This document shows positions 1-64,000 of a stretch of DNA of 64,000 nt, in pieces. The stretch lies in contig NZ_FXAM01000001.1 in the NCBI RefSeq assembly GCF_900155475.1, positions 3,234,881 to 3,298,880 of the forward strand, given 5' to 3'. The stretch is from Methylomagnum ishizawai. Lineage in GTDB: Bacteria > Pseudomonadota > Gammaproteobacteria > Methylococcales > Methylococcaceae. The translations under genes and the position numbers were made by a program. The notes beneath the pieces are model-generated. The model saw only the letters and a list, made by a program, of their open reading frames with translations, did no database searches and was not told the DNA's origin. Each line of letters opens with the position of its first letter. The first letter of the stretch is position 1.

Positions 1-34
1 CCATCGCGTTCAATACGTCGTAAAGGCCGGCCAT
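1..34 (-). CDS. Start of a phage structural or tail protein (partial)
   Basis: Reading leftward, an ATG preceded by an AAAGGT ribosome-binding-like stretch opens six bases after the stop of the neighbouring gene. It codes for MAGLYDVLNAM before the window ends. Its position as the next gene of the late operon makes it a tail or head-tail gene, but nothing more can be said from eleven residues. Confidence 0.5.
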   Translation of the reverse strand, partial: MAGLYDVLNAM

Positions 35-39
35 ACCTT

Positions 40-393
40 TTACCCAACGATCTCCGAAGCGACCTGGATGGCGGTATACGGGTCGAGGCCAAGCGCGGCG
101 CACGCCATCACCACGAAGGGATCGGTGCTGAGAAACACCGCGGCGGTCGCCCACCCATCCTGGATGTCCTGGTCCGCCGCCGCCACATAGGCGTCCACCG
201 CGGTCCTCAAGCCACTCTGATTGAGATAACGGCGCAACTGCCAGGGCGAACAGGCCGCTACCGGCGCGGGGAGCGGCATGGGCGGCAATTCATCCCCTGG
301 CAGGTAGCAATCCCAGGAATCATCCGCCTCCACATGGACGGCCAGGACCGGCTTGAGGGCGTCACGTTCGGCGGGTGTCTTGACGTTCTGCAT
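40..393 (-). CDS. Phage late-operon protein, unknown function (117 aa)
   Basis: This 117-residue protein starts MQNVKTPAERDALKPVLAV and lies in the late operon just downstream of the 213-residue gene, with a gap of five bases. It is acidic and rich in Ala, Pro and Leu, with no recognised motif or membrane segment. Its place after the head-tail genes suggests a tail or connector component. The ATG at 391-393 was chosen because longer readings run through the neighbouring gene in another frame. Confidence 0.6.
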   Translation of the reverse strand: MQNVKTPAERDALKPVLAVHVEADDSWDCYLPGDELPPMPLPAPVAACSPWQLRRYLNQSGLRTAVDAYVAAADQDIQDGWATAAVFLSTDPFVVMACAALGLDPYTAIQVASEIVG

Positions 394-398
394 GGCGG

Positions 399-1040
399 TC
401 AGGGTCCGGGATGGTGGATGATCGTCAGTTCCTTGGTGGTCAGGGTTTCCCCCGCCGACCCGGAATTCTTGTTGAAGGTGATGCTGAGATAGTTGTTGTT
501 CGCGGTGATGTCCGGGATCGTGGTATCGGTCGCGCCCACGGTGGACGTGCCGCCGCTGAACGAAGCGGTTGAGCCAATGGTTGTGACCCGGATCGACGTG
601 GCCGAAACGATCTTGAGGCGCGGATTCTCGGCGGTGTGGGTGTTGGTGGACCCATACCCCAGCGAGAACACGCTGCCATCGACGCCTATATCCCCGGTGC
701 CGCCGAACCGGATATTCCGGGCGAACGCATCGGCGGTCCCCGATTTCAGCGTGCGGATGACCAATGCCAGCACATCGCCCACCCGCAACAGACCCGCCGG
801 GAACATGGCCTGGGCCACCAGCGTGGCCCCGGCGTAGGTGCCGACGAAATCGGTCGTGGCGTTGTAGATTTCCGTAGGTGCGACCAACCGCCAGGCCGAA
901 CCATCGGAGAACCACAGGGAGCCGTGGCCCACGCCGTAGTCGGTGACGCGGATCATCCGGCCCGCGTAGGACTGGGCCGATGGCCGGGCGGCCCACGCGA
1001 AGGCGGGTAGCGCCGCCATCCTGGAAGCCCACCCGTTCAT
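399..1040 (-). CDS. Phage structural protein, probable decoration or tail protein (213 aa)
   Basis: The ATG overlaps the stop of the gene before it (ATGA), which fixes the start at 1040. The 213-residue product is rich in Gly, Thr and Ser, with beta-strand-like runs (FSLGYGSTNTHT, ATSIRVTTIGSTASF). That composition is typical of phage coat, fibre or tube proteins. The C-terminal half resembles a beta-sandwich surface protein by composition only. No named family is recognised. It is cotranscribed with the capsid and head-tail genes. Confidence 0.6.
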   Translation of the reverse strand: MNGWASRMAALPAFAWAARPSAQSYAGRMIRVTDYGVGHGSLWFSDGSAWRLVAPTEIYNATTDFVGTYAGATLVAQAMFPAGLLRVGDVLALVIRTLKSGTADAFARNIRFGGTGDIGVDGSVFSLGYGSTNTHTAENPRLKIVSATSIRVTTIGSTASFSGGTSTVGATDTTIPDITANNNYLSITFNKNSGSAGETLTTKELTIIHHPGP

Positions 1041-1465
1041 GCCAGCACCTCGTAGGTGTCGGTGGCGGACCCGGTGACGCGGGTGAAGCGCAGCGCCGCC
1101 AGCCGCCCCAGGAAGACATCGGTGGCGATGGCCGAAATGGTGCCGGGGGGCCACGCCTGCCAATTCGCGGCACCGGGGTTGGTGGCCGCGTCCGGCGTGG
1201 TCGAGTATTCGGCCTTGCTGGTGTTGCCCGCGCCGGGAATCACCGTGACTGTGACCGGGCCGGGCGAACCGGACACATCGACCACGGCGGGCGTGGAGGT
1301 GACCGTGCCCGCCGTCGCGATATGGGCGGTGCCAGGACACAATGCCGCCACGCCCATGCCGATCAAGCCCTCCGCATCGGAATCCGACAACCAAACCGCA
1401 TCGCCCTTGCGGTAATCCGACAACCCATAATGGCTATCTTTGAGGAAGAAGACTTGTTTCGCCAT
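1037..1465 (-). CDS. Phage head-tail region protein with beta-rich C-terminus (142 aa)
   Basis: The 142-residue product begins MAKQVFFLKDSHYGLSDYRK. The first 45 residues look like a compact domain and the rest is rich in Thr, Val and Gly. The segment TVTVIPGAGNTSKAEYSTTPDAA resembles the Ig-like or carbohydrate-facing segments of decoration proteins. It sits between two uncharacterised late genes, with ATGA coupling to the next gene and a one-base gap from the previous one. Function is unknown and the structural role is inferred from position. Confidence 0.6.
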   Translation of the reverse strand: MAKQVFFLKDSHYGLSDYRKGDAVWLSDSDAEGLIGMGVAALCPGTAHIATAGTVTSTPAVVDVSGSPGPVTVTVIPGAGNTSKAEYSTTPDAATNPGAANWQAWPPGTISAIATDVFLGRLAALRFTRVTGSATDTYEVLA

Positions 1466-1466
1466 G

Positions 1467-1814
1467 TCACGCCTGCAACAAGGAAGCGGTCAGGTTATAA
1501 CCCAGGCTATTCCAGTACGGCCCCATCACCTGATACCTCATCCCGAGTTCGTCCACCACGATGTCCCGCGCCTTGATGACGCCCTTCGCCACCGCCCGCT
1601 TCGGAATCAGGATTTTGAAATCCGGCACCTTGGCATCGCCCGGCAGCTTCGCCGGGTTGCCGGTCCCGGCCCGTATCTGTTGGATGCTGGCGGGAATGCC
1701 CCCGATGATCATGGTTTCCCCATCCGCCGCTTGTCCGCCATAAGGTGCCAAACCCGCCGGGGCCGGTTGGACCGGGCGCAGGATGGCCAGGGTCCGGGGA
1801 TAGACGAAGCTCAT
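1467..1814 (-). CDS. Phage head-tail connector-region protein (115 aa)
   Basis: This 115-residue protein (MSFVYPRTLAILRPVQPAP) overlaps the previous gene by four bases. The second half, KAGVIKARDIVVDELGMRY-like with the ending GPYWNSLGYNL, resembles small head-completion proteins that describe grid spacing or metadata of tail attachment. The family is not certain. Its place directly after the DUF4054 gene agrees with a head-tail connector or completion role. Confidence 0.6.
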   Translation of the reverse strand: MSFVYPRTLAILRPVQPAPAGLAPYGGQAADGETMIIGGIPASIQQIRAGTGNPAKLPGDAKVPDFKILIPKRAVAKGVIKARDIVVDELGMRYQVMGPYWNSLGYNLTASLLQA

Positions 1815-2194
1815 ACCGCCAAGGCCCCCGCGCCGACAATATCCCGCAGATACAGGTATTGCTGGCCGTATTCTGTGGAGACATAGGGGCTTTTCTCGAC
1901 CTTGTACAGGATCAGTTTTTCCGAGAATTTGATCTCGGTATCCCCGGCCTTGTAGGAAACCGCATCCGGCGGCGGGTCGGTATCGTTGGTATTCCGCATC
2001 GCGTCGTGGCGCTTCTTCCGCATCAGCAGGGTATGGGCCACGAAATTCCCCAGCCCCTGGAGATACAGGTCGCCCCAGCGCTCCACATCGAAATGCGGGC
2101 CGGCCTCGTCGATGGCGGCCTGGATGCCCGGCCCGGCGATGCCGTCCAAGCCGTCGAACTCCGGGAAGCGGGCCAGGAATTCCGCCGGGGTCAT
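1811..2194 (-). CDS. DUF4054 head-tail protein (127 aa)
   Basis: The sequence MTPAEFLARFPEF followed by IQAAIDEAGPHFDVERWGDLYLQGLGNFVAHTLL is the usual opening of DUF4054 proteins, small head-tail adaptor-like proteins next to the capsid gene of many siphophages and myophages. An in-frame TTG six bases earlier overlaps the upstream stop and could also be used. The ATG at 2194 is chosen as the commoner codon. It is translationally coupled with its neighbours in the late operon. Confidence 0.75.
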   Translation of the reverse strand: MTPAEFLARFPEFDGLDGIAGPGIQAAIDEAGPHFDVERWGDLYLQGLGNFVAHTLLMRKKRHDAMRNTNDTDPPPDAVSYKAGDTEIKFSEKLILYKVEKSPYVSTEYGQQYLYLRDIVGAGALAV

Positions 2195-2196
2195 GG

Positions 2197-2469
2197 TCAA
2201 GCCGCCTTCTTCGTGGGGGCCGGGCCTTCGGGCTTCACGATCCGCAGCAGCCCTTCGTCGAAGAAAGCCTTGTTCGCCGGATTGCCCTTCATGGCCTGTT
2301 CGATGAACGAATCGTCCGCCTCGGCCTGTCCCGGCACGCGCCGGGCGGTCTCGGCGGCGCCTTCCATGCGGGAGGCCGGGATGGTGACGGTCGCGACCGC
2401 GCCGTTATCCGCCGTCAGGTTCAAGTGGATATCGCGCTCGGTGGGGTTTTGCAGGAGTACCTTCGCCAT
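2197..2469 (-). CDS. Small phage structural protein after the capsid gene (90 aa)
   Basis: It starts two bases after the capsid stop and codes for MAKVLLQNPTERDIHLNLTADN, with a Lys-rich end (PAPTKKAA). Small proteins of this sort between the major capsid gene and DUF4054 are common in this module and are often annotated as hypothetical. The sequence NLTADNGAVATVTIPASR suggests a small beta domain. A minor head protein is likely from position, but no function is proven. Confidence 0.65.
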   Translation of the reverse strand: MAKVLLQNPTERDIHLNLTADNGAVATVTIPASRMEGAAETARRVPGQAEADDSFIEQAMKGNPANKAFFDEGLLRIVKPEGPAPTKKAA

Positions 2470-2471
2470 GG

Positions 2472-3509
2472 TTACAGCCCGTCCATGTAATAGGAGGATT
2501 TGATATAGCGGTTTTCGACGCCCGAGTACTTGAACTCGCCCGGCACCTGCACCGACAGCCCGACGAACTGCGGGGCCAGGAAGCGCAGGGGCAACGGGAT
2601 GTGCATCACGAGCCGCAACGGCGACCGGACGTAGGCCATCAAGCGCTTGGTGCCGCCCACCCCGGCGGTGTCCAGGCCATAGGCCGGGGCGATCTTGAGG
2701 GGCCTGCCGGTGCGCTGGGTGGTGAGGTTGTTCTCCTGCACGAACCGGAGGAGGGTCGTGTCGGAGTTCGTGGCGCGGGGGCGGAGCAACTGGCTGTAGG
2801 CCGATGGCGCGAGGGCCAGGGTGTCGGCATGGTCGTTGTTCGCGCTGTTGTTCCAGACGGCCAGCAAGGCGGTGTTGATGTCCGCCAGGATTTGGTCCGG
2901 CGTGGCGCTGGCCCAATTGCCGGTCGGCGCGGACGCCTGCGGCACGTAGGGGTTGTTGAACAGGCCGGTCAGGTTGCGCTGGGTATCGCCGAACAGGCCC
3001 ACCGCGTTCAGCTTGCGGCGGTAGATGTCCATGGCCGCGTCCATCCGGGCCGAACTGATCGGGCGGCGCAGGTAGGCGGTCTGGCGCAATTCCTCCTGGG
3101 TGTAGTCGTAGCCGATGTTGTCGGCCACCACCGGGAAGGTCTTGTCGGCGTAGGCCACATCGACCAGGTTGACCGCGCCCTTGCCGGACCCGGAACGGGT
3201 GGCGCCCACGGCGTCCATGATCTCGTAGCGGATTTCCGTCGCGTACTCGCCCGCCTCGTAGCTCAGGGGCAGCAATTCCTCGTACTGCATCGGGGTGTAC
3301 TGCTTGGCGAAGACCGTCGCCTCGGTGTGGGCCAACTGCGCCACCACGAAGCTGAGGGCTTCCGCGCTATCGCCCACCCGCATCAGGGGGGACGGGGTGT
3401 GCTGGCTGAACACCTGGGGCAGGACGCCGGGGGCGGCATCCAGGGCCATCCGGCGCTGTTCGGTGTAGGCGGCGATGGCCGCTTGTCTTTGCTGGGGGGT
3501 GGTTGGCAT
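2472..3509 (-). CDS. Major capsid protein, DUF2184 family
   Basis: The 345-residue product carries the marks of the DUF2184 major capsid family: an early QTPLPLMRV-like stretch (HTPSPLMRVGDSAEALSF), the central LVDVAYADKTFPVVADNIGYDY region, and the C-terminal MAYVRSPLRLVMHIPLPLRFL with FSGVENRYIKSSYYMDGL-like ending. These proteins form the HK97-like icosahedral shell. It follows the decoration-like protein and the DUF2213 protein, the standard order of this head module. Confidence 0.88.
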   Translation of the reverse strand: MPTTPQQRQAAIAAYTEQRRMALDAAPGVLPQVFSQHTPSPLMRVGDSAEALSFVVAQLAHTEATVFAKQYTPMQYEELLPLSYEAGEYATEIRYEIMDAVGATRSGSGKGAVNLVDVAYADKTFPVVADNIGYDYTQEELRQTAYLRRPISSARMDAAMDIYRRKLNAVGLFGDTQRNLTGLFNNPYVPQASAPTGNWASATPDQILADINTALLAVWNNSANNDHADTLALAPSAYSQLLRPRATNSDTTLLRFVQENNLTTQRTGRPLKIAPAYGLDTAGVGGTKRLMAYVRSPLRLVMHIPLPLRFLAPQFVGLSVQVPGEFKYSGVENRYIKSSYYMDGL

Positions 3510-3527
3510 TGCCTGTACCTGCTGCGG

Positions 3528-4580
3528 TTAGCGGACGACCTTGACGATGCCGAGCGCGCCCTTGGCCGTGGTGGTTTCCCAGTAGGCGTTGGGGAACGCG
3601 ATGCGGTCGCCGCCCACGGCGATGTCGAAGCCGTCGCCCACGACGAAATCGGTGCCGCCATCGGCCAGGGCGAACTTGACCTGGTTGGCGAACGATCCGG
3701 CCCCGCCGGACATCGCCACATCGCCCAGGACATTGCCGTCCGGGTCGAAAACGCGGAAGGTGCCGTTGTTGGCGGCGGCGGCGGTGAAGCGCACGGTGTA
3801 GACGCCGGGCCTCGCGCCGGCCAGCAGCGGGGTGGTGTTGTCGAGCGTCAGCGTGCCGGTGCCGGTGTTGCCCCCGCTCTTCGCCGCCGAACTGGACGGC
3901 ATCGCCGCCGGTTCGATGGAGCCGATCAAGCCGCCCGCCACCACCACGTCGAAGCCGTCGCCCAGGGCGAAATCGGTGGAGCCGTCCGCCACGACGAACT
4001 TGATCTCGTTGTTGAAGGTGGACCCCACGGCCACGGTGCCTTTGCTCGCGCCGTCCGGGCCGGTGACGGTGAAGGTGCCGCCGTTGCTGGCGGTCGCCGT
4101 GCAGCGCACGGTATAGGTGCCGACTTGGTAGCCGGCGACGGTGGGCGTGCTGGCATCCATCGCGAGGGTGCCATTGCCGGTGTTGCCGCCGGGCTTCACG
4201 GAAGCCGTGGCCGCGCCATTGAGCAGCGCGGCGGCGCGGTCGCCCCGGTTCACGGCCTGGGCGGCGATGGCGTGGATCGGACCTTCCTGCAAGACGGGGA
4301 CCGCCTTGTATTGGGCATAGCGCACGGTGTTCCCGCCGCCGTAGGTCGCGGGCATAGTGACATGCCGGACAGAAATGCCCAGCAGCCTGTCGGTCAAGGC
4401 GGACGGCGCTTTGCAGTTGCCATCGGCGGAACCGAAAGCCACGGCCACGCCGAAATCGACGGGCACGGCGGCGTCGTTGACGAAATCGCGGATGGCGTGG
4501 ACCTCGCCCGCCACCACCATGCCGGGGTAGCCGATGGCGCGTTGCAGCCCGCCGGGCGAACTTAGATCGGGTTTGCTCAT
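3528..4580 (-). CDS. Capsid cement/decoration protein with duplicated domain (350 aa)
   Basis: Residues 1-130 resemble structural cement proteins that sit between protease and capsid genes in DUF2184 phages. Residues about 131-215 and 236-323 are two copies of one module, each with a GGNTG.GTL start, a GTYTVR-type strand, an NGGTF.V strand, F.N.IKF and TDF..GDGFD. The duplicated Gly/Thr-rich module is probably an outward-facing beta domain on the capsid. Family placement is by position and composition. The start has a GGAGG-like site in front. Confidence 0.72.
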   Translation of the reverse strand: MSKPDLSSPGGLQRAIGYPGMVVAGEVHAIRDFVNDAAVPVDFGVAVAFGSADGNCKAPSALTDRLLGISVRHVTMPATYGGGNTVRYAQYKAVPVLQEGPIHAIAAQAVNRGDRAAALLNGAATASVKPGGNTGNGTLAMDASTPTVAGYQVGTYTVRCTATASNGGTFTVTGPDGASKGTVAVGSTFNNEIKFVVADGSTDFALGDGFDVVVAGGLIGSIEPAAMPSSSAAKSGGNTGTGTLTLDNTTPLLAGARPGVYTVRFTAAAANNGTFRVFDPDGNVLGDVAMSGGAGSFANQVKFALADGGTDFVVGDGFDIAVGGDRIAFPNAYWETTTAKGALGIVKVVR

Positions 4581-4592
4581 GGGAGGGCCTCC

Positions 4593-5822
4593 TCAGTGTC
4601 CGGTGGCGTAATCGGCCATGTTCTGGTGGAACAGCGTCCGGGCGTCGGCCACGGGCGGGCCGTCGCCGACCTTCACGCCCGCCAAGGCCTGGGTGAACCC
4701 ATCGAGGCGGTTGTCATGGGCATGGGCGATGGGCAGCGCCTTGACGGCGTTGAACGCGGCGCGGACGGTATCGGCGTCGGCGGCCTCCAAGGCCTTCCCG
4801 GCCAGGATGGCGGCGATGACGCCTTGCGCGGTGGCGTTGCGGTCGCCCACGTCCTTGACCACGGCGCGGCGCACGTCCACGCAGGTCTTGCCATCGGTCG
4901 CCACGGTCGGCGCGAGGCGCTTGGCGTCGGCCAGCATTTCCGCCCAGCCGCGCACCATCGCGTCGCGCTGTGCGGGGGTCAGCACGTCCTTTTCGAGTTC
5001 CGCAACTTTGGCCGCATGGTCCGTCGCCAGTTTGCCCACCGCGTCCTGGTGCGCCTTGGTGGCGTCGGCCAGGGCTTGTTCGGCGTCGGCCTTGCCTTTC
5101 AGGGCGGAATCGGCGGCGGTCTTGGCCGCGTCGCGCTCCTTCAGCAGCTTTTCCACCGCGGCGGCGGCGGTGTCGTTGAGTTCGATGGGGATGCCATCGA
5201 CCACGGTCTTGCGGATCGGGTCCGGCATGGGGTTGTCTCCGGGGTTGGGTTGGGAATCGGCGATGCGGCAGGCGGACCCGCAGCGGCCCGCGTCCACCAG
5301 GGCGACGTGGTTGCCCCGGATGCGGCGCTGGATGCCGTCGTAGGGTTCGCCGGACACCGGGTCGGTGCCGGGCGTCATGTCGGGGACGAAGGTGTAGCCG
5401 CAGGAAAGCTCGGTGGTGCCGTCCCGCACGGCCTCGACCGCCTGGGCGTCGCGCACCGTGACCGTGCCCACCTGGGTATCGCCCTCGCGGAGGCCGCCCC
5501 GGCAATCGCCCACGGCGGTCTTCCGCCAATTCGCCGCGTCCACCCCGTCCGGCGGGTGGCCCACGGTGACGGGCAGGTTCTTGAAGGTGGCGAGGCTTCC
5601 GGGGTCGAACACCTCTTCCGGCGGGCGGTGGAGCCGGACCCGGCGCAGGGGGTCCATGCCCCCGCCGTCCAAGCCCAACTCATAGGCGTAGTAGGTTTGG
5701 ATGCCCGTCCGGGCCAGCACGCCGGGGGCCACGAGGTAACCCTCCGGGGTGGTTTCCCGGCGGGTCAGGGGCAATAGATCGAAGGCCAGGACGGTTTCCA
5801 TGGCGGGCATGGTGCCCGCCAT
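4593..5822 (-). CDS. DUF2213 phage protein, prohead-protease-like with scaffold-like C-terminus
   Basis: Residues 1-190 match the DUF2213 family: FDLLPLTRRETTPEGYLVAPGV, then NLPVTVGHPP, TELSCGYTF and RGNHVALVDAGRCG. The last motif, with His and Ser, is that of phage prohead proteases. The rest (about 200-409) is rich in Ala, Lys and Asp with coiled-coil-like repeats, as expected of a scaffold that the protease would remove. Start codons at 5810 and 5801 are alternatives. It lies between portal and capsid genes. Confidence 0.8.
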   Translation of the reverse strand: MAGTMPAMETVLAFDLLPLTRRETTPEGYLVAPGVLARTGIQTYYAYELGLDGGGMDPLRRVRLHRPPEEVFDPGSLATFKNLPVTVGHPPDGVDAANWRKTAVGDCRGGLREGDTQVGTVTVRDAQAVEAVRDGTTELSCGYTFVPDMTPGTDPVSGEPYDGIQRRIRGNHVALVDAGRCGSACRIADSQPNPGDNPMPDPIRKTVVDGIPIELNDTAAAAVEKLLKERDAAKTAADSALKGKADAEQALADATKAHQDAVGKLATDHAAKVAELEKDVLTPAQRDAMVRGWAEMLADAKRLAPTVATDGKTCVDVRRAVVKDVGDRNATAQGVIAAILAGKALEAADADTVRAAFNAVKALPIAHAHDNRLDGFTQALAGVKVGDGPPVADARTLFHQNMADYATGH

Positions 5823-5916
5823 GTTGTTGCATTGGTATACCGGAAACGCAACCCATGGATAAGATGGGCATGGAAAATGCCCCGGCGGTACGGGGCTTGG
5901 CGGGATTGCGCCAGGG

Positions 5917-6114
5917 TTATCGCGTCCTGCGGCTGATCGTGGATTTGTGGCATCCGAGTTCCCTGGCTATCTCGGCGCAGGTTTTCCCTTCCGCCCGCGC
6001 CTCCTTGATCCGCGCGTTGGAAATGGGTTTCCTTTTCGGCACATATACCCGCGTCCCCCCATGGGTATCCGATAACTGCGCCAGTATCGCCCTGGTCTTC
6101 GAATCCTGCGCCAT
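5917..6114 (-). CDS. Small helix-turn-helix protein (65 aa)
   Basis: The C-terminal half, ISNARIKEARAEGKTCAEIARELGC followed by HKSTISRRTR, is a resolvase/Hin-type helix-turn-helix, with the typical IA.ELG....TI.R spacing. The N-terminal 28 residues are basic. It lies alone between the portal gene and the DUF2213 gene, an unusual place for a DNA-binding protein. It might regulate the late operon or help packaging. Function is unknown. Confidence 0.65.
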   Translation of the reverse strand: MAQDSKTRAILAQLSDTHGGTRVYVPKRKPISNARIKEARAEGKTCAEIARELGCHKSTISRRTR

Positions 6115-6125
6115 GATATATCCCC

Positions 6126-7904
6126 CTAATCATCCCGCTTATCCAGCCGCGCCATCATCCGATCCGCCCACGCCTTGCCCGCGTCCCCGCCCCACAGCGC
6201 ATGGTCGATACGGTGGATGCTGGGATACCCGCCCTCGCTGGGCCGGAAGCCCTCGGCCCTGGTGTCGGCTTCGTGCCGGGCGAAGAAGCCGTGCATCCGG
6301 CGCACGGTCTCGGGCGAGAGGTTCCGCCGCCGGGCGATGTCGCGGGCGCGGGCGATGCCAATAGCCGTGCCGCCCCGCCCGTGCTTCCTGCGCCACGCAA
6401 GGCCGCGCTTGGCTTCTTCCGCCATGGCGCGGGTCGGGCGCAGCGCCAGGGCCGCGTCGCCGGTTTGTTGTCCTTCGGAGCCGGTATCGCCTTCCTCGTC
6501 CGGCTCTTCCTCCGCGTCCAGCAAGTCGTCGTCGGTCATGGCCCGGTAGGTGCCCCGGTCCTTGAGTTCGCGGGCCACGAGGTCCGGGGTGACGGCCCCC
6601 ATGTCCACATAGGCCCGGTCCCGGTTCGCCCGCTTTTCCTCCACCTCGGCCCGTTCCTTGTCGGTCAGTTCCCACAGGCTGTTGAACTCGAACCCGGCGT
6701 CGTCCGGGATGGCCCCGAGTTCGTGCCGGTAGAGGATGGCGTCCAGCGTTTCCAGCCGGGGCCGGAGTTCGGCCTCCTGGTCCGACGCGATGCGCCCGTA
6801 ATAGTTTTCGAGGTCGCTGTCCCCGGTGGCGTTCAGCCCGCCCGGCGAGCGCCCGAACAGCCGGGTGAGGGGGATGCCCGCGGCCCCGGCCACGTAGGCG
6901 TAGAACTCCTGCATGATCTTGTCGAGGTTGGCGAACGAGTTGGATTTCTTCTCGTAGGTTTCGGTCTCGTCCAGCATGAACAGGTGGTTGAAGCTCTTCA
7001 TGGTGGCCGCCATGCGGAACCGCTTGTGCAGCAGCGCCTCCCCGTCCTTGCGGGACAGCTTCGCATCCAGGCTCGACAGCTTGAGGATGTCCACGTTGGC
7101 CTCGAACATCATGGTGGCGATGGCCGCGACCGTGGTGTCGCAGCCCTTGAGGGCGTCCAGGACGTGCTGCAACGCGCTGTCGTGCCACAGGGCGTTCTGC
7201 CGCCACGAGGACCAGGGCAGCCGCTCCCCGTCGAACCGGACGACGCGGCTGTGGTGGATTTCGTAGCCGGTGTCGGCCAGCAGGTAGGATTCCGGCATCC
7301 CGAAGTGCGGGGAGGCCGGGTCGGTCTCGATCTTGCCGGACGACGGGCAACGCCAGCGGTCCACCACCATCAGGTAGCGCAGCCCGCCCTTGGGGATGCG
7401 GTCGGTTTCCAGGGGTTCGGCCAGGGCGCGGGGCCGGGCCTGGGTGTCCGCCGTGCCGACGATGATGAGCGAGCCGCCATAGAGCCGCGCCCACCGCAGC
7501 GCCTCGTTGACCTTGTGGCGGATACCGAAGCGCTTTTCGGCCTGTTCCATGCGCCGGTTCTCGGTGCCCGCGCCATCGTCGAACGAATGCGCCCGCCACT
7601 CCCGCGTCATGTCGTCCGCCGGGGCGTTGACGATGCGCTTGGCGAGCCAGGACACCCGGTACATGTTCTCCAGGTCTTGCCGGGCCAGGAGGCGCGGGAA
7701 GGTCCATCCGGTATGGCTGGCCTTGTCCCGCCCGGTCCCCAGCCCGGCCAGGATGTTTTCCAGGCCGTCGCCCACGGGACGGCTGGTTCCTGGCGGCATG
7801 GGTCCGTCCTGTAGCGCGGCCTGCTGTACCGGCTCGGGGTAGAGGGCGTGGAAGGCGGCGGCCGGTACCAGCACGCCGCCGGAGGAGGGTCGGAAGGTTG
7901 CCAT
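6126..7904 (-). CDS. Portal protein, DUF1073 (Acb1-like N-terminal) family, with extra C-terminal domain
   Basis: The 592-residue product has the DUF1073 portal core (residues about 60-450), including NMYRVSWLAKRIVNAPADDMTREWR, LRWARLYGGSLIIVGT and RLFGRSPGGLNATGDSDLENYY. DUF1073 is the family also labelled anti-CBASS Acb1-like in some databases. Here length, position after the large terminase and before the protease identify a portal. Residues about 490-592 are an added domain (EEAKRGLAWRRKHGRGGTA, LSPETVRRMHGFFARHE, LWGGDAGKAWADRM). It is usually found in other phage or prohead proteins and here is fused to the portal. Confidence 0.88.
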   Translation of the reverse strand: MATFRPSSGGVLVPAAAFHALYPEPVQQAALQDGPMPPGTSRPVGDGLENILAGLGTGRDKASHTGWTFPRLLARQDLENMYRVSWLAKRIVNAPADDMTREWRAHSFDDGAGTENRRMEQAEKRFGIRHKVNEALRWARLYGGSLIIVGTADTQARPRALAEPLETDRIPKGGLRYLMVVDRWRCPSSGKIETDPASPHFGMPESYLLADTGYEIHHSRVVRFDGERLPWSSWRQNALWHDSALQHVLDALKGCDTTVAAIATMMFEANVDILKLSSLDAKLSRKDGEALLHKRFRMAATMKSFNHLFMLDETETYEKKSNSFANLDKIMQEFYAYVAGAAGIPLTRLFGRSPGGLNATGDSDLENYYGRIASDQEAELRPRLETLDAILYRHELGAIPDDAGFEFNSLWELTDKERAEVEEKRANRDRAYVDMGAVTPDLVARELKDRGTYRAMTDDDLLDAEEEPDEEGDTGSEGQQTGDAALALRPTRAMAEEAKRGLAWRRKHGRGGTAIGIARARDIARRRNLSPETVRRMHGFFARHEADTRAEGFRPSEGGYPSIHRIDHALWGGDAGKAWADRMMARLDKRDD

Positions 7905-7913
7905 GGGGTCCTC

Positions 7914-9389
7914 TCAGTGGGATTCCTCGGCGAGGAGGTCGAAAAAGCCGCGGCCTTCGCTGGCGAGTTCGGCGTAGGCGTCGGAACAGGCGTCCACGAT
8001 GTCGTCGTGGGCGCCCGAGGGGAAGCGTTCCATCTCGGCGAAGAATTCGTCGTTCCAGGGGGCGGCCAGCACCTGGACGTGGCCGTGCTGCCAGTGGGCG
8101 GCGAACGGCCTCGCCCGGACCTCCTTGGCCTTGCCGGGCGGACGGGCCGCGACCATGAACCCTTCCCCGGCCAGCATGGCCACGAAATCCTCGGCCTGCC
8201 CCTTGCCCGCCTGTCCGGGGTCTTTCGGCACGGTGACGCGGACGGTATGCCCGTCCGACCACGCGGTATCCAGCACCAGGCTTTTCACCCGGCCCGCCCG
8301 CTTCCGCACATGCTCCAGGCCGGCGATCAGGACTTTGCGGTCCCCGGCCCGGTAGCCCATCAAGATGCCCGCCGTCCATGACGGGTCGGGGTTCTCTTGG
8401 TTCGGCTCGGTCGCGGCCAAGTCCCAGGCCCGCACCCAGGTCCAGGCGTCCATGTCGCCGGGCAGGCCGTCCACCCTCTCCACCTCGGCCCGGTCGAAAT
8501 AGCTGCCCGCCGTGGCCCGCACCTTCCAGTTCCCGTCCAGCAGCCGGCCGCGGCTGACCCGGTCCATCGCCATCAGCTTGGAACGGTAGGCCGGGTCTTT
8601 CTCCAGCAACACCCGGTTGTCGTCCAGCTTGGCCGGGATGAAGGTCACGCTGAACGGCGGGCCTTCGGCGGCGAGGTCCGGGTGGGCGGCCTCGGCCTCC
8701 TCGCGGCTGCCGTACCAGCGGACGGCGTCCCCGGCCCGGTAGAACCAGCGCACCACCCCCGAGCGTCCGTAGAGCGGGAACCCGGTGTCCGGGTCGATCC
8801 ACCACGCGATGAACCCGGCCACCCAGCAATCCGGGTCGGGGTTGCAGGTCGCCCGCAGGTAGGGCTTCACGCCGCAGAGCGAGCGGTTGCGGTTGAGCAT
8901 GTAGAAGAACATGGACTCGGTGAACAGTTCGAGCTGGTCGAACCCGATCATCGTGATTTCCGCGCCCAGGTAGTTGAACTTGTCGGCCTCCCGCTGCATG
9001 TGGGTGAACTTGATCGACGCGCCGCTGGGCCAGGACCACGACTTCGCGCCGTAGGACGGGAGGCCGCCCAGGTCGCGGTACATGGATTCCGACGCCTCCC
9101 ACAGGCCGCCCGGCAGGTTGATCTCGGGGAAGGTGCGGCGGAACACCAGGGCGCGGAAGCCCTTCACGTCGCGGTGCCGCACCGGGTCGGCCAGCAGGGA
9201 GAAGGTCTTTCCGCCCCCGGCGGCCCCGCCGAAGATCACGATGTCGGCCCGGGATTCCAGGTATTGCCGTTGCGGCGGCGATATCCGCGCCAGCAGGTTC
9301 CGTTCCCGCGCGCCATCCCGGAGCCGCCGCCGGGCCTCGCGCACCGCGGCCTCCATCATCCGGTTCCGGGCGCGGGCCGGGGCGCTCAT
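7914..9389 (-). CDS. Terminase large subunit
   Basis: The 491-residue packaging motor has a Walker A at residues 54-62 (GGAAGGGKT), an adenine and coupling region with RALVFRRTFPE and RATCNPDPD, and a C-terminal nuclease domain with WDLAATE, DTAWSDG and AHDDIVDA carrying the metal-binding Asp residues. The ATG at 9389 overlaps the stop of the small-subunit gene (ATGA), so the start is firm. It translocates phage DNA into proheads together with the small subunit and the portal. Confidence 0.93.
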   Translation of the reverse strand: MSAPARARNRMMEAAVREARRRLRDGARERNLLARISPPQRQYLESRADIVIFGGAAGGGKTFSLLADPVRHRDVKGFRALVFRRTFPEINLPGGLWEASESMYRDLGGLPSYGAKSWSWPSGASIKFTHMQREADKFNYLGAEITMIGFDQLELFTESMFFYMLNRNRSLCGVKPYLRATCNPDPDCWVAGFIAWWIDPDTGFPLYGRSGVVRWFYRAGDAVRWYGSREEAEAAHPDLAAEGPPFSVTFIPAKLDDNRVLLEKDPAYRSKLMAMDRVSRGRLLDGNWKVRATAGSYFDRAEVERVDGLPGDMDAWTWVRAWDLAATEPNQENPDPSWTAGILMGYRAGDRKVLIAGLEHVRKRAGRVKSLVLDTAWSDGHTVRVTVPKDPGQAGKGQAEDFVAMLAGEGFMVAARPPGKAKEVRARPFAAHWQHGHVQVLAAPWNDEFFAEMERFPSGAHDDIVDACSDAYAELASEGRGFFDLLAEESH

Positions 9390-10105
9390 GGCAGGCCCCC
9401 TTCCAGCTTCGCCATGGCGAGCCGCACGGCCTCCTCGAACACGGCGTCGGGGTCCATGCCGGCGGCTTGCAGGTCGGCCTTCCAATCGCCGCCCTCGGCC
9501 TTGACCGCGATGGGCGTCCCCTCGCCGGTGATCGCCCGCTCTTCCCGGAGGGCTTGGAAATACAGGTTCCAATCCCCGCCTTCCCGCGCCTTCGCCTTGA
9601 CCTCGGCCAGTTCGGCCAGCAGGGCGCTCCGGTCGGGCTTCTTCGGGGGCGGGTCGGGCACATGCCCCAGGGCGGCGCGCTCCACCCGCGTGGCCGTGTC
9701 CAGCAGCCTCGCGAGCTGGTAGGGGGTCAACGCCTCGGCGGCGGCTTCGCGGGCCTCCGGCGTCCGGTTCCAGGCCGCGAGCTTGGCGTTCACCACGGCG
9801 TGGATGGCCTGGGCGCTGTGGGCATGGCGGCGTTCCATGTCCCGGATGGCCCGTTCCCTTTCCTGGCGGGCGATCCGGTCCAGGTGGTCGGTGTAGGCGG
9901 CGGCGCGTTCCACCCAGCGGAAATCCACGCTCCATTGCTCGGCTCGCCGTACTTTTACCGCACTTGCGTCTTCGCCCACCGACCTTCGGATGCTCCTTTC
10001 CCCCATCGGCATGTCCCGGTACCGGCGGAACGCCGCGTAGGCCGTTTCCGACTCGCCCGGCTGGCGTTCCCAGGGTTGTTGCGGTATCGGGTCGATCCGG
10101 GCCAT
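9386..10105 (-). CDS. Terminase small subunit-like protein (239 aa)
   Basis: The start WERQPGESETAYAAFRRYRD and GERSIRRSVGED is the recurring opening of a class of terminase small subunits, and a helix-turn-helix-like region with DNA-contact helices follows. A long coiled-coil-like middle (DRIARQERERAIRDMERRHA) would allow ring assembly. It directly precedes the large terminase with ATGA overlap. The ATG at 10105 lies three bases after the stop of the 65-residue gene. Confidence 0.75.
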   Translation of the reverse strand: MARIDPIPQQPWERQPGESETAYAAFRRYRDMPMGERSIRRSVGEDASAVKVRRAEQWSVDFRWVERAAAYTDHLDRIARQERERAIRDMERRHAHSAQAIHAVVNAKLAAWNRTPEAREAAAEALTPYQLARLLDTATRVERAALGHVPDPPPKKPDRSALLAELAEVKAKAREGGDWNLYFQALREERAITGEGTPIAVKAEGGDWKADLQAAGMDPDAVFEEAVRLAMAKLEGGLP

Positions 10106-10107
10106 GG

Positions 10108-10305
10108 CTACGGTTTCACCCCGAGCTTGTTGGCGAGCAATATCTGGTTCTTCGTGACCCAGGCCCGCTTGTACTGGGTGTCCTTGAACAGCTTGGAGAA
10201 GCCGGTGATGTGCTTGAGCCGCACCAGTTCCCCGGCTTCTATGTCCGGGCGGACGGTGGAAGCCGCGTCGAATTGTGCTTGCGTGTATGCGGGGGTGGTG
10301 GCCAT
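10108..10305 (-). CDS. Small phage protein before terminase (65 aa)
   Basis: This 65-residue protein (MATTPAYTQAQFDAASTVRP) contains ELVRLKHITGFSKLFKDTQYK. Small proteins of this kind sit immediately ahead of terminase genes in several phages. No domain can be named with confidence. It appears to be the first gene of the packaging-head operon, preceded by the palindrome at 10331-10354. Confidence 0.55.
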   Translation of the reverse strand: MATTPAYTQAQFDAASTVRPDIEAGELVRLKHITGFSKLFKDTQYKRAWVTKNQILLANKLGVKP

Positions 10306-10330
10306 GCGCGTATTGTGCGCGTGAGGCCGG

Positions 10331-10354
10331 TTTCAATTGCATAGGCAATTGAAA
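10331..10354. promoter_or_regulatory. Perfect 10-bp palindrome ahead of the packaging operon
   Basis: TTTCAATTGC is followed after four bases (ATAG) by its exact complement. It lies 26 bases upstream of the first gene of the terminase operon and after the BRO gene. No T-run follows on either strand, so an operator or activator site fits better than a terminator. It differs from the ACAA-N6-TTGT operators. Confidence 0.45.
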
Positions 10355-10371
10355 TCCCTGGGGAATTTTGG

Positions 10372-10387
10372 GCCGCGTCCTTGCGGC
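10372..10387 (-). promoter_or_regulatory. ANGGAN hexaloop hairpin after the BRO gene
   Basis: On the minus strand GCCGC and GCGGC enclose the six-base loop AAGGAC, ten bases after the BRO stop codon. A 30-base stretch from the stop (10399 to 10370) matches 28 of 30 bases that follow the Rha stop (32580-32609). The loop fits the CsrA/RsmA pattern CANGGAYG. This is the only copy on the minus strand. Confidence 0.5.
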
Positions 10388-10396
10388 GGGGGTTCC

Positions 10397-11233
10397 TCAG
10401 TGGAACAATTTCTCCTGGACATCGGCGTAACTGGATCCATGGCCGCGCCGATCCCGCGTCACGAACTGGGCTATTTCATGCTCGTCCCAGCGGGACAGGC
10501 AGACATTCAGTTCGGTGGCTTCCTCCCCGGCGGCTTTCAGCAACATCGCCTTGGCTTCGGCCAGCACCTTCTCGGCGTTCTCGCCATGGCGGAGGATGCG
10601 CTTGATGACCATTCCCTCGGCTTCTGAAATCGCTTCGGACAATGTGCCGGTGATGGCGAAGATGCGGCGCAGTTCGGCGGCGAGGGGGGGAATATGGTTG
10701 ACCTGGAAGCGGTTGGGCGACGGGTTGCCGGTGATGGCGCGGAGGGCATACCAGACGGCTTGGACGAAGGCGTGCTTGAAGTGGAAACGGTGCGTGATGA
10801 GCCAGACCAGCCGTTGCAGGTTTTGCTGGTCGGCGGAGGAGAAAAGCTCGGGCGCTTCGGCGGGCGCGGGCTGGGCCGCTTCGGGGTGGACATAGCGCCC
10901 GGTCTTGCGGATGGCCGGGAGGACCTCCGAAGTCACCCACTTCTTGAACTTCTTGGCCTCGGGCTTGCGGCTGGTGAGGATCAGGGAGTAGAGGCCGGAT
11001 TCGTTGATGATGTTGGTTTGCTGGTCTCCGCCAAGGGTCTTCACAGTATGAAGCCCCTTTTCATCGTCATCTAAGCGGCTCAGGGCGCGAGTTGGATTTA
11101 CGATTTCCAGAGCGGCGCAGACATCGACAGCGACGAACCAAGGTTCGTTGTCGATAACGAGAACCCTGACTTCAAAGGAAGATTGGAATTGGAACACGGT
11201 CGGCGCGGTTGCGCCTTGGGGCTGATTAGCCAT
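10397..11233 (-). CDS. BRO-N domain phage antirepressor
   Basis: Residues about 12-120 form a BRO/Ant N-terminal domain: VRVLVIDNEPWFVAVDVCAAL, NPTRALSRLDDDEKG, NIINESGLYSLILTSRKPEAKKFKKWV and SEVLPAIRKTGRY. The C-terminal 150 residues (SADQQNLQRLVWLITHRFHFKHAF onward) are a separate helical domain. Proteins of this type oppose phage repressors or regulate late genes. It is preceded by a long structured leader and followed by the hexaloop hairpin. The start has an AGGAG site (GTAGGAGTTCATCATG). Confidence 0.85.
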   Translation of the reverse strand: MANQPQGATAPTVFQFQSSFEVRVLVIDNEPWFVAVDVCAALEIVNPTRALSRLDDDEKGLHTVKTLGGDQQTNIINESGLYSLILTSRKPEAKKFKKWVTSEVLPAIRKTGRYVHPEAAQPAPAEAPELFSSADQQNLQRLVWLITHRFHFKHAFVQAVWYALRAITGNPSPNRFQVNHIPPLAAELRRIFAITGTLSEAISEAEGMVIKRILRHGENAEKVLAEAKAMLLKAAGEEATELNVCLSRWDEHEIAQFVTRDRRGHGSSYADVQEKLFH

Positions 11234-11242
11234 GATGAACTC

Positions 11243-11482
11243 CTACGTTTTTTCTAGAAAGGTGGACACCTGGAGGCTAGAAACCGACGTAAGACGGCGG
11301 ACGGTATTCACCCGCGAGGGTTTATTTCCGTCCCCTCCAGGCATCGCAACTCGGACGCCGGGCGGATTGATGGCGTAAAAATACCGCATGGTCTTACGGG
11401 TGCGGCTACCGCTTACGTGGAGGTTTCTAGGCTCCGGTAAGAAGCATAGCACCGGCCCGAGATGCGCGGCAAGGACGGTCAA
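11243..11482 (-). other. Structured leader with small Ash/Icd-like reading frame
   Basis: A 79-codon frame (TTG start overlapping the previous stop) contains RTRKTMRYFYAINPPGVRVAMPGG and ends TSVSSLQVSTFLEKT. Such frames lie ahead of antirepressor genes in many prophages and are annotated Ash or Icd-like. The DNA folds strongly: 11272-11285 pairs with 11422-11435 (13 of 14), 11289-11295 with 11391-11397, and about 11302-11308 with 11380-11386. A regulatory RNA, in the style of the P4 immunity region, is as likely as a protein product. ATG codons further in are possible starts. Confidence 0.4.
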
Positions 11483-11703
11483 TTTTCGCGCTGAGGTGTT
11501 CCATAGAACTGCTTAATTTGCGCCAAGGTGAGATTGATGGTCATCACGGTCTGCTCGAAATACTGAGGATGCTTTTCTTGAAAATGGGCACCAATCTTGT
11601 CGGTTAGCGCATCTATTTCCGCTTGTAGGTCTGGCGGCGCTTCCGGGATTAGAGTTTTCAGGATGGTATAGAGTTGGCCCAGTTCTTTTGCTGAGAGTTC
11701 CAT
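11479..11703 (-). CDS. Small acidic protein downstream of the CHAT gene (74 aa)
   Basis: It codes for MELSAKELGQLYTILKTLIP and the rest appears all-helical (DLQAEIDALTDKIGAHFQEK, TINLTLAQIKQFYG). A GAGG site nine bases before the ATG at 11703 supports this start over an earlier GTG at 11736. It follows the CHAT gene by about 95 bases with a terminator hairpin between, so it may be partly independent. It is not recognised. It could be an accessory factor of the CHAT protein or an unrelated cargo gene. Confidence 0.6.
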   Translation of the reverse strand: MELSAKELGQLYTILKTLIPEAPPDLQAEIDALTDKIGAHFQEKHPQYFEQTVMTINLTLAQIKQFYGTPQREN

Positions 11704-11744
11704 GCTAATGTCCCTCAAAAGCGAAGATGATAGCACTGACAGCT

Positions 11745-11770
11745 AAAAGCCCGGCTAGGCCAGGCTTTTT
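11745..11770 (-). terminator. Terminator hairpin after the CHAT gene
   Basis: AAAAGCC, a mismatch and GGC form a stem with GCC, a mismatch and GGCTTTT around a TAG loop, and a run of T follows. The stem ends in A and T runs on both sides, so it could stop transcription from either strand. It lies 28 bases after the CHAT stop. Confidence 0.65.
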
Positions 11771-11797
11771 CATGCTTGGGGATGGCCCAAAGCGTGG

Positions 11798-14700
11798 TTA
11801 TCCGGCCAGGGCTTGGTCGATGTCGGCGATGAATCGTTGGGTTTGGGTTTCATCAGCAGCAGCGCGGCCTTGGTAGCGCTGGAAGTCGCGCAGGGCGGCT
11901 TCGGCATAAGATCGGGCACGGAGTAGTAGGTCGTGGCGATGGATTGGGTCACGCTTGGCGGCTGACTCGTACATGAAGGCCATGTTGCGGCGCGTTTGCC
12001 CAGCACTGTAGTGTTCGTTAACTTGCACGTGAAATTGCACGGCTTGTTCAAGATGCTCACGGCATGCTTCCATCCGCCGGAGTTGCCCATAGAGTATGCC
12101 TAGAGAGTTATGTATTGGCCCAAGATTGTTTACGGAATCAGTGGGACAAAGTTGCAATGCCTCATGATAATATTGTTCCGCTACCTGGGCATGGCGTAGC
12201 GTAATTTCCTCTCTTTCACTCCGAAGGGATGTTTCTTTGAAACGCTCATGATGAATTGTGCCAATTTGATAGAGAGATGCAGAACGCCCTACCGCATCGC
12301 TGGGATTATGTAATTCCAAGCCGCGTTGGTAGGCAGTTTCAGCCATATCCCAGTTACGGATAGCGGAGATAACCCGGTAAGCATGACCTATGTTTAAATA
12401 GATAATGGCTTCTGCGGTGGTATCAGCTATTCGCTGGTAGTAGCAAATGGCTTCCTGATAAACCACCACACACTCGACATCATTCTGCTCCAATAAAATA
12501 CAGCCAAGTGTAAATATGCTGGCTGCTAAGTTGCGAATTAAAGCCTTCTGGTAAGTATTCAGTGGGGTAGTTTCCGGCAACGACAGTACAGCGGCAGCTT
12601 CCTGTCTAGCACATTTAAGCTGCTTATTTTGCAAAGCAGCGGCGTAATCTAAATCGCGGTCGTAGTATCGAGCCAAATTGATGCGATAGGATAAAATCAA
12701 ACCGTAAAATTCCTCCCGCCCTGCCAACGGCTCATCATCGTCTGAGCAATATTCCGGCACGACCTGCGCTACTAGGTGCGCCCATTCCGCCAGCCGTCCT
12801 TGGTATTCGTACAATACGTTTAAACCTTGCATTCCTGAGGTCACAATATGCCACCAACCTAAACGGCGAGCCAAATGGCGGGCGTGCAGCAGATTATTTT
12901 CCACCAAGCCTAGAAATTGGGTGGCTTGTTGTCGGTTTCCGTGATGAAACTCTTCATTATAGTAGCTACCAGCAAAGTTTGTTCCTTGCACCCAAGCTCG
13001 CAAAGCTGTTTCTGAATTAGAACGTCCTGGCGTTCCATCATAATACTGTTTGAATGCCTGCTTTAGGAACCAAGGAAAAGCTGGATGGATACCGTACCAA
13101 GAGCCGCTTATTGACGTTAATAAGCCCACCTCGCAAGCTCGGTTCAATATATTGATGATTTTATCCTGATCCTGGTTTTGCAACTCCGGTAATATGTATC
13201 TGCTTTGGCCCATGTCCATGTAAGAGAATATTTCAACCGGCACTACGCCCTGAAACAAACTCAACAAAGCAATCACCGGCATTTCCTCTTCGGTGAAAGC
13301 ATTGCGAAACCCATAGGCCAGCGAAGCCCCCAACGAGTACCCACGCCCTTCCGCTTCGTCGGCATCCTCGATCTCCTGCTCGCCATCGCGCACGGCCTGA
13401 ATAAACTTCGCAACCGGCTCCTGCCCGCGCAAGCCCAAACGGATCGCCTGCTTCGCCAAGACGCGCAAGGCCAACGGATTCCCAGTGCAGTAATCTAACA
13501 GTGGTCCCCAACCATCGATATCGGATGATTTCCAACCCCGCTCCCGTCCCAGTTCCGAAGCCAACGCAGCGGAATCGGCGCGGGACATGCGCGGCATCGA
13601 AACCCGATGGGAAATATCCCCCAGCCACGCCCGCTCGTCGCGGCGCGAGGTGAGCAGAAGCTTGACCTGGGTGGACTGATCCTGCCGGAGTTGCCTGAGG
13701 AAATCGGCCAGTTCCGCTTGTTCAGCGCCCGTCCAGGCCGATTCACTGCCCGCCGGGAACCCGGCCACCGGTTCCACGTTGTCCCAAATCCACAGCAGCG
13801 GATAACGGCGCAAGAGTTCCAGCGCCATGGGGCGGCGCTCGCCCGGTTTGACCGCGTGCCATTCTATGCCGTGGGCTTCCAAAACATCCTTGAAATGGTG
13901 AGCCAGTTGGTTGAGCGCGTCCTCAAGGTCAACGTGGATTTCAAACGAGGTCAGCAAGACCCGCGTCAGCCCGCCAGTCTGCGTGTACCAACGGGCGAAT
14001 TCCACGGCAGCGCTGGTCTTGCCCTGCCCGGCGTAGGCGTGGAGCAACACCACCGGATGCTTGTCGAAGGCGCGGTCGAGCAGCAGCAGGGTCTCGTCCC
14101 GACCGATGAAGCCTTGTTCGGGATAGCGCAGGCGCAGCCGGTCGTCGCTCAGGATAGGGTCGGATTCGACCTGTCCGCCCAAGCCAGGCGCGGTGGTTTG
14201 CGGCAGCGTAAGGCGCATGGCCTCGTAAACCACCGGCACCAACCAATCCGCCAAGGGCCGCAACAGGCCGAAACCCGCCCAACGGTCGGGATTGTCGCGC
14301 AAATGCCGACGGGCCAAGGTCGCTGCCTCGCCGAAGCTTTGGCCCTGGGCCAGGGCGGCGTAGAGTTCGCCGATGTACTGCGCGGCGGTGACGACGAACA
14401 CGCTATAGCGCATCCCTAACACGGCGGGGATGCCTTGATCGACCACGGCTTGCGCCAAGGAGCCGATGGCGCGGACTTCATCATGGACGGAATCGGCGTC
14501 CGCCGGGGCTTCGGCGGCGTCGTGCATCGCGCTTTGGCAGGCGTTCAGCACCAACACCGGAACGCCGTGGTCGTGCAACAATTTACCCAGTTCCTCGCCG
14601 GAAACGGGCTGGATTCCGTCATCGTCCTTGGGCTGTTCAAACAACAGATAGCCGCGCTTGCCGTCAATCTTGCCTTCGTATTTGAACGCGCCCAGCCGGT

Positions 14701-15487
14701 TGAGCCAGGCCGCATAGCGGGTTTGGCTCAGATCGGTATACGTGCCGTGGCCGTCGAAATGGACGATATGGAAGGGTTGGCCCGCCCGCTTGGCCTCGGC
14801 CAAGGTTTTTTGCAATTGTTCGTAAGTCGGGGGGCGTAATACGGCGATGTCGAAGTGCCGACGTTTCCCGGCCTGTTCCAAACCCTTCAACAAACGGTTG
14901 GCGACCGCCCGCAAAGCCACGTCTCTGGTGCCACCAGGACGGCAAGCCACGTACAACAGCCGGATGCGTCCCTCATGGGCCTGGGGCACTTTGACAAAAC
15001 CGATATTCGGATTGGATTGCACGCGGACAAAGGCTTGCACCCGTACCGCCAGCGCGGAATTGGATTCCGGGTCGCGCATCAGTTCCCACGGAATCGCCGC
15101 AGCTTCGGCGATGCCGGTGTTGATTTCGATGCGGAGGTCGGCCAGTTCATTGCGGATGGCGAACCAAATCGCCTGAGTATTCCGGTTCGCGGCCAGCACC
15201 TTGTCGTAAAGCTCCCCGCCCCGGGCCCGCATCATGGCTTCGATCTGGTCGATATGCGCCGCTTCGACCGCTTCGGGATGCTGGGGATAATCCTCCATGT
15301 ACCAGCGCAGGTCTTGCTGTTCCTGTGGGGTGAGTTGGAAGGTTATCGAGGCGCTGCCTTCGATGGGGGCTTCGCCTGGGCGTTCCAGGCGCAAGTCGAT
15401 CAGGTATTGCCCATCGGCGGATGGGCGTTGACGGATGGCGAGTTTAGGAGACATGGTGGTGTCCGGGATGCTTGGGGATGTAAACAT
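11798..15487 (-). CDS. CHAT protease - STAND NTPase - TPR protein (1229 aa), candidate defence protein
   Basis: Residues 1-440 form a CHAT (caspase-like) domain. It has the leading motif IPWELM at 132-137, the catalytic His247 in FDGHGT and Cys317 in VLNACQS. Residues about 455-760 are a STAND/NB-ARC-like NTPase: FIGRD linker, Walker A GQGKT at 487-491, Walker B LLWIWDN at 564-570, LLLTSRRD sensor and a CTGNPLALRVL motif. From about 850 to the end helical TPR-like repeats follow (AIIYLNIGHAYRVI, GPIHNSLGILYGQL). This layout is that of NLR-like proteins in which repeats sense a trigger and the protease acts. The start has AAGG seven bases before the ATG. The 12.0-13.2 kb part is clearly AT-richer than its surroundings, so this is probably phage-carried cargo. 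Confidence 0.88.
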   Translation of the reverse strand: MFTSPSIPDTTMSPKLAIRQRPSADGQYLIDLRLERPGEAPIEGSASITFQLTPQEQQDLRWYMEDYPQHPEAVEAAHIDQIEAMMRARGGELYDKVLAANRNTQAIWFAIRNELADLRIEINTGIAEAAAIPWELMRDPESNSALAVRVQAFVRVQSNPNIGFVKVPQAHEGRIRLLYVACRPGGTRDVALRAVANRLLKGLEQAGKRRHFDIAVLRPPTYEQLQKTLAEAKRAGQPFHIVHFDGHGTYTDLSQTRYAAWLNRLGAFKYEGKIDGKRGYLLFEQPKDDDGIQPVSGEELGKLLHDHGVPVLVLNACQSAMHDAAEAPADADSVHDEVRAIGSLAQAVVDQGIPAVLGMRYSVFVVTAAQYIGELYAALAQGQSFGEAATLARRHLRDNPDRWAGFGLLRPLADWLVPVVYEAMRLTLPQTTAPGLGGQVESDPILSDDRLRLRYPEQGFIGRDETLLLLDRAFDKHPVVLLHAYAGQGKTSAAVEFARWYTQTGGLTRVLLTSFEIHVDLEDALNQLAHHFKDVLEAHGIEWHAVKPGERRPMALELLRRYPLLWIWDNVEPVAGFPAGSESAWTGAEQAELADFLRQLRQDQSTQVKLLLTSRRDERAWLGDISHRVSMPRMSRADSAALASELGRERGWKSSDIDGWGPLLDYCTGNPLALRVLAKQAIRLGLRGQEPVAKFIQAVRDGEQEIEDADEAEGRGYSLGASLAYGFRNAFTEEEMPVIALLSLFQGVVPVEIFSYMDMGQSRYILPELQNQDQDKIINILNRACEVGLLTSISGSWYGIHPAFPWFLKQAFKQYYDGTPGRSNSETALRAWVQGTNFAGSYYNEEFHHGNRQQATQFLGLVENNLLHARHLARRLGWWHIVTSGMQGLNVLYEYQGRLAEWAHLVAQVVPEYCSDDDEPLAGREEFYGLILSYRINLARYYDRDLDYAAALQNKQLKCARQEAAAVLSLPETTPLNTYQKALIRNLAASIFTLGCILLEQNDVECVVVYQEAICYYQRIADTTAEAIIYLNIGHAYRVISAIRNWDMAETAYQRGLELHNPSDAVGRSASLYQIGTIHHERFKETSLRSEREEITLRHAQVAEQYYHEALQLCPTDSVNNLGPIHNSLGILYGQLRRMEACREHLEQAVQFHVQVNEHYSAGQTRRNMAFMYESAAKRDPIHRHDLLLRARSYAEAALRDFQRYQGRAAADETQTQRFIADIDQALAG

Positions 15488-15553
15488 TCTATCGCCTTTT
15501 TTTCATTGACCGCTATGCGTCCCGCACTTTGGACCGGTCAGCACCGCGCCCCG

Positions 15554-15820
15554 CTACTGCGCCGACACCGCCCGGCGCACCGTGGCCTTGGATACCCCGA
15601 ACCGCCGCGCCGCGTCCTGCCGGGAAACCCCGGCGGCGAGCAGGGCGCGGATGCGGTCGTGCAGGTCCGGCGGGCGCTTGCCCACCCACACGGCATCGTT
15701 GCCATATTCGGCCCGCACCCCCCGCTCCACCTCCCAGGACACCTCTGGCGGAATCTCCACGCCCCGCGCCCTGAGCCGCGCCAGCAGGTCCAGGATGATA
15801 TCCGGCCCGCGTTCGCTCAC
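15554..15820 (-). CDS. Mor-like helix-turn-helix regulator (88 aa)
   Basis: The middle and end, VEIPPEVSWEVERGVRAEYG, then NDAVWVGKRPPDLHDRI and GVSRQDAARRFGVSKATVRRAV, follow the Mor/late-activator plan of a beta segment after EYG and a C-terminal helix-turn-helix. The GTG start overlaps the stop of the 25-codon frame before it (GTGA). It is the last gene of the lysis group ahead of the CHAT cargo, where a late-gene activator would be expected. Assignment to the Mor family is by pattern only. Confidence 0.6.
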   Translation of the reverse strand: MSERGPDIILDLLARLRARGVEIPPEVSWEVERGVRAEYGNDAVWVGKRPPDLHDRIRALLAAGVSRQDAARRFGVSKATVRRAVSAQ

Positions 15821-15894
15821 TTTCCCACCCGGTCGATCATCGCGGCCAGCTTGGCCGTGGGTTTGGGTTTGGGTTTGGCTCGGGTCTGGGTCAT
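15817..15894 (-). CDS. Tiny Lys/Pro-rich frame coupled to both neighbours (25 aa)
   Basis: The 25-residue frame MTQTRAKPKPKPTAKL then AAMIDRVGK overlaps the VRR-NUC stop by ATGA and the start of the Mor-like gene by GTGA. The chain of exact overlaps is the main evidence that it is translated. A short basic peptide or a coupling frame are both possible. Confidence 0.4.
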   Translation of the reverse strand: MTQTRAKPKPKPTAKLAAMIDRVGK

Positions 15895-16292
15895 GGTTTG
15901 CCTTCCAGGTAGTCGATGAGGGTTTGCCGCGCGGCCTCCCAGCCCCAGCGGGCCACGGCCTTGTAGCCATGGGCGTTGAGGGCGTCGAGCCAGTCGAGTT
16001 GTCCGGGTTCCAAGGCACCGGGCCTCGATCCCGCCTCCTGGGGTGCCTTGAGTTCGATCCACAGGCCATGGAACCCACCGCGCGGCACGGGGAGGCACAG
16101 GTCGGGCACGCCGGGCCGGACGCCTTCCGCCCTGAGCCTCGCGGCCACCGCCGGGTGGCGGTCCCCGCCGTTGGGGATGGCCAGGAGCAGGCGCAAGTCG
16201 GGATGGCGGGCCTTGTTGAGTTCGGCCCACTCGAACAGCGCGGCCTGTTCCCGGTGTTCGCGGTCGCGGGGCTTCCGCCGGGGGGCGGTCAT
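15891..16292 (-). CDS. VRR-NUC domain nuclease (133 aa)
   Basis: The small single-domain product has the VRR-NUC order: an early EHREQAALFEWAE helix, then LLAIPNGGDRHP, RAEGVRPGVPDLCLPV with the catalytic PD, GLWIELKAP with E-x-K, and a final QLDWLDALNAHGYKAVA. Such stand-alone nucleases are common in phage genomes near lysis and packaging genes and may resolve DNA junctions. The start overlaps the endolysin stop (ATGA). Confidence 0.87.
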   Translation of the reverse strand: MTAPRRKPRDREHREQAALFEWAELNKARHPDLRLLLAIPNGGDRHPAVAARLRAEGVRPGVPDLCLPVPRGGFHGLWIELKAPQEAGSRPGALEPGQLDWLDALNAHGYKAVARWGWEAARQTLIDYLEGKP

Positions 16293-17020
16293 CACACCCC
16301 CAGCGCCCGCCGGGTTTGTGGTCCGGCGATGCCATCCGCCACCAGCCCGTGCGATGCCTGGAAGACGACCAAGGCCGATTCGGTGGCGGGGCCGAAAACC
16401 CCATCCGCGCCGACCCGCACGCCCCGCGCCGCCAGTGCCTTTTGCAGGGCCAACACGCCGGGACCGGAATCCCCGCGTCGCAACGCCGGGGGCGCATCCA
16501 GCCCGAGCGCCGTCCGTGCCCGCTTGCGCCGCTCCCAGCGGTCCGCCGCGCCGTTCGTGCCGCCGTTGATCCGGCGCGTGATCCGGTCGAACTCGCCCAG
16601 GTCGGACAGTTCGTTCAGCCCCTTGGAGCGCCAGAACCACGCCGCCGACAGCGCCGCGAACTCGGGTTCTTCCAGGCGCTCGGGATTCGCCAACAGGTCG
16701 ATGCCCAGCGCCGACCCGGCGGCGGCGTAATTGGCCCGGCCCGTGATCTGGATCAGGCCGCGCCCCTTGAAGCGCTGGCCGTCGCCCGGTTGGGTGTTGC
16801 CCAAGTCCTTGCGCCCCTCGTAGGCCGCGCCGCTGGCGATCTCCTCCACGTAGGCCAGCGAGCCGGACTCGTGCCCGACCTGGGCCAGGAAATCGGCTTG
16901 CCGGGCGGGCGTGTCGATGCCATAGCGGGCCATGGCCTGGACGAGGGGGCCGAGCCAGCGCCGGGCGGCGTGGCCGGAACAGCCGCACGCGGCGGCGAGT
17001 TGTGGGGCGGTGAGCGTCAT
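16292..17020 (-). CDS. Endolysin: GH19 chitinase-like domain with peptidoglycan-binding domain
   Basis: Residues 1-175 resemble GH19 chitinase-like lysozymes (QADFLAQVGHESGSL with the catalytic Glu, and FKGRGLIQITGRANY). Residues about 180-242 are a C-terminal PG_binding_1 domain (GDSGPGVLALQKALAARG, ADGVFGPATESAL). It would cut the host cell wall at lysis. A GGAGG five bases before the ATG at 17020 decides this start over an ATG twelve bases earlier. No holin or spanin gene was recognised next to it. Confidence 0.88.
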   Translation of the reverse strand: MTLTAPQLAAACGCSGHAARRWLGPLVQAMARYGIDTPARQADFLAQVGHESGSLAYVEEIASGAAYEGRKDLGNTQPGDGQRFKGRGLIQITGRANYAAAGSALGIDLLANPERLEEPEFAALSAAWFWRSKGLNELSDLGEFDRITRRINGGTNGAADRWERRKRARTALGLDAPPALRRGDSGPGVLALQKALAARGVRVGADGVFGPATESALVVFQASHGLVADGIAGPQTRRALGV

Positions 17021-17039
17021 GGTGTCCTCCATCGGGATG

Positions 17040-18221
17040 TCAAGGTTTCGAGGTGGCGTGGCCCTTGCGCCGGGCCATGGGGCGCGGTGCCTCGGCTGGG
17101 CGCCCCATCGCCTCCACCGCCTGGATGCGCTCGCCGATCCAGCGCATGACGGGCACGGCCATGGCGTTCCCCAGCGCCTTGTAGCGCGGGCCGTCGGCAG
17201 CGGGTTTGCCCCGGTAGGGGACGCGGGTGTAGTCGTCGGGGAAGCCCTGTAGGCGCTCGCACTCGCGGGGCGTGAGTCGGCGCACGCCGGTCCCGGCCAG
17301 GAGGTTCCGCTCGCCGCCCCGGCCGCCGCCGTCCGGCGCGAGCAGGGCCGGGTGGAGGTCGCCCATGATTTCCAGGCAACGGCCCGCCTTCCGGCCCCGC
17401 TCCTGGAAGGCCAGCACGTGGGAGGCCGGATCGGTGCCCGTGGTCAGCGCGTCCACCCGGTCCCCGGTATCCCAGGCTCCGCAATTCGGCGAGGTGCGGT
17501 AGGCCACCAACCCGCCGTCCAGGTCGAAGTCGGTGCCGAGTCCGCCGCCCCCCCTGGCACGGGCCGACAGGGTCGGGGCGATCATGCCGGGGGCGGTTCC
17601 GGCCCCGCGGCCGCGGCCAGCGCTTGCCTCAAGGGTTCCGGCAACGCCTTCCCCCGGTTCGCGGCGCGGCGGAGGATGCCCCGACAGGCCGTGGCGCTCA
17701 AAAAGTACCGCCGCGGCACGCCGCCAGTCTCCAAGACGGCCGACAACGAACACACGGCGGCGGCGCTGGGGAACTCCGAAGTATTGAGCGTCAAGAACCC
17801 GGTAGGCGAACCCATACCCGAGTTCCGCCAGCATCCCGAGGAAGGTGCCAAAATCCCGTCCTTGGCCGCTCGACAGGACGCCGGGGACGTTCTCCCACAC
17901 CAGCCAGCGGGGGCGGTATTGGCGAGCAACCGCACCGTAGGCCAGCATGAGTTGACCACGCGGATCGTCCAGGCCCGCTCGGAGGCCGGCGACGGAGAAG
18001 GATTGGCAGGGGGTTCCCCCCACAAGGACATCTGGTCGGGCATCGGGCCACTCCTGGAATCGGGTCATGTCGCCCCGGTTGGGGATGGTTGGATAGTGGT
18101 GGGCCAGCACGGCGCACGGGAAGGGTTCGATCTCGGCATAGGCCAGCGCCTCCCAGCCCAGCGGGAGCCAAGCGGCCGACGCGGCCTCGATGCCGGAACA
18201 CACGGAAAGGAACGTCGCCAT
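17040..18221 (-). CDS. DNA (cytosine-5-)-methyltransferase, orphan phage type
   Basis: The 393-residue enzyme shows the C5 methyltransferase motifs in order: FLSVCSGIEAASAAW (SAM-binding motif I), GGTPCQSFSVAG with catalytic Cys72, WENVPGV at 109-115, QRRRRVFVVG, and the C-terminal LTPRECERLQGFPDDYT and ALGNAMAVPV. The region about 190-290 would be the target recognition domain. No restriction enzyme is beside it, so it probably protects phage DNA from host restriction. The ATG overlaps the NinB stop. Confidence 0.92.
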   Translation of the reverse strand: MATFLSVCSGIEAASAAWLPLGWEALAYAEIEPFPCAVLAHHYPTIPNRGDMTRFQEWPDARPDVLVGGTPCQSFSVAGLRAGLDDPRGQLMLAYGAVARQYRPRWLVWENVPGVLSSGQGRDFGTFLGMLAELGYGFAYRVLDAQYFGVPQRRRRVFVVGRLGDWRRAAAVLFERHGLSGHPPPRREPGEGVAGTLEASAGRGRGAGTAPGMIAPTLSARARGGGGLGTDFDLDGGLVAYRTSPNCGAWDTGDRVDALTTGTDPASHVLAFQERGRKAGRCLEIMGDLHPALLAPDGGGRGGERNLLAGTGVRRLTPRECERLQGFPDDYTRVPYRGKPAADGPRYKALGNAMAVPVMRWIGERIQAVEAMGRPAEAPRPMARRKGHATSKP

Positions 18222-18670
18222 CAGAAGGACACCTCCGTGTAGTCGCCGTCGTAGACATTCGGGGCGTCGAGCATGGGCGGGGGCGGAACCTCCCAGGAAA
18301 AGACCGCGCCCCGCTCGGCGGCGAAGGCGTGCATGAGTTCCATGAGGTCGCCCATTTCCCGCCGGGTCATCCTGCTCGTGTGCTGGCCGACGACGACGAA
18401 GCCGCCGTCGATGCCGGGCACCACCTTCTCGCGCTTGAGGGCGGCGGTGAACACGTCCTTCCAGTTTTCCGCCGTCAGCCATTCGCCATGCCAACACACC
18501 TGCCGGGAGATTTCGGTCAACATGGCCCACATCCGGGCGTTCTGTTCCAGGGTGCGGGCCGGGGGCTTGATTTCCACCGTCCAGCCGTCGGGGGCGGTTT
18601 TGACCGCCTCCAGGGCGCGGGAACGCGCCGGGTGGGGCGCGGCCCGCATGACGAACAAGGCGCGGCCCAT
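18221..18670 (-). CDS. ninB: NinB-type recombination protein (149 aa)
   Basis: The core RTLEQNARMWAMLTEISRQV, LTAENWKDVFTAAL and GFVVVGQHTSRMTRREMGDLME, followed by FAAERGAVFSW, is the NinB signature known from lambda, a single-strand DNA-binding recombination mediator. It follows DnaB by two bases and overlaps the methyltransferase start. The order replication, NinB, then lysis and late genes matches lambdoid phages. Confidence 0.85.
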   Translation of the reverse strand: MGRALFVMRAAPHPARSRALEAVKTAPDGWTVEIKPPARTLEQNARMWAMLTEISRQVCWHGEWLTAENWKDVFTAALKREKVVPGIDGGFVVVGQHTSRMTRREMGDLMELMHAFAAERGAVFSWEVPPPPMLDAPNVYDGDYTEVSF

Positions 18671-18672
18671 GG

Positions 18673-19998
18673 CTACCACCCCCCGTAGACGACGTTGGAA
18701 GCCGTGGCGGGCGCGTCCGTGCCCGACCACCGCATGGTGTCCTGGTCGAACCGGGCGGACACGGTGGCGAGCGGCCCGTGGCGGTTCTTCTCGATGATGA
18801 TCTCGGCCTCGTGGGGCGGGGCCGACTGCTCGTAGACGCCGCGCCGGAAGAGGAACAGGATTTGATCCGCCTCCGACTCGATCTCCCCGCAATCCCGCAA
18901 GTCGGCCATGGCGGGGCGCTTGCCGGGCCGGTCCTCGCACTTGCGGTTGACGGCGGCGAGGCACACCACCGGGATGTTCAGGTCGCGGGCGAGGTTCTTG
19001 AGGGCTTTCGTGTTGTCGCCGATGGCGTAGTTGATCGAATCGAACTCCCGGTCGTTGCGGAGCCGTTGCAGGTAGTCCACGAACAGGACCGACAGTCCGC
19101 CGCCCAGCATCCAGGCGCGGGCCTGGAGGGCGATGTCGGCCCCGGTGCATTGGGGCCGGTCGAACACCAGCAGCGGCAGCCCGGCGATTTGCCCGGTGGC
19201 CCCGGCGATGCGCCCGAAATCGGCCTGTCCCAGGTCGCCCCGGCGCAGGCGGTCGCCGGAGATGCCGGTCGCGTGGGACACCATGCGCAGGCCCAGTTCC
19301 TCGGCGCTCATCTCGGCGCTGACGATCCCGGCCCGGTGCCCGGCCTGGGCGAGGTGGATCGCCACCCCGAGCATGAACGCGGTCTTCCCCATGCCGGGCC
19401 TGCCGCCCACGATGGTCAGGTCGCCGGGGTGCAGCCCGCCGGTGCCCTGGTCGAGGTTGGATATCCCCGTGGGCAGGCCGCGGGGCTTGCCCGACCGGCG
19501 GCACTGGTCGATCTCCTCGACCCGGTCCACCACGCCGGCCATGATCTGCCCGGCGGTGTGGTTCCATTTCCGCACCGGGGCGTCCAGGTCGGCCAGCCGC
19601 AGCATGAGCCGCCCGCGGACCTTGTCGGGGGACTGGGTGGCGTCGCCCAGGGCTTCGTGGGCGGTCTCCAGCAGTTCCAGGGTCTTCGTCCGGCGCGATT
19701 CCTCCTTGAGCGCCGCCGCCCAGACGGGCAGCAGGGACTCGACGCCGACGCAGTCCTTGTACAAGCCCGCCACGGTCGCCAAGTTCAGCGCCAGTTCGCC
19801 GTGGAGCTTCCCCGAGGCCTCGACCACCGCGAAGATGTCGGAGCGCCCGGCGTGCGCCAGCACCTCCCCCAGGGCGTGGAACACGTTGCGGGCGATCCAA
19901 TCCGAGAAGTCGGACAGTTCCAGGCCGGTTTCCAGGCGGGCCTTGGGGTATTGCAGGAACAGGCCGGCGATCTGCTGTTCGAGGTGTGTCCGGTCCAT
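18673..19998 (-). CDS. Replicative DNA helicase DnaB-like
   Basis: The 441-residue protein has a DnaB N-terminal helical domain (1-110), a linker, and a RecA-like helicase core. The core has GLPTGISNLDQGTGGLHPGDL, Walker A GGRPGMGKT at 198-206, EMSAEELGLRM, LSVLFVDYLQRL (Walker B) and DLRDCGEIESEAD. It would unwind DNA at the phage origin, loaded by the initiator encoded upstream, which is now interrupted. Confidence 0.92.
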   Translation of the reverse strand: MDRTHLEQQIAGLFLQYPKARLETGLELSDFSDWIARNVFHALGEVLAHAGRSDIFAVVEASGKLHGELALNLATVAGLYKDCVGVESLLPVWAAALKEESRRTKTLELLETAHEALGDATQSPDKVRGRLMLRLADLDAPVRKWNHTAGQIMAGVVDRVEEIDQCRRSGKPRGLPTGISNLDQGTGGLHPGDLTIVGGRPGMGKTAFMLGVAIHLAQAGHRAGIVSAEMSAEELGLRMVSHATGISGDRLRRGDLGQADFGRIAGATGQIAGLPLLVFDRPQCTGADIALQARAWMLGGGLSVLFVDYLQRLRNDREFDSINYAIGDNTKALKNLARDLNIPVVCLAAVNRKCEDRPGKRPAMADLRDCGEIESEADQILFLFRRGVYEQSAPPHEAEIIIEKNRHGPLATVSARFDQDTMRWSGTDAPATASNVVYGGW

Positions 19999-20001
19999 GG
20001 C

Positions 20002-20337
20002 TCACCACCGGTTCCGCGAGGAGGCCCGGAATTCTTCCTTGGGCGGTTGTGGCTGGCCCTTGTCGGCCTTCATCGGGAACAGGCCGGTCCAGCCGTTGCC
20101 GATGGACTGGTCGATGACCTTCACCGGGTCGTGGCCCTGCTGGCGCAGTTCGTCGAGTTTCTGGATGGCCTTGCTTTCGGCCAGGGGCGTGAGGGGGCTG
20201 CGGATTTCCTTCCGGTGCTGGCGGAATTCGGCCCATGCGGCTTGGGGTAGCCAGGCAGGGAGTTCGATGGGTTGATCGGGGGGGTTCCGTTTCTTGCCCG
20301 AAGGGGGTGGGGGGATATCTCTCTGCGTAGTCTCTGT
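20002..20337 (-). pseudogene. C-terminal part of the phage replication initiator, cut by the IS element
   Basis: The fragment has LPAWLPQAAWAEFRQHRKEI and KVIDQSIGNGWTGLFPMKAD, the typical C-terminus of phage O-like initiators that contact DnaB. It starts at the direct repeat GTAGTCTCTGT (20327-20337) beside the left IS end. Joined to the N-terminal part at 22085-22488 with one repeat copy removed, the frame stays open for 729 bases (242 aa). An ATG inside the IS could give a short chimeric product. Confidence 0.85.
20327..20337. repeat. Direct repeat flanking the IS, left copy
   Basis: GTAGTCTCTGT matches 22085-22095 exactly. It is read as the target duplication because removing one copy and the element restores a continuous gene. 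Confidence 0.8.
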
Positions 20338-22081
20338 AGCCGTCATTCCGCACCCATGATTCCGCACCCATGCCCTACACTTTGGCCTTTTCTGAGTGAG
20401 GGAGCATGACTTCGACGGTTTCGATCCCGGCGGCGGGTGAAGGAGGTGCCGCCGACTATGCCGTCCAGGACCTCGATCACCTGGGCTTGGTGGCGGGGAT
20501 GGTCGATGAACTGGGGTTGGTGGAACTGATCGACCGCCTGGTTCCGCAGGACCATGGACAGCGCAAGCTGTCGGTGGGCGTGTTGGTGAAGGCGATGATC
20601 CTGAACGGCCTGGGGTTCGTGCAGAGGACGCTGTACCTGATGCCCCGGTTTTTCCAGGACAAGCCGGTGGAACGGCTGCTGGGGCCGGGCGTCCTCGCGG
20701 AGCACCTGAACGACGACGCGTTGGGCCGCGCCCTGGACGCCATCCACCGGTACGGCCCCACGGAACTGTTCGCCGCGCTGGCGGCGCAGGCGGTGAAGCG
20801 GCTGGGCTTGGCGTGCCGGACGGGGCACCTGGACGCGACCAGCCTGCACACCGACGGCCAGCCCAAGGGTGGGGAGGAGCCGGAAGTCGTCCGCGTCACC
20901 CAGGGGTACAGCCGCGACCACCGGCCGGATTTGAACCAGGTGGTGGCGCAGTTCATCTGCGAGAACGAAGCCGGGATTCCCTTGCTCATGAAGGCGCTCG
21001 GCGGGAACAGCAGCGACCAGGCCGACTTCCGCCAGACGGTGTCGGCCCATGTTGGGCAATTGCGGACCGACGTGGGGCTGGAATATCTGGTGGCCGACAG
21101 CGCGCTCTACACCGGGGAAACCCTGCGGGAATTGGACGGCTTCGGCTGGATCAGCCGGGTGCCGGAGACCGTCGGCCTGGCGCGCGAGTTGACCCTGGCG
21201 GTGGCGGGCGACCTGGCGCGGAGCCCGGAGGAACTGGCCTTCCGGAGCCTGTGCGTTACGCATGGCGGCATCCGGCAGCGTTGGCTGGTCGTGCATACCC
21301 AGGCCGCCCGCCACCGCGCGGGGAAGGCCTTGGGCAAACGGCACCTGGCCCAGGGCGAGGCCGAGTGGAAAGCCTTCGACCGGCTCCAAAGGACCCCCTT
21401 CGCCTGCGCGGCGGACGCCGAAGCCGCTTTGTGCGCCTTCCGCAAGCAGCACAAGCTCACCTCGGTCCACGACGCCCAGGTCCTCGCCCGTCCCCGCTAC
21501 GCCAAGCAGGGGCGTCCCGCCCAGGGCCAGCCACCGGACGCCCACCAATACTTCGTCCAAGGGGGCCTGGCTTCCCGGATCGATCTCCACCGCCAGGCGC
21601 TGGACCGCAAAAGCTGCTTCATCGTCGCCACCAACGAACTGGACGGCCAGGCGCTCCCCGACGGCCGGGTCATCGACCTCTACAAAAAGGGCCAACAGAA
21701 GGTCGAGCGTGGATTCCGTTTTTTGAAGGACCCACTCTTTCTTGCCTCCACGCTGTTCCTGAAATCGCCCCGCCGCCTGATGGCTTTGCTCATGGTGATG
21801 ACCCTGTGCTTGCTGATCTACGCCGCCATCGAATGGCGGATCCGCCAGACCCTGCAAATCAGCCAGCGATCCTTCCCCGACCAGAAGGGCCAGGCCACTC
21901 AGTGCCCCACCGCACGCTGGGTCTTCCAGTACTTTTCCGGCATCCGCCTGCTCAAAGTCATGGACTCCCAAACCCTCGTTCTTGGCCTCAACCTCCACCA
22001 CAGGACAATCCTCGACCTGCTCGGCAACCGCTACGCCGAGCTATATGCCAATTCAGCGTGAAGGGGTGCGGAAAGACGGCT
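20338..22081. mobile_element. IS1634-family (IS4 superfamily) insertion sequence
   Basis: The element has 18-bp terminal inverted repeats, AGCCGTCATTCCGCACCC at 20338-20355 and its complement with one mismatch at 22064-22081, around a full-length transposase gene. The flanks carry an 11-bp direct repeat, GTAGTCTCTGT, at 20327-20337 and 22085-22095. Three extra bases (GTA) lie between the right end and its copy. The 14-bp motif holding the left tip is present twice in tandem (20345-20372). It is inserted in the replication initiator gene. Confidence 0.88.
20406..22061 (+). CDS. IS1634-family transposase
   Basis: The 551-residue DDE transposase begins with the family pattern VQDLDHLGLVAGMVDELGLV, then GVLVKAMILNGLGFVQRTLYL. 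It continues with a first catalytic Asp region (TGHLDATSLHTDG), TQGYSRDHRPDLNQVV, YLVADSALYTGE with the second Asp, RVPETV, and a C-terminal Y-(2)-R-(3)-E-(6)-K region (IDLYKKGQQKVERGFRFLKDP) with the Glu. No frameshift or stop interrupts it, so it is likely active. Confidence 0.92.
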   Translation: MTSTVSIPAAGEGGAADYAVQDLDHLGLVAGMVDELGLVELIDRLVPQDHGQRKLSVGVLVKAMILNGLGFVQRTLYLMPRFFQDKPVERLLGPGVLAEHLNDDALGRALDAIHRYGPTELFAALAAQAVKRLGLACRTGHLDATSLHTDGQPKGGEEPEVVRVTQGYSRDHRPDLNQVVAQFICENEAGIPLLMKALGGNSSDQADFRQTVSAHVGQLRTDVGLEYLVADSALYTGETLRELDGFGWISRVPETVGLARELTLAVAGDLARSPEELAFRSLCVTHGGIRQRWLVVHTQAARHRAGKALGKRHLAQGEAEWKAFDRLQRTPFACAADAEAALCAFRKQHKLTSVHDAQVLARPRYAKQGRPAQGQPPDAHQYFVQGGLASRIDLHRQALDRKSCFIVATNELDGQALPDGRVIDLYKKGQQKVERGFRFLKDPLFLASTLFLKSPRRLMALLMVMTLCLLIYAAIEWRIRQTLQISQRSFPDQKGQATQCPTARWVFQYFSGIRLLKVMDSQTLVLGLNLHHRTILDLLGNRYAELYANSA

Positions 22082-22084
22082 GTA

Positions 22085-22095
22085 GTAGTCTCTGT
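22085..22095. repeat. Direct repeat flanking the IS, right copy
   Basis: This is the second copy of GTAGTCTCTGT, separated from the right inverted repeat by GTA. The offset may mean that the IS tip extends three bases further or that the insertion was imprecise. Confidence 0.75.
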
Positions 22096-22488
22096 TTCCT
22101 TTAAATGTTGGCGACTTTTCTGCCTACCTGTTGGCAGGTTTCCCGCCTCAGTGTTGGCAGGTTTCCCGCCAACTTGTTGGCACAGCAACGCTTCCAGCCG
22201 GGCCACGTTTGCCCGGTAGTACATCCGGGCCGGAAGCCCCCGGAGTTCCTCTTGCAGCAAGTCCAGGCTTTTGAGCTTCGCCCTGGCCGTCTCTTGCTCG
22301 GTGCGGGACAGGCCGGTTTCCTCGGTCCATTCCTCGCGGCTCTTGAAAAACCATTCATCGGTTTCCTGGGTACGCTTCTGCCAGTACAGCGCCTGGGAAA
22401 GCATGAGGCTGGCGGTAATCGAGCCGGTTATGGTGACGAAGCACCGATGGAAGGCTATTGGCCGGTCCAGGTATTCGAGGATACTCAT
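22085..22488 (-). pseudogene. N-terminal part of the phage replication initiator, cut by the IS element
   Basis: The ATG at 22488 overlaps the previous stop (ATGA). The product begins MSILEYLDRPIAFHRCFVTI followed by TASLMLSQALYWQKRT and EETGLSRTEQETARAKLKSL, a winged-helix replication initiator N-terminus of the O/DnaD-like phage type. The reading then runs through HLKETETT into the IS and would end in a foreign tail of about 25 residues. With the 20002-20337 part it formed one 242-residue gene. Confidence 0.85.
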
Positions 22489-22733
22489 GGCCGCCCCCCG
22501 TCCATGGTTATCCCGACCACGGTCAAATCCCCCAATACCCGGATCGTCACCGGCCCGGCCAGGACGATTTCGCGGGCGGATGGCAGCAGCACCGCGCCCC
22601 ATTTCCGGCAATCCGGGCAGACCCCATCGACGATGGCGGATTCCGGGTAATGGCTTTCGCACCAGTGGCACCGGGCTATGCCGGGCGGCGGGGTCGATTC
22701 CCCGCCCTTGATTTCCGTCGTTTTCGCCTTCAT
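22485..22733 (-). CDS. Small zinc-ribbon-like early protein (82 aa)
   Basis: The product MKAKTTEIKGGESTPPPGIA has two CxxC pairs (CHWCESHYP and CPDCRKWG), which should bind one zinc. The C-terminal part (LAGPVTIRVLGDLTVVGIT) looks like a small beta domain. It is coupled to the replication initiator by ATGA overlap. No known family is certain. It may help the initiator bind DNA or regulate the early operon. Confidence 0.65.
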   Translation of the reverse strand: MKAKTTEIKGGESTPPPGIARCHWCESHYPESAIVDGVCPDCRKWGAVLLPSAREIVLAGPVTIRVLGDLTVVGITMDGGRP

Positions 22734-22774
22734 ACTATTATCACCTTGAGTTTTAGCCCCGGCTGGATACCCTC

Positions 22775-22978
22775 CTACCGGGGCTTTTTTTTCGCCCCCG
22801 TCGGCAACGGGGGATCGGCGCAAGCCCTTGGTGTCGCCACATCCGCCGGGGTTTCCATCGGCCCGGATTCCTCCAGGCATCGCCGCCTCAATTCCCCGGC
22901 CTTCTCGTTCGGCGGAAGGTTTTTAATCCCTAAAAACTCTTGTTCATCTTCCGTGAGCGAGAAAACGAATTCAGGCAT
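22775..22978 (-). CDS. Small early phage protein (67 aa)
   Basis: The protein starts MPEFVFSLTEDEQEFLGIKN and ends in a Lys-rich tail (TGAKKKPR). It lies between the ribbon-helix-helix gene and the zinc-ribbon gene in the early leftward operon. A hairpin with a T/A run (22763-22793 region, GGTAGGAGGG/CCCTCCTACC-like) sits just after its stop. No family is recognised. Confidence 0.5.
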   Translation of the reverse strand: MPEFVFSLTEDEQEFLGIKNLPPNEKAGELRRRCLEESGPMETPADVATPRACADPPLPTGAKKKPR

Positions 22979-22992
22979 TGATAAACCCTTCG

Positions 22993-23175
22993 TTAAGCCG
23001 CTTCTTTCTGCGACGATGCGTCGGCGAGCAATCCGATCTTCTGGTACAGGTACAGCGCCAGCGGCAGTTTCGCCGCCTTCGCCTTCGCTTCCAGTTCCGC
23101 GTATTCCGATGCGGTGAAATTCACGCGGACCGAATAGTCACGGAGTTCGGATTTCGCTTTGTGTGGCCTCGCCAT
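22993..23175 (-). CDS. Ribbon-helix-helix DNA-binding protein (60 aa)
   Basis: The sequence LRDYSVRVNFTASEYAELEA, followed by KAAKLPLALYLYQKIGL, has the beta-strand and two-helix layout of MobC/Arc-type ribbon-helix-helix proteins (R-V-N-F-T-A-S-E-Y). It is the second gene after cro in the early operon, so a regulatory role like lambda CII or another early control protein is plausible. This is inferred from fold pattern and position. Confidence 0.6.
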   Translation of the reverse strand: MARPHKAKSELRDYSVRVNFTASEYAELEAKAKAAKLPLALYLYQKIGLLADASSQKEAA

Positions 23176-23256
23176 GGAGTTCCTGTATGGCCTGGGGTTG
23201 AAGAAACCGCCGGGCCGAGACCCGGCGCGGGTTGTTTCCCGGAGGGGAAACGGTGT

Positions 23257-23619
23257 TCATGCGGCCCGCTCGACGACTTCACCGCTTCCTGCGGTCGGGG
23301 CGGTCCTTCGGGTCGTGCTGCCGCCTGCCTCCCCGGTTTTTGGGCTGGCGGCGTTCCGGGGGGTTGTTCGTCGGTCCTCGGGCGGTGGATCGAATTCAGA
23401 CGGCGGGGGCCACAGATCAGGACGCAGCTCGTGGCGAGTGACCGCGCCATCGGTGGCTATCTCGATCTGAATGGCTCGCTCGGCGGGTAGGCACTTTGTG
23501 AGGTACAGCCACCTATGAATGTGCTGCTGCTTGACCTTTCCACCAATACGCCGAGCTAGTTCCTTTTGGGAGCCAACAACGGCGATTGCCTTTTCGATGA
23601 TTGTGTTTTTGGTGTTCAT
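23257..23619 (-). CDS. Cro/YdaS-like regulator
   Basis: The first 70 residues match YdaS/Cro-type DNA-binding proteins: AIAVVGSQKELARRIGGKVK, QQHIHRWLY, LPAERAIQIEIATDG and VTRHELRPDLWPP. The last 45 residues are Pro/Thr/Arg-rich and look disordered. It is divergent from the CI-like gene, and the operator-bearing region between them (23620-23704) should be its own promoter. It would turn the leftward early operon on or off during lytic growth. Confidence 0.85.
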   Translation of the reverse strand: MNTKNTIIEKAIAVVGSQKELARRIGGKVKQQHIHRWLYLTKCLPAERAIQIEIATDGAVTRHELRPDLWPPPSEFDPPPEDRRTTPRNAASPKTGEAGGSTTRRTAPTAGSGEVVERAA

Positions 23620-23626
23620 GGGCGTC

Positions 23627-23656
23627 AGCGTACAATAAAAATTGTACGACGGTCAA
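23627..23656 (-). promoter_or_regulatory. Leftward early promoter (PR-like) with operator in the spacer
   Basis: On the minus strand TTGACC (23656-23651) is followed after 18 bases by TACGCT (23632-23627). The operator ACAATAAAAATTGT (23632-23645) fills the spacer. The arrangement copies the rightward promoter at 26048-26077 (TTGACG, 18 bases, TACAGT, operator in the spacer). Confidence 0.5.
23632..23645. promoter_or_regulatory. Repressor operator ACAA-N6-TTGT, copy 1
   Basis: ACAATAAAAATTGT, extended to GTACAAT/ATTGTAC, is a perfect palindrome between the cro-like and cI-like genes. The same ACAA-N6-TTGT pattern recurs at 23680, 26035 and 26059. Confidence 0.7.
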
Positions 23657-23679
23657 CCATGGAAGTTGTTTGAACAAAA

Positions 23680-23693
23680 ACAATCGCGGTTGT
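23680..23693. promoter_or_regulatory. Repressor operator ACAA-N6-TTGT, copy 2
   Basis: ACAATCGCGGTTGT lies 12 bases before the cI-like start codon, where it could give autoregulation. A less regular CAAC/GTTG pair (23655-23669) between the two copies may be a weak third site. Confidence 0.65.
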
Positions 23694-23704
23694 AGCCTTC
23701 GCGT

Positions 23705-24076
23705 ATGAACCTTTCAGAACGAATCAAGATGGCCCGCGAATACGTAGGGCTAGATCAGAAGGGGCTTGCCGAGAAGGTGGGCATTTCCCAGCAAATGGTT
23801 TCGCGCTTAGAAACTGGCAAGGCGGACGGTTCGTCACACTTGATCAGGATTGCCCAGGTTTGCAGGGTCAACCCATTTTGGCTATATGACGAAAGCTACG
23901 AGATGGTGGATGAAAAATCTCTAACGGAAGAAGAGCAAAGACATTTACAACTATTTCGGGAAGCAAGTCCAAAGACGAGGCGGGCTGTTGAAAATGTTTA
24001 TGAAATCGAAAAGCAAGATATAAGTCCGGGCCAAACTCGGACCAACAATAACGGCCCACAGGAACGGGCAGCCTAA
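23705..24076 (+). CDS. CI-like XRE-family repressor lacking a peptidase domain (123 aa)
   Basis: Residues 1-70 are an XRE helix-turn-helix: MNLSERIKMAREYVGLDQKG, LAEKVGISQQMVSRLETGK, HLIRIAQVCRVNPFWLY. The rest is a short helical tail (LTEEEQRHLQLFREASPKTRRAVENVYE). There is no S24 LexA-type domain, so RecA-driven self-cleavage is not expected. Induction may depend on the BRO or Rha antirepressors. It is divergent from cro and followed by the integron cassette array. Confidence 0.87.
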   Translation: MNLSERIKMAREYVGLDQKGLAEKVGISQQMVSRLETGKADGSSHLIRIAQVCRVNPFWLYDESYEMVDEKSLTEEEQRHLQLFREASPKTRRAVENVYEIEKQDISPGQTRTNNNGPQERAA

Positions 24077-24255
24077 ATCCTGCCAAATTCGTCACTGTTT
24101 TTTCTGTGAAGTATTTACGTTGACAAATCGATAAAACCGCTTCACATGAGCAAAAGAACAGCCTGGTAGGATGGGCCGGTATTCCCGGCCCACCTTGATG
24201 TTCCGGGGGCGGTGGTGTGCTAATTGGATTAGACGACAAAAGGTGTCTAATCCCC
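24077..24255. other. Non-coding stretch between the repressor gene and first cassette
   Basis: No convincing gene is seen. A perfect 9-bp stem, GGATTAGAC (24226-24234) with GTCTAATCC (24245-24253), lies just left of the first cassette junction. GGGCCGG/CCGGCCC (24174-24191) forms another hairpin and may end cI transcription, although it lacks a T-run. No R''-type GCCTAAC is found here, so the left recombination site is degenerate or is not an attC. Confidence 0.5.
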
Positions 24256-24256
24256 G

Positions 24257-24529
24257 TTAGGCCATGGAATAGCGGGTTCTGGTTAAGCCGGAAGGTGTTT
24301 TCAAGGCTGGAATTTGAACTCCGGGAATCGGGATTCCGGCGTGGTTCCCGGTTTCGGGAAAAGCGAATCGCGGATTTCCGCAAGTTCGGTTTCAAGCCGG
24401 AGCTTTGGGAATGGCGGAACCGGAAAGCCCGCACTCCGTAGCGGGCCTAACAAGTCGCTCAAGGGGGACGCGGGGCAAAGGACATATCTCCGAATCGACT
24501 GCGGAGCGCCGCGCCCCTTAGCTTTTTCG
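24257..24529 (+). repeat. Cassette A, apparently non-coding
   Basis: It begins TTAGGCCATGGAATA and is closely similar to cassette C (25049-25309): shared ATGGAATA start, TTCTGGT, AGCCGGAA, GTGTTT, CAAGGCTGGAA, GGTTTCAA.CCGGAG and the stretch before attC. Both strands give open frames, but the similarity is at DNA level and no frame has a clear ribosome-binding site. It may be a regulatory, promoter or spacer cassette. Confidence 0.6.
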
Positions 24530-24535
24530 TTAGGC
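24445..24535 (+). other. attC site 1
   Basis: R'' GCCTAAC (24445-24451) and R' GTTAGGC (24529-24535). The inner box GCTCAAGGGG pairs with CCCCTTAGC except for one extra C. The 91-bp site is nearly identical to attC 3. Confidence 0.83.
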
Positions 24536-24552
24536 CTCACAAAACTAATATC

Positions 24553-24837
24553 GTGGCACTCCCAAAATCACATCACCTCTCATTGAGCGAACTCACGGAA
24601 GTGCTGGCTGCACTCCCGCAAGATGAGGCGATCACCATTGAGCGTGTCCGTCCTCACAACAAGAGCGAGATTCGTAGCGCAGAGCAAATCAGCCCGGTGG
24701 AGCTCAAACGCCAATTGCTTCTCGCTCACGAGGAGGAGCATCTGCCAGGTGGAGATTGGGAGGTTGTTATCAGCGCACTGGGCAAAAGGCTCATCGCACA
24801 CCACGATGGCGTGTTTTGGCTTGAGCCTCTGACCTGA
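24553..24837 (+). CDS. Cassette-borne protein of unknown function (94 aa)
   Basis: This is the single gene of cassette B, starting 18 bases inside the cassette with GTG and ending 100 bases before attC 2. The product has LSLSELTEVLAALPQDEAIT, IERVRPHNKSEIRSAEQISP and DWEVVISALGKRLIAHHDGVFWLEPL. It is a small acidic, soluble protein without recognised motif. Base composition is lower in GC than the prophage genes, as usual for cassette genes. An ATG start is lacking, so the exact start is uncertain. Confidence 0.6.
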   Translation: MALPKSHHLSLSELTEVLAALPQDEAITIERVRPHNKSEIRSAEQISPVELKRQLLLAHEEEHLPGGDWEVVISALGKRLIAHHDGVFWLEPLT

Positions 24838-24937
24838 GCAAACTGAATGAGTAGGAATTGAGTCACATGGCCACCAAGCATCACTCCACAAACATCCAGG
24901 CAATAGCTTGTTGTTTGCCCTTCCACTCCGCGCCCCA

Positions 24938-25054
24938 GCCTAACTGTCGGTTCAACGCGGACGCCAACACTGGCCATGCCTTCGGCATTTTCATGGCCAG
25001 TGTTGGTGCCCTGCGCGCTTCGCGCTCCGGCGCCGGTTAACCTGGGCGTTAGGC
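24938..25054 (+). other. attC site 2
   Basis: R'' GCCTAAC (24938-24944) and R' GTTAGGC (25048-25054). GGTTCAACGC pairs with the GGTTAACC side with one unpaired C. A long inner stem (CCAACACTGGCCATG with CATGGCCAGTGTTGG) extends the fold. It is 117 bp and of a different type from sites 1, 3 and 4. Confidence 0.82.
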
Positions 25055-25309
25055 CATGGAATAACGAATTCTGGTGGAGCCGGAAAGTGTTTCCAAGGCT
25101 GGAACCGGGATTCCGGTTGGGTTCGCGGAATTCCGAACCGGCGAGGTTTCCGAGAATCGACAGGTTCGGTTTCAAACCGGAGTTTCTGGCATGGCGGAAC
25201 GGGAAAGTCCGCGCTCCGTAGTGGGCCTAACAAGCCGCTCAAGGGGGACGCGGGGCCAAGGACGTATCTCAGAATTGGCTGTGGAGCGCCGCGCCCCTTA
25301 GCTTTCTAG
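25049..25309 (+). repeat. Cassette C, apparently non-coding, related to cassette A
   Basis: It starts TTAGGCCATGGAATA like cassette A, keeps the same block order to the attC, and has the same pre-attC text (GGCGGAACGGGAAAGTCCG, CTCCGTAG). The pre-attC block also ends cassette D (25771-25800). The repeated unit suggests duplication or repeated capture of one cassette. Confidence 0.6.
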
Positions 25310-25315
25310 TTAGGC
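25225..25315 (+). other. attC site 3
   Basis: R'' GCCTAAC (25225-25231) and R' GTTAGGC (25309-25315). The inner boxes GCTCAAGGGG and CCCCTTAGC match attC 1. The length is 91 bp. Confidence 0.83.
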
Positions 25316-25440
25316 GGTGGGCGTTGCTCTTTTGTATCGGCAACAGGGAGACGAAAACATAACCTTCCATTGTCGTCAGGTATTTCTACGCATAAGCCGA
25401 TAGCAATGAGTTCATCTTTAGCTTGTGTAATTGCGTTCAT
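25306..25440 (-). CDS. Small divergent cassette frame (44 aa)
   Basis: MNAITQAKDELIAIGLCVEI, then PDDNGRLCFRLPVADTKEQRPPPN, runs opposite to the cassette direction and ends within the R' end of attC 3. The composition is protein-like. It faces away from the 25441 gene with abutting ATG codons, as in small toxin-antitoxin or promoter-sharing pairs. Support is weak. Confidence 0.35.
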   Translation of the reverse strand: MNAITQAKDELIAIGLCVEIPDDNGRLCFRLPVADTKEQRPPPN

Positions 25441-25743
25441 ATGTATTTCTCGTTGGGTATAAATATGGCCTATTTGTCTGCAAAAGAAATCAAGCAACTC
25501 AAGGGCACGTCTTTAGAATCGCGAGTTCTTTATATATTTGTTATGCGTTCAAGAATGTCAACCGATGGCACCTCTTCGTTTCAAGATGAAGATGAAATTG
25601 CTACAGAGCTTGCTCAATTCTTTGAAGAAGATAATCCCACAAAGGTTAACGTGGAGGCTATCTCAAGGAGGCTCAGTGAAATGCAAGCTGCCGGGATATT
25701 AAGCCCCACCGATGTGCGAAAAATCCGTAGCCTTTTGTTATGA
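25441..25743 (+). CDS. Cassette-borne protein of unknown function (100 aa)
   Basis: This is the main frame of cassette D. It contains MAYLSAKEIKQLKGTSLESR, VLYIFVMRSRMSTDGTSSFQ, DEDEIATELAQFFEEDNPTK and ISRRLSEMQAAGILSPTDVR. The helical pattern with ISRRLSEMQAAG could be a winged-helix-like DNA-binding domain, but this is only a guess. The start may be ATG 25441 or ATG 25465; neither has a strong ribosome-binding site. AT-rich codon use sets it apart from the prophage. Confidence 0.6.
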   Translation: MYFSLGINMAYLSAKEIKQLKGTSLESRVLYIFVMRSRMSTDGTSSFQDEDEIATELAQFFEEDNPTKVNVEAISRRLSEMQAAGILSPTDVRKIRSLLL

Positions 25744-25801
25744 CCCGGCGGCAAACCCAATCCGCGCAGGGCGGAACCGGAAAGTCCGTTCTCCGTAGCC
25801 A

Positions 25802-25897
25802 GCCTAACAAGTCATTCAAGTGGGACGGGACGCGGACTCAAGGGCATTTCTCCGAATCAACCTCGGAGCGCCGCGCCCCTTAATTTTGTCGTTAGGC
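25802..25897 (+). other. attC site 4
   Basis: R'' GCCTAAC (25802-25808) and R' GTTAGGC (25891-25897), with the same inner GGAGCGCCGCGCCCCTTA text as sites 1 and 3. It is 96 bp and closes the array on the right. Confidence 0.82.
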
Positions 25898-25960
25898 GGC
25901 TGCTTCTTAACATCAAGATCGCTCATTCCTAAATAGTTGTGTCGCCCCGCCAGGGACACC

Positions 25961-25983
25961 AGCCCGCCCCGAGCGGGCTTTTT
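25961..25983 (+). terminator. Terminator after the cassette array
   Basis: AGCCCGC and GCGGGCT around CCCGA, followed by TTTTT. With the next hairpin it isolates the early operon from the cassettes. Confidence 0.75.
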
Positions 25984-25991
25984 CATGCCCC

Positions 25992-26016
25992 AAGCCCGGC
26001 CAGTCCGGGCTTTTTT
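25992..26016 (+). terminator. Second terminator before the early promoter
   Basis: AAGCCCGG and CCGGGCTT around CCAGT, then a run of six T. Two terminators in tandem just before the promoter at 26048. Confidence 0.8.
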
Positions 26017-26034
26017 GTGGGCACGGGAAAGTGA

Positions 26035-26077
26035 ACAACTTTTATTGTTGACGATAAAACAACTTTAATTGTACAGT
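26035..26077 (+). promoter_or_regulatory. Rightward early promoter (PL-like) with two operators
   Basis: TTGACG (26048-26053), 18 bases and TACAGT (26072-26077) form the promoter. ACAACTTTTATTGT (26035-26048) and ACAACTTTAATTGT (26059-26072) are two more ACAA-N6-TTGT operators, one before the -35 box and one filling the spacer. The CI-like repressor should therefore silence the plus-strand operon. Confidence 0.68.
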
Positions 26078-26139
26078 ACCCCCAAGCCCCACCCAACCGG
26101 GGCACCCTCCCAAAGAACAACCCCACCCAGGAGCGCACC

Positions 26140-27849
26140 ATGAGCATCAGCGTTTCCCGCGACGAAACCGGCGAAGGCAAAAAGCCCTACGTCATCACGC
26201 AGGACGGGAACCCCGTTCTGGACCGGGGCGGTCGCCCCCGCCGCTTCAGCAGCCTGCCGCTGGCCTGGAATGCCGCCAGCAGGATCAAGCCCAAGCCCAA
26301 GCCCAAGCCCGCCCCCCAGGAAGCGGCCCAGGCCCAAATCCCGGCGTCCACCCGCCCCTACGGCTGCATCGACCCCAATGACAGGCTGACCCATGCTGAT
26401 TTGAAGCGCATCGGCGTCAAATACAACCCCGTTACCGGGCTGCCACCGGAGGAGGTGGAAGCCGCCTATGCGGCCAGGGCCGAAGCCCGCGCCCACGCCG
26501 AACAGCCCCAAGCCACCCCCCAGGACGGACCCGGAGCGGAACTGCGCAGACAGGCGGCGGAACTGCGGTGCAGCGCGGGCTACGCCGACGATTACCGCGC
26601 CTACCGCGCCGACCTGGACGCGGCGGAGAAATTGGAAGCCCGCGCCCGGCAATTGGAAATGCAGGCCGCGGCGACGGCCCCCACCGAACCCGACCCCGAC
26701 ACCGGAGCGCAGCCCATGACCCCCAACACCGCCCCCGCCCCCCTGGATACCGTCCCAACCGAACCGGCCCAGGCACCGGCACCCGCCGGCATGACCTTCG
26801 CGCAAAGCGAACAACTCGCCGCCCTCCAACTGGCCGCGCACATCGACGAAATCGAAACCTACGAAGGGTTCGAGCTATTCATCCGCGGCTACTTCACCCA
26901 GGGCACCTACAACCTGCTCAAGTACACCAACACCCTGCGGACCCTCTGGGACGCGCGGCATCCCCAGCGCCCGCAACCGGCCCCGCAAGCCCCGACCGCA
27001 GCCGCCCCCGAGGATTCCGGCGAGATGGCCGGTATCCGCAAGGCGCTGAACATCATCAAGCGCGGCGACCCGACGCCCGAAGCCCCGGTCGATGAAGCGA
27101 AGGCCGACCCGGCCCCGGCCCACAGCAAGGCCCGCTGGCACGAAGGTTTCGCCGATGGCGACGCCGGGCGCGGGCCGGTCCACGAGGTGGCCGACTACCG
27201 TTCCGGCTGGAACCACGGCGCGGTGTGCCGGGCGCAACGCGAAGCCGCCGAGGGCCGCGCAAGGCTTGGCTTGTCCGACCCGGATGCCGGGGGCGAACCG
27301 GAAGCGCCCGCCGACGGGGAAAAGGATGCGCCGGAAGATTCCAGCGCCGCGCCGGTAGGGGAACCGGCGCAGGATTCCGGCATGGAAGCCATCGAAACCG
27401 AAACCGGGGCGGGCGCTCCCGCCCCGGCCCTGCCGACCTACGGCGCGTTGCTGGCCGAGTACCACCTGCTGGCCCGCGCGGTCGCCCAGCTTTCCGACCG
27501 GCTCGCCGCCGCCGAATCCATCATTGAGGCATTGCGCGGCCAAGCCCCCGCCCGGCCCGCCGCGCCGCCCGCCCCCAAACCCGCCACCCCCCGCGCCACC
27601 GTGACCGACGAGGACTCCGCCCCCTACAAGCGCGGTTTCGCCGCCGCGCAGAAGGGCGGCAAGGCCGACGCCGAATGGTTCAAGGGCTACGGGCTGGGCA
27701 CCGCCGACAAGGCCGAAGGCCGCGCCTCCCGCGAGGCCGAAATGGCCGGCCGCTCGATCCGTTCCGGCTACGTGGCCGGGTTCACCGGGGCCAACGAAAC
27801 CACCAACGCCCGCTGGGTGGCCGGGTACGAGGCCGGCCTCCGGGGTTGA
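26140..27849 (+). CDS. Large early phage protein with three RMF/CrpP-like motifs (569 aa)
   Basis: It is the first gene after the early promoter, with CCAGGAG seven bases before the ATG. The N-terminus (PYVITQDGNPVLDRGGRPRR) is followed by Ala/Pro-rich linkers and a coiled-coil-like segment. Three modules share the aromatic-xx-Gly-aromatic-xx-Gly pattern of ribosome modulation factor and CrpP proteins: residues about 330-367 (WHEGFADGDAG then YRSGWNHG), 495-526 (YKRGFAAAQKG then WFKGYGLG) and 541-569 (SGYVAGFTGAN then RWVAGYEAG). No overall family is recognised. Binding to ribosomes or nucleic acid is inference from the motif alone. Confidence 0.75.
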   Translation: MSISVSRDETGEGKKPYVITQDGNPVLDRGGRPRRFSSLPLAWNAASRIKPKPKPKPAPQEAAQAQIPASTRPYGCIDPNDRLTHADLKRIGVKYNPVTGLPPEEVEAAYAARAEARAHAEQPQATPQDGPGAELRRQAAELRCSAGYADDYRAYRADLDAAEKLEARARQLEMQAAATAPTEPDPDTGAQPMTPNTAPAPLDTVPTEPAQAPAPAGMTFAQSEQLAALQLAAHIDEIETYEGFELFIRGYFTQGTYNLLKYTNTLRTLWDARHPQRPQPAPQAPTAAAPEDSGEMAGIRKALNIIKRGDPTPEAPVDEAKADPAPAHSKARWHEGFADGDAGRGPVHEVADYRSGWNHGAVCRAQREAAEGRARLGLSDPDAGGEPEAPADGEKDAPEDSSAAPVGEPAQDSGMEAIETETGAGAPAPALPTYGALLAEYHLLARAVAQLSDRLAAAESIIEALRGQAPARPAAPPAPKPATPRATVTDEDSAPYKRGFAAAQKGGKADAEWFKGYGLGTADKAEGRASREAEMAGRSIRSGYVAGFTGANETTNARWVAGYEAGLRG

Positions 27850-27888
27850 CCCGAACGCTCCGGGCGACCGCCCGAAGTGCGCTCCCTT

Positions 27889-27915
27889 GGGCGGGGCGAC
27901 CCCCCGCCCTTTTTT
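27889..27915 (+). terminator. Intrinsic terminator inside the early operon
   Basis: GGGCGGGG and CCCCGCCC enclose CGACC and are followed by six T, five bases before the AGGAGG of the next gene. It may reduce or condition expression of the downstream genes, for example through antitermination. Confidence 0.6.
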
Positions 27916-27932
27916 CCCCAGGAGGAACGACC

Positions 27933-28349
27933 ATGGCAACCCCATTCATGCACCGGGCCGAATTGGCCCTGATGACCGAGTACACGATGCGCGGGCCGGA
28001 TGGCTTGCCACGCGGCCAGCAAGCGCAATTCGAGGAAGCCCAGGCCCACTACCGGGCGGGCATGACCATCGCCGCGGCCCTGGCCCAACTGCCCCAGGAC
28101 GAAGCCGACGAGTTCAAGGCCCGCCTCGACAAGGCCGTCGATGCGGTGGCCGACACCGACGAAGCGGACGCCGATTGGCCGTTCGTGCTGGGAAGCCTCA
28201 AGGCCACCCTCGACAACCTCAAGCTGCGGGCGGCGGGCCTCCTGGCCCAGGCCGACATCGACCGGGCCATGGAGGCGGTACGGGAGGAAATGGCGTTCGA
28301 CCGGACGCTGGCGGAAGCGGCGGCAGGACACGGGAGGAAGGCGGCATGA
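27933..28349 (+). CDS. Early phage protein, helical (138 aa)
   Basis: A strong AGGAGG seven bases before the ATG sets the start. The product MATPFMHRAELALMTEYTMR is rich in Ala, Asp and Glu with long predicted helices (ALAQLPQDEADEFKARLDKA, LKATLDNLKLRAAGLLAQAD). It has no recognised family. It is coupled to the next small gene by ATGA overlap. It may be an accessory of the recombination group. Confidence 0.6.
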   Translation: MATPFMHRAELALMTEYTMRGPDGLPRGQQAQFEEAQAHYRAGMTIAAALAQLPQDEADEFKARLDKAVDAVADTDEADADWPFVLGSLKATLDNLKLRAAGLLAQADIDRAMEAVREEMAFDRTLAEAAAGHGRKAA

Positions 28350-28546
28350 GCGTTTCCGCGCGATTCAAGCTGTGGCTGTGCCGGCAACGCCTCAAGACCG
28401 CCGAGGCGGAATACGAGGGTGCCCGCCGCCAAGCCCTGCGCTGGGAACTCAAGGCCCACGAACTGGAAACCACCCTCTGGAACGCCAGACGGATCGTGGC
28501 CGGGGTGGAAACCGAAATCATGGCGGAGAGGAGGGCGGCGCGATGA
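28346..28546 (+). CDS. Small basic coiled-coil-like phage protein (66 aa)
   Basis: MSVSARFKLWLCRQRLKTAE followed by AEYEGARRQALRWELKAHELETTLW is a single basic amphipathic helix or coiled coil. Both ends overlap neighbouring genes (ATGA at 28346, and the next ATG within its last codons). It may act as a partner protein of the 138-residue product. Function is unknown. Confidence 0.55.
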   Translation: MSVSARFKLWLCRQRLKTAEAEYEGARRQALRWELKAHELETTLWNARRIVAGVETEIMAERRAAR

Positions 28547-28614
28547 ACCGCACCTACCGCAGGCGGATCACCCGCCCCGAGCGGCCAATGGTCCGCAAAA
28601 CCTTTTGGAGATAG
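28543..28614 (+). CDS. Very small basic peptide (23 aa)
   Basis: MNRTYRRRITRPERPMVRKT then FWR starts within the last codons of the previous gene (ATGA overlap) and has a GAGGAGG site in front. Translation coupling is the only support. The strong positive charge fits a small nucleic-acid-binding peptide. Confidence 0.35.
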   Translation: MNRTYRRRITRPERPMVRKTFWR

Positions 28615-28656
28615 CCGGCATACCGGCGATTAAACCCCATTCTTTGGAGAAGTCAC

Positions 28657-28938
28657 GTGGATTTGCCAGTGAATTACAACGACCTTTCCCCGGCGGATCG
28701 AAAAACGGTCCGCCAGGAATATATACGGATACAAGGGGGGCTTTGCCACTTTTGCAAAGCGCCACTTGCCGGGCCGGCTTCAGGTGAAGTGATGGGACGC
28801 CACATCAAACAAGGGCTTTTCCCCAAGGACTTTTTCAAGTGGCCTATCCATCTTCATCATAACCATGATACCGGCATGACCATAGGTGCCGTACATTGCC
28901 ATTGCAACGCGGTGCTTTGGCAGTATCACGGGGAATAA
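28657..28938 (+). CDS. HNH-like endonuclease, small phage type (93 aa)
   Basis: The GTG start is preceded by GGAG at seven bases. Early Cys pairs (GLCHFCKAPL) and a late HLHHNHDTGMTIGAVHCHCN segment form a zinc-bound beta-beta-metal arrangement with the H-N-H pattern of recombination endonuclease VII-like proteins. Length is typical of phage HNH proteins. It may nick recombination intermediates. The base composition is lower in GC than its neighbours, suggesting separate acquisition. Confidence 0.72.
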   Translation: MDLPVNYNDLSPADRKTVRQEYIRIQGGLCHFCKAPLAGPASGEVMGRHIKQGLFPKDFFKWPIHLHHNHDTGMTIGAVHCHCNAVLWQYHGE

Positions 28939-29003
28939 CGCCCCCCATATCGTGGCAAGCCCAACAACACGGAACAACCCGCGCAAACCATCCAGGAATC
29001 CAC

Positions 29004-29017
29004 CGGCAGGGACGCCG
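29004..29017 (+). promoter_or_regulatory. ANGGAN hexaloop hairpin in leader of the Gp157 gene
   Basis: CGGC and GCCG enclose AGGGAC, 25 bases before the start codon. The whole leader from here to the ATG resembles that at 32592-32630. Confidence 0.5.
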
Positions 29018-29042
29018 CCCCCATCATTTTCGAGGAACCCCC

Positions 29043-29537
29043 ATGAAGCTCTACGAAATCGAAAGAAGCTACCTCCACGCCCTGGACATGTTCACCGACC
29101 CCGACAACGACATCCCCCCGAACGTGGTGGCCGACACCCTCGAAGCCATCGAGGGCGAATTCGACGTGAAAGCCGTCAACGTCATCGCCTACGCCCGCCA
29201 GTTGGAAGCCGAGGCCGAGGCCATCAAGGATGCCGTCGAAAGGATGGAGCGCCGCCGCAGGGCGCTGGAAACCCGTGCGGGCTGGCTCAAGCACTACGTG
29301 AAGACCGGCATGGAAACGCTGGGCAAGGCCAAGATTCCGTGCGCTTGGTTCGTGCTGGCGATCCAGAAGAACCCGGCCAGCGTCGAGGTGTTCGACGAGG
29401 CGGCGATCCCCGACGAATACAAAACCACCGTCACGGAAATCCGCATCGACAAATCGGCCCTCAAGAAAGCCCTGGGCGAAGGCTTGGCGGTGGCCGGGGC
29501 GGCGCTGAGGAACGGCACCCGGCTGGCGGTCCGCTAG
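29043..29537 (+). CDS. Siphovirus Gp157-family protein (164 aa)
   Basis: The product MKLYEIERSYLHALDMFTD, with IKDAVERMERRRRALETRAG, WLKHYVKTGMETLGKAKIPC and a beta-rich end (PASVEVFDEAAIPDEYKTTV), matches the Gp157 family, known from Streptococcus thermophilus phages and often next to single-strand annealing and exonuclease genes. A long coiled coil occupies residues 50-85. It probably belongs to the recombination module. Confidence 0.83.
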   Translation: MKLYEIERSYLHALDMFTDPDNDIPPNVVADTLEAIEGEFDVKAVNVIAYARQLEAEAEAIKDAVERMERRRRALETRAGWLKHYVKTGMETLGKAKIPCAWFVLAIQKNPASVEVFDEAAIPDEYKTTVTEIRIDKSALKKALGEGLAVAGAALRNGTRLAVR

Positions 29538-29549
29538 GCCATACGAGTC

Positions 29550-29563
29550 CGGCAGGGACGCCG
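29550..29563 (+). promoter_or_regulatory. ANGGAN hexaloop hairpin in leader of the Sak4-like gene
   Basis: CGGC and GCCG enclose AGGGAC between the Gp157 stop and the next gene, 33 bases before its start codon. Confidence 0.5.
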
Positions 29564-29596
29564 CTATCCACCCCTTTCAATCCAGGAGCGCAACCC

Positions 29597-30565
29597 ATGG
29601 CACTCAAAGCCATCACCAAGGCGTCGGACACCATCGAGGTGTCCACCACCATCGTCGCCCTCTACGGCCAGCCCGGCACGGGCAAAACCAGCATCGGCGG
29701 CACCTCCGCCCACCCCCTGCTGCTCGACTTCGACCGCGGCTCCCACCGCTCCGCCTTCCGGCCCGATACCGTCAAGGTCGAGGCCTGGGCGGACGTGGCC
29801 CAGATCGCCAGGGACGACCTCGCCGGCTATTCCACCCTGGTGGTGGACACCGCCGGCCGCGCCCTCGACTTCCTGGCGGCGGCGATGCCCCCCACCGAGG
29901 GCAAGACCCAACTCAAGCGCCCGAGCGGCGGGCTGACCCTGCAAGGCTTCGGGCGGCTCAAGGACGACTTCGTGTCCTGGCTGCGCAAGGTCAACACCTT
30001 CGGCCTGGACGTCATCCTCATCTGCCACGACAAGGAGGAGAAGGACGGCGACCAGCGCATCGTCCGCCCCGACATCACCGGCGGCTCCTACCACGAGATC
30101 GTCAAGGTGGCCGACTTCGTGGGCTACGTCGCCAAGCTGGACGGGCGCAGCACCATCCTCGACTTCAATCCCACCGCCCAATGGATCGGCAAGAACAGCG
30201 CCGGCTTCCCGCCCTTGCCGGTGCCCGACTTCGCCACCGACCCCGAGTGGTTCGCCGGGATCATGGCCCGGATGAAGGCCGCGCTGGGCGGCATCGCCCA
30301 ACGCCAGAAGGAGGCGGTGGACAAGCTGGCCGAATTCCGGGGCCAGATCGAGTTCGCCAAGACCGCCGGGGAACTGGACACCTGGAACGCCCTGATCGAG
30401 GAGGCCGCGTCCCTGGGCAAGCCGCTGTCCCTGCAAGCCTGGACCGCGCTCAAGAAAGCCGCCGAGGGGCAAGGGCTGGTGTACGACAGGGACGCCAAGG
30501 CGTTCCGGGCCAAGGCCGAGCCAGGGCAAAAAGAAGGCACCCCGGAAGCCAGGGAGGCGGCATGA
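29597..30565 (+). CDS. Sak4-like AAA ATPase (phage nucleotide-binding protein)
   Basis: The protein has Walker A GQPGTGKT at 24-31, LLLDFDRGSHRS, a Walker B strand STLVVDTAGRALDFL, and the LTLQGFGRLKDDFVSWLR and HDKEEKDGDQ segments of the AAA_24/Sak4 family. These RecA-like ATPases act with single-strand annealing and exonuclease proteins in phage recombination. Residues about 215-322 are an added helical C-terminal domain. It is followed by the zinc-finger and exonuclease genes with ATGA couplings. Confidence 0.86.
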   Translation: MALKAITKASDTIEVSTTIVALYGQPGTGKTSIGGTSAHPLLLDFDRGSHRSAFRPDTVKVEAWADVAQIARDDLAGYSTLVVDTAGRALDFLAAAMPPTEGKTQLKRPSGGLTLQGFGRLKDDFVSWLRKVNTFGLDVILICHDKEEKDGDQRIVRPDITGGSYHEIVKVADFVGYVAKLDGRSTILDFNPTAQWIGKNSAGFPPLPVPDFATDPEWFAGIMARMKAALGGIAQRQKEAVDKLAEFRGQIEFAKTAGELDTWNALIEEAASLGKPLSLQAWTALKKAAEGQGLVYDRDAKAFRAKAEPGQKEGTPEAREAA

Positions 30566-31014
30566 GCGCCCCGGCGAAGAAAACCCCCTGGAACCCGAGC
30601 CGGAAAGCCATGGCGCGGGTTTCCAACCCCCTGCCGGCCCCGGAACAGTGCCCCTATTGCGGCGGACCTGTGCAGATAGTCAACAACGGGGAAATCTACG
30701 GGCGCGTGTACGGCGAATGGCCGTGGGCCTACCTCTGCCGCCCGTGCGACGCCTATGTGGGAATGCACCCGTTCACCCATATCCCGCTGGGCACCCTGGC
30801 GGACCGGGAGACCCGCGAGGCGCGGAAATCGGCGAAAGCGCCCTTCGAAGCCCTGCACCGGAGCCGCCTGATGGACCGGGACACCGCCTACCGGCTGCTG
30901 GCCGAGCGGCTGGGCATCCCCCAGGCCGAGTGCCATTTCGGATGGTTCGACCCGGACCTGTGCGCCAGGGCGAAGCAAGCGGCTGAATCCATCTTGCGGG
31001 AGTACCTGCCATGA
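30562..31014 (+). CDS. DUF3268-type zinc-finger protein (150 aa)
   Basis: CPYCGGPVQIVNNGEIYGRV, then YLCRPCDAYVGMHPFTHIPLGTLAD and LHRSRLMDRDTAYRLLAERL, with GIPQAECHFGWFD, is the DUF3268 pattern, a two-CxxC zinc domain plus helical tail common in phage recombination operons. Its role is not established. Overlaps on both sides couple it to the ATPase and the exonuclease. Confidence 0.83.
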   Translation: MSAPAKKTPWNPSRKAMARVSNPLPAPEQCPYCGGPVQIVNNGEIYGRVYGEWPWAYLCRPCDAYVGMHPFTHIPLGTLADRETREARKSAKAPFEALHRSRLMDRDTAYRLLAERLGIPQAECHFGWFDPDLCARAKQAAESILREYLP

Positions 31015-31613
31015 CCCCCACCGCCAAGACCAGCGTGTCCGCCCTGGAAGCGTTCCGCCGGTTCCAGCATGAATCGCTCTCCCAGGAGGAACTGGTGGCG
31101 CGGTTGACCACGCCCTACCGGGAGGATTCCGACAACGTGCCTATCCAGCGCGGCATCGATATCCACCGCTACATCGAAACCGGCAACCCCCGGACCATGC
31201 AACTGGCCTGGGACATGGAATCCGTGGACGCGGCCATCGGGGAATCCGACCTCGTCGGGGAACACGAGCTTTGGATTTCCGGCCCGCTCGGCGACACCCA
31301 TGTCCACGCCAAGGCCGACCTCGTGAACGGCCTGGAAATCCGCGACTTCAAGGCCACCGGCCTCCCGTTCAAGGCCGATGACTACGCGGCGTCCTACCAA
31401 TGGCGCTTGTATCTGGCCCTGACCGGCTGCGAGCGCTTCGTCTACCGGGTCTTCGAGGTCTCCGACGAGACGCCCCACCGGGTCGTCGAGTCCCACACCT
31501 TCCCCCTGTATCCCTATCCGGCCCTGTTCGACGACTGCCTCGCCCTGATCGGCGACTTCCGCCTATGGGCGCGGGGCGTCCCGGAAGTGGCCGGAAAGGT
31601 TTTCGCGGCATAG
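31011..31613 (+). CDS. PD-(D/E)XK exonuclease, RecE/Cas4-like (200 aa)
   Basis: The sequence HVHAKADLVNGLEIRDFKAT (Asp103, Asp112, Lys114) is the PD-(D/E)XK catalytic core, preceded by a helix with RGIDIHRYIE (the early Glu/His contact) and followed by YAASYQWRLYLALTG (the QxxxY motif of exonucleases of the RecB/Cas4/lambda-exo superfamily). It would resect DNA ends for the Sak4-like ATPase. It is ATGA-coupled to the zinc-finger gene. Confidence 0.85.
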   Translation: MTPTAKTSVSALEAFRRFQHESLSQEELVARLTTPYREDSDNVPIQRGIDIHRYIETGNPRTMQLAWDMESVDAAIGESDLVGEHELWISGPLGDTHVHAKADLVNGLEIRDFKATGLPFKADDYAASYQWRLYLALTGCERFVYRVFEVSDETPHRVVESHTFPLYPYPALFDDCLALIGDFRLWARGVPEVAGKVFAA

Positions 31614-31916
31614 AGGGAAGGAACGATGTTGACACCGCGTCTTGACCGGGCCTATGTTATGACCCGCACCCCGGACGCATCCGGGGCCGGGAGTCGAAGC
31701 CCGCGAGTCATGATGGCGCACAGCCCCAATTCCAGCGTACCAGGGGACTTTTTATGTCCATGGTACGCCTACCGAGTGCTGACGGGCGGTGCGTGGGCAC
31801 GCGCAAGCGTGGCCGGTGCCATCATGCCGGTTTTCGACCCCACGCATCGTCCGTCGCCTATCTCTCGTCGAAAAGAGACGCGACGGCTCCAAACCTTACA
31901 TGATGGAGTCCGTCCC
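31614..31916 (+). other. Structured leader ahead of the Rha gene
   Basis: No firm gene is seen in this 300-base gap. An open frame from 31626 continues into Rha and could add about 97 residues (with RTPDASGAGSRSPRVMM, like Ash-type leader peptides), but no ribosome-binding site supports it. CCCCGGA/TCCGGGG (from 31671) and CCGTCGC/GCGACGG (31849-31885 region, with an inner TCTCT/AGAGA) are stable hairpins. A regulatory RNA is plausible. Confidence 0.4.
31629..31658 (+). promoter_or_regulatory. Sigma-70-type promoter for the Rha leader
   Basis: TTGACA (31629-31634), 18 bases, TATGTT (31653-31658). The perfect -35 box suggests that the Rha unit can be transcribed apart from the early operon. 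Confidence 0.6.
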
Positions 31917-32582
31917 ATGTCTACCCAAGACACCGCCCCAGTTGCGCCCATCGTCGCCCTGACCGATGGCGTTCCCACGACCACCACCCTCGCCATCGCC
32001 GAAGGCGCGAAGACCGAACACGCCAGCGTCATCAAGCTGGTTCGGACCTACCTTGCCGACCTGGAGGAATTTGGAAGGGTCGCGTTTGAAACGCGATCCC
32101 AAGCCAAATCCAATTCTGGATTTGAAATCGCGAATTCCGACAAAGGGTCCGATTTGAAATCCAACCCTTCCGGCGCTGGCCGTCCCACCGAATACGCCCG
32201 CCTGAACGAGCAGCAAACCACCCTGCTGTTCACCTACATGAAGAACACCCCCATCGTGCGCGGCTTCAAGCGGCGGTTGGTTCGGGAGTTCTACGACATG
32301 GCCCGGTCGCTGCGCGAGACCGCGCCCGTATCCCTCCCGTCCCCCGTCCTATCCCGCATCCTGCTGACCCTCGACGGCGGCAGGGTCGTCAAGTCCGAAC
32401 CTGTCCCCGACGACGCGCAGGTTTGTTCCATCGCCTACTTCCGGGAATTGGCCGCGCTCAGGGGCTTCCGCCTGATAAGTCCCCGCAACTGGCTGGACGT
32501 GTGCGAGGTGCTGGGTATGGTCGGCGACGAACACATGCCCGCCCTGGCCCGGTATGCGACCGGGCGCATGGCCAATCCCTGA
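31917..32582 (+). CDS. Rha-family phage regulatory protein (221 aa)
   Basis: Residues about 15-130 form a Rha domain: LAIAEGAKTEHASVIKLVRTY, LADLEEFGRVAFETRSQ, GRPTEYARLNEQQTTLLFTY and VRGFKRRLVREFYDMARSL. A 30-residue insertion (residues about 61-90, KSNSGFEIANSDKGSDLKS) breaks the usual spacing. It is encoded by short TTTGAAA-containing repeats with dyads. The last 80 residues are a second domain. Rha proteins interfere with repressor or host replication control. GGAG lies before the ATG at 31917. Confidence 0.82.
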   Translation: MSTQDTAPVAPIVALTDGVPTTTTLAIAEGAKTEHASVIKLVRTYLADLEEFGRVAFETRSQAKSNSGFEIANSDKGSDLKSNPSGAGRPTEYARLNEQQTTLLFTYMKNTPIVRGFKRRLVREFYDMARSLRETAPVSLPSPVLSRILLTLDGGRVVKSEPVPDDAQVCSIAYFRELAALRGFRLISPRNWLDVCEVLGMVGDEHMPALARYATGRMANP

Positions 32583-32591
32583 GCAACCCCC

Positions 32592-32607
32592 GCCGCAGGG
32601 ACGCGGC
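32592..32607 (+). promoter_or_regulatory. ANGGAN hexaloop hairpin after Rha and before the next gene
   Basis: GCCGC and GCGGC enclose AGGGAC. Compared with the copies at 29004 and 29550 the stem is changed on both sides while the loop is constant. From the Rha stop onward 28 of 30 bases match the copy after the BRO gene. Confidence 0.55.
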
Positions 32608-32630
32608 CCCCATCCACTTCGGAGAACCCC

Positions 32631-33914
32631 ATGTCCGACCTCATCAAAACCCTTTCCACCGGCTCGCCCCTCCAGGAGCCGTTCCACCAAGCCCTGGAAG
32701 CCGCCACCCCGGACCAACTCCGGGAAGCGCTCCAGGCCAAGGGCATCAAGGCGGCGAACCGCCGGGCCCTCCAATCAAGGATTTTTTCGCTGGAAATCCG
32801 CGAGGCCGAAGAAAAGGACGCCGATACCGAACGGGCCGGGCTTTTCCAGCCCTCGAACGCCACCGAGGGCGATTCCTTCATGGACGCCTTCTGCTTCCGG
32901 TGCGGCCAGTGGGGCGCGAAGGGATGCGACATCCAAGGCCGCACCATGGCCTATGGAACCGAAGACCCCGAGTATCCCCGCGAGTGGACCTACGACGCCG
33001 TGGGCGACCCGACCTGCACCGCGTTCGTCGCCGCCGGGGCCGTAGCCGGGCAGCCGGTGCGCATCTTCGCCCCGAAGGGCGACGCTTTCGACGCCTTCGT
33101 GGCCGATTGGTGCGGTTCATGTTCGCGATACCGGGGCGACAAGTGCCCGATCTACCGCGCCGCCGCCGCCTGCGAGGTGTCGGACCCCGAATACCCGAAG
33201 GAATGGCGCTACGACGGCAACAGGCCGGTTTGCACGGCCCATGAACCGGCCCAGGACGGCCAGGGAGCCGAACCCGCGCCGGGCACCAGCGAACCCAAGC
33301 CCCAACCGGAACCGGCCCCTGCCGCGCCCCAGGGCTTGCCCACGCCCGAGCAGCTTGTGCAGGAAACCCTGCACGCCATACGGAACAACATCCAGGTGCT
33401 GGCGAACCTCGGCTGGACCGATGGCGACATCGCCGCCGCCCTCGCCGACATGATGCCCGGCAAGCGCAAGGTCGAGGCGCTGCGCCGGATCGACAGCCTG
33501 CAAAGCGATGAGCGCTTCCCCGCCTCGGTCCTGCTGGGCGAGTTGATCGCCACGTCCACGAAGCAGCTACGGCTGGCGATGGTGCCCTGGAACGCGATGC
33601 CCGAGGACAAGCAGAAGGACGTGCTGGGCCGGGTCCGCCAGGACTGCGAGAAGGCGGCCCGGTCCGCCCTGCGCACCTACGCCAGCGAGAACCGCACCAA
33701 CTTCATGGCCTCCGTGGACGGGGTGGCGTTCAAGCCCAACGGGATCAAGGTCTCCCTCACGGTCGGCAAGAACGAGTACGCCCACCTGCTGGCCGACATG
33801 GCCGGCGACGAGGTGTTGATCGTCCTGCCCGAGAACTTCGACATGTACTCCGGCACCGGCTCGGCCATGCGCACCGACCCCGACCAGCGCGAACTGTTCG
33901 AGGCGGAGGCTTGA
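32631..33914 (+). CDS. Early phage protein with duplicated Cys-rich domain (427 aa)
   Basis: After an N-terminal helical part, two related Cys clusters follow. One is at residues about 87-130 (CFRCGQWGAKGCDI, DPEYPREWTYD, PTCTAF) and one at about 163-210 (CGSCSRYRGDKCPI, DPEYPKEWRYD, PVCTAH), each able to bind zinc. A Pro-rich linker leads to a C-terminal domain (residues 240-427) with NNIQVLANLGWTDGDIAAAL and GIKVSLTVGKNEYAHLLADM. No known family is certain. The start codon has CGGAG eight bases ahead, within the conserved leader. Confidence 0.75.
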   Translation: MSDLIKTLSTGSPLQEPFHQALEAATPDQLREALQAKGIKAANRRALQSRIFSLEIREAEEKDADTERAGLFQPSNATEGDSFMDAFCFRCGQWGAKGCDIQGRTMAYGTEDPEYPREWTYDAVGDPTCTAFVAAGAVAGQPVRIFAPKGDAFDAFVADWCGSCSRYRGDKCPIYRAAAACEVSDPEYPKEWRYDGNRPVCTAHEPAQDGQGAEPAPGTSEPKPQPEPAPAAPQGLPTPEQLVQETLHAIRNNIQVLANLGWTDGDIAAALADMMPGKRKVEALRRIDSLQSDERFPASVLLGELIATSTKQLRLAMVPWNAMPEDKQKDVLGRVRQDCEKAARSALRTYASENRTNFMASVDGVAFKPNGIKVSLTVGKNEYAHLLADMAGDEVLIVLPENFDMYSGTGSAMRTDPDQRELFEAEA

Positions 33915-33917
33915 GCC

Positions 33918-34388
33918 ATGGCCGGGAAAACCCTCTACACCGCCGGTTACGGCGCGGGCTGGACGCCCGAGACGCTCGACGCGGCCATGATCGAGCGCGG
34001 TGCCGTGCTGGTCGATATTCGCCGCCTCCCCTGGTCCACCCAATCGACCGAATGGACGCGGAGCAGGCTACTCGCCCGCTTCGGCAAAATGCGCTATGCC
34101 CACTTCAAGTCATTGGGCAACCTCAGCCGCAAGGGCGACCCGATAGCCCTGGTCGATGCCGACAACGGGATACGGAGCCTCGCGGCCATCCTCAACTGGC
34201 CGGGCATCGACGCCATGGTATTGCTGTGCGGCTGCCGGGACGTGCATACCTGCCACCGCAAAGTGGTCGCCGAACTCGCCGCCGAGCGGTTAGGGGACCG
34301 CTTCGCTCTCCGCATCGAACACCTGGAACCCACCTTGGCAACGGACCCGGACCACCATCAACGCGGGAAGAATCGCCGGGAACCATAG
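33918..34388 (+). CDS. DUF488 domain protein (156 aa)
   Basis: The opening KTLYTAGYGAGWTPETLDAA, the LVDIRRLPWS and LGNLSR segments and the VLLCGCRDVHTCHRKVVAELA motif identify DUF488, a small family widespread in bacteria and phages. A related protein is a nucleoside or nucleotide-modifying enzyme candidate, but the function is unknown. The Cys residues in LCGCRDVHTCH are conserved. It is separated from the previous stop by three bases. Confidence 0.85.
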   Translation: MAGKTLYTAGYGAGWTPETLDAAMIERGAVLVDIRRLPWSTQSTEWTRSRLLARFGKMRYAHFKSLGNLSRKGDPIALVDADNGIRSLAAILNWPGIDAMVLLCGCRDVHTCHRKVVAELAAERLGDRFALRIEHLEPTLATDPDHHQRGKNRREP

Positions 34389-34459
34389 CCCCGGCTGGAC
34401 TCACGCCCCGTTTACCGCCCTACCGAACCCAACAATCCTCCATCGAAAGACCAAACGCC

Positions 34460-34936
34460 ATGCCTGAATTCCCACCCCGCTGCCTGCGCAAGTCCCAGGC
34501 ACCCGCCTACCTGGGGATGTGCCCCCAGACCTTCGACGCCCTGGTGCGCCCCCATGTCACCGAAATACCCATCGGCAACAAAGGCATCGGCTTCGACCGG
34601 CTTGAACTGGACGAATGGTTCGACCAGCATAAACGGTGCAACGGGCGGAAAACTGGCAAAGGAGAACAACCATGGGAATCAAACCCTCGCCAGGGCTCCG
34701 CAAGCGCGGCGAAGTCTGGCATATCGAAAAGATCTACCGGGGAGTCCGAATTTACGAAAGCACTGGAACAGGCGACCTCGAAGAGGCGGAAAGGCACCTC
34801 CGCCGCCGGATCGAGCAAATCCGGGAGGAATCCATCCACGGCACCCGCCGACCCCGTACCTTCGAGGAAGCCGCCACCCGGTTCCTGCTTGAAAACAAGG
34901 ACCAGCGGGCCATCGACCGGGCCGGATACGCCTTGA
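34460..34936 (+). CDS. Excisionase-like protein overlapping the integrase (158 aa)
   Basis: The first 75 residues (CLRKSQAPAYLGMCPQTFDA, VTEIPIGNKGIGFDRLELDEWF) are an AlpA/Xis-type winged helix. The frame stays open for 265 bases into the integrase gene and adds a Ser/Thr/Arg-rich tail. The extension ESNPRQGSASAAKSGISK and FTKALEQATSKRRKGTSAAG resembles tails seen in other prophage excisionases upstream of integrases, so the overlap may be real. The winged-helix part is certain, the tail less so. Confidence 0.7.
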   Translation: MPEFPPRCLRKSQAPAYLGMCPQTFDALVRPHVTEIPIGNKGIGFDRLELDEWFDQHKRCNGRKTGKGEQPWESNPRQGSASAAKSGISKRSTGESEFTKALEQATSKRRKGTSAAGSSKSGRNPSTAPADPVPSRKPPPGSCLKTRTSGPSTGPDTP

Positions 34937-35748
34937 AGCGCATCATGCCCCACCTGGGGCGAGTTAACTTGGACCAAATCCACGGGAAAAGCCTGGAACC
35001 CTACATCGAAACGAGGCGGGCGGATGGCGTAGCGGCGGGCACAATCACGCGGGAAATCACCGTCGTCCGCCGCATCCTGAGCTTGGCGTCCAGGGTGTGG
35101 CGCGACGAACAAGGCCGTCCCTGGCTGGACACCCCTCCGCTGCTGTCCAACGCCAAGGGCGCAGCCAGGAAGCCCAGGCCCATCACCTGGGACGAGCAGG
35201 CCCGGCTATTCCGGGAATTGCCCGGCTACCTGGCTGAAATGGCCCTGTTCGCGGTCAACACGGGCTGCCGGCAGGAGGAGATTTGCGCCATGCGGTGGGA
35301 ATGGGAATGCGAAGTCTCGGGTACCGACCACACCGTGTTCGTGTTGCCGGGCGAGATCACCAAGAACGCGCGGGAACGGATCGTACCGCTCAACGGCGTG
35401 GCCCGATCCATCGTCGAGGCGCGGCGCGGGAAGCATCCCGAGCATGTTTTCAGCTACGGGGGACACCGCCTGGACCGCATGACCAACAAGGCGTGGTACA
35501 AGGCCAGGGAGGCCGCTGAACTGCCCAGCGTGCGCGTCCACGACCTGCGGCACACCTTCGGGATGCGCCTGCGGGCCGCTGGCGTGTCGTTCGAGGATCG
35601 CCAGGATTTGCTGGGCCACCACGCGGGCAGGATCACCACCCACTACAGCCGCGCCGAAATCGCCCGGCTCATCGAGTGCGTGGAAAGGCTGTGCGCCACG
35701 GAGGGCGAGAGGAAGCCAGAAATGGCCCTGGTCCGCCGCCGGAAGTGA
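34672..35748 (+). CDS. Tyrosine site-specific integrase
   Basis: The 358-residue recombinase carries the catalytic set Arg200 (NTGCRQEEI), Lys region KNARERIVPL, His290-Arg293 (HDLRHTFGM), His316 (LLGHHA) and the nucleophile Tyr325 (THYS). The N-terminal arm (WHIEKIYRGVRIYESTGTGD) and core-binding domain precede it. AAAGGAG lies six bases before the ATG at 34672. It faces the tRNA-Val 3' end, its likely attachment site. Confidence 0.93.
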   Translation: MGIKPSPGLRKRGEVWHIEKIYRGVRIYESTGTGDLEEAERHLRRRIEQIREESIHGTRRPRTFEEAATRFLLENKDQRAIDRAGYALKRIMPHLGRVNLDQIHGKSLEPYIETRRADGVAAGTITREITVVRRILSLASRVWRDEQGRPWLDTPPLLSNAKGAARKPRPITWDEQARLFRELPGYLAEMALFAVNTGCRQEEICAMRWEWECEVSGTDHTVFVLPGEITKNARERIVPLNGVARSIVEARRGKHPEHVFSYGGHRLDRMTNKAWYKAREAAELPSVRVHDLRHTFGMRLRAAGVSFEDRQDLLGHHAGRITTHYSRAEIARLIECVERLCATEGERKPEMALVRRRK

Positions 35749-35771
35749 ATCCGGCAAAATTCCGGCAAAAT

Positions 35772-35798
35772 AAAAGCCGGGTTTTAGGCCCGGCTTTT
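35772..35798. terminator. Bidirectional terminator between integrase and tRNA-Val
   Basis: AAAAGCCGGG and CCCGGCTTTT form a perfect 10-bp stem around TTTTAGG, with A and T tracts on both sides, so it can serve int (plus) and tRNA-Val (minus). Confidence 0.8.
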
Positions 35799-35822
35799 AA
35801 GTCTTTGATTCGGAAAGTGAAT

Positions 35823-35897
35823 TGGTGGGCGGTATAGGATTTGAACCTATGACCCCTGCCGTGTGAAAGCAGTGCTCTACCGCTGAGCTAACCGCCC
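35823..35897 (-). tRNA. tRNA-Val (anticodon CAC)
   Basis: The minus strand gives a full cloverleaf: acceptor GGGCGGT with ACCGCCC, D-loop AGCTCAGCGGTAGAGC, anticodon stem CTGCT/GGCAG with loop TTCACAC (anticodon CAC), and T-arm GGTTCAAATCC. CCA is encoded (35823-35825). The 3' end faces the integrase, so the prophage has probably rebuilt this end from its own attachment sequence. Confidence 0.95.
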
Positions 35898-36033
35898 AAG
35901 CCATCGACTTGAGCGGCGTAGAATGCCAGTGTATTCCGCTCCTGTCAAGCCCAGATTATGGCAAATCCCATCCCACCCGCCCGCATTGTCCAAACACAAG
36001 CCGGGTGGCGGATCGATCCCGCCTCGCCCGATT

Positions 36034-36089
36034 CCACAAAATTTTCAATATTTTGGGTCAATCCCGATTTAAGGCACAATATATAGATC
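36034..36089 (+). promoter_or_regulatory. nrdB promoter region with possible NrdR boxes
   Basis: CCACAAAATTTTCAAT (36034-36049) and GCACAATATATAGATC (36074-36089) resemble the NrdR box. The second overlaps a likely -10 (CACAAT), with TTGGGT as -35. The 40-base spacing is longer than the usual 31-32, so one box may be false. Confidence 0.35.
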
Positions 36090-36120
36090 ATCATCCATCC
36101 AACCTACAAGGAGACCACCT

Positions 36121-37305
36121 ATGCTGAACTGGGAAGACCCTTTGGCCACCTTCGCCTCCCGGACGCCACCGCCGCCTTTCCCGGTCCCCGTAGCCGAACC
36201 CACCCCGGCCCCATACAATCCCCGCCCGGCCCCGGCGGCGGCCGGACCCGGTGGCGCGACCGGACTCGAAAGCATCGAACTAGGGGCCAAGCGCATCCAG
36301 GTGGACGACAAGCGCATCATCAATTGCCGCGCCGACCTCAACCAACTCGTGCCATTCAAGTACAAATGGGCTTGGCAGAAATACCTGGATGCCTGCGCCA
36401 ACCACTGGATGCCGCAGGAAATCAACATGAACGCCGACATCGCCCTCTGGAAAAGCCAGGACAGGCTGACCCCGGACGAGCGCATGATCATCAAGCGCAA
36501 CCTGGGCTTCTTCTCCACCGCCGATTCCCTGGTGGCGAACAATCTGGTGCTGGCGGTCTACCGCCACATCACCAACCCCGAATGCCGCCAATACCTGCTG
36601 CGCCAAGCCTTCGAGGAAGCCCTGCACACCCACGCCTACCAGTACGTGGTGGAATCCCTGGCGATGGACGAGGGCGAGGTCTTCAACATGTACCGGGAGC
36701 TGCCCGCCGTGGCCCGCAAGGCCGAATGGGCGTTGCCCTTCACCCGCTCCCTGGGCGATCCCCAGTTCCACACCGGCACGCCCGAAGCCGATCAGCGCCT
36801 GCTGCGCGACCTCATCGCCTTCTATGTGATCTTCGAGGGCATCTTCTTCTATGTCGGCTTCACCCAGATATTGTCGATGGGCCGCCGCAACAAGATGACC
36901 GGGACCGCCGAGCAGTTCCAGTACATCCTGCGCGACGAATCGATGCACATGAATTTCGGCATCGACGTCATCAACCAGATCAAGCTCGAAAACCCGCACT
37001 TGTGGAGCCCATCCTTCCAACAGGAGATGTTGCAAACCATCCGCGAGGCGGTCGAGATCGAAATCCAGTACGCCTACGACACGATGCCGCGCGGCGTCCT
37101 CGGGTTGAACGCGCCGATGTTCGAGGACTACCTGAAATTCATCGCCAACCGCCGCTGCGCCCAGATCGGCCTGCCCGAGCAATATCCGGGGGCCGGCAAT
37201 CCCTTCCCCTGGATGAGCGAAATCCTCGACCTCAAGAAGGAAAAGAACTTCTTCGAGACTCGGGTGACCGAATACCAGACCGGCGGCGCATTGAACTGGG
37301 ATTGA
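36121..37305 (+). CDS. nrdB: Ribonucleoside-diphosphate reductase subunit beta (class Ia)
   Basis: The 394-residue protein holds the di-iron centre and tyrosyl radical: [12 protein letters not shown] gives Glu166, His169 and radical Tyr173, and [14 protein letters not shown] gives the later Glu and His. The C-terminal tail that docks on NrdA is present ([17 protein letters not shown]). A Pro/Ala-rich N-terminal extension (residues 12-45) is unusual. AAGGAG precedes the ATG. nrdA is not next to it in this window. The left neighbour is the tRNA and prophage. Confidence 0.95.
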
Positions 37306-37330
37306 TCCCGGCGCGACACCCTTTCCAGCG

Positions 37331-37362
37331 GCCCGCAGGTTCCCGGAACCCGCGGGCTTTTT
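37331..37362 (+). terminator. nrdB terminator
   Basis: GCCCGC.GGTTC and GGAACC.GCGGGC pair with one mismatch around a CC loop and are followed by TTTTT. Confidence 0.85.
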
Positions 37363-37696
37363 CATGCGCCCTCCCGCCATGGCCCGGCCCGGACCCGGCC
37401 ACCCGGCTGGGCGACAACGGGTAACACTGTCCCGGAGTTAGATCAATTTCCAAGGACCGTGCAGGTCCACGCGAACAATAATATTTGCAGGCGAAGCGCC
37501 GGAAATCGCAACATTTTCTGTGCGAACCCCCTTGCATTGAGCAATATTTTATATTTCAACCATAATTTAAACGGATTTACCCACCATAATCACGGCAATC
37601 CCGTGAAAACACGTCCTGTTTTTGATACCCTATGGGCAGAACCCGCTTGGTTCATTACTCAGTATCGACCGCGGTATCCGAAATATGGAGAACAAC
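37363..37696. other. Intergenic stretch before the PEP-CTERM gene
   Basis: No gene is seen. The AT-rich part (37440-37690) holds the promoter at 37537-37566 and a long leader of about 120 bases. A short dyad, CACGGCAATCCCGTG (37591-37605), may matter for regulation. Confidence 0.45.
37537..37566 (+). promoter_or_regulatory. Promoter of the PEP-CTERM gene
   Basis: TTGAGC (37537-37542), 18 bases, CATAAT (37561-37566), in AT-rich DNA. Confidence 0.5.
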
Positions 37697-38377
37697 ATGA
37701 GCAAGCTTCCTTCCTTGACCCCGGCGGCGTTATTGATATATGCCACCTTGCACGCATCCGCCACTTGGGCGGCACCCATCCAGTTCTCGGGCGATTTCAC
37801 CCAGGACAATGACGAACAATTCTTCACCTTCACACTCACCAGCGCAGCCGATCTCACCCTGACCACCACCTCCTATACCACGGGCGGCTTCGCGCCTTGG
37901 CTATATCTTTGGGATTCCACCGGCACCTACGTCGGCGAATCCGCGAACGGTTCCGGCGATTCGGAGGCTTCGATCAGCTTGACCGGCCAGCGGGCCGATA
38001 CCTACTACGCCGCACTGGTCCAATGGCACAACACTCCCAACTCGTTGGATTTCCCCGGCGCCCCGGCCAGCTTCGACAGCGTGTTCGATCCCGCCTTGTT
38101 CACCCATTACGGTTCCGCTCCCACCGATACCAATTACACCGCGCTTGACACCGGTTGCGATGGGGGTGGCCTCGGGGTGGCTTATTTCTACGATGCCGAT
38201 CCCCTCAGCTTCTGCGCCTCGCGCACCGGCCATTGGGCGCTTGACATCGAAAGTACCGCCCTCTCGGCGACCAGCCTCTATCCCGTCCCCGAACCGGCCA
38301 CCCTGGCTTTGGTATTGACTGGCCTTGCGGGCTGCGCCCCCATCGCCCGCCGCCGTGCCGCGGCGTATAAGGCTTAA
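37697..38377 (+). CDS. PEP-CTERM anchored exported protein, DVUA0089-like
   Basis: A signal peptide (LTPAALLIYATLHASATWAAP) is followed by a beta-sandwich region with FTQDNDEQFFTFTLTSAADL and GFAPWLYLWDSTG, as in DVUA0089-family exported proteins. The end, VPEPATLALVLTGLAG, with a hydrophobic run and ARRR, is the PEP-CTERM sorting signal for exosortase processing. GGAG ahead of ATG 37697 sets the start. It is probably a matrix or surface protein. Four Cys residues may form disulfides. Confidence 0.85.
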   Translation: MSKLPSLTPAALLIYATLHASATWAAPIQFSGDFTQDNDEQFFTFTLTSAADLTLTTTSYTTGGFAPWLYLWDSTGTYVGESANGSGDSEASISLTGQRADTYYAALVQWHNTPNSLDFPGAPASFDSVFDPALFTHYGSAPTDTNYTALDTGCDGGGLGVAYFYDADPLSFCASRTGHWALDIESTALSATSLYPVPEPATLALVLTGLAGCAPIARRRAAAYKA

Positions 38378-38405
38378 AAACAAACTCCGCACAGGCCAAA
38401 ACCCA

Positions 38406-40538
38406 ATGAAACTCCAATCGACCCCTTTGCGTGCCGTGCTGGCGCTCACGGGCTTCCTGCCAACCACCGCGGTCCATGCCTTCACCGCCCCCGTGGTGGC
38501 CGATACTTTTATCCAATCCAACAATCCCACCTCCACCGGCGGGACGGGCACCCTCCTCAAAGTGATCGCCTCGGGCGGCATCGTTAACAAAACGCTGCTC
38601 CGCTTCGACCTGTCCGGGCTGCCCGCCACCCTCACCTCCGCCGACATTGCCAAAGCCACCTTGGTACTGTTCGCCAACAACGCCACCACTTCCGGCCCGC
38701 TCGTGGTCGAACCGATCACCAGTTCCTGGAACGAAGCCACGGCGACCTACACCACCGCGCCCACCGTCGGTTCGGCCATCGGCACCACCACCAACCCCTC
38801 GACCAATGGCTATGTCACCTTGGACGTGACCGCCGAGGTCGGCAACTGGGTCGATGGCGTCGCCAACGACGGCCTGATGATCGAACCGGGCGCGGCCACC
38901 ATGGGCGTCACCCTCGACAGCAAGGAAAGCACCGGCACCAGCCACCCGGCTTATATCGAAATCGCCCTGAAAAGCGGCGGTGTGACCAGCGTTGGTGCCA
39001 CCGCCCCGCTCTCCGCCACCGGCTCCACCACCCCGACCATCGCCCTGACCGGGATCGTGGACGATACCCATGTGTCCGACAGCTTGACCCTCACCGGAGG
39101 CAGCATCGATAGCGTCGTGATCGGCGGCAGTGCCCAAGCGGCGGGCCATTTCACCACCTTGACCGCGACCGGCGGCTTCCTCAACGACGTCACCATCGGC
39201 AACGCCACCCCGGCGGCGGGCAGTTTCACCAGCCTGACGGCCAGCAGCGGCTTCCTCAACGGCGTCATCATCGGCGGCAGCACCCAAGCGGCCGGCAGCT
39301 TTACCACGCTGACCGCGACCGGCGGCTTCCTCAACGGCGTCACCATCGGCGGCAGTACCCAAGCGGCCGGCAGCTTTACCACGCTGACCGCGACCGGCGG
39401 CTTCCTCAACGGCGTCACCATCGGCAACGCCACCCCGGCGGCGGGCAGCTTCTCCAGCCTGGGCGTTGGCACCACCACGCCGGATGCCAGCGCCGCGTTG
39501 GAGATCGCCTCCACCACCAAGGGTCTCTTGCCCCCGCGCATGACCACTGCCCAGCGTACCGCCATCGCCACCCCGGCCACCGGCCTGGTGGTGTACGACA
39601 CCGATCTGTCGGCGCTCCAACTCTATAACGGCTCGGCCTGGGCCGGACTCGGCGGCACCAGCGGTGTGACCAGTATCAACGTCAGTTCCCCCCTCACCAA
39701 AACCGGCAGCAGTACCGCCCCGACCATCGGCCTCGGCACCGTGGGCGTCACCAACGGCGGCACCGGCGCGACCAGCCTCACCGGCTATGTCAAGGGCAAC
39801 GGCAGTGGGGCCATGACCGCCACCACCTCAATCTCCGGCTCCGATGTCAGCGGCAACATCTCCGGCAATGCCGCCAATGTCACCGGCACCGTCGCCGTCA
39901 CCCACGGCGGTACCGGCGCGACCAGCCTCACCGGCTATGTCAAAGGCAACGGCAGCGGGGCCATGACCGCCGCCGCCTCAATCCCCGGCTCCGATGTCAG
40001 CGGCAACATCTCCGGCAACGCCGCCAATGTCACCGGCACCGTCGCCGTCACCAACGGCGGTACCGGGGCCAACACGGCGGCGGGAGCCAGGAGCAACCTC
40101 GGCCTGGGCAACGTGGCGACCCTGAATACCAATAGCTCGACCTCCCAGTTCCTGCGGGGTGATGGTTCTTGGGCGACACCGCCCAGCGGCGGTTCGTCGG
40201 CCACCTTCAGCAACCCCGGCGCCGTCTCGGCCAACGTCACCCTGGGCACCGGCATGACCGATATCGCGAGCTTCACGGTGGCCTCCAACGCCATCGTGAC
40301 GATCACCTTGGCGACCACCATCAGCAACGTCGGCAGGGAAATCGCCATCACCGACAACAGCAACAACGTCATCACATCGCTCTGGATGGTGGGCACGCCG
40401 ACCACGATTGACGGCAACGTTGCACTCACCGCGGTGCTGCCCTCATCCGGCACCACGACCTACAAGCTCAGGGGCTTCGCGGCCACCACCTCCAGCGTGA
40501 CGGTGAGCAGCTACACCATCAGGAAAGTCGAGTTCTAA
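38406..40538 (+). CDS. Exported DNRLRE-like protein with tail-fibre-type repeats (710 aa)
   Basis: A signal peptide (PLRAVLALTGFLPTTAVHAF) leads to a DNRLRE-like beta domain (DTFIQSNNPTSTGGTGTLLK, LLRFDLSGLP, SSWNEATATY, LDVTAEVGNWVDG). From residue 237 there are five 25-residue repeats (VTIGGSTQAAGSFTTLTATG), then an ALEIASTTKGLLPPRM segment found in phage tail and chaperone fibres, then 50-residue repeats (GGTGATSLTGYVKGNGSGAM). The end has strands typical of trimeric tips. It may be a secreted surface fibre. It is cotranscribed with the PEP-CTERM and collar genes. Confidence 0.75.
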   Translation: MKLQSTPLRAVLALTGFLPTTAVHAFTAPVVADTFIQSNNPTSTGGTGTLLKVIASGGIVNKTLLRFDLSGLPATLTSADIAKATLVLFANNATTSGPLVVEPITSSWNEATATYTTAPTVGSAIGTTTNPSTNGYVTLDVTAEVGNWVDGVANDGLMIEPGAATMGVTLDSKESTGTSHPAYIEIALKSGGVTSVGATAPLSATGSTTPTIALTGIVDDTHVSDSLTLTGGSIDSVVIGGSAQAAGHFTTLTATGGFLNDVTIGNATPAAGSFTSLTASSGFLNGVIIGGSTQAAGSFTTLTATGGFLNGVTIGGSTQAAGSFTTLTATGGFLNGVTIGNATPAAGSFSSLGVGTTTPDASAALEIASTTKGLLPPRMTTAQRTAIATPATGLVVYDTDLSALQLYNGSAWAGLGGTSGVTSINVSSPLTKTGSSTAPTIGLGTVGVTNGGTGATSLTGYVKGNGSGAMTATTSISGSDVSGNISGNAANVTGTVAVTHGGTGATSLTGYVKGNGSGAMTAAASIPGSDVSGNISGNAANVTGTVAVTNGGTGANTAAGARSNLGLGNVATLNTNSSTSQFLRGDGSWATPPSGGSSATFSNPGAVSANVTLGTGMTDIASFTVASNAIVTITLATTISNVGREIAITDNSNNVITSLWMVGTPTTIDGNVALTAVLPSSGTTTYKLRGFAATTSSVTVSSYTIRKVEF
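39114..39461 (+). repeat. Tandem 75-bp repeats in the fibre-like gene
   Basis: Four full units of 75 bp start at 39114, 39189, 39264 and 39339, and a partial fifth starts at 39414. Units 3 and 4 are nearly identical, which suggests recent duplication. They encode V-I-GG/GNAT...AAGSFT-LTA repeats. Confidence 0.88.
39747..40076 (+). repeat. Tandem 150-bp repeats in the fibre-like gene
   Basis: Units start at 39747 and 39897, with a partial third from 40047. They encode V-T-N/H-GGTGA repeats. Confidence 0.85.
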
Positions 40539-40634
40539 ACCTCCCGCACGCACTTTGAAATCCGCCCGCCAGCCGCCGCCCTGGTGGACGCTTCTCCCTT
40601 CAACCGGCGGTAACCCTCAACTTCGGAGACATTT

Positions 40635-41231
40635 ATGGATGGTTATATCGGACAAATCACCACTTTCGCGGGCACTTTCGCGCCACGCAATTGGCATTTT
40701 TGTGATGGAACAGTCCTACCAATACAGCAATACGCCGCGCTGTACTCCATAATAGGCACCACCTATGGTGGCGATGGCAGGAGCAACTTCGCCCTGCCCG
40801 ACCTGAGGGGCCGGACGATAGTCGGTGCCGGCTCTGGCCCAGGGCTGTCCCCCCGCGTCCCGGGAACCAAAAGCGGTGCGGAAACCGTCACGCTGTCCAT
40901 CGCCCAAATCCCGGCCCACACCCATGCCCTGACCGCCCAGGCCAACGTCTCCATCCCCGGCACCAAGGCGTCCACCAGTGCCGGCAACCAGTCGTCCCCG
41001 GCCGGTAACATCCTGTCCGTTCCCTCGGACGGTGGCGGCCTCGGCGTCCAACCCTATGCCCCGACCGCCACCGCCAACACCACGATGGGCGATTCCGCCA
41101 GCGCCACCGCCAGCTTCAGCAACGCGCCCACCACCGCCACCGGCGGCGGCGGCTCCCACGACAATATGCAACCCTACTTGGCCTTGAACTACATTATCTG
41201 CCTCACCGGCCTGTATCCAGCCCGGTCATAA
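40635..41231 (+). CDS. Tail-collar domain protein (microcystin-dependent-protein-like)
   Basis: The sequence YIGQITTFAGTFAPRNWHFC, CDGTVLPIQQYAALYSIIGT, TYGGDGRSNFALPDLRGRTI and the C-terminal MQPYLALNYIICLTGLYP are those of the phage Tail Collar family that bacteria also encode singly (MdpB-like). A His-rich QIPAHTHALT motif may bind metal as in phage fibres. CGGAG precedes the ATG. It lies just after the fibre-like gene, and the two may form one surface structure. Confidence 0.88.
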   Translation: MDGYIGQITTFAGTFAPRNWHFCDGTVLPIQQYAALYSIIGTTYGGDGRSNFALPDLRGRTIVGAGSGPGLSPRVPGTKSGAETVTLSIAQIPAHTHALTAQANVSIPGTKASTSAGNQSSPAGNILSVPSDGGGLGVQPYAPTATANTTMGDSASATASFSNAPTTATGGGGSHDNMQPYLALNYIICLTGLYPARS

Positions 41232-41320
41232 GCCTGCCGCGGCCCATCCCAGAGTAGCGATGGGCGGGTGGTTTCCACCCGCCCATCCGCGGCTTCTCCC
41301 ATAGCCATCGCCGGAAACCC

Positions 41321-41539
41321 ATGCCCGACACCGCGGCCATCCTCGACGCCTTGCGCCACACCCTCCAACAAGACCCCGCCTTGCAAGACCGGCTGTTCGC
41401 CCTCGAAGACCCCGACGCATTCGCGGCGGCGCTGGCGCGGCTGGGCGGGGACACCGGCCAACCCATCGCCGTGGACGCGCTGCTGGAGGCGATGCGGCAA
41501 GGAAGGCGCGAATGGATCGAAAGGGACATGCCATGGTGA
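41321..41539 (+). CDS. Nif11-like small protein (72 aa)
   Basis: MPDTAAILDALRHTLQQDPA, LQDRLFALEDPDAFAAALAR and LGGDTGQPIAVDALLEAM follow the Nif11 leader pattern (helix, D-P-x-L, AxxLG, hydrophobic C-terminal helix). Nif11 domains serve as leaders of ribosomal natural products and also occur as single small proteins. Here no core peptide with Cys or a Gly-Gly cut site is present. It is coupled to the sulfotransferase start. Confidence 0.55.
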   Translation: MPDTAAILDALRHTLQQDPALQDRLFALEDPDAFAAALARLGGDTGQPIAVDALLEAMRQGRREWIERDMPW

Positions 41540-42504
41540 GTCCGCAAGACCCGCTGCGCGGCTGGATTCCGTTCTATCTCAAGCACGACCAGGTGCATTG
41601 GGGCTATATGGGGCGGGAACGCTTCGTCGAACCCTTCTGCCTGGACACCCTGCACAAACTGGCCGGGCGGCCTTTCAACCGGCTACTGCGCCAGCGCACC
41701 GGCCTGGAGACCTTACTGGAACGGGCGGCAAGCCATCCCGGCCTGCCGGTGCGCGGCTTGGTCTTCCATATGAGCCGTTGCGGTTCCACCCTCGCCGCCC
41801 AATCCCTGGCGACCCTGGACGATGCGGTCGTGCTGTCGGAGCCGCCGATCCTCGACACCTTGCTGCAATGGTTGGCCACCTCGCCCGAATTGGACGCCGC
41901 CCACGGCCCGGCTTTGCTGCGGGGGCTATTGTCCGCCCTCGGCCAACCCCGGCGGGCGGAAGACCGCCGGTTGTTCGTGAAAACCGACGGCTGGCACATG
42001 TGCCATGGCGAACGGCTACTCGCGGCCTTCCCCGGAACACCCTGGGTTTTCCTCCACCGCGACCCGGTGGAAGTGCTGGTTTCGCAAGCCCGGATGCTGA
42101 GCGCCTTCGCCGTGCCGGGCGGTTTGGTCCACCACGGCCTGCACCCGCCGATGGAATTGCCGAGCCAACCCCTGGAACACAGCGCCTGGGTGCTGGGCCA
42201 AATCCTACGCGCCGCCAGCGCCGCCCTGGACCAATACCCAGGCGGTTTGCTGCTCGGTTACGACCAACTGCCCGACGGCCTGGATACGCGGCTGGCGGAA
42301 CATTTCGGCCTGGCGTTGGATGGAGCGGCGCTCGCCGCTTGGCAAGCCGTCCGCGCCCGCGACGCCAAGCTTCCGGGACAAAGTTTCCGGCCCGATTCCG
42401 CCGACAAACAAGCCAGCGCCACCCCGGCCATCCGCGCCGCGGCGGCCCGCTGGCTGGACGCGCCCTATGCCGAATTGCTGAGGCGCAAGGCACCCGCCGC
42501 TTGA
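41533..42504 (+). CDS. Sulfotransferase-like protein (323 aa)
   Basis: A P-loop-like PAPS motif, LVFHMSRCGSTLAAQSLATL (residues 77-96), and PWVFLHRDPVEVLVSQ, which corresponds to the 3'-phosphate region, identify a sulfotransferase fold of the large bacterial group. The substrate is unknown. The gene begins inside the last codons of the Nif11-like gene and follows the collar gene, so it could modify the surface protein or a glycan. ATG 41533 has GGGA before it. Confidence 0.75.
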   Translation: MVSPQDPLRGWIPFYLKHDQVHWGYMGRERFVEPFCLDTLHKLAGRPFNRLLRQRTGLETLLERAASHPGLPVRGLVFHMSRCGSTLAAQSLATLDDAVVLSEPPILDTLLQWLATSPELDAAHGPALLRGLLSALGQPRRAEDRRLFVKTDGWHMCHGERLLAAFPGTPWVFLHRDPVEVLVSQARMLSAFAVPGGLVHHGLHPPMELPSQPLEHSAWVLGQILRAASAALDQYPGGLLLGYDQLPDGLDTRLAEHFGLALDGAALAAWQAVRARDAKLPGQSFRPDSADKQASATPAIRAAAARWLDAPYAELLRRKAPAA

Positions 42505-42569
42505 AAACCAAGCCCGGCGCGGCGGATCGCCACCTGTTCTCGCCGCATCCCGGCGACAACCGGCATTGA

Positions 42570-44030
<1,461 letters not shown>

Positions 44031-44053
44031 TCTGGGTGGGAATCCACACCGCG

Positions 44054-45670
44054 TCAAAGCCAAGCGCCAATCCACAAGCCCAAACCCAAGGCCGCGCACA
44101 AGCCCGCCGCCACCGGCATCGCGCCCAACAACAAACTCCCGCTGATGAGCAGCGAACCCCCGGCGATCCCGGCCAGGTTCCGGCGCTGGTTGCGGCGCAA
44201 TTCCTCCCGCAGCCCCGCCAATTCCCGCGAACGGAACTCCACCGCCAGCTTGCCGCCCACCACGTCGGCCAGCGCCCGATGCACCAGCATCGGCATTTCC
44301 GACCAATGCTCGGCCCATTGCGGCGCTTCGGTCTGCACCTTGCGCAGGGCGGCTTTCGGTCCCATTTCCTCCTTGAACCAGCGCTCCAGGAACGGCTTGG
44401 CGGTCTGCCACAGGTCCAGATCGGGATAGAGGTCGCGCCCGAGTCCTTCGATATTCAGCAGGGTTTTTTGCAGCAGTACCAATTGCGGCTGGATTTCCAT
44501 ATCGAAACGCCGCGCCACCTGGAACAGCCGTAGCAACAAATGCCCATAGGAAATCTCCTTCAAGGGCTTCTCGAAAATCGGCTCGCACACGGCGCGGATG
44601 GCCGATTCGAATTCCTCCACCCGGCTGTCCTTGGGAATCCAGCCCGATTCGATGTGCATTTCCGCCACCCGCCGGTAATCCCGGTTGAAGAAGGCGCGGA
44701 AATTCTCGGCCACATAATGCTTATCCTGGTGGGAAATACTGCCAACGATACCGAAATCGACCGCGATGTATTTGGCCTCCGGCGTCACGAAGATATTACC
44801 GGGGTGCATATCGGCGTGGAAAAAGCTATCGCGCAATACCTGGGTGAAGAAAATCTCCACCCCGCGCTCGGCTAATAGCTTCAGGTCCACGCCTTCCCGC
44901 TTGAGCCGGGCCACGTCGCCGACCGGAATCCCGGCAATCCGCTCCATCACCAGCACTTCGCGGCGGGTATAGGGCCAGTGGATTTTGGGGATGTAGAGCA
45001 TCTCCGAATCTTCGAAATGGCGGCGCATTTCGGCGGCGTTGGCGGCTTCCCGCACCAAATCGAGTTCGTCCAGGATGGTTTTCTCGAATTCGGCCACCAC
45101 TTCCACCGGGCGCAGGCGGCGGGCTTCGGGCCAGAAGCGTCGGGCCAGTTGCGCCACTTCCCGCAGCAGGGCGATATCGGCGTGGATTTGCTGTTCGATG
45201 TCCGGGCGCAGCACCTTGACGATGACTTGGGAACCCTCGTGCAAACGGGCGGCGTGGACCTGGGCCACCGAGGCCGAGGCCAGCGGCTCCGGGTCGAATT
45301 CCGCGAACAACTCGGACACCGGCTGGCCCAGCGCCTGTTCGACGATACGCTGGGCGGCTTCTCCTGGGAATGGCGGCACCCGGTCTTGCAGTTTCACCAA
45401 TTCCTCGGCCACGTCGTCGGGCAGGAGATCACGGCGGGTGGAAAGCGTCTGACCGAATTTGACGAAGATCGGACCCAGGTCTTCCAGGGTGCGGCGGATG
45501 CGCACCGCCCGCGGTAAATCCCTGGATTCGCGCCAGGCGTCCGGCGCGAGTTTGCCGAAATGGCGCAGGGGACCGAGCAAATGAGTGGCTTCGAGGACTT
45601 CGTCCAGTCCGTGGCGGACCAGCACCCGTTGGATATGCAGCAGGCGGCGGATGAGTTTGGGATGGATCAC
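44054..45670 (-). CDS. ubiB: UbiB, ubiquinone biosynthesis ABC1-like kinase
   Basis: The N-terminus [20 protein letters not shown] is followed by the UbiB signatures [34 protein letters not shown] with the Lys, and the ADCK pair [11 protein letters not shown] and [11 protein letters not shown]. The last 50 residues are two transmembrane helices ([28 protein letters not shown]). A GTG at 45670 fits the usual start. Earlier ATG codons belong to another gene. It is last in ubiE-ubiJ-ubiB and converges on the beta-subunit gene. Confidence 0.92.
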
Positions 45671-45678
45671 GGGGGTTT

Positions 45679-46329
45679 TTAGTCTGGCGTGGGGAGGGTT
45701 TCGGGGACCGCGGCTTGCGATTCCAGGCGCTTGATCCGGGCTTCGAGCCGGTCGCGGTCGGAGCGCAGCCGGTCCACGGCCTTGAAGAAGGCATCGGCTT
45801 CGGCTTGGGCCGGGAGTTCGCGGGATTCTTCCTGCCAGAATTCGGCGAGATTGGCCTCGAAGCTGGCGGCGGTGTCGCGGGTCCAGTCGCGACCCGAGCG
45901 GAACAGGTCGAACAAAGTGGCGGCGGCGACCGCGCCGGTGTGGCGGGCCAGGAGTCCTTGCCAATCGATATCCAGCTTGCGGAACAGGGCTTGGAAACGG
46001 TGGGCGGTGTCGGTGCTGCCTTGCATCGCGATTTCCTGGGCGAACAGGCTCTGCTCCGCCGAACCGCCCAGCCCCAGCTTGGCGAACGCCAGCGGCGTAC
46101 CCGACAGGGTGACATCCGGCATGGTGCTGGTTTCGGTCAGGATTTGCACGCCGCTTTCGGTGGGGCAGAAATACACGGTCGCACCGAAGGGCAAAATCCG
46201 CAAGGCCACCAGCTTGCCCGCGATGGGAGCCAGCAGCCGGTGGCTGTCGGGGTCCAGCGCCAGATAGCGGGCGATGGCGGTTTCCAGGGTTCCGGCCAGG
46301 ACGGAGGCCAACCAGGGATGCGGGGCCAT
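45679..46329 (-). CDS. ubiJ: UbiJ, ubiquinone biosynthesis accessory factor (SCP2 fold)
   Basis: The 216-residue protein has the SCP2 lipid-binding domain at residues 1-125 ([35 protein letters not shown]) and a C-terminal coiled coil that ends [14 protein letters not shown] ([20 protein letters not shown]). UbiJ with UbiK and other Ubi proteins helps the aerobic hydroxylation and methylation complex. Position between ubiE and ubiB and the spacing of three and eight bases identify it. Confidence 0.9.
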
Positions 46330-46332
46330 GGC

Positions 46333-47079
46333 TCAGACCTTATAGCCCCGGTGGATCGCAACCACGCCCTGGGTCAGGTTGAAATATTCGCAGCGCTCGA
46401 AACCGGCCTCGACCATCATGCCTTTCAAGGTTTCCTGGTTCGGGTGCATGCGGATCGATTCGGCCAGATAGCGGTAGCTTTCTTCGTCCCCGGCCACCAA
46501 TTTGCCGATCAAGGGCAGCAACTTGAAAGAATAAAGATCGTAGGTTTTTTTGAACAACGCCCCTTGTGCCTCGGAGAATTCCAGCACGATCAAGCGGCCA
46601 CCCGGTTTCAGCACGCGGTGCATGGATTTCAGGGCTTCATCCTTGTGGGTGACGTTGCGTAGGCCGAAGGCGATGCACACGCAATCGAAGGCGTTATCGG
46701 GGAACGGCAACTTTTCGGCGTCGATCTGGGCATAATCGACGCCCTCGGCCACGCCGTCGTCGATGAGGCGGTCACGCCCCCGCTTGAGCATCTCGGCGTT
46801 GATGTCGGACAGGATCACCCGGCCCTTGTCGCCGACCCGCTCGCGGAACAGGGCGGTCATGTCGCCGGTGCCGCCCGCGAGGTCCAGCACCTTTTCGCCG
46901 TAGCGCACATGGCTGAGCTGGAGGGCGATGCGTTTCCAGATGCGGTGGATGCCCATCGACATCAGGTCGTTCATCAGGTCGTATTTGCCCGCGACCGAAT
47001 CGAACACGGAGCGGACGAGCTTGGCTTTTTCGTTGGTGGGGACTTCGCGGAAGCCGAAATGGGTGGTTGGGTCGGTCAT
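46333..47079 (-). CDS. ubiE: Ubiquinone/menaquinone biosynthesis C-methyltransferase
   Basis: The 248-residue enzyme shows the UbiE marks: [42 protein letters not shown]-binding [30 protein letters not shown] and [13 protein letters not shown], with [19 protein letters not shown]. It adds the C-methyl group to the quinone ring. It is the first gene of ubiE-ubiJ-ubiB. An AT-rich island separates it from the DUF971 gene with which it is usually linked. Confidence 0.95.
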
Positions 47080-47146
47080 GTTTATCTCTGATAACTGGGG
47101 CTATTTTTGATTCGGATTCGGAAGGGATAAAACTTAAAATTTAGCG

Positions 47147-47740
47147 CTACCTACGCCCACGATATTCAATTGTCCCGCTACTAATACCAAGGTCGGCGCG
47201 GACTGCGTTTAGGAGGGTTATTGCCAGCGAACGAATTTCATGCCAAGAAGGATTTTTGTTGTCATATATTATGTCAAGCAGTAAATCGATCAGTGCATCG
47301 AACCGGTCCATAACCTCTTGATGGGCAAGCATGGCTAGATAACCATATACTTGGAGTCGTTGCATTAAAAAGCGTTCGATAACTTCTTTCTGAACGATTT
47401 TTTCAGGGTTTATTGATGCTTGCTCAATTTCATGAAGAAAGTTGGATATTAGGTCTATCGATAATCTGTATATATTAATTTTGTCGTTATGGTGTTTTAA
47501 GTGCGTTTCTTTTTCTATGGTTAGCCAATGATCTATCTGAGCCAACTTGCTATCGGTTTGTATTTTTAAGTTCGCCTTGATTGATTCAAGCTCTTTTTCA
47601 TGTTTCGCTCGTTCTTCTGCAAGAAGCTTGCTTGCCCAAAATTTGCCGAGCCAAGAAGATAAACCAAATAAAACAACGGCAGCACCTCCTAGAGACGTAA
47701 TTATTGCTGCGGCAACTTCAAAAATATCGACTGGTCTCAT
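47147..47740 (-). CDS. Conserved membrane protein of unknown function, accessory (197 aa)
   Basis: One N-terminal transmembrane helix (AAAIITSLGGAAVVLFGLSS, residues about 10-30) is followed by a Lys/Glu-rich coiled coil (AEERAKHEKELESIKANLKI) and a helical domain (YRLSIDLISNFLHEIEQASI, QRLQVYGYLAMLAHQEVMDR), with GTIEYRGRR at the end. A family with these features is scattered in accessory islands. The function is not known. The DNA is strikingly AT-rich compared with its neighbours, a mark of transfer. Confidence 0.7.
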   Translation of the reverse strand: MRPVDIFEVAAAIITSLGGAAVVLFGLSSWLGKFWASKLLAEERAKHEKELESIKANLKIQTDSKLAQIDHWLTIEKETHLKHHNDKINIYRLSIDLISNFLHEIEQASINPEKIVQKEVIERFLMQRLQVYGYLAMLAHQEVMDRFDALIDLLLDIIYDNKNPSWHEIRSLAITLLNAVRADLGISSGTIEYRGRR

Positions 47741-47766
47741 GGATGAATTCCGAGAGAGAACTGGAA

Positions 47767-47907
47767 TTAAGTGGCCTCCTGCTCAAACCGAACCACTTCC
47801 ACATCAAGCCGCTCCCGTACCACATGTCGCCCTATTAGCAGCACATCGACGGCATCCAAAGCTTTGGCGTGGAAATACCGCTTGCCACATTCGCTGAAAA
47901 TTTCAGT
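47767..47907 (-). pseudogene. Possible truncated gene remnant
   Basis: In the same frame as the preceding antitoxin, after its stop, 46 sense codons (KRYFHAKALDAVDVLLIGRH, VVRERLDVEVVRFEQEAT) run to a stop without an ATG. The composition is protein-like. It may be the tail of a gene lost when the island was formed, or only chance. It is weakly supported. Confidence 0.25.
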
Positions 47908-48078
47908 TTAATTCTTAGATTGCGGTTGAGTTTGTCGCTCGCGATTAATCAGCTTAGCAAGATGTTTTTTCTCACTTTCCTTAATCGCGGCCAATATGCG
48001 GTTCAAATCATTACCGTGTTTGGCAGCGTGGGCGATTCTAAAGCTGCGAATTTCCTCGACAATAGGATCATCTTTCAT
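47908..48078 (-). CDS. VapC-associated small antitoxin-like protein (56 aa)
   Basis: MKDDPIVEEIRSFRIAHAAK, HGNDLNRILAAIKESEKKHL, AKLINREQQ-like Gln-rich end is the small protein that follows many VapC-type genes (pattern M-K-D-P-I-V-E-E). The ATG lies inside the last codons of the PIN gene. Position after the toxin is usual for this subgroup. The antitoxin role is inferred from family pattern. Confidence 0.7.
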   Translation of the reverse strand: MKDDPIVEEIRSFRIAHAAKHGNDLNRILAAIKESEKKHLAKLINRERQTQPQSKN

Positions 48079-48544
48079 TGATTAACTCCTCTGGGGAACA
48101 GAGTATTGGGCTTTTATAATCGAACTGCCTGATTATTTTGGCGATTTTATCCCTGGTGTTGGCGTTATTAATGTGTTTGAAGTTCCAAGTCAGCAAAAAA
48201 TCAATGTTTTGCACGGCGGCAATGGCGATGTGCAGCGCGTCTTCTGTGCTGGAGGCGGGAACCGCCTGTGCTGAAAGTAGTACTTCAGCTAGGGCTTTGG
48301 CTCTCTCTGTGGCCTCCAATATGGGTATATTCTCTACGATGGCTAAACGGTTATTTGCGGCGACGGTATCCCCGGATGCAATTTCCTGCAAGACCAATTC
48401 CGAAATAAATGTTTCGAACGAACTTTTATACTCATTCCACCATTCAATGGTAATGGCTTGTCTCGCTGCGACCACAATATCCCTACTTGGCCGGGCGGTG
48501 ATATAACTGATGACCGAGGATTCTATATAAACCGATTGCATCAC
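48068..48544 (-). CDS. PIN-domain toxin, VapC-like (158 aa)
   Basis: The single PIN domain has the acidic residues in SVYIESSVISYIT (Glu8), FISELVLQEIASGD (Glu near 52), STEDALHIAIAAV (Glu/Asp near 97) and FLLTWNFKHINNAN. This is the VapC subgroup whose first acidic residue is Glu. Such enzymes cut RNA when free of antitoxin. AT-rich DNA and insertion between housekeeping genes suggest recent acquisition. Confidence 0.85.
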   Translation of the reverse strand: MMQSVYIESSVISYITARPSRDIVVAARQAITIEWWNEYKSSFETFISELVLQEIASGDTVAANNRLAIVENIPILEATERAKALAEVLLSAQAVPASSTEDALHIAIAAVQNIDFLLTWNFKHINNANTRDKIAKIIRQFDYKSPILCSPEELINER

Positions 48545-48577
48545 GGCCAGATTGAAAGTTTTGGGTTATTAAACCAA

Positions 48578-48925
48578 TTAAATTCCAGTGGCCGCCAGCT
48601 TCGCCAAATACTCATCCCACAACTGCGCCTTATTTGCTCCCAGGTGATAAAGATATTCCCAGGTATAAATCCCGCTATTATGGCCGTCGCTGAAGGTCGG
48701 GCACACCGCGTAATTCCCCACCGGGCGGATTTCGGTAATCCCCACCGCCTGCTTGCCGACCTGCAATATCTCCTGCCCTGGGCCATGGCCCTGCACCTCG
48801 GCGGACGGCGAATAGACCCGCAAGAATTCGCAAGGCAATTCGAAACGGGCACCATCCTCGAAGCTAATTTCAAGGAAGCGGGATTTCTGGTGCAGTTTGA
48901 TATCGGTGGGAATGGGAGCATTCAT
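48578..48925 (-). CDS. DUF971 protein (115 aa)
   Basis: The sequence HQKSRFLEISFEDGARFELP, then CEFLRVYSPSAEVQGHG, ITEIRPVGNYAVCPTFSDGH and NSGIYTWEYLYHLGANKAQL is the DUF971 (gamma-butyrobetaine hydroxylase N-terminal-like) family. In gammaproteobacteria it lies between hslU and ubiE, as here before the insertion. Metal-binding Cys/His residues (VCPTFSDGH) are conserved. Its function is not established. Confidence 0.9.
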   Translation of the reverse strand: MNAPIPTDIKLHQKSRFLEISFEDGARFELPCEFLRVYSPSAEVQGHGPGQEILQVGKQAVGITEIRPVGNYAVCPTFSDGHNSGIYTWEYLYHLGANKAQLWDEYLAKLAATGI

Positions 48926-48982
48926 AAGGGACTTCCGGTGTGGCGGGCGGAGCGCGGAAAACCCATTTCCCGCGCCCAGCGG

Positions 48983-50308
48983 TTACAGGATATAGCGGCT
49001 CAAGTCTTCATCCTTGGCGAGTTCGCCCAAATGTTCTTCGACATATTTGGCGTCGATCTTCACGGTTTGGCCGGAATGGTCGGGCGCGTCGTAGGAGACG
49101 GTTTCCAACAGCCGTTCCAGCACGGTGTGCAGCCTCCTGGCACCGATGTTCTCGGTGCGCTCGTTGACTTCCCAGCTAATCTGGGCCAAGCGCTCGATGC
49201 CTTCGGCGGTGAATTCCAGCGTGACGCCCTCGGTTTGCAGCAGGGCCGAATATTGCTCGGTCAACGAGGCGTTGGGTTCGGTCAGGATACGCACGAAGTC
49301 GCCGACCTCCAGCGCGCTCAATTCCACCCGGATCGGGAAGCGGCCCTGCATTTCCGGGATCAGGTCCGAGGGCTTCGACAGATGGAACGCGCCCGAAGCG
49401 ATAAACAGGATATGGTCGGTCTTGACCATGCCGTATTTGGTGCTGACGGTGCAGCCTTCAACCAGGGGCAGCAAATCGCGCTGCACGCCTTCGCGGGAGA
49501 CATCGGGACCGCCGCTGTAGTCGCCGCGCTTGCAAATCTTGTCGATCTCGTCGAGGAACACGATGCCGTTCTGCTCGACCGACTCCACCGCCCGCAGCTT
49601 GATGTCCTCTTCGTTGATCATCTTGGCCGATTCCTCCTCCTGCAACACCTTGAAGGCGTCCTTGACCCGCAGCTTGCGGGTGCGGGTGCGGCCCGTGTTC
49701 ATGCTTTGGAACAGGCTTTGCAGTTGGCTGCTCATTTCCTCCATGCCGGGCGGGGCCATGATTTCCACGCCGATGGAAGAATTGATCTCGATGTCGATTT
49801 CCTTCTCGTCCAACTCGCCATTGCGGAGTTTCTGGCGGAGCTTCTGCCGGGTCGGGGATTCGGCGCTGGCCTCGTCGCCGTTCCAGCCGGTCGCGCCGGG
49901 CAGCAGCACGTTGAGGATGCGTTCCTCGGCGGCTTGCTCGGCTCGTGATTGCACCTTGTTCATCTCGGTCTGGCGGGTCAGCTTGACCGCCGCGTCGATC
50001 AGGTCGCGGATGATGGATTCGACATCGCGGCCCACATAGCCCACCTCGGTGAACTTGGTGGCCTCGACCTTGATGAAGGGCGCGTTGGCGAGCTTGGCGA
50101 GACGGCGGGCGATTTCGGTTTTGCCGACGCCGGTGGGGCCGATCATCAGGATGTTCTTGGGGGTGATTTCTTCGCGCAAGGCGTCGTCCACCTGGGTGCG
50201 CCGCCAGCGGTTGCGCAGGGCGATGGCGACGGCGCGTTTGGCGGCGGCTTGGCCGACGATGTGCTTGTCCAGCTCGTGGACGATTTCTCGCGGGGTCATG
50301 GGGGTCAT
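48983..50308 (-). CDS. hslU: HslU, ATPase subunit of the HslUV protease
   Basis: The 441-residue AAA+ unfoldase has [20 protein letters not shown], Walker [11 protein letters not shown] (57-66), [10 protein letters not shown] pore loop, the I-domain with [15 protein letters not shown], Walker [12 protein letters not shown] and the C-terminal HslV-docking tail ending LSRYIL. It unfolds substrates for HslV. The start matches the E. coli layout and lies three bases after the hslV stop. Confidence 0.95.
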
Positions 50309-50310
50309 GG

Positions 50311-50880
50311 TTATTCTTGCAAGTCCGATTGCAGGTCGAGTTCTTCGATGGTGAGGTTGCGGTTGGTATAGATGCAGATGTCGGCGGCGATGTTCAGCGA
50401 GCGCTCGACGATGTCGCGGGCGTCGAGTTCGGTGTTCTCGTACAGGGCGCGGGCGGCAGCCTGGGCGAAGGGACCGCCGGAACCGATGGCGATCAAGCCG
50501 TTCTCGGGTTCGATCACGTCGCCGTTGCCGGAGATGATCAGCGAAGCCTTGCTGTCGGCGATGGCAAGCAAAGCTTCGAGACGGCGCAACATGCGGTCGG
50601 TGCGCCAGTCCTTGACCAATTCGACGGCGGCTTTGGTGAGATTGCCGCGCTGTTTTTCCAACTGCCCCTCGAAGCGCTCGAACAGGGTGAAGGCGTCGGC
50701 GGTGGCCCCGGCGAAGCCCGCCAGCACCCTGCCATGATAGAGGCGGCGGACCTTGCGGGCGTTGCCCTTCATGACCGTGTTGCCGAGGGTGACTTGACCG
50801 TCGCCGCCGATCACCACCTTATCGCCGCGGCGGACCGAGACGATGGTTGTTCCGTGAAATGTTTCCACGCTGTTTTCCAT
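50311..50880 (-). CDS. hslV: HslV, protease subunit of HslUV
   Basis: The threonine protease has the mature start [20 protein letters not shown], preceded by a ten-residue N-terminal segment ([10 protein letters not shown]) that must be removed to expose catalytic Thr, unlike E. coli where Met directly precedes Thr. [20 protein letters not shown] and [20 protein letters not shown] agree with the family. It is the first gene of hslVU. The start could be a later codon, but none fits better. Confidence 0.93.
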
Positions 50881-51077
50881 TAGAGAGCAAAGCGGCGATT
50901 GTACATGATTGGCCGGGGTTCAGCCTGGCCGGAGCCGGGCGATGTCCTCGGGGGCGGGGCCGGTTTTGGCGGCGATGGGAGCGTCGTCGAGCAGGCCGGA
51001 TTTTCGGCCCGTAAGCCTTGCTACCCGCCCTGCCGGGCAGCTTTTGCCTCCGCTCGAACCTATCCGCCGCCGGGCCC

Positions 51078-51449
51078 CTAATTCCCGCCGACGAACAAAT
51101 ACCCCAGTAAAACCAGCCCCAGCACGGCCACCAGCAGGTTGGAAGCCATCCCGAGGCCGACCCGGTAGCCTTTGGGGATTTCCACCGGCTTCAGGCTCTT
51201 CAGGACCGTGCGGTATTGCAGGGTCGACCCCAGGCCGATCACGGCCCCGGCCAGGATAAAGACGATCCCCACCCAGAACGATATGCCCCGCGACCAAGGC
51301 CCGGTGTGGTCGCCCGCCACCAGCCGCATGAATAAACCGAAACGCTCGATGACGAAGCCGAACGCCATCCAGGCCAGGCTGGTGCGGTTCCAAGCCAGCA
51401 GGGTCCGCTCGGCGGCGAAGAAAACGCGGGGATCGTTCAGGTCGGACAT
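51078..51449 (-). CDS. DUF202 membrane protein (YidH-like, 123 aa)
   Basis: The start SDLNDPRVFFAAERTLLAWN and RTSLAWMAFGFVIERFGLFM is the DUF202 signature. Three transmembrane helices lie near residues 22-42, 58-80 and 100-121. It resembles YidH/YidG inner-membrane proteins of unknown role. Its gene is divergent from the porin operon. GAGAACCCC precedes the ATG. Confidence 0.85.
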   Translation of the reverse strand: MSDLNDPRVFFAAERTLLAWNRTSLAWMAFGFVIERFGLFMRLVAGDHTGPWSRGISFWVGIVFILAGAVIGLGSTLQYRTVLKSLKPVEIPKGYRVGLGMASNLLVAVLGLVLLGYLFVGGN

Positions 51450-51609
51450 GGGGTTCTCCAATCGGTGGATGGGCCGGGATGGCGGGGATGGCAGCGGCCC
51501 CGGCTGTGGTTTGTTAAACCAACTATGCTTGTTGCCAGCAGCACCCCCTCCCCATCGCGCACAGAATAAACCCATAAGGCACCGTCCCACGGCCCCACGG
51601 AATACCCCT

Positions 51610-52854
51610 ATGCTCCCGCTCCGCGCCACCTGGAAACCCGGGCTCGCCGCCGCGTTGCTGGCCTTGCCCGCCGCCACCTCCGCCGATACGCCGACCTGGA
51701 GTTTCAAGGGGTTCGGCACACTCAGCGTCAGCGGCACCGACACCGACCTCATCCAGTTCCGCCGCGACACCACCCAGGGCAATGGCGTCACCCGCACCTG
51801 GGGCGTGGACCCGGATTCCCGGCTCGGCCTACAACTCGACGTGGATTTCGGCCCCTCCTGGCGGGCCGGGATACAATGGGTGGCCCGCAACCATGCCGGA
51901 CAGTTCATCGAGCAGAACCTGGACTGGGCCTTCCTACGCTGGAGCCCGGAGGAAAACCTCGACTTCCGGGTCGGACGGCTGGGCTTCGATGTGTTCATGC
52001 TGTCCGACTACCGCAACGTCGGCTATGCCTATCCCTGGATGCGCCCGCCGCACGAGTTCTATGCCAGCCTCCCGACCTATCACTTCGACGGCATCGACCT
52101 GTCCCACAAAACCCCGCTCGGCGGCGGCTACCTGACCGCGAAGAGCTTCGTGGGCTATGCGTCCTATACCGTGCCCAGCTTTTTGTTCGACCTGGACCTG
52201 GGCGCGGTCATCGTGGGCGGCAGCCTCGGCTACGAGAGCGGCGACTGGCGGGCGCGGCTCGGCTACAACTACGCCAAGACCAAGACCGACCTGCCGATCC
52301 AACCGCTCTACGCCGCGCTGGACAATCCCTGGGTGAACACGGTCTGGCCGGGTGCCAACACCTATCCCGGCATGATTTCGCCCCAGAACAGGGACCTGCA
52401 TTATATTTCCGCCGGCCTGGCCTACGACGACGGCGGGTGGCTGGCGCAACTGGAGGCGTCCTACACCGACTCCCAAGTGGTCAGTTTTCCTTCGGTGGCC
52501 AGTGGCTACCTGAGCCTGGGACGGCGGGCCGGTCCCGTCACGTTCTACACCCTGCTGGGCATTTCCGAGACCCTCCGCCACACGGCGACCCTCCCCCGGC
52601 CCTGGCTGGCGACGCCCGCGGTCGATCTGCTCTGGCGCGCGGCGGACAGCCTCATCAACGCCAATAGCGTGGACGAAAAATCGGTGTCCCTGGGACTGCG
52701 CTGGGATGTCTACGAAAACATCGACCTGAAAGCGCAATGGAGCCATTACTGGCTGGGACAGAACGGCGCCCAGCTCTGGGTGGAACCCGAGTTATCCGCT
52801 CCCACGCCCGGACAGGTCGATGTCTGGTCGCTGGGCGTGGACTTCGTGTTCTAG
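51610..52854 (+). CDS. Outer membrane porin-like beta-barrel protein (414 aa)
   Basis: A signal peptide (GLAAALLALPAATSADT) leads into alternating amphipathic strands with many aromatic residues and a C-terminal Phe (VDVWSLGVDFVF), as required for barrel assembly. WAFLRWSPEENLDFRVGRLG recalls phosphate- or metal-regulated porins of the GGDEF-linked type. It is the first gene of an operon with a periplasmic binding protein and a GGDEF protein, so a shared sensing or uptake role is plausible. Confidence 0.78.
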   Translation: MLPLRATWKPGLAAALLALPAATSADTPTWSFKGFGTLSVSGTDTDLIQFRRDTTQGNGVTRTWGVDPDSRLGLQLDVDFGPSWRAGIQWVARNHAGQFIEQNLDWAFLRWSPEENLDFRVGRLGFDVFMLSDYRNVGYAYPWMRPPHEFYASLPTYHFDGIDLSHKTPLGGGYLTAKSFVGYASYTVPSFLFDLDLGAVIVGGSLGYESGDWRARLGYNYAKTKTDLPIQPLYAALDNPWVNTVWPGANTYPGMISPQNRDLHYISAGLAYDDGGWLAQLEASYTDSQVVSFPSVASGYLSLGRRAGPVTFYTLLGISETLRHTATLPRPWLATPAVDLLWRAADSLINANSVDEKSVSLGLRWDVYENIDLKAQWSHYWLGQNGAQLWVEPELSAPTPGQVDVWSLGVDFVF

Positions 52855-52856
52855 CC

Positions 52857-53267
52857 ATGAAGGCCCCACTCGCCGCCCTGCTCGCCCTGGCCCTGGCGCC
52901 GACGGCTTCCGCCGAGCTGGCGGTCATCGCCAACCGCAAGAACGAACTCGCCCCCCTGGCCACGGAGGAGGTCCAGGATGTCTTCCTGGGCCGGACCCGC
53001 ACCTTCCCCAACCATAGGTTCGCCCTGCCCTTCGACCAATCCTCCCCGCTCCGGGGCGAGTTCTATCAGAAGCTCACCGGCCGCCCCCTGGCCCAGATCG
53101 ACGCCTATTGGGCCAGGATCGTGTTTTCCGGGCAAGGCTCGCCCCCGCCCAAACTGCCGGACGACGCGGCGATGTTGCAGATGGTGCGGGAAAACGAGGA
53201 CGCCATCGGATACATTGATAAAATCCACACAGATAACACGATCAGGGTGCTGTTGATACTGCCTTAA
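52857..53267 (+). CDS. Small periplasmic phosphate-binding-like protein (136 aa)
   Basis: A signal peptide (KAPLAALLALALAPTASAEL) precedes VIANRKNELAPLATEEVQDV, FLGRTRTFPN, FDQSSPLRGEFYQKLTGR and NEDAIGYIDK, the half-domain of PstS-like binding proteins. Small proteins of this kind recur next to GGDEF sensors and porins. It starts two bases after the porin stop. The ligand is unknown. Confidence 0.78.
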   Translation: MKAPLAALLALALAPTASAELAVIANRKNELAPLATEEVQDVFLGRTRTFPNHRFALPFDQSSPLRGEFYQKLTGRPLAQIDAYWARIVFSGQGSPPPKLPDDAAMLQMVRENEDAIGYIDKIHTDNTIRVLLILP

Positions 53268-54952
53268 TGAATACCTCGACGCGACAACAACATTTGCATC
53301 TCAAGCTGGCGCGCGCGGTGTTTTGGACCGCCCTGTTATTGGCCTTGCTAACCTCGGTGGCGCTGTTCATGGCCGAATTCCAATGGGCCAGCGAAAAAAC
53401 CGAAACCCGGCTCAACCAATTGCTGGACACGGTGGAAACCACCGCCGCCGTCGCCGCCTATTCCGGCAACTCCGCCATCGGCGCGGATGTGCTGGACGGC
53501 CTGCTGCGCAACGATATCGTCCACGAGGCCCGGTTGCTCAACGACCGCGGCCTCGACCTCCACCGGCTGCGCGAGACCGGCCATGCCAGGGTTCCCCCCG
53601 GTCCCGTCTTGGTGCGCGACCTGCATTCGCCCTTCGGCGAGCGCGAAGTGGTGGGGCGGCTGCTGGTGTTCCCGGAAGCCCGCGTCAACCTGCGGGAAGC
53701 CCGCCACGCCGCCCAGGTCGGGGCGCTGACTTCCTCCGTGCTGATCGGGCTGACCGCCTTGCTGGTGCTGGGCTTGGTGCGGTCTTCGCTGTCCTTGCCG
53801 CTGTCGGGGGTATCCGGTGCCTTGCACGCCATCCGGGCCGGGGAACAGGAGCGCCTGAAACCCTTGCCCCACCACCGCGACGACGAACTCGGCCAACTGG
53901 TGAACGATATCAATGGCCTGTTGGCGACCCTGGAGGAGAAATTCGCCGCCGAGCGGCTACTGCGGAAAGAAGTCCAGGTGGTGGAACGGCGGCTACGCGA
54001 GGTGTTCGAGAACACCAGCGCCGGTATCTTCCTACTGGACGGGCAAGGCCACCTGTGCATGGCCAACCCCACCCTCGGACGGGTGCTGGGCCTGCCGGGG
54101 CTGTCGCCGGAATCCCTGGTCGGGCAGGATTTCCCGGCCCTGGCCTTCGCCGACCCGGAGCAATTCCACCACCTTTTCCATCAGGCCGGGAGCCATTCCA
54201 CCGCCATGGACCTCAAGCTCAGGCACCACGACGCGGGACCGGCCTGGGTACATTGCCTGCTGTCGCGCCAGACCGACGGCCAAGGCGAAACCCGTTACGA
54301 GGGCGTGGTGTACGACATCACCGAGCGCCGTGCCCTGGAACTCCGCACCCAACACGAGGCCGATCACGACCTCCTCACCGGCTTGTTGCGCCGCCACGCC
54401 GCCGAGCGCGAATTGCGGCGGCGGCTGGACGCCTCCTCCCACCAACCCCAGGCCGTGCTACTGCTGGACCTGGACCATTTCAAGGCGGTCAACGACACCC
54501 ACGGCCACGCCGCCGGCGACCGCGTGTTACTGGAAACCGCCCAGCGCTTCAAGTCCTGCGTGCGCTCGGGCGATATCGTGGGCCGGCTGGGCGGCGACGA
54601 ATTCCTGATCGCGCTGCTGGATTGCGCCTCGTTGGACCAAGCCCGGCGGGTCGCCCACGAGATCGTGGACCGGGTGGTACAGCCCATCGCGCTGGACCAG
54701 GGCATCGGCGTCACCATAGGCATCAGCATCGGCATCGCCCTCTCCCACGGCCAGGGGTTGGAGGATTTGCTGAGGGCGGCGGACCTCGCCATGTACGAGG
54801 TCAAGCGCTGGGGCCGCAACGGCTACGCCAGCCCGCTGCCCGAAGGCGCGATCCGGGTGGAACGGCGCGACACGGCGGGCGCATGGACCCAGGCCGACAC
54901 CCTCCCGGCACCGAAATCCCCGGACGTATCCCAGGAATCCATCTCCGTGTGA
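53267..54952 (+). CDS. Membrane-bound diguanylate cyclase with HAMP, PAS and GGDEF domains (561 aa)
   Basis: Two transmembrane helices (residues about 15-36 and 150-172) bracket a periplasmic sensor, followed by a HAMP region (LPLSGVSGALHAIRAGEQER), a PAS domain (VFENTSAGIFLLDGQGHLCM) and a GGDEF domain with intact VGRLGGDEFLIAL near residue 441. DLDHFKAVNDTHGHAAGDRV gives the metal-binding Asp. It should make cyclic di-GMP in response to the periplasmic binding protein next door. ATG overlaps the previous stop (TAATG). Confidence 0.92.
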   Translation: MNTSTRQQHLHLKLARAVFWTALLLALLTSVALFMAEFQWASEKTETRLNQLLDTVETTAAVAAYSGNSAIGADVLDGLLRNDIVHEARLLNDRGLDLHRLRETGHARVPPGPVLVRDLHSPFGEREVVGRLLVFPEARVNLREARHAAQVGALTSSVLIGLTALLVLGLVRSSLSLPLSGVSGALHAIRAGEQERLKPLPHHRDDELGQLVNDINGLLATLEEKFAAERLLRKEVQVVERRLREVFENTSAGIFLLDGQGHLCMANPTLGRVLGLPGLSPESLVGQDFPALAFADPEQFHHLFHQAGSHSTAMDLKLRHHDAGPAWVHCLLSRQTDGQGETRYEGVVYDITERRALELRTQHEADHDLLTGLLRRHAAERELRRRLDASSHQPQAVLLLDLDHFKAVNDTHGHAAGDRVLLETAQRFKSCVRSGDIVGRLGGDEFLIALLDCASLDQARRVAHEIVDRVVQPIALDQGIGVTIGISIGIALSHGQGLEDLLRAADLAMYEVKRWGRNGYASPLPEGAIRVERRDTAGAWTQADTLPAPKSPDVSQESISV

Positions 54953-55654
<702 letters not shown>

Positions 55655-55769
55655 GGACCGTTCCCCAGGCCGGGACCGACCCCCGGCCTGCCACCGCACG
55701 GCTCCAAGATTCGCCAAGAAATCGCGCCGCGCATCCTTCCCAACCCCTAACCTCGAGCATCCAGCGCCC

Positions 55770-57188
55770 ATGGCCGGCAAAACCCTTTTCGACAAGTTAT
55801 GGGACAGCCACTTGGTCTGTTCCGAAGCGGACGGTTCCGCCCTGATCTACATCGACCGCCAATTGATCCACGAAGTCACCTCGGCCCAGGCTTTCGAGGG
55901 CATGCGGCTCGCGGGACGCAAGCCCTGGCGGACGGCGGCCAACCTCGCGACCGCCGACCACAACGTGCCCACGGCGGGCCGCGCCCAGGGCATCGCCGAT
56001 CCGGTCTCCCGCCTGCAAGTGGAAACCCTGGACAACAATTGCGCCGAGTTCGGCATCACCGAATTCGACATGGCCGACCCGCGCCAGGGCGTGGTGCATG
56101 TGATGGGGCCGGAACAGGGCGCGACCCTGCCCGGCATGACCATCGTCTGCGGCGATTCCCACACCGCGACCCATGGCGCGTTCGGGGCGCTGGCCTTCGG
56201 CATCGGCACTTCCGAAGTGGAGCATGTGCTGGCGACCCAGTGTTTGGTGCAATCCAAGGCCAAGAACATGCTGGTCACGGTCGAGGGCGAAGTCGGCCCC
56301 GGCGTCACCGCCAAGGATATCGTCCTCGCCATCATTGGCCGGATCGGCACGGCGGGCGGCACCGGCTACAGCATCGAATTCGCCGGTTCGGCGATCCGGG
56401 CGCTGTCGATGGAAGGCCGCATGACCGTGTGCAATATGGCCATCGAGGCTGGTGCCCGCGCCGGTCTGGTGGCGGCGGATGCCACCACCTTCGCCTATCT
56501 GCAAGGCCGTCCCTACGCCCCGAGCGGCGAACTGTGGGAACAAGCCGTGGCTGCTTGGGGCGAATTACACAGCGATGCCGACGCGGTGTTCGACGCCGTG
56601 ATCGAAATCGACGCCGCCGCCATCCAGCCGCAAGTGACCTGGGGCACCTCCCCGGAAATGGTGCTGCCGGTCGATGCCTGCGTGCCCAATCCCGAAGCCG
56701 AAACCGACGCGGTCAAGCGCGAGAGCATGAAACGCGCCCTGGCCTATATGGATTTGCAGCCCGGCACGCCGCTAACCCAAATCCCGGTGGATAAAGTCTT
56801 CATCGGCTCCTGCACCAATGGCCGCATCGAGGATTTCCGCGCCGCCGCCGCCGTGGTCAAGGGCCGCCAGCGGGCCGCGAACGTGAAATTGGCGCTGGCG
56901 GTGCCGGGCTCGGGTCCGGTCAAACGGCAGGCCGAAGCAGAAGGCTTGGACCAGATTTTCATCGAGGCCGGTTTTGAATGGCGCGACCCCGGTTGCTCCA
57001 TGTGCCTCGCCATGAACGCCGACCGGCTGGAACCGGGCGAACGCTGCGCCTCCACCTCCAACCGCAATTTCGAGGGCCGTCAAGGCTACGGGGGCCGCAC
57101 CCATCTGGTCAGCCCGGCCATGGCCGCCGCCGCCGCGGTGTTCGGCCATTTCGTGGATGTCCGCACGCTCCCGGCGGACGCCCTGTAA
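55770..57188 (+). CDS. leuC: 3-isopropylmalate dehydratase large subunit
   Basis: The 472-residue aconitase-type subunit has [39 protein letters not shown], the DHNVPT active-site region, [20 protein letters not shown], and the 4Fe-4S Cys residues in [11 protein letters not shown] and [10 protein letters not shown]. With LeuD it isomerises 2-isopropylmalate in leucine synthesis. It is first of leuC-leuD-leuB-asd, 21 bases before leuD. Confidence 0.97.
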
Positions 57189-57209
57189 AGCCCCATCACG
57201 AGGAAACCG

Positions 57210-57851
57210 ATGAAAGCCTTCCACCGCATCAGTTCCAGGGTCGTGCCCCTGGACCGCGCCAATATCGACACCGACGCGATCATCCCCAAGCAATTCCTGA
57301 AATCGATCCGCCGCACCGGCTTCGGCCCGTTCCTGTTCGACGAATGGCGCTATCTGGACCGGGGCGAACCCGAGATGGATTGCACCCACCGCCCCTTGAA
57401 CCCGGATTTCGTGCTGAACCAGCCCTGCTATTACGGGGCGCAAATCCTCCTCACCCGCGAGAACTTCGGCTGCGGTTCCTCCCGCGAACACGCGCCCTGG
57501 GCCTTGGACAACTACGGTTTCCGGGTCATCATCGCGCCCAGCTTCGCCGATATCTTCTACAACAACTGCTTCAAGAACGGCCTGCTGCCCATCGTGCTGG
57601 CCACGGCGGCGGTGGACCGTTTATTCGCGGAACTGACACCCGGCGATAACCTCACGGTCGATTTGGAGAGCCAGACTATTACCGATAAGTACGGCGAAAA
57701 ATTCCATTTCGAGATCGACCCTTCCCGCAAGCACCGTTTGCTGAAAGGCTTGGACGATATCGGCCTGACCCTGCAACGCGCCGACCTGATCCGGGCCTAT
57801 GAAGCCCAACGCCGGGCCGAAGCGCCCTGGCTGTTCCCGGACGCGGCCTGA
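57210..57851 (+). CDS. leuD: 3-isopropylmalate dehydratase small subunit
   Basis: The 213-residue partner has the LeuD marks [71 protein letters not shown]. It completes the swivel domain of the LeuCD enzyme. GAGGAAACC precedes the ATG. It follows leuC in the same operon. Confidence 0.97.
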
Positions 57852-57948
57852 AGCCCCAGCGGCGGACGGGGTTCCCCCCAGCCCGCCACCGCCGCCCCCA
57901 TGGGCGGCAACGCCCACCCGAAGAAAATCACCATTACCCACAGCACCC

Positions 57949-59034
57949 ATGACCCAAAAAATCGCAGTATTGCCGGGCGACGGCATTGGACCCGAAATCG
58001 TCGCCGAAGCCCTCAAAGTCATCGACTGCCTGAACCAGGATTTCGGCCTCGCCCTCGAAACCGAAGCGGCCTTGATCGGCGGCGCGGCCTACGATGTCCA
58101 CGGCACGCCCTTCCCCGAGGCCACCCTGGCCCTGGCCCGCGCCGCCGATTCGGTGCTGCTGGGCGCGGTCGGCGGCCCGAAATGGGAACCGCTGAATTAT
58201 GCGCTGCGCCCGGAACGCGGCTTGTTGGGTCTCCGCGCCGAACTGGAACTGTTCGCCAACCTGCGCCCGGCCCTCTTGTATCCGCAATTGGAAGCGGCGT
58301 CCACCCTGCGCCCGGAAGTGGTCTCGGGCCTTGATATCGTCATCATCCGCGAACTGACCGGCGGCATTTATTTCGGCCAGCCGCGCGGTCGCCGCGTCAA
58401 TGACAAGGGCGAGCGCGAAGGTTTCAACACCTTGATCTACAGCGAATCGGAAATCCGCCGCATCGCCCACATCGGTTTCCAAACCGCCCAGAAGCGCAAT
58501 AAGCGCCTGTGTTCGGTGGATAAGGCCAATGTGCTGGAATGCACCGAGCTGTGGCGCGAAATTATGATCGAAGTCGGCCAGGAATACCCCGACGTGGCCC
58601 TGTCCCACATGTACGTGGATAACGCCGCCATGCAGTTGGTCCGCGCCCCCAAGCAATTCGACGTGATGGTGACTGACAACATGTTCGGCGACATCCTGTC
58701 CGACTGCGCCGCGATGCTGACCGGCTCCATCGGCATGTTGCCCTCGGCCTCGCTGGACAAGAACGGCAAAGGCATGTACGAACCGATCCACGGTTCCGCG
58801 CCCGATATTTCCGGCAAGGGTGTCGCCAACCCCATCGCCACCGTGCTGTCCCTGGCGATGATGCTGCGCTATAGCTTCGACGACGCCGCTTCCGCCGACC
58901 GCATCGAACAAGCCGTCACCGCCGCCCTGGACGCAGGCTACCGCACCGCCGATATCCACTCGGAAGGCACCCGCAAGGTCGGCACCGCCGAAATGGGCGA
59001 TGCCATCGTCGCGGCCCTGCGGGCGTCCCGCTGA
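57949..59034 (+). CDS. leuB: 3-isopropylmalate dehydrogenase
   Basis: The 361-residue NAD-dependent enzyme has [30 protein letters not shown], the substrate-binding arginines in [31 protein letters not shown] (here [12 protein letters not shown]), the Lys in VDKANVLE and the metal Asp residues in [12 protein letters not shown]. It makes the leucine precursor 2-oxoisocaproate. ATG 57949 is chosen over an earlier in-frame ATG because it matches family length. Confidence 0.97.
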
Positions 59035-59057
59035 TCGACCCTTTTCAGGAGGCTCCC

Positions 59058-60080
59058 ATGAGCAAAACCTACAATGTCGCCGTCCTGGGCGCGACCGGCG
59101 CGGTCGGCGAAGCCCTGTTCTCCATCCTGGAAGAACGCGATTTCCCCGTGGGCGAGGTCTACGCCCTCGCCAGCGAGCGCTCGGCGGGCAAGCAGGTGGA
59201 ATTCAAAGGCCAAACCCTGACCGTGCGGGACGTGGCCGGTTTCGATTTCTCGCTGGCCGATATCGGGCTGTTCTCGGCGGGCGCGTCGGTCTCGGAACTC
59301 TACGCACCCAAGGCGGCGGCGGCGGGCTGCGTGGTGATCGACAACACCTCGCAATTCCGCTACGACGACGACATCCCCCTGGTGGTGCCGGAAGTCAACC
59401 CGGCAGCCATCGCCCAGTACAAAACCCGCGGCATCATCGCCAACCCCAATTGCTCGACCATCCAAATGCTGGTGGCCCTGAAACCCATCCACGACGCGGT
59501 GGGCATCGAGCGCATCAACGTCTGCACCTATCAAGCGGTGTCGGGCACCGGCAAGGAAGCCATCGAGGAACTGGCGGCGCAGACGGCGGCCCTGCTCAAC
59601 GGCAAGCCGATCAGCCCCGAGGTCTACCCCAAGCAAATCGCCTTCAACGTGCTGCCGCAGATCGACGTGTTCCTAGCCAACGGCTACACCAAGGAAGAAA
59701 TGAAAATGGTCTGGGAAACCCGCAAGATCATGGGTGACGACCGCATCCAGGTGAATCCCACCGCAGTGCGGGTGCCGGTGTTCTACGGCCACTCGGAAGC
59801 AGTGCATATCGAGACCCGCGAAAAAATCACCGCCGAGCGGGCGCTGGAACTTTTGCGAAGTGCGGAAGGCGTCACAGTTTTGGACGAACGCAAACCGGGA
59901 GGATACCCGACGGCGGTCACCGAAGCCGCCGGGAAAGACCCCGTCTACGTGGGCCGGGTGCGCGAGGATATCTCCCACCCCAGGGGTTTGAACCTCTGGG
60001 TAGTGGCGGATAATGTCCGCAAAGGGGCCGCGCTCAATAGCGTCCAAATTGCCGAAATTTTGGCAAAAACTTACATCTAG
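59058..60080 (+). CDS. asd: Aspartate-semialdehyde dehydrogenase
   Basis: The 340-residue enzyme has the NADP fold YNVAVLGATGAVGEALFSIL, the catalytic Cys132 in ANPNCSTIQM, and the later VNPTAVRVPVFYGHSEAVHI with the substrate-binding Arg and His. It feeds lysine, threonine, methionine and diaminopimelate synthesis. Its place between leuB and fimV is standard in Pseudomonas-like gammaproteobacteria. AGGAGGC precedes the ATG. Confidence 0.97.
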   Translation: MSKTYNVAVLGATGAVGEALFSILEERDFPVGEVYALASERSAGKQVEFKGQTLTVRDVAGFDFSLADIGLFSAGASVSELYAPKAAAAGCVVIDNTSQFRYDDDIPLVVPEVNPAAIAQYKTRGIIANPNCSTIQMLVALKPIHDAVGIERINVCTYQAVSGTGKEAIEELAAQTAALLNGKPISPEVYPKQIAFNVLPQIDVFLANGYTKEEMKMVWETRKIMGDDRIQVNPTAVRVPVFYGHSEAVHIETREKITAERALELLRSAEGVTVLDERKPGGYPTAVTEAAGKDPVYVGRVREDISHPRGLNLWVVADNVRKGAALNSVQIAEILAKTYI

Positions 60081-60158
60081 TCTAATCTTTTCAGGGCTGT
60101 GGGCCCGAATCGGGCCTAGGGCGGGCGCTGCCAGCGATTGGAAATAAGGAGCCAAACA

Positions 60159-62963
60159 GTGCATAAAATCTCGAGAACCGTGGCGTTGATAGGTCTGTTA
60201 AGTCCGATGGGGGTCAACGCGCTAGGTATTGGCGATATCCATTTGCACTCCGCTCTGGACCAAGCGCTGGTCGCAGAAATCCCGTTGGTACTGTCCGGCA
60301 ATGATACGCTTGCCGATGTCAAGGTCAGCCTCGCCTCGCCCGAAGCTTTCGCCAAGGCGGGGTTGGACCGCCAATATTTCCTCACCAAGCTGCGCTTCAC
60401 GCCCACCCAAACCGCCAACGGCAATTACATCATCCAAGTCAGCTCCCGCGAGGCCATCACCGAACCCTTCATGGATTTCCTGGTCGAGGTCAACTGGCCG
60501 CAAGGGCGTTTGCTGCGCGAGTTCACCGTACTGCTGGACCCGCCCTCCAGCCTGCAAGAACGGGTCGCGGCCGAAATAGACTCCCCGGCCATGCAACGCC
60601 CCGGTCCCCGCACCTACGAACGGGTCGCCGAAATCCGCCGCGCTGGCGAATCCGCGCCCCGGCCCGCCCGACCCGCGCCCCGCCCCGCCGCCGCCCCGCC
60701 GCCCCCGCCCAGCGCAGACCAGCTCACCGACCAAGCCTATGGCCCGGTGCGCCGCGACGAAACCCTATGGAGCATCGCCCGCGCCCTGAACCAAGACCCC
60801 GGCGTCTCCCAGGAACAAATGATGCTGGCCCTGTTCCGAGCCAATCCGCAAGCCTTCTCCGGCTACCGTATGAACGGGCTCAAGGCCGGCGCGGTGCTGC
60901 GCCTGCCCAACCGCGATTTCATCGCCCGGCTCGCACCCGGCCAAGCCCGCTCCGAATTCGCCCGCCAGCAAGCCCAGGGTAGCGGAACATCGGCCTACGA
61001 CACCGGCGGTCCCCAGCTCAAGCTCACCCCGCCACCCGAGGCCCGGCCCAGGAACCCGGGCGGGCTTCCCGGCGGCGACACCCCCGCCAGCCGGGCCAAG
61101 AGCGAACAGGCGCTGGAAGTCGCCGAATCCGCCAAGCAGGAAACCGAAGACCTAAGATCGCAACTGGCCCAGCTCCGGCAGCAACTCGGCGATATCCAAC
61201 GCCTGCTGACCTTCAAGGATGAGCAAATCGCCAGCCTACAGGCCCAGCGCGGCGCACCGGCCACGCCGCCGCCCAAGGCCACCGGCGCGGAAACCCCGGT
61301 CCAGCCAGCGCCAGTCTCCAAACCCGAACCCGCCACCACCGCGAATCCGCCGTCGACCGCCAAACCCGAGCCCACCGCCACCGCGCCCACACCGCCACCG
61401 GCAGCGGTGCAACCGCCGCCCAAGCCCAGTGTACCCCCGGTCGCCAAACCCACCGCGCCCGCCAAACCGGCCACGCCCCCGGCTCCGGTCCACGTGGCGG
61501 AAACCCCGTTCGACTTCAGCCCCTACCTTTACGGGGGTGCCGCCCTGGGCCTGGTCGGCTTCGGTGCCATGCTGCTCATCCGCTGGCGCAACGCCAAGAT
61601 CGCGGCCACCGAGAGCATCCTGCTTGCCGCCGAACGCGAAGGCAATCCACAACACACCCCGCTCCCCACCCTCAAGGCGCTGGAAGAAACCCCGGAACCG
61701 GTCATCACCACCAAGAGTTCGTTCCTCAGCGAATTCACCCCCAGCGATTTCGACGCGCTAGGCAGCGAGACCGACGAGGTCGATCCGGTGTCGGAAGCCG
61801 ATGTCTACCTCGCCTATGGCCGCTACAAGCAGGCCGAGGAACTGATCCGCCACGCCATACAGCAGCATCCCGACCGCGACGAGTGCAAGCTCAAGCTGCT
61901 GGAAATCTACTACGCCACCGAAAACCGCGCGGCCTTCGAGAACTATGCCCGCGAACTCAAGGGCCAGCGCAAACACCAGCAAGAGAATTTCTGGAGCAAG
62001 GTCGAGGAAATGGGCCGCGAACTCCTGGCCAACAGCGACCTGTTCAAAGCCGCCCCCCCAACTCCTTCCCGCAGCATAGGAGGGGCCGACCCCGCCAAAT
62101 CCTCGGTCCCCGCGTCCAGCCCGCTTGGCTCCCTGGACCTGTCCGACGAGTTGATCGACGATCTGAAGCGCTTCGAAATCGAATTCATGGAAGACGGGCC
62201 GGAGGCCGGGGACGACGCCGAACTTGGCTTCCTCTCCCTGGACGGGCTGGACACCGACGACACCGCGGCGACGCCAACCCCCGCCCGCGCCGCCGAAGCG
62301 AAAACCCCCGCGCCCGCCGCCAAAGAGCCGGAACAAGCCCTGTTCGACGCCCTGGAATTCGACCTCGATTTCCTGAAGGCGGCGGACGCCGAACCCGAGG
62401 CCACCCCGCGGCGGGACACCGGGTCGATGGAGGAACTGGAGAACCTGATCCCCTTTAGCCTCGATCTGGAACCCGCCTCCGAACCGGAAGAATCCCTGCT
62501 GGCGGACAACGGTCCCGCCGACAAAACCATCGACGACATCCTACGCGAACTCACCGGCCAGATCGGCCAGGAACCGGCGGCAACCTCCGAGGCCGGTCCG
62601 GCGGCGGAGCGCACCCCGCTGGGCCGCTTCGATTTCGACCTGGACCTGTTGGAACCCGCGCCCGCCATCGACGAGATCGAAGCATTCCAAGCCCCCGCCC
62701 CGACCGACCTCGAACCCGAACTCCAGGCACAGGAAGAAGATTTGTTCGCCGGATTGACCGACATGGATCAATTCGAGACCAAGCTGGATTTGGCCAAAGC
62801 CTACGCCGACATGGAGGACGAGGATTCGGCCAGGGAAATCCTCCTGGAAGTCGCCACCCACGGCAACGACCGCCAAAAAGCCGAAGCCACCGCGTTGCTG
62901 GACAAACTGGACGGTCACAACGCCAACCTTTCCCTCGCGGGGCAACAGGGCAGGCGGGTATAG
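60159..62963 (+). CDS. fimV: FimV, peptidoglycan-binding hub for motility and polarity (934 aa)
   Basis: GTG 60159 has AAGGAG eight bases before it and opens a signal segment (RTVALIGLLSPMGVNALGIG). The FimV N-terminal domain (GDIHLHSALDQALVAEIPLV, FMDFLVEVNWPQGRLLREFT) is followed by a LysM-like domain near 193-235 (DETLWSIARALNQD). Then come a coiled coil, a Pro/Ala-rich linker and one transmembrane helix near 454-475. An acidic cytoplasmic part ends in the FimV C-terminal TPR helices (MDQFETKLDLAKAYADMED). It organises type IV pili and polar proteins. Confidence 0.93.
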   Translation: MHKISRTVALIGLLSPMGVNALGIGDIHLHSALDQALVAEIPLVLSGNDTLADVKVSLASPEAFAKAGLDRQYFLTKLRFTPTQTANGNYIIQVSSREAITEPFMDFLVEVNWPQGRLLREFTVLLDPPSSLQERVAAEIDSPAMQRPGPRTYERVAEIRRAGESAPRPARPAPRPAAAPPPPPSADQLTDQAYGPVRRDETLWSIARALNQDPGVSQEQMMLALFRANPQAFSGYRMNGLKAGAVLRLPNRDFIARLAPGQARSEFARQQAQGSGTSAYDTGGPQLKLTPPPEARPRNPGGLPGGDTPASRAKSEQALEVAESAKQETEDLRSQLAQLRQQLGDIQRLLTFKDEQIASLQAQRGAPATPPPKATGAETPVQPAPVSKPEPATTANPPSTAKPEPTATAPTPPPAAVQPPPKPSVPPVAKPTAPAKPATPPAPVHVAETPFDFSPYLYGGAALGLVGFGAMLLIRWRNAKIAATESILLAAEREGNPQHTPLPTLKALEETPEPVITTKSSFLSEFTPSDFDALGSETDEVDPVSEADVYLAYGRYKQAEELIRHAIQQHPDRDECKLKLLEIYYATENRAAFENYARELKGQRKHQQENFWSKVEEMGRELLANSDLFKAAPPTPSRSIGGADPAKSSVPASSPLGSLDLSDELIDDLKRFEIEFMEDGPEAGDDAELGFLSLDGLDTDDTAATPTPARAAEAKTPAPAAKEPEQALFDALEFDLDFLKAADAEPEATPRRDTGSMEELENLIPFSLDLEPASEPEESLLADNGPADKTIDDILRELTGQIGQEPAATSEAGPAAERTPLGRFDFDLDLLEPAPAIDEIEAFQAPAPTDLEPELQAQEEDLFAGLTDMDQFETKLDLAKAYADMEDEDSAREILLEVATHGNDRQKAEATALLDKLDGHNANLSLAGQQGRRV

Positions 62964-62994
62964 CCATCGCCCGTGGGCGGTCCGGGAGCGCCCC

Positions 62995-64000
62995 CTAAAA
63001 CAAATCCTTGATTCCCGCTTCCCCGCCCGCCGCCTCCGGCACCCCGCCACCGCAGGCGGACGACCGCCCCGGTACCGAACCGGCCACGAAGGGGAAACGC
63101 GCAGCCCCAGGGCAACCTTCGTCGGTACGCCCCCCGGTTTCCCGGTCAATCCAGGCCCATTCCAGATTATCCGGCGGGTCCAAGGCCAGGGGTTCGTGGC
63201 TGACGGCCCCAAGGGTCGCGGCCCAAACCTTCAAAGCCCCTTGCGCCCCGGTCAATTGGGCCGGTTGGTTATCGTCCCGTCCCACCCACACCACGCCCAG
63301 ATAATCCCCCGTGAACCCGGCGAACCAGCTATCGCGCAGTTCGTTGGTGGTGCCGGTCTTGCCCGCCGCGTCCAGGGTGGACGGCAGGTAGGCATAGGCC
63401 GGCCGGCCCGTGCCCTCGCGCAACACCGACCGCAAGGCAATATCGACCAGATAGACCGAAGTGGCGTCCAGCGATTGCTTCACGCTCAAGCCGTAGCGGC
63501 GCAGGGTCTTGCCATCCTGGGCCACCACCGCCTGGATGGCCCGCAGCGGGGTGATGAACCCCTCGCTGGCCAGGGTCTGGTACATCCCCGCCACCTCGAA
63601 CGGCGTCAGCGCCAGGGTGCCCAGCAACAAGGCCGGTACCTGATCGACCGGCTTGTCCACCCCTAATTTACGCAGGGTCTTCACCGTGTTGCCGACCCCG
63701 AGGCTCATCCCCAGCCGGATGGTAGCGAGGTTGTAGGAATGCGCCAAGGCCCGGTACAAGGGCACCGCGCCATGCTCGCGGTTATCGTAGTTCTTGGGCA
63801 GCCAGACCGGGCTGCCGGGGCTTTTGACCCGGACGGCGCTGTCCTGCAAGGGCGTGGTCAGGGTGTATTTGCGGGGGCTGGCCAGGGCGGTCAGATACAC
63901 CACCGGCTTGTACAAGGAACCGATCTGGCGCTCGGCGTCCAAGGCCCGGTTGAAACCCGCCGCCCCCGGATCGCGCCCCCCCATCAGGGCCGCGATTTCG
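62995..64000 (-). CDS. mrcB: Class A penicillin-binding protein, PBP1b type (C-terminal part)
   Basis: The transpeptidase domain shows the catalytic series: active Ser in GSLYKPVVYLTAL (SxxK), HSYN (SxN) and KTGTTNELRDSWFAGFTGDY (KTG). The C-terminal segment (DPPDNLEWAWIDRETGGRTD, and CPGAARFPFVAGSVP) is typical of PBP1b. The glycosyltransferase part and start lie outside the window. It converges on fimV, with 31 bases between stops. Confidence 0.88.
   Translation of the reverse strand, partial: EIAALMGGRDPGAAGFNRALDAERQIGSLYKPVVYLTALASPRKYTLTTPLQDSAVRVKSPGSPVWLPKNYDNREHGAVPLYRALAHSYNLATIRLGMSLGVGNTVKTLRKLGVDKPVDQVPALLLGTLALTPFEVAGMYQTLASEGFITPLRAIQAVVAQDGKTLRRYGLSVKQSLDATSVYLVDIALRSVLREGTGRPAYAYLPSTLDAAGKTGTTNELRDSWFAGFTGDYLGVVWVGRDDNQPAQLTGAQGALKVWAATLGAVSHEPLALDPPDNLEWAWIDRETGGRTDEGCPGAARFPFVAGSVPGRSSACGGGVPEAAGGEAGIKDLF

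Follow-up and report, generated by a model that had tools for sequence, protein, structure and literature searches.

An integrase-less cluster of integron cassettes, with an attI-like site at its left end, in the immunity region of a Methylomagnum ishizawai prophage

Introduction

In lambda, rexAB lie between cI and OL, a place that is also used by other lysogeny cargo. The locus described here corresponds to rexAB in its position, in its orientation with cI and in the flanking terminators and operator, but the cargo consists of integron cassettes, the predicted proteins of which have no family match.

Cassettes have been met in phages before. Three complete integrons, one In0 and 17 CALINs (integrase-less clusters of attC sites) were found in phage genomes, and phage attC sites were recombined by IntI1 (Qi et al. 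2023, PMC9892861). Integrase-less attC clusters in prophages, even attI-headed ones, are therefore known, and the initial annotation of the present locus, which saw in it an unusual route for cassette spread, was right as to unusual, whereas the route is not unprecedented. Shewanella prophage M16-3, like the present one, harbours a cluster of attC sites that lacks an integrase and is headed by an attI (here attI-like) site. However, M16-3, which is regarded as cryptic, has a complete integron as well. Its CALIN lies among tail, scaffold and terminase genes rather than in a cargo slot between cI and an operator, and its attI differs very little from that of S. oneidensis (PMC9892861), while the attI-like site of the present array is diverged. 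The V. anguillarum phages Va_90-11-286_p16 and PF430-3_p42 are likewise temperate phages with cassettes or intI of the sedentary chromosomal integron of their host, but they carry intI and sit at the integron, whereas the present prophage has no intI and lies at a tRNA-Val gene about 412 kb away from it (PMC9892861). CALINs distant from intI are also common in some chromosomes, e.g. in Xanthomonas, and the present cluster resembles them as a set of attC sites away from intI that would be mobilisable in trans; they are, however, chromosomal loci (one is on a plasmid), and are not reported within a phage immunity region (PMC12444791). Finally, cassettes can insert at non-classical attG sites across the genome (Loot 2024, as cited in PMC12901181), and chromosomal integrons store anti-phage genes, according to work cited in PMC12444791.

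What is new here is the combination of a defined slot, for which a sister phage allows comparison, a diverged attI-like head and, elsewhere in the genome, the integron from which the cassettes probably came. By linking phage-borne cassettes to a probable source, an attI-like entry point and a cargo slot, the locus makes it directly testable in a single, harmless environmental host whether phages spread integron cassettes and use the host IntI to acquire lysogeny cargo. The host is marked as a methanotroph by three copies of pmoA-type genes in its genome.

The cassette cluster and its attC sites

The window, i.e. the whole stretch of 64 kb that was analysed, corresponds to G000:C1:3234881-3298880. 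Its + strand contains five copies of GTTAGGC and four of GCCTAAC, all of them within 24256-25897. The motifs delimit four GCCTAAC...GTTAGGC units that form R''/R' pairs with complementary inner boxes in a single shared orientation; three of them, of 91, 91 and 96 nt, belong to one type, and the other, of 117 nt, to a different one with a long inner hairpin. A covariance model run over the prophage and its flanks (123 kb) recovered all four, with E values from 8.6e-25 to 1.3e-6, in a test that is independent of the window, not of the genus, the model being our own, other than that of IntegronFinder, and built from 20 aligned attC sites of the resident integron described below and of the sister species (G018), none of them from the window. 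Site 1 (24445-24535, +) scored 102 bits (E 8.6e-25), site 2 (24938-25054, +), the 117-nt one, 33.5 bits (E 1.3e-6), site 3 (25225-25315, +) 91 bits (E 7e-22) and site 4 (25802-25897, +), which has a 5-nt insertion, 86.6 bits (E 1e-20). No further attC site was detected in the 123 kb, except for weak reverse-strand echoes of three of the sites, which arise because an attC site is a palindrome.

When folded as single-stranded DNA, the bottom strand yields the expected attC-like hairpins at all four sites, with z values of −2.8, −4.8, −2.2 and −1.7 for sites 1-4, respectively, the fold of site 4 being the weakest and only marginally better than those of shuffled sequences. The four attC-like sites of one orientation, and the four cassettes that they bound, had already been recognized from the sequence alone in the initial annotation and are confirmed by these results. 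The paired inner boxes it described are also present, but the single unpaired C it attributed to them does not apply to sites 1 and 3, where two unpaired bases plus a further one are observed.

Cassette 1 (24257-24529, +) is without a convincing gene and is 82-86% identical to non-coding cassettes of the resident integron. Cassette 2 (24530-25048, +), bounded by GTTAGGC at 24529 and 25048, contains one ORF. Cassette 3 (25049-25309, +) is non-coding and 89% identical to C1:2845512-2845773, and cassette 4 (25310-25891, +) combines one ORF with a tail of the resident type, its last 122 nt being up to 89% identical to resident cassettes. With four attC sites in one orientation, and with intI absent from the window and its vicinity, the locus is a CALIN and not a complete integron, in which intI would lie beside attI and the attC array.

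The prophage and its cargo slot

The window contains genes for terminase, portal, protease, major head protein, endolysin, replicative helicase, a Sak4-type annealing protein, an antirepressor and an integrase, while the tail sheath, baseplate and fibre genes are found to its left. A 161-bp repeat (96% identity) at window positions 35707-35867 and at C1:3210106-3210266, overlapping tRNA-Val, sets the length of the element to about 60 kb. From its gene content, it is a temperate, contractile-tailed prophage. An IS-type DDE transposase gene (DUF4277) at 20406-22061, between the replication genes and the early region, makes it not certain that the prophage is active.

The immunity region includes a gene for a Cro/YdaS-like regulator (23257-23619, −; Pfam YdaS_toxin 2e-20 and P22_Cro 2e-7, PHROG repressor 2e-22), divergent from that of a cI-like repressor of 123 residues consisting only of an HTH domain (23705-24076, +; Pfam HTH_3 8e-10), of which a copy with 87% amino acid identity is found in a G018 prophage. 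Between the two lies the operator-like palindrome ACAATAAAAATTGT (23632-23645; inverted repeat I3), which resembles the one at 26034-26072. No relatives of the cI and Cro proteins were found in viral contigs, and among annotated phages cI gave only distant HTH matches. The stretch that follows cI (24077-24141, +) is common to other prophage immunity regions and forms the left edge of the slot, similarity extending to 24126 in the G018 locus L056 and to 24141 in L106 and L108; phage sequence stops at about 24141. On the other side, the last attC site is separated from conserved phage DNA by a unique junction (25892-25955, +), of which no second copy was found in either genome, and the right edge (25956-26094, +) consists of two terminators (25961-25979 and 25992-26012) and the second operator region.

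Both flanks recur in the G018 prophage, 23405-24126 with 89% and 25956-26094 with 90% identity, but the roughly 2 kb between them is taken up there by unrelated genes, one of them a second HTH gene, and is free of cassettes. As the sister prophage keeps the flanks and replaces the interval, the region is a replaceable cargo slot at the lambda rex position, and the placement first proposed for the cluster, with the cI-like gene on one side and the second operator region on the other, stands. In the sister slot (L056:9352-11425), the C-terminal tail of the second cI-like HTH gene and the boundary downstream of it repeat those of cI, which suggests a recurring boundary sequence for the exchange of cargo.

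The resident integron

The initial annotation had noted that the window contains no integron integrase, which is correct for the window but not for the genome as a whole, where a complete integron is present about 412 kb from the prophage cluster. Its intI (C1:2846381-2847325) scores 487.6 bits against a curated cut-off of 265 and is the only gene of the genome above it. The frame is open and the catalytic motifs RLME, HTFRHSFATH, LGH and YTH are kept, so that the integrase is apparently functional. In the main intI of G018 the frame is incomplete at its end, and the catalytic tyrosine motif is missing. A truncated intI-like gene was also noted on another contig of the sister species (L060, G018:C2:214914-215567), with GTTAGGC ahead of a gene-bearing stretch nearby. 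The resident array, with about 27 attC sites, runs on the minus strand away from intI down to about 2829.5 kb. Within it (G000:C1:2830000-2846070, L009), many cassettes measuring 260-335 bp have no apparent coding content and form a single family of diverging sequences, the tail of which is also present in longer, gene-sized cassettes.

The attC types of the resident and G018 arrays are the same as those of the prophage cluster. The idea that the latter are ordinary phage repeats unrelated to integrons, for which the lack of intI within the window is the sole argument, deserves practically no credence and was ruled out: both this genome and the sister species have the same sites in a long array next to intI, and the sites are absent from the slot of the sister prophage.

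Identity to non-coding resident cassettes is 82-89% for cassettes 1 and 3. In a tree of the cassettes, most other forks of which are weak, cassette 3 pairs with the second resident cassette (clade support 96/97), while cassette 1 is placed elsewhere. These comparisons show, at the level of sequence, that the phage cassettes and the chromosomal integron of the host lineage draw on a common pool. Their different places among the resident cassettes indicate that the array is not a simple copy, and identities of 82-89% that there was no recent movement of cassettes from the present resident array.

The attI-like left junction and the origin of the array

At the left boundary, 24256, stands not half an attC site but the end of an attI-like stretch (core at 24223-24262, +), with the recombination point G|TT at 24256|24257. 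The prophage junction and the resident attI both read ATTGGATTAG-9-GGTGTC-8-G|TTAGGC, where numbers indicate differing bases, and the G018 attI reads ATTGGATTAG-9-GGTGTC-8-G|TTCGCC. The similarity thus continues up to the crossover before the first cassette, but concerns only a diverged core: over the 34 bases 24223-24256, aligned in register, identity is 22 with the resident attI and 24 with that of G018, compared with 30/34 between the two resident sites. Only one of 323,008 control positions reached 22/34. The spaced motif GGATTAG-10-GTGTC-N-AAT, with at most one mismatch, has just three occurrences in the two whole genomes, at the resident attI of each and at the prophage junction, a uniqueness that is supportive but not a blind test, the motif having been taken from the alignment itself. 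Searches of genome contigs and viral contigs with the attI motif returned only chance matches without the layout, and the core GGATTAG was absent from the expected place near intI in 30 other loci of the order, so that this type of attI seems to be limited to the genus. From these features, the cluster looks like an attI-headed array without intI.

The left site also contains the palindrome GGATTAGAC-8-GTCTAATCC, a perfect 9-bp hairpin that is not seen in the resident attI. It could have served as a folded target for the entry of cassettes into unrelated phage or host sequence, as in the established attG insertions, the resemblance to attI being then fortuitous or convergent. We regard such an origin as quite improbable: two blocks, of 10 and 6 bases, are shared with the resident attI and lie equally far from the crossover in both, a single control position scores as high, and attI sites are the only other places with the motif.

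Directly upstream of the attI-like site lies a copy of an interspersed extragenic repeat of the host (24148-24215, +), with matches of 80-87% at several chromosomal places in both genomes. Several copies of this repeat (GGTAGGRTGGGCCGGTATTCCCGGCCCACC...) are present in the two genomes of the genus. The adjacency of a host repeat, together with the integron order and orientation kept by the cassettes, would also fit a single event of illegitimate or homologous recombination, in which the phage acquired attI, cassettes and repeat together from a chromosomal integron, already assembled and without any action of IntI on the phage. The known uptake of parts of the host integron by V. anguillarum phages (PMC9892861) points the same way. 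This origin, the main rival to loading in trans and ahead of attG-type insertion, is unlikely, although by no means negligible: no two neighbouring phage cassettes match neighbours in the resident array, although the source could be the array of another strain, and the resident attI/intI region upstream does not extend into the phage.

On balance, we consider it rather probable that the slot first received host DNA containing an attI-like site, to which cassettes were then joined by the host IntI in trans. According to this proposal, a piece of host DNA bearing the site would have entered the slot between cI and the operator, and cassettes from the pool of the host lineage would have been added singly, through recombination of the bottom strand of attC with the attI-like site. 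Loading in trans is consistent with the attC sites, the shared pool, an integrase that keeps its catalytic residues, the resemblance to attI, the host repeat upstream and the replaced slot; the match of 22-24/34, far below the 30/34 of the resident pair and restricted to the core, counts against it, as do the cassette identities of 82-89%, too low for a recent transfer from the present resident array. Against the step-wise course in particular, no unoccupied form of this very slot, with only the attI-like site in it, was found. A more general scheme, which we judge improbable, is that some temperate phages keep an attI-type landing site in the lysogeny slot and load and exchange cassettes by means of the host IntI; the slot would then be a mobile, integrase-free integron platform that supplies superinfection-exclusion genes.

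Cassette proteins and their possible role

The ORFs of cassettes 2 and 4 encode orphan proteins of 94 residues (24553-24837, +) and 92 residues (25465-25743, +), respectively, with no match in Pfam, PHROG or PADLOC, including known exclusion or defence proteins, and no relatives in plasmids, in viral contigs or in 311 genomes of the order. Their single-sequence structure models, of low confidence (pLDDT 61 and 74), had no fold match at E ≤ 0.001. A role of the cassettes in superinfection exclusion is thus only an analogy drawn from their position. Given the anti-phage genes attributed to chromosomal integrons in work cited in PMC12444791, cassettes at the rex position are nevertheless a sensible place to seek exclusion genes.

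A promoter scan of the array returned nothing above chance. The cassettes lie between cI and the second operator, are co-directional with cI, and the array ends at two terminators, which makes read-through from the cI promoter the likeliest mode of expression; in the lysogen, their genes would probably be transcribed together with cI, like lambda rexAB. The same prophage also contains a predicted immunity element of the P1/P4 type, namely a C4 antisense RNA (Rfam, 54.9 bits) at 31775-31861, which overlaps the 5' part of the antirepressor-like ORF at 31626-32582.
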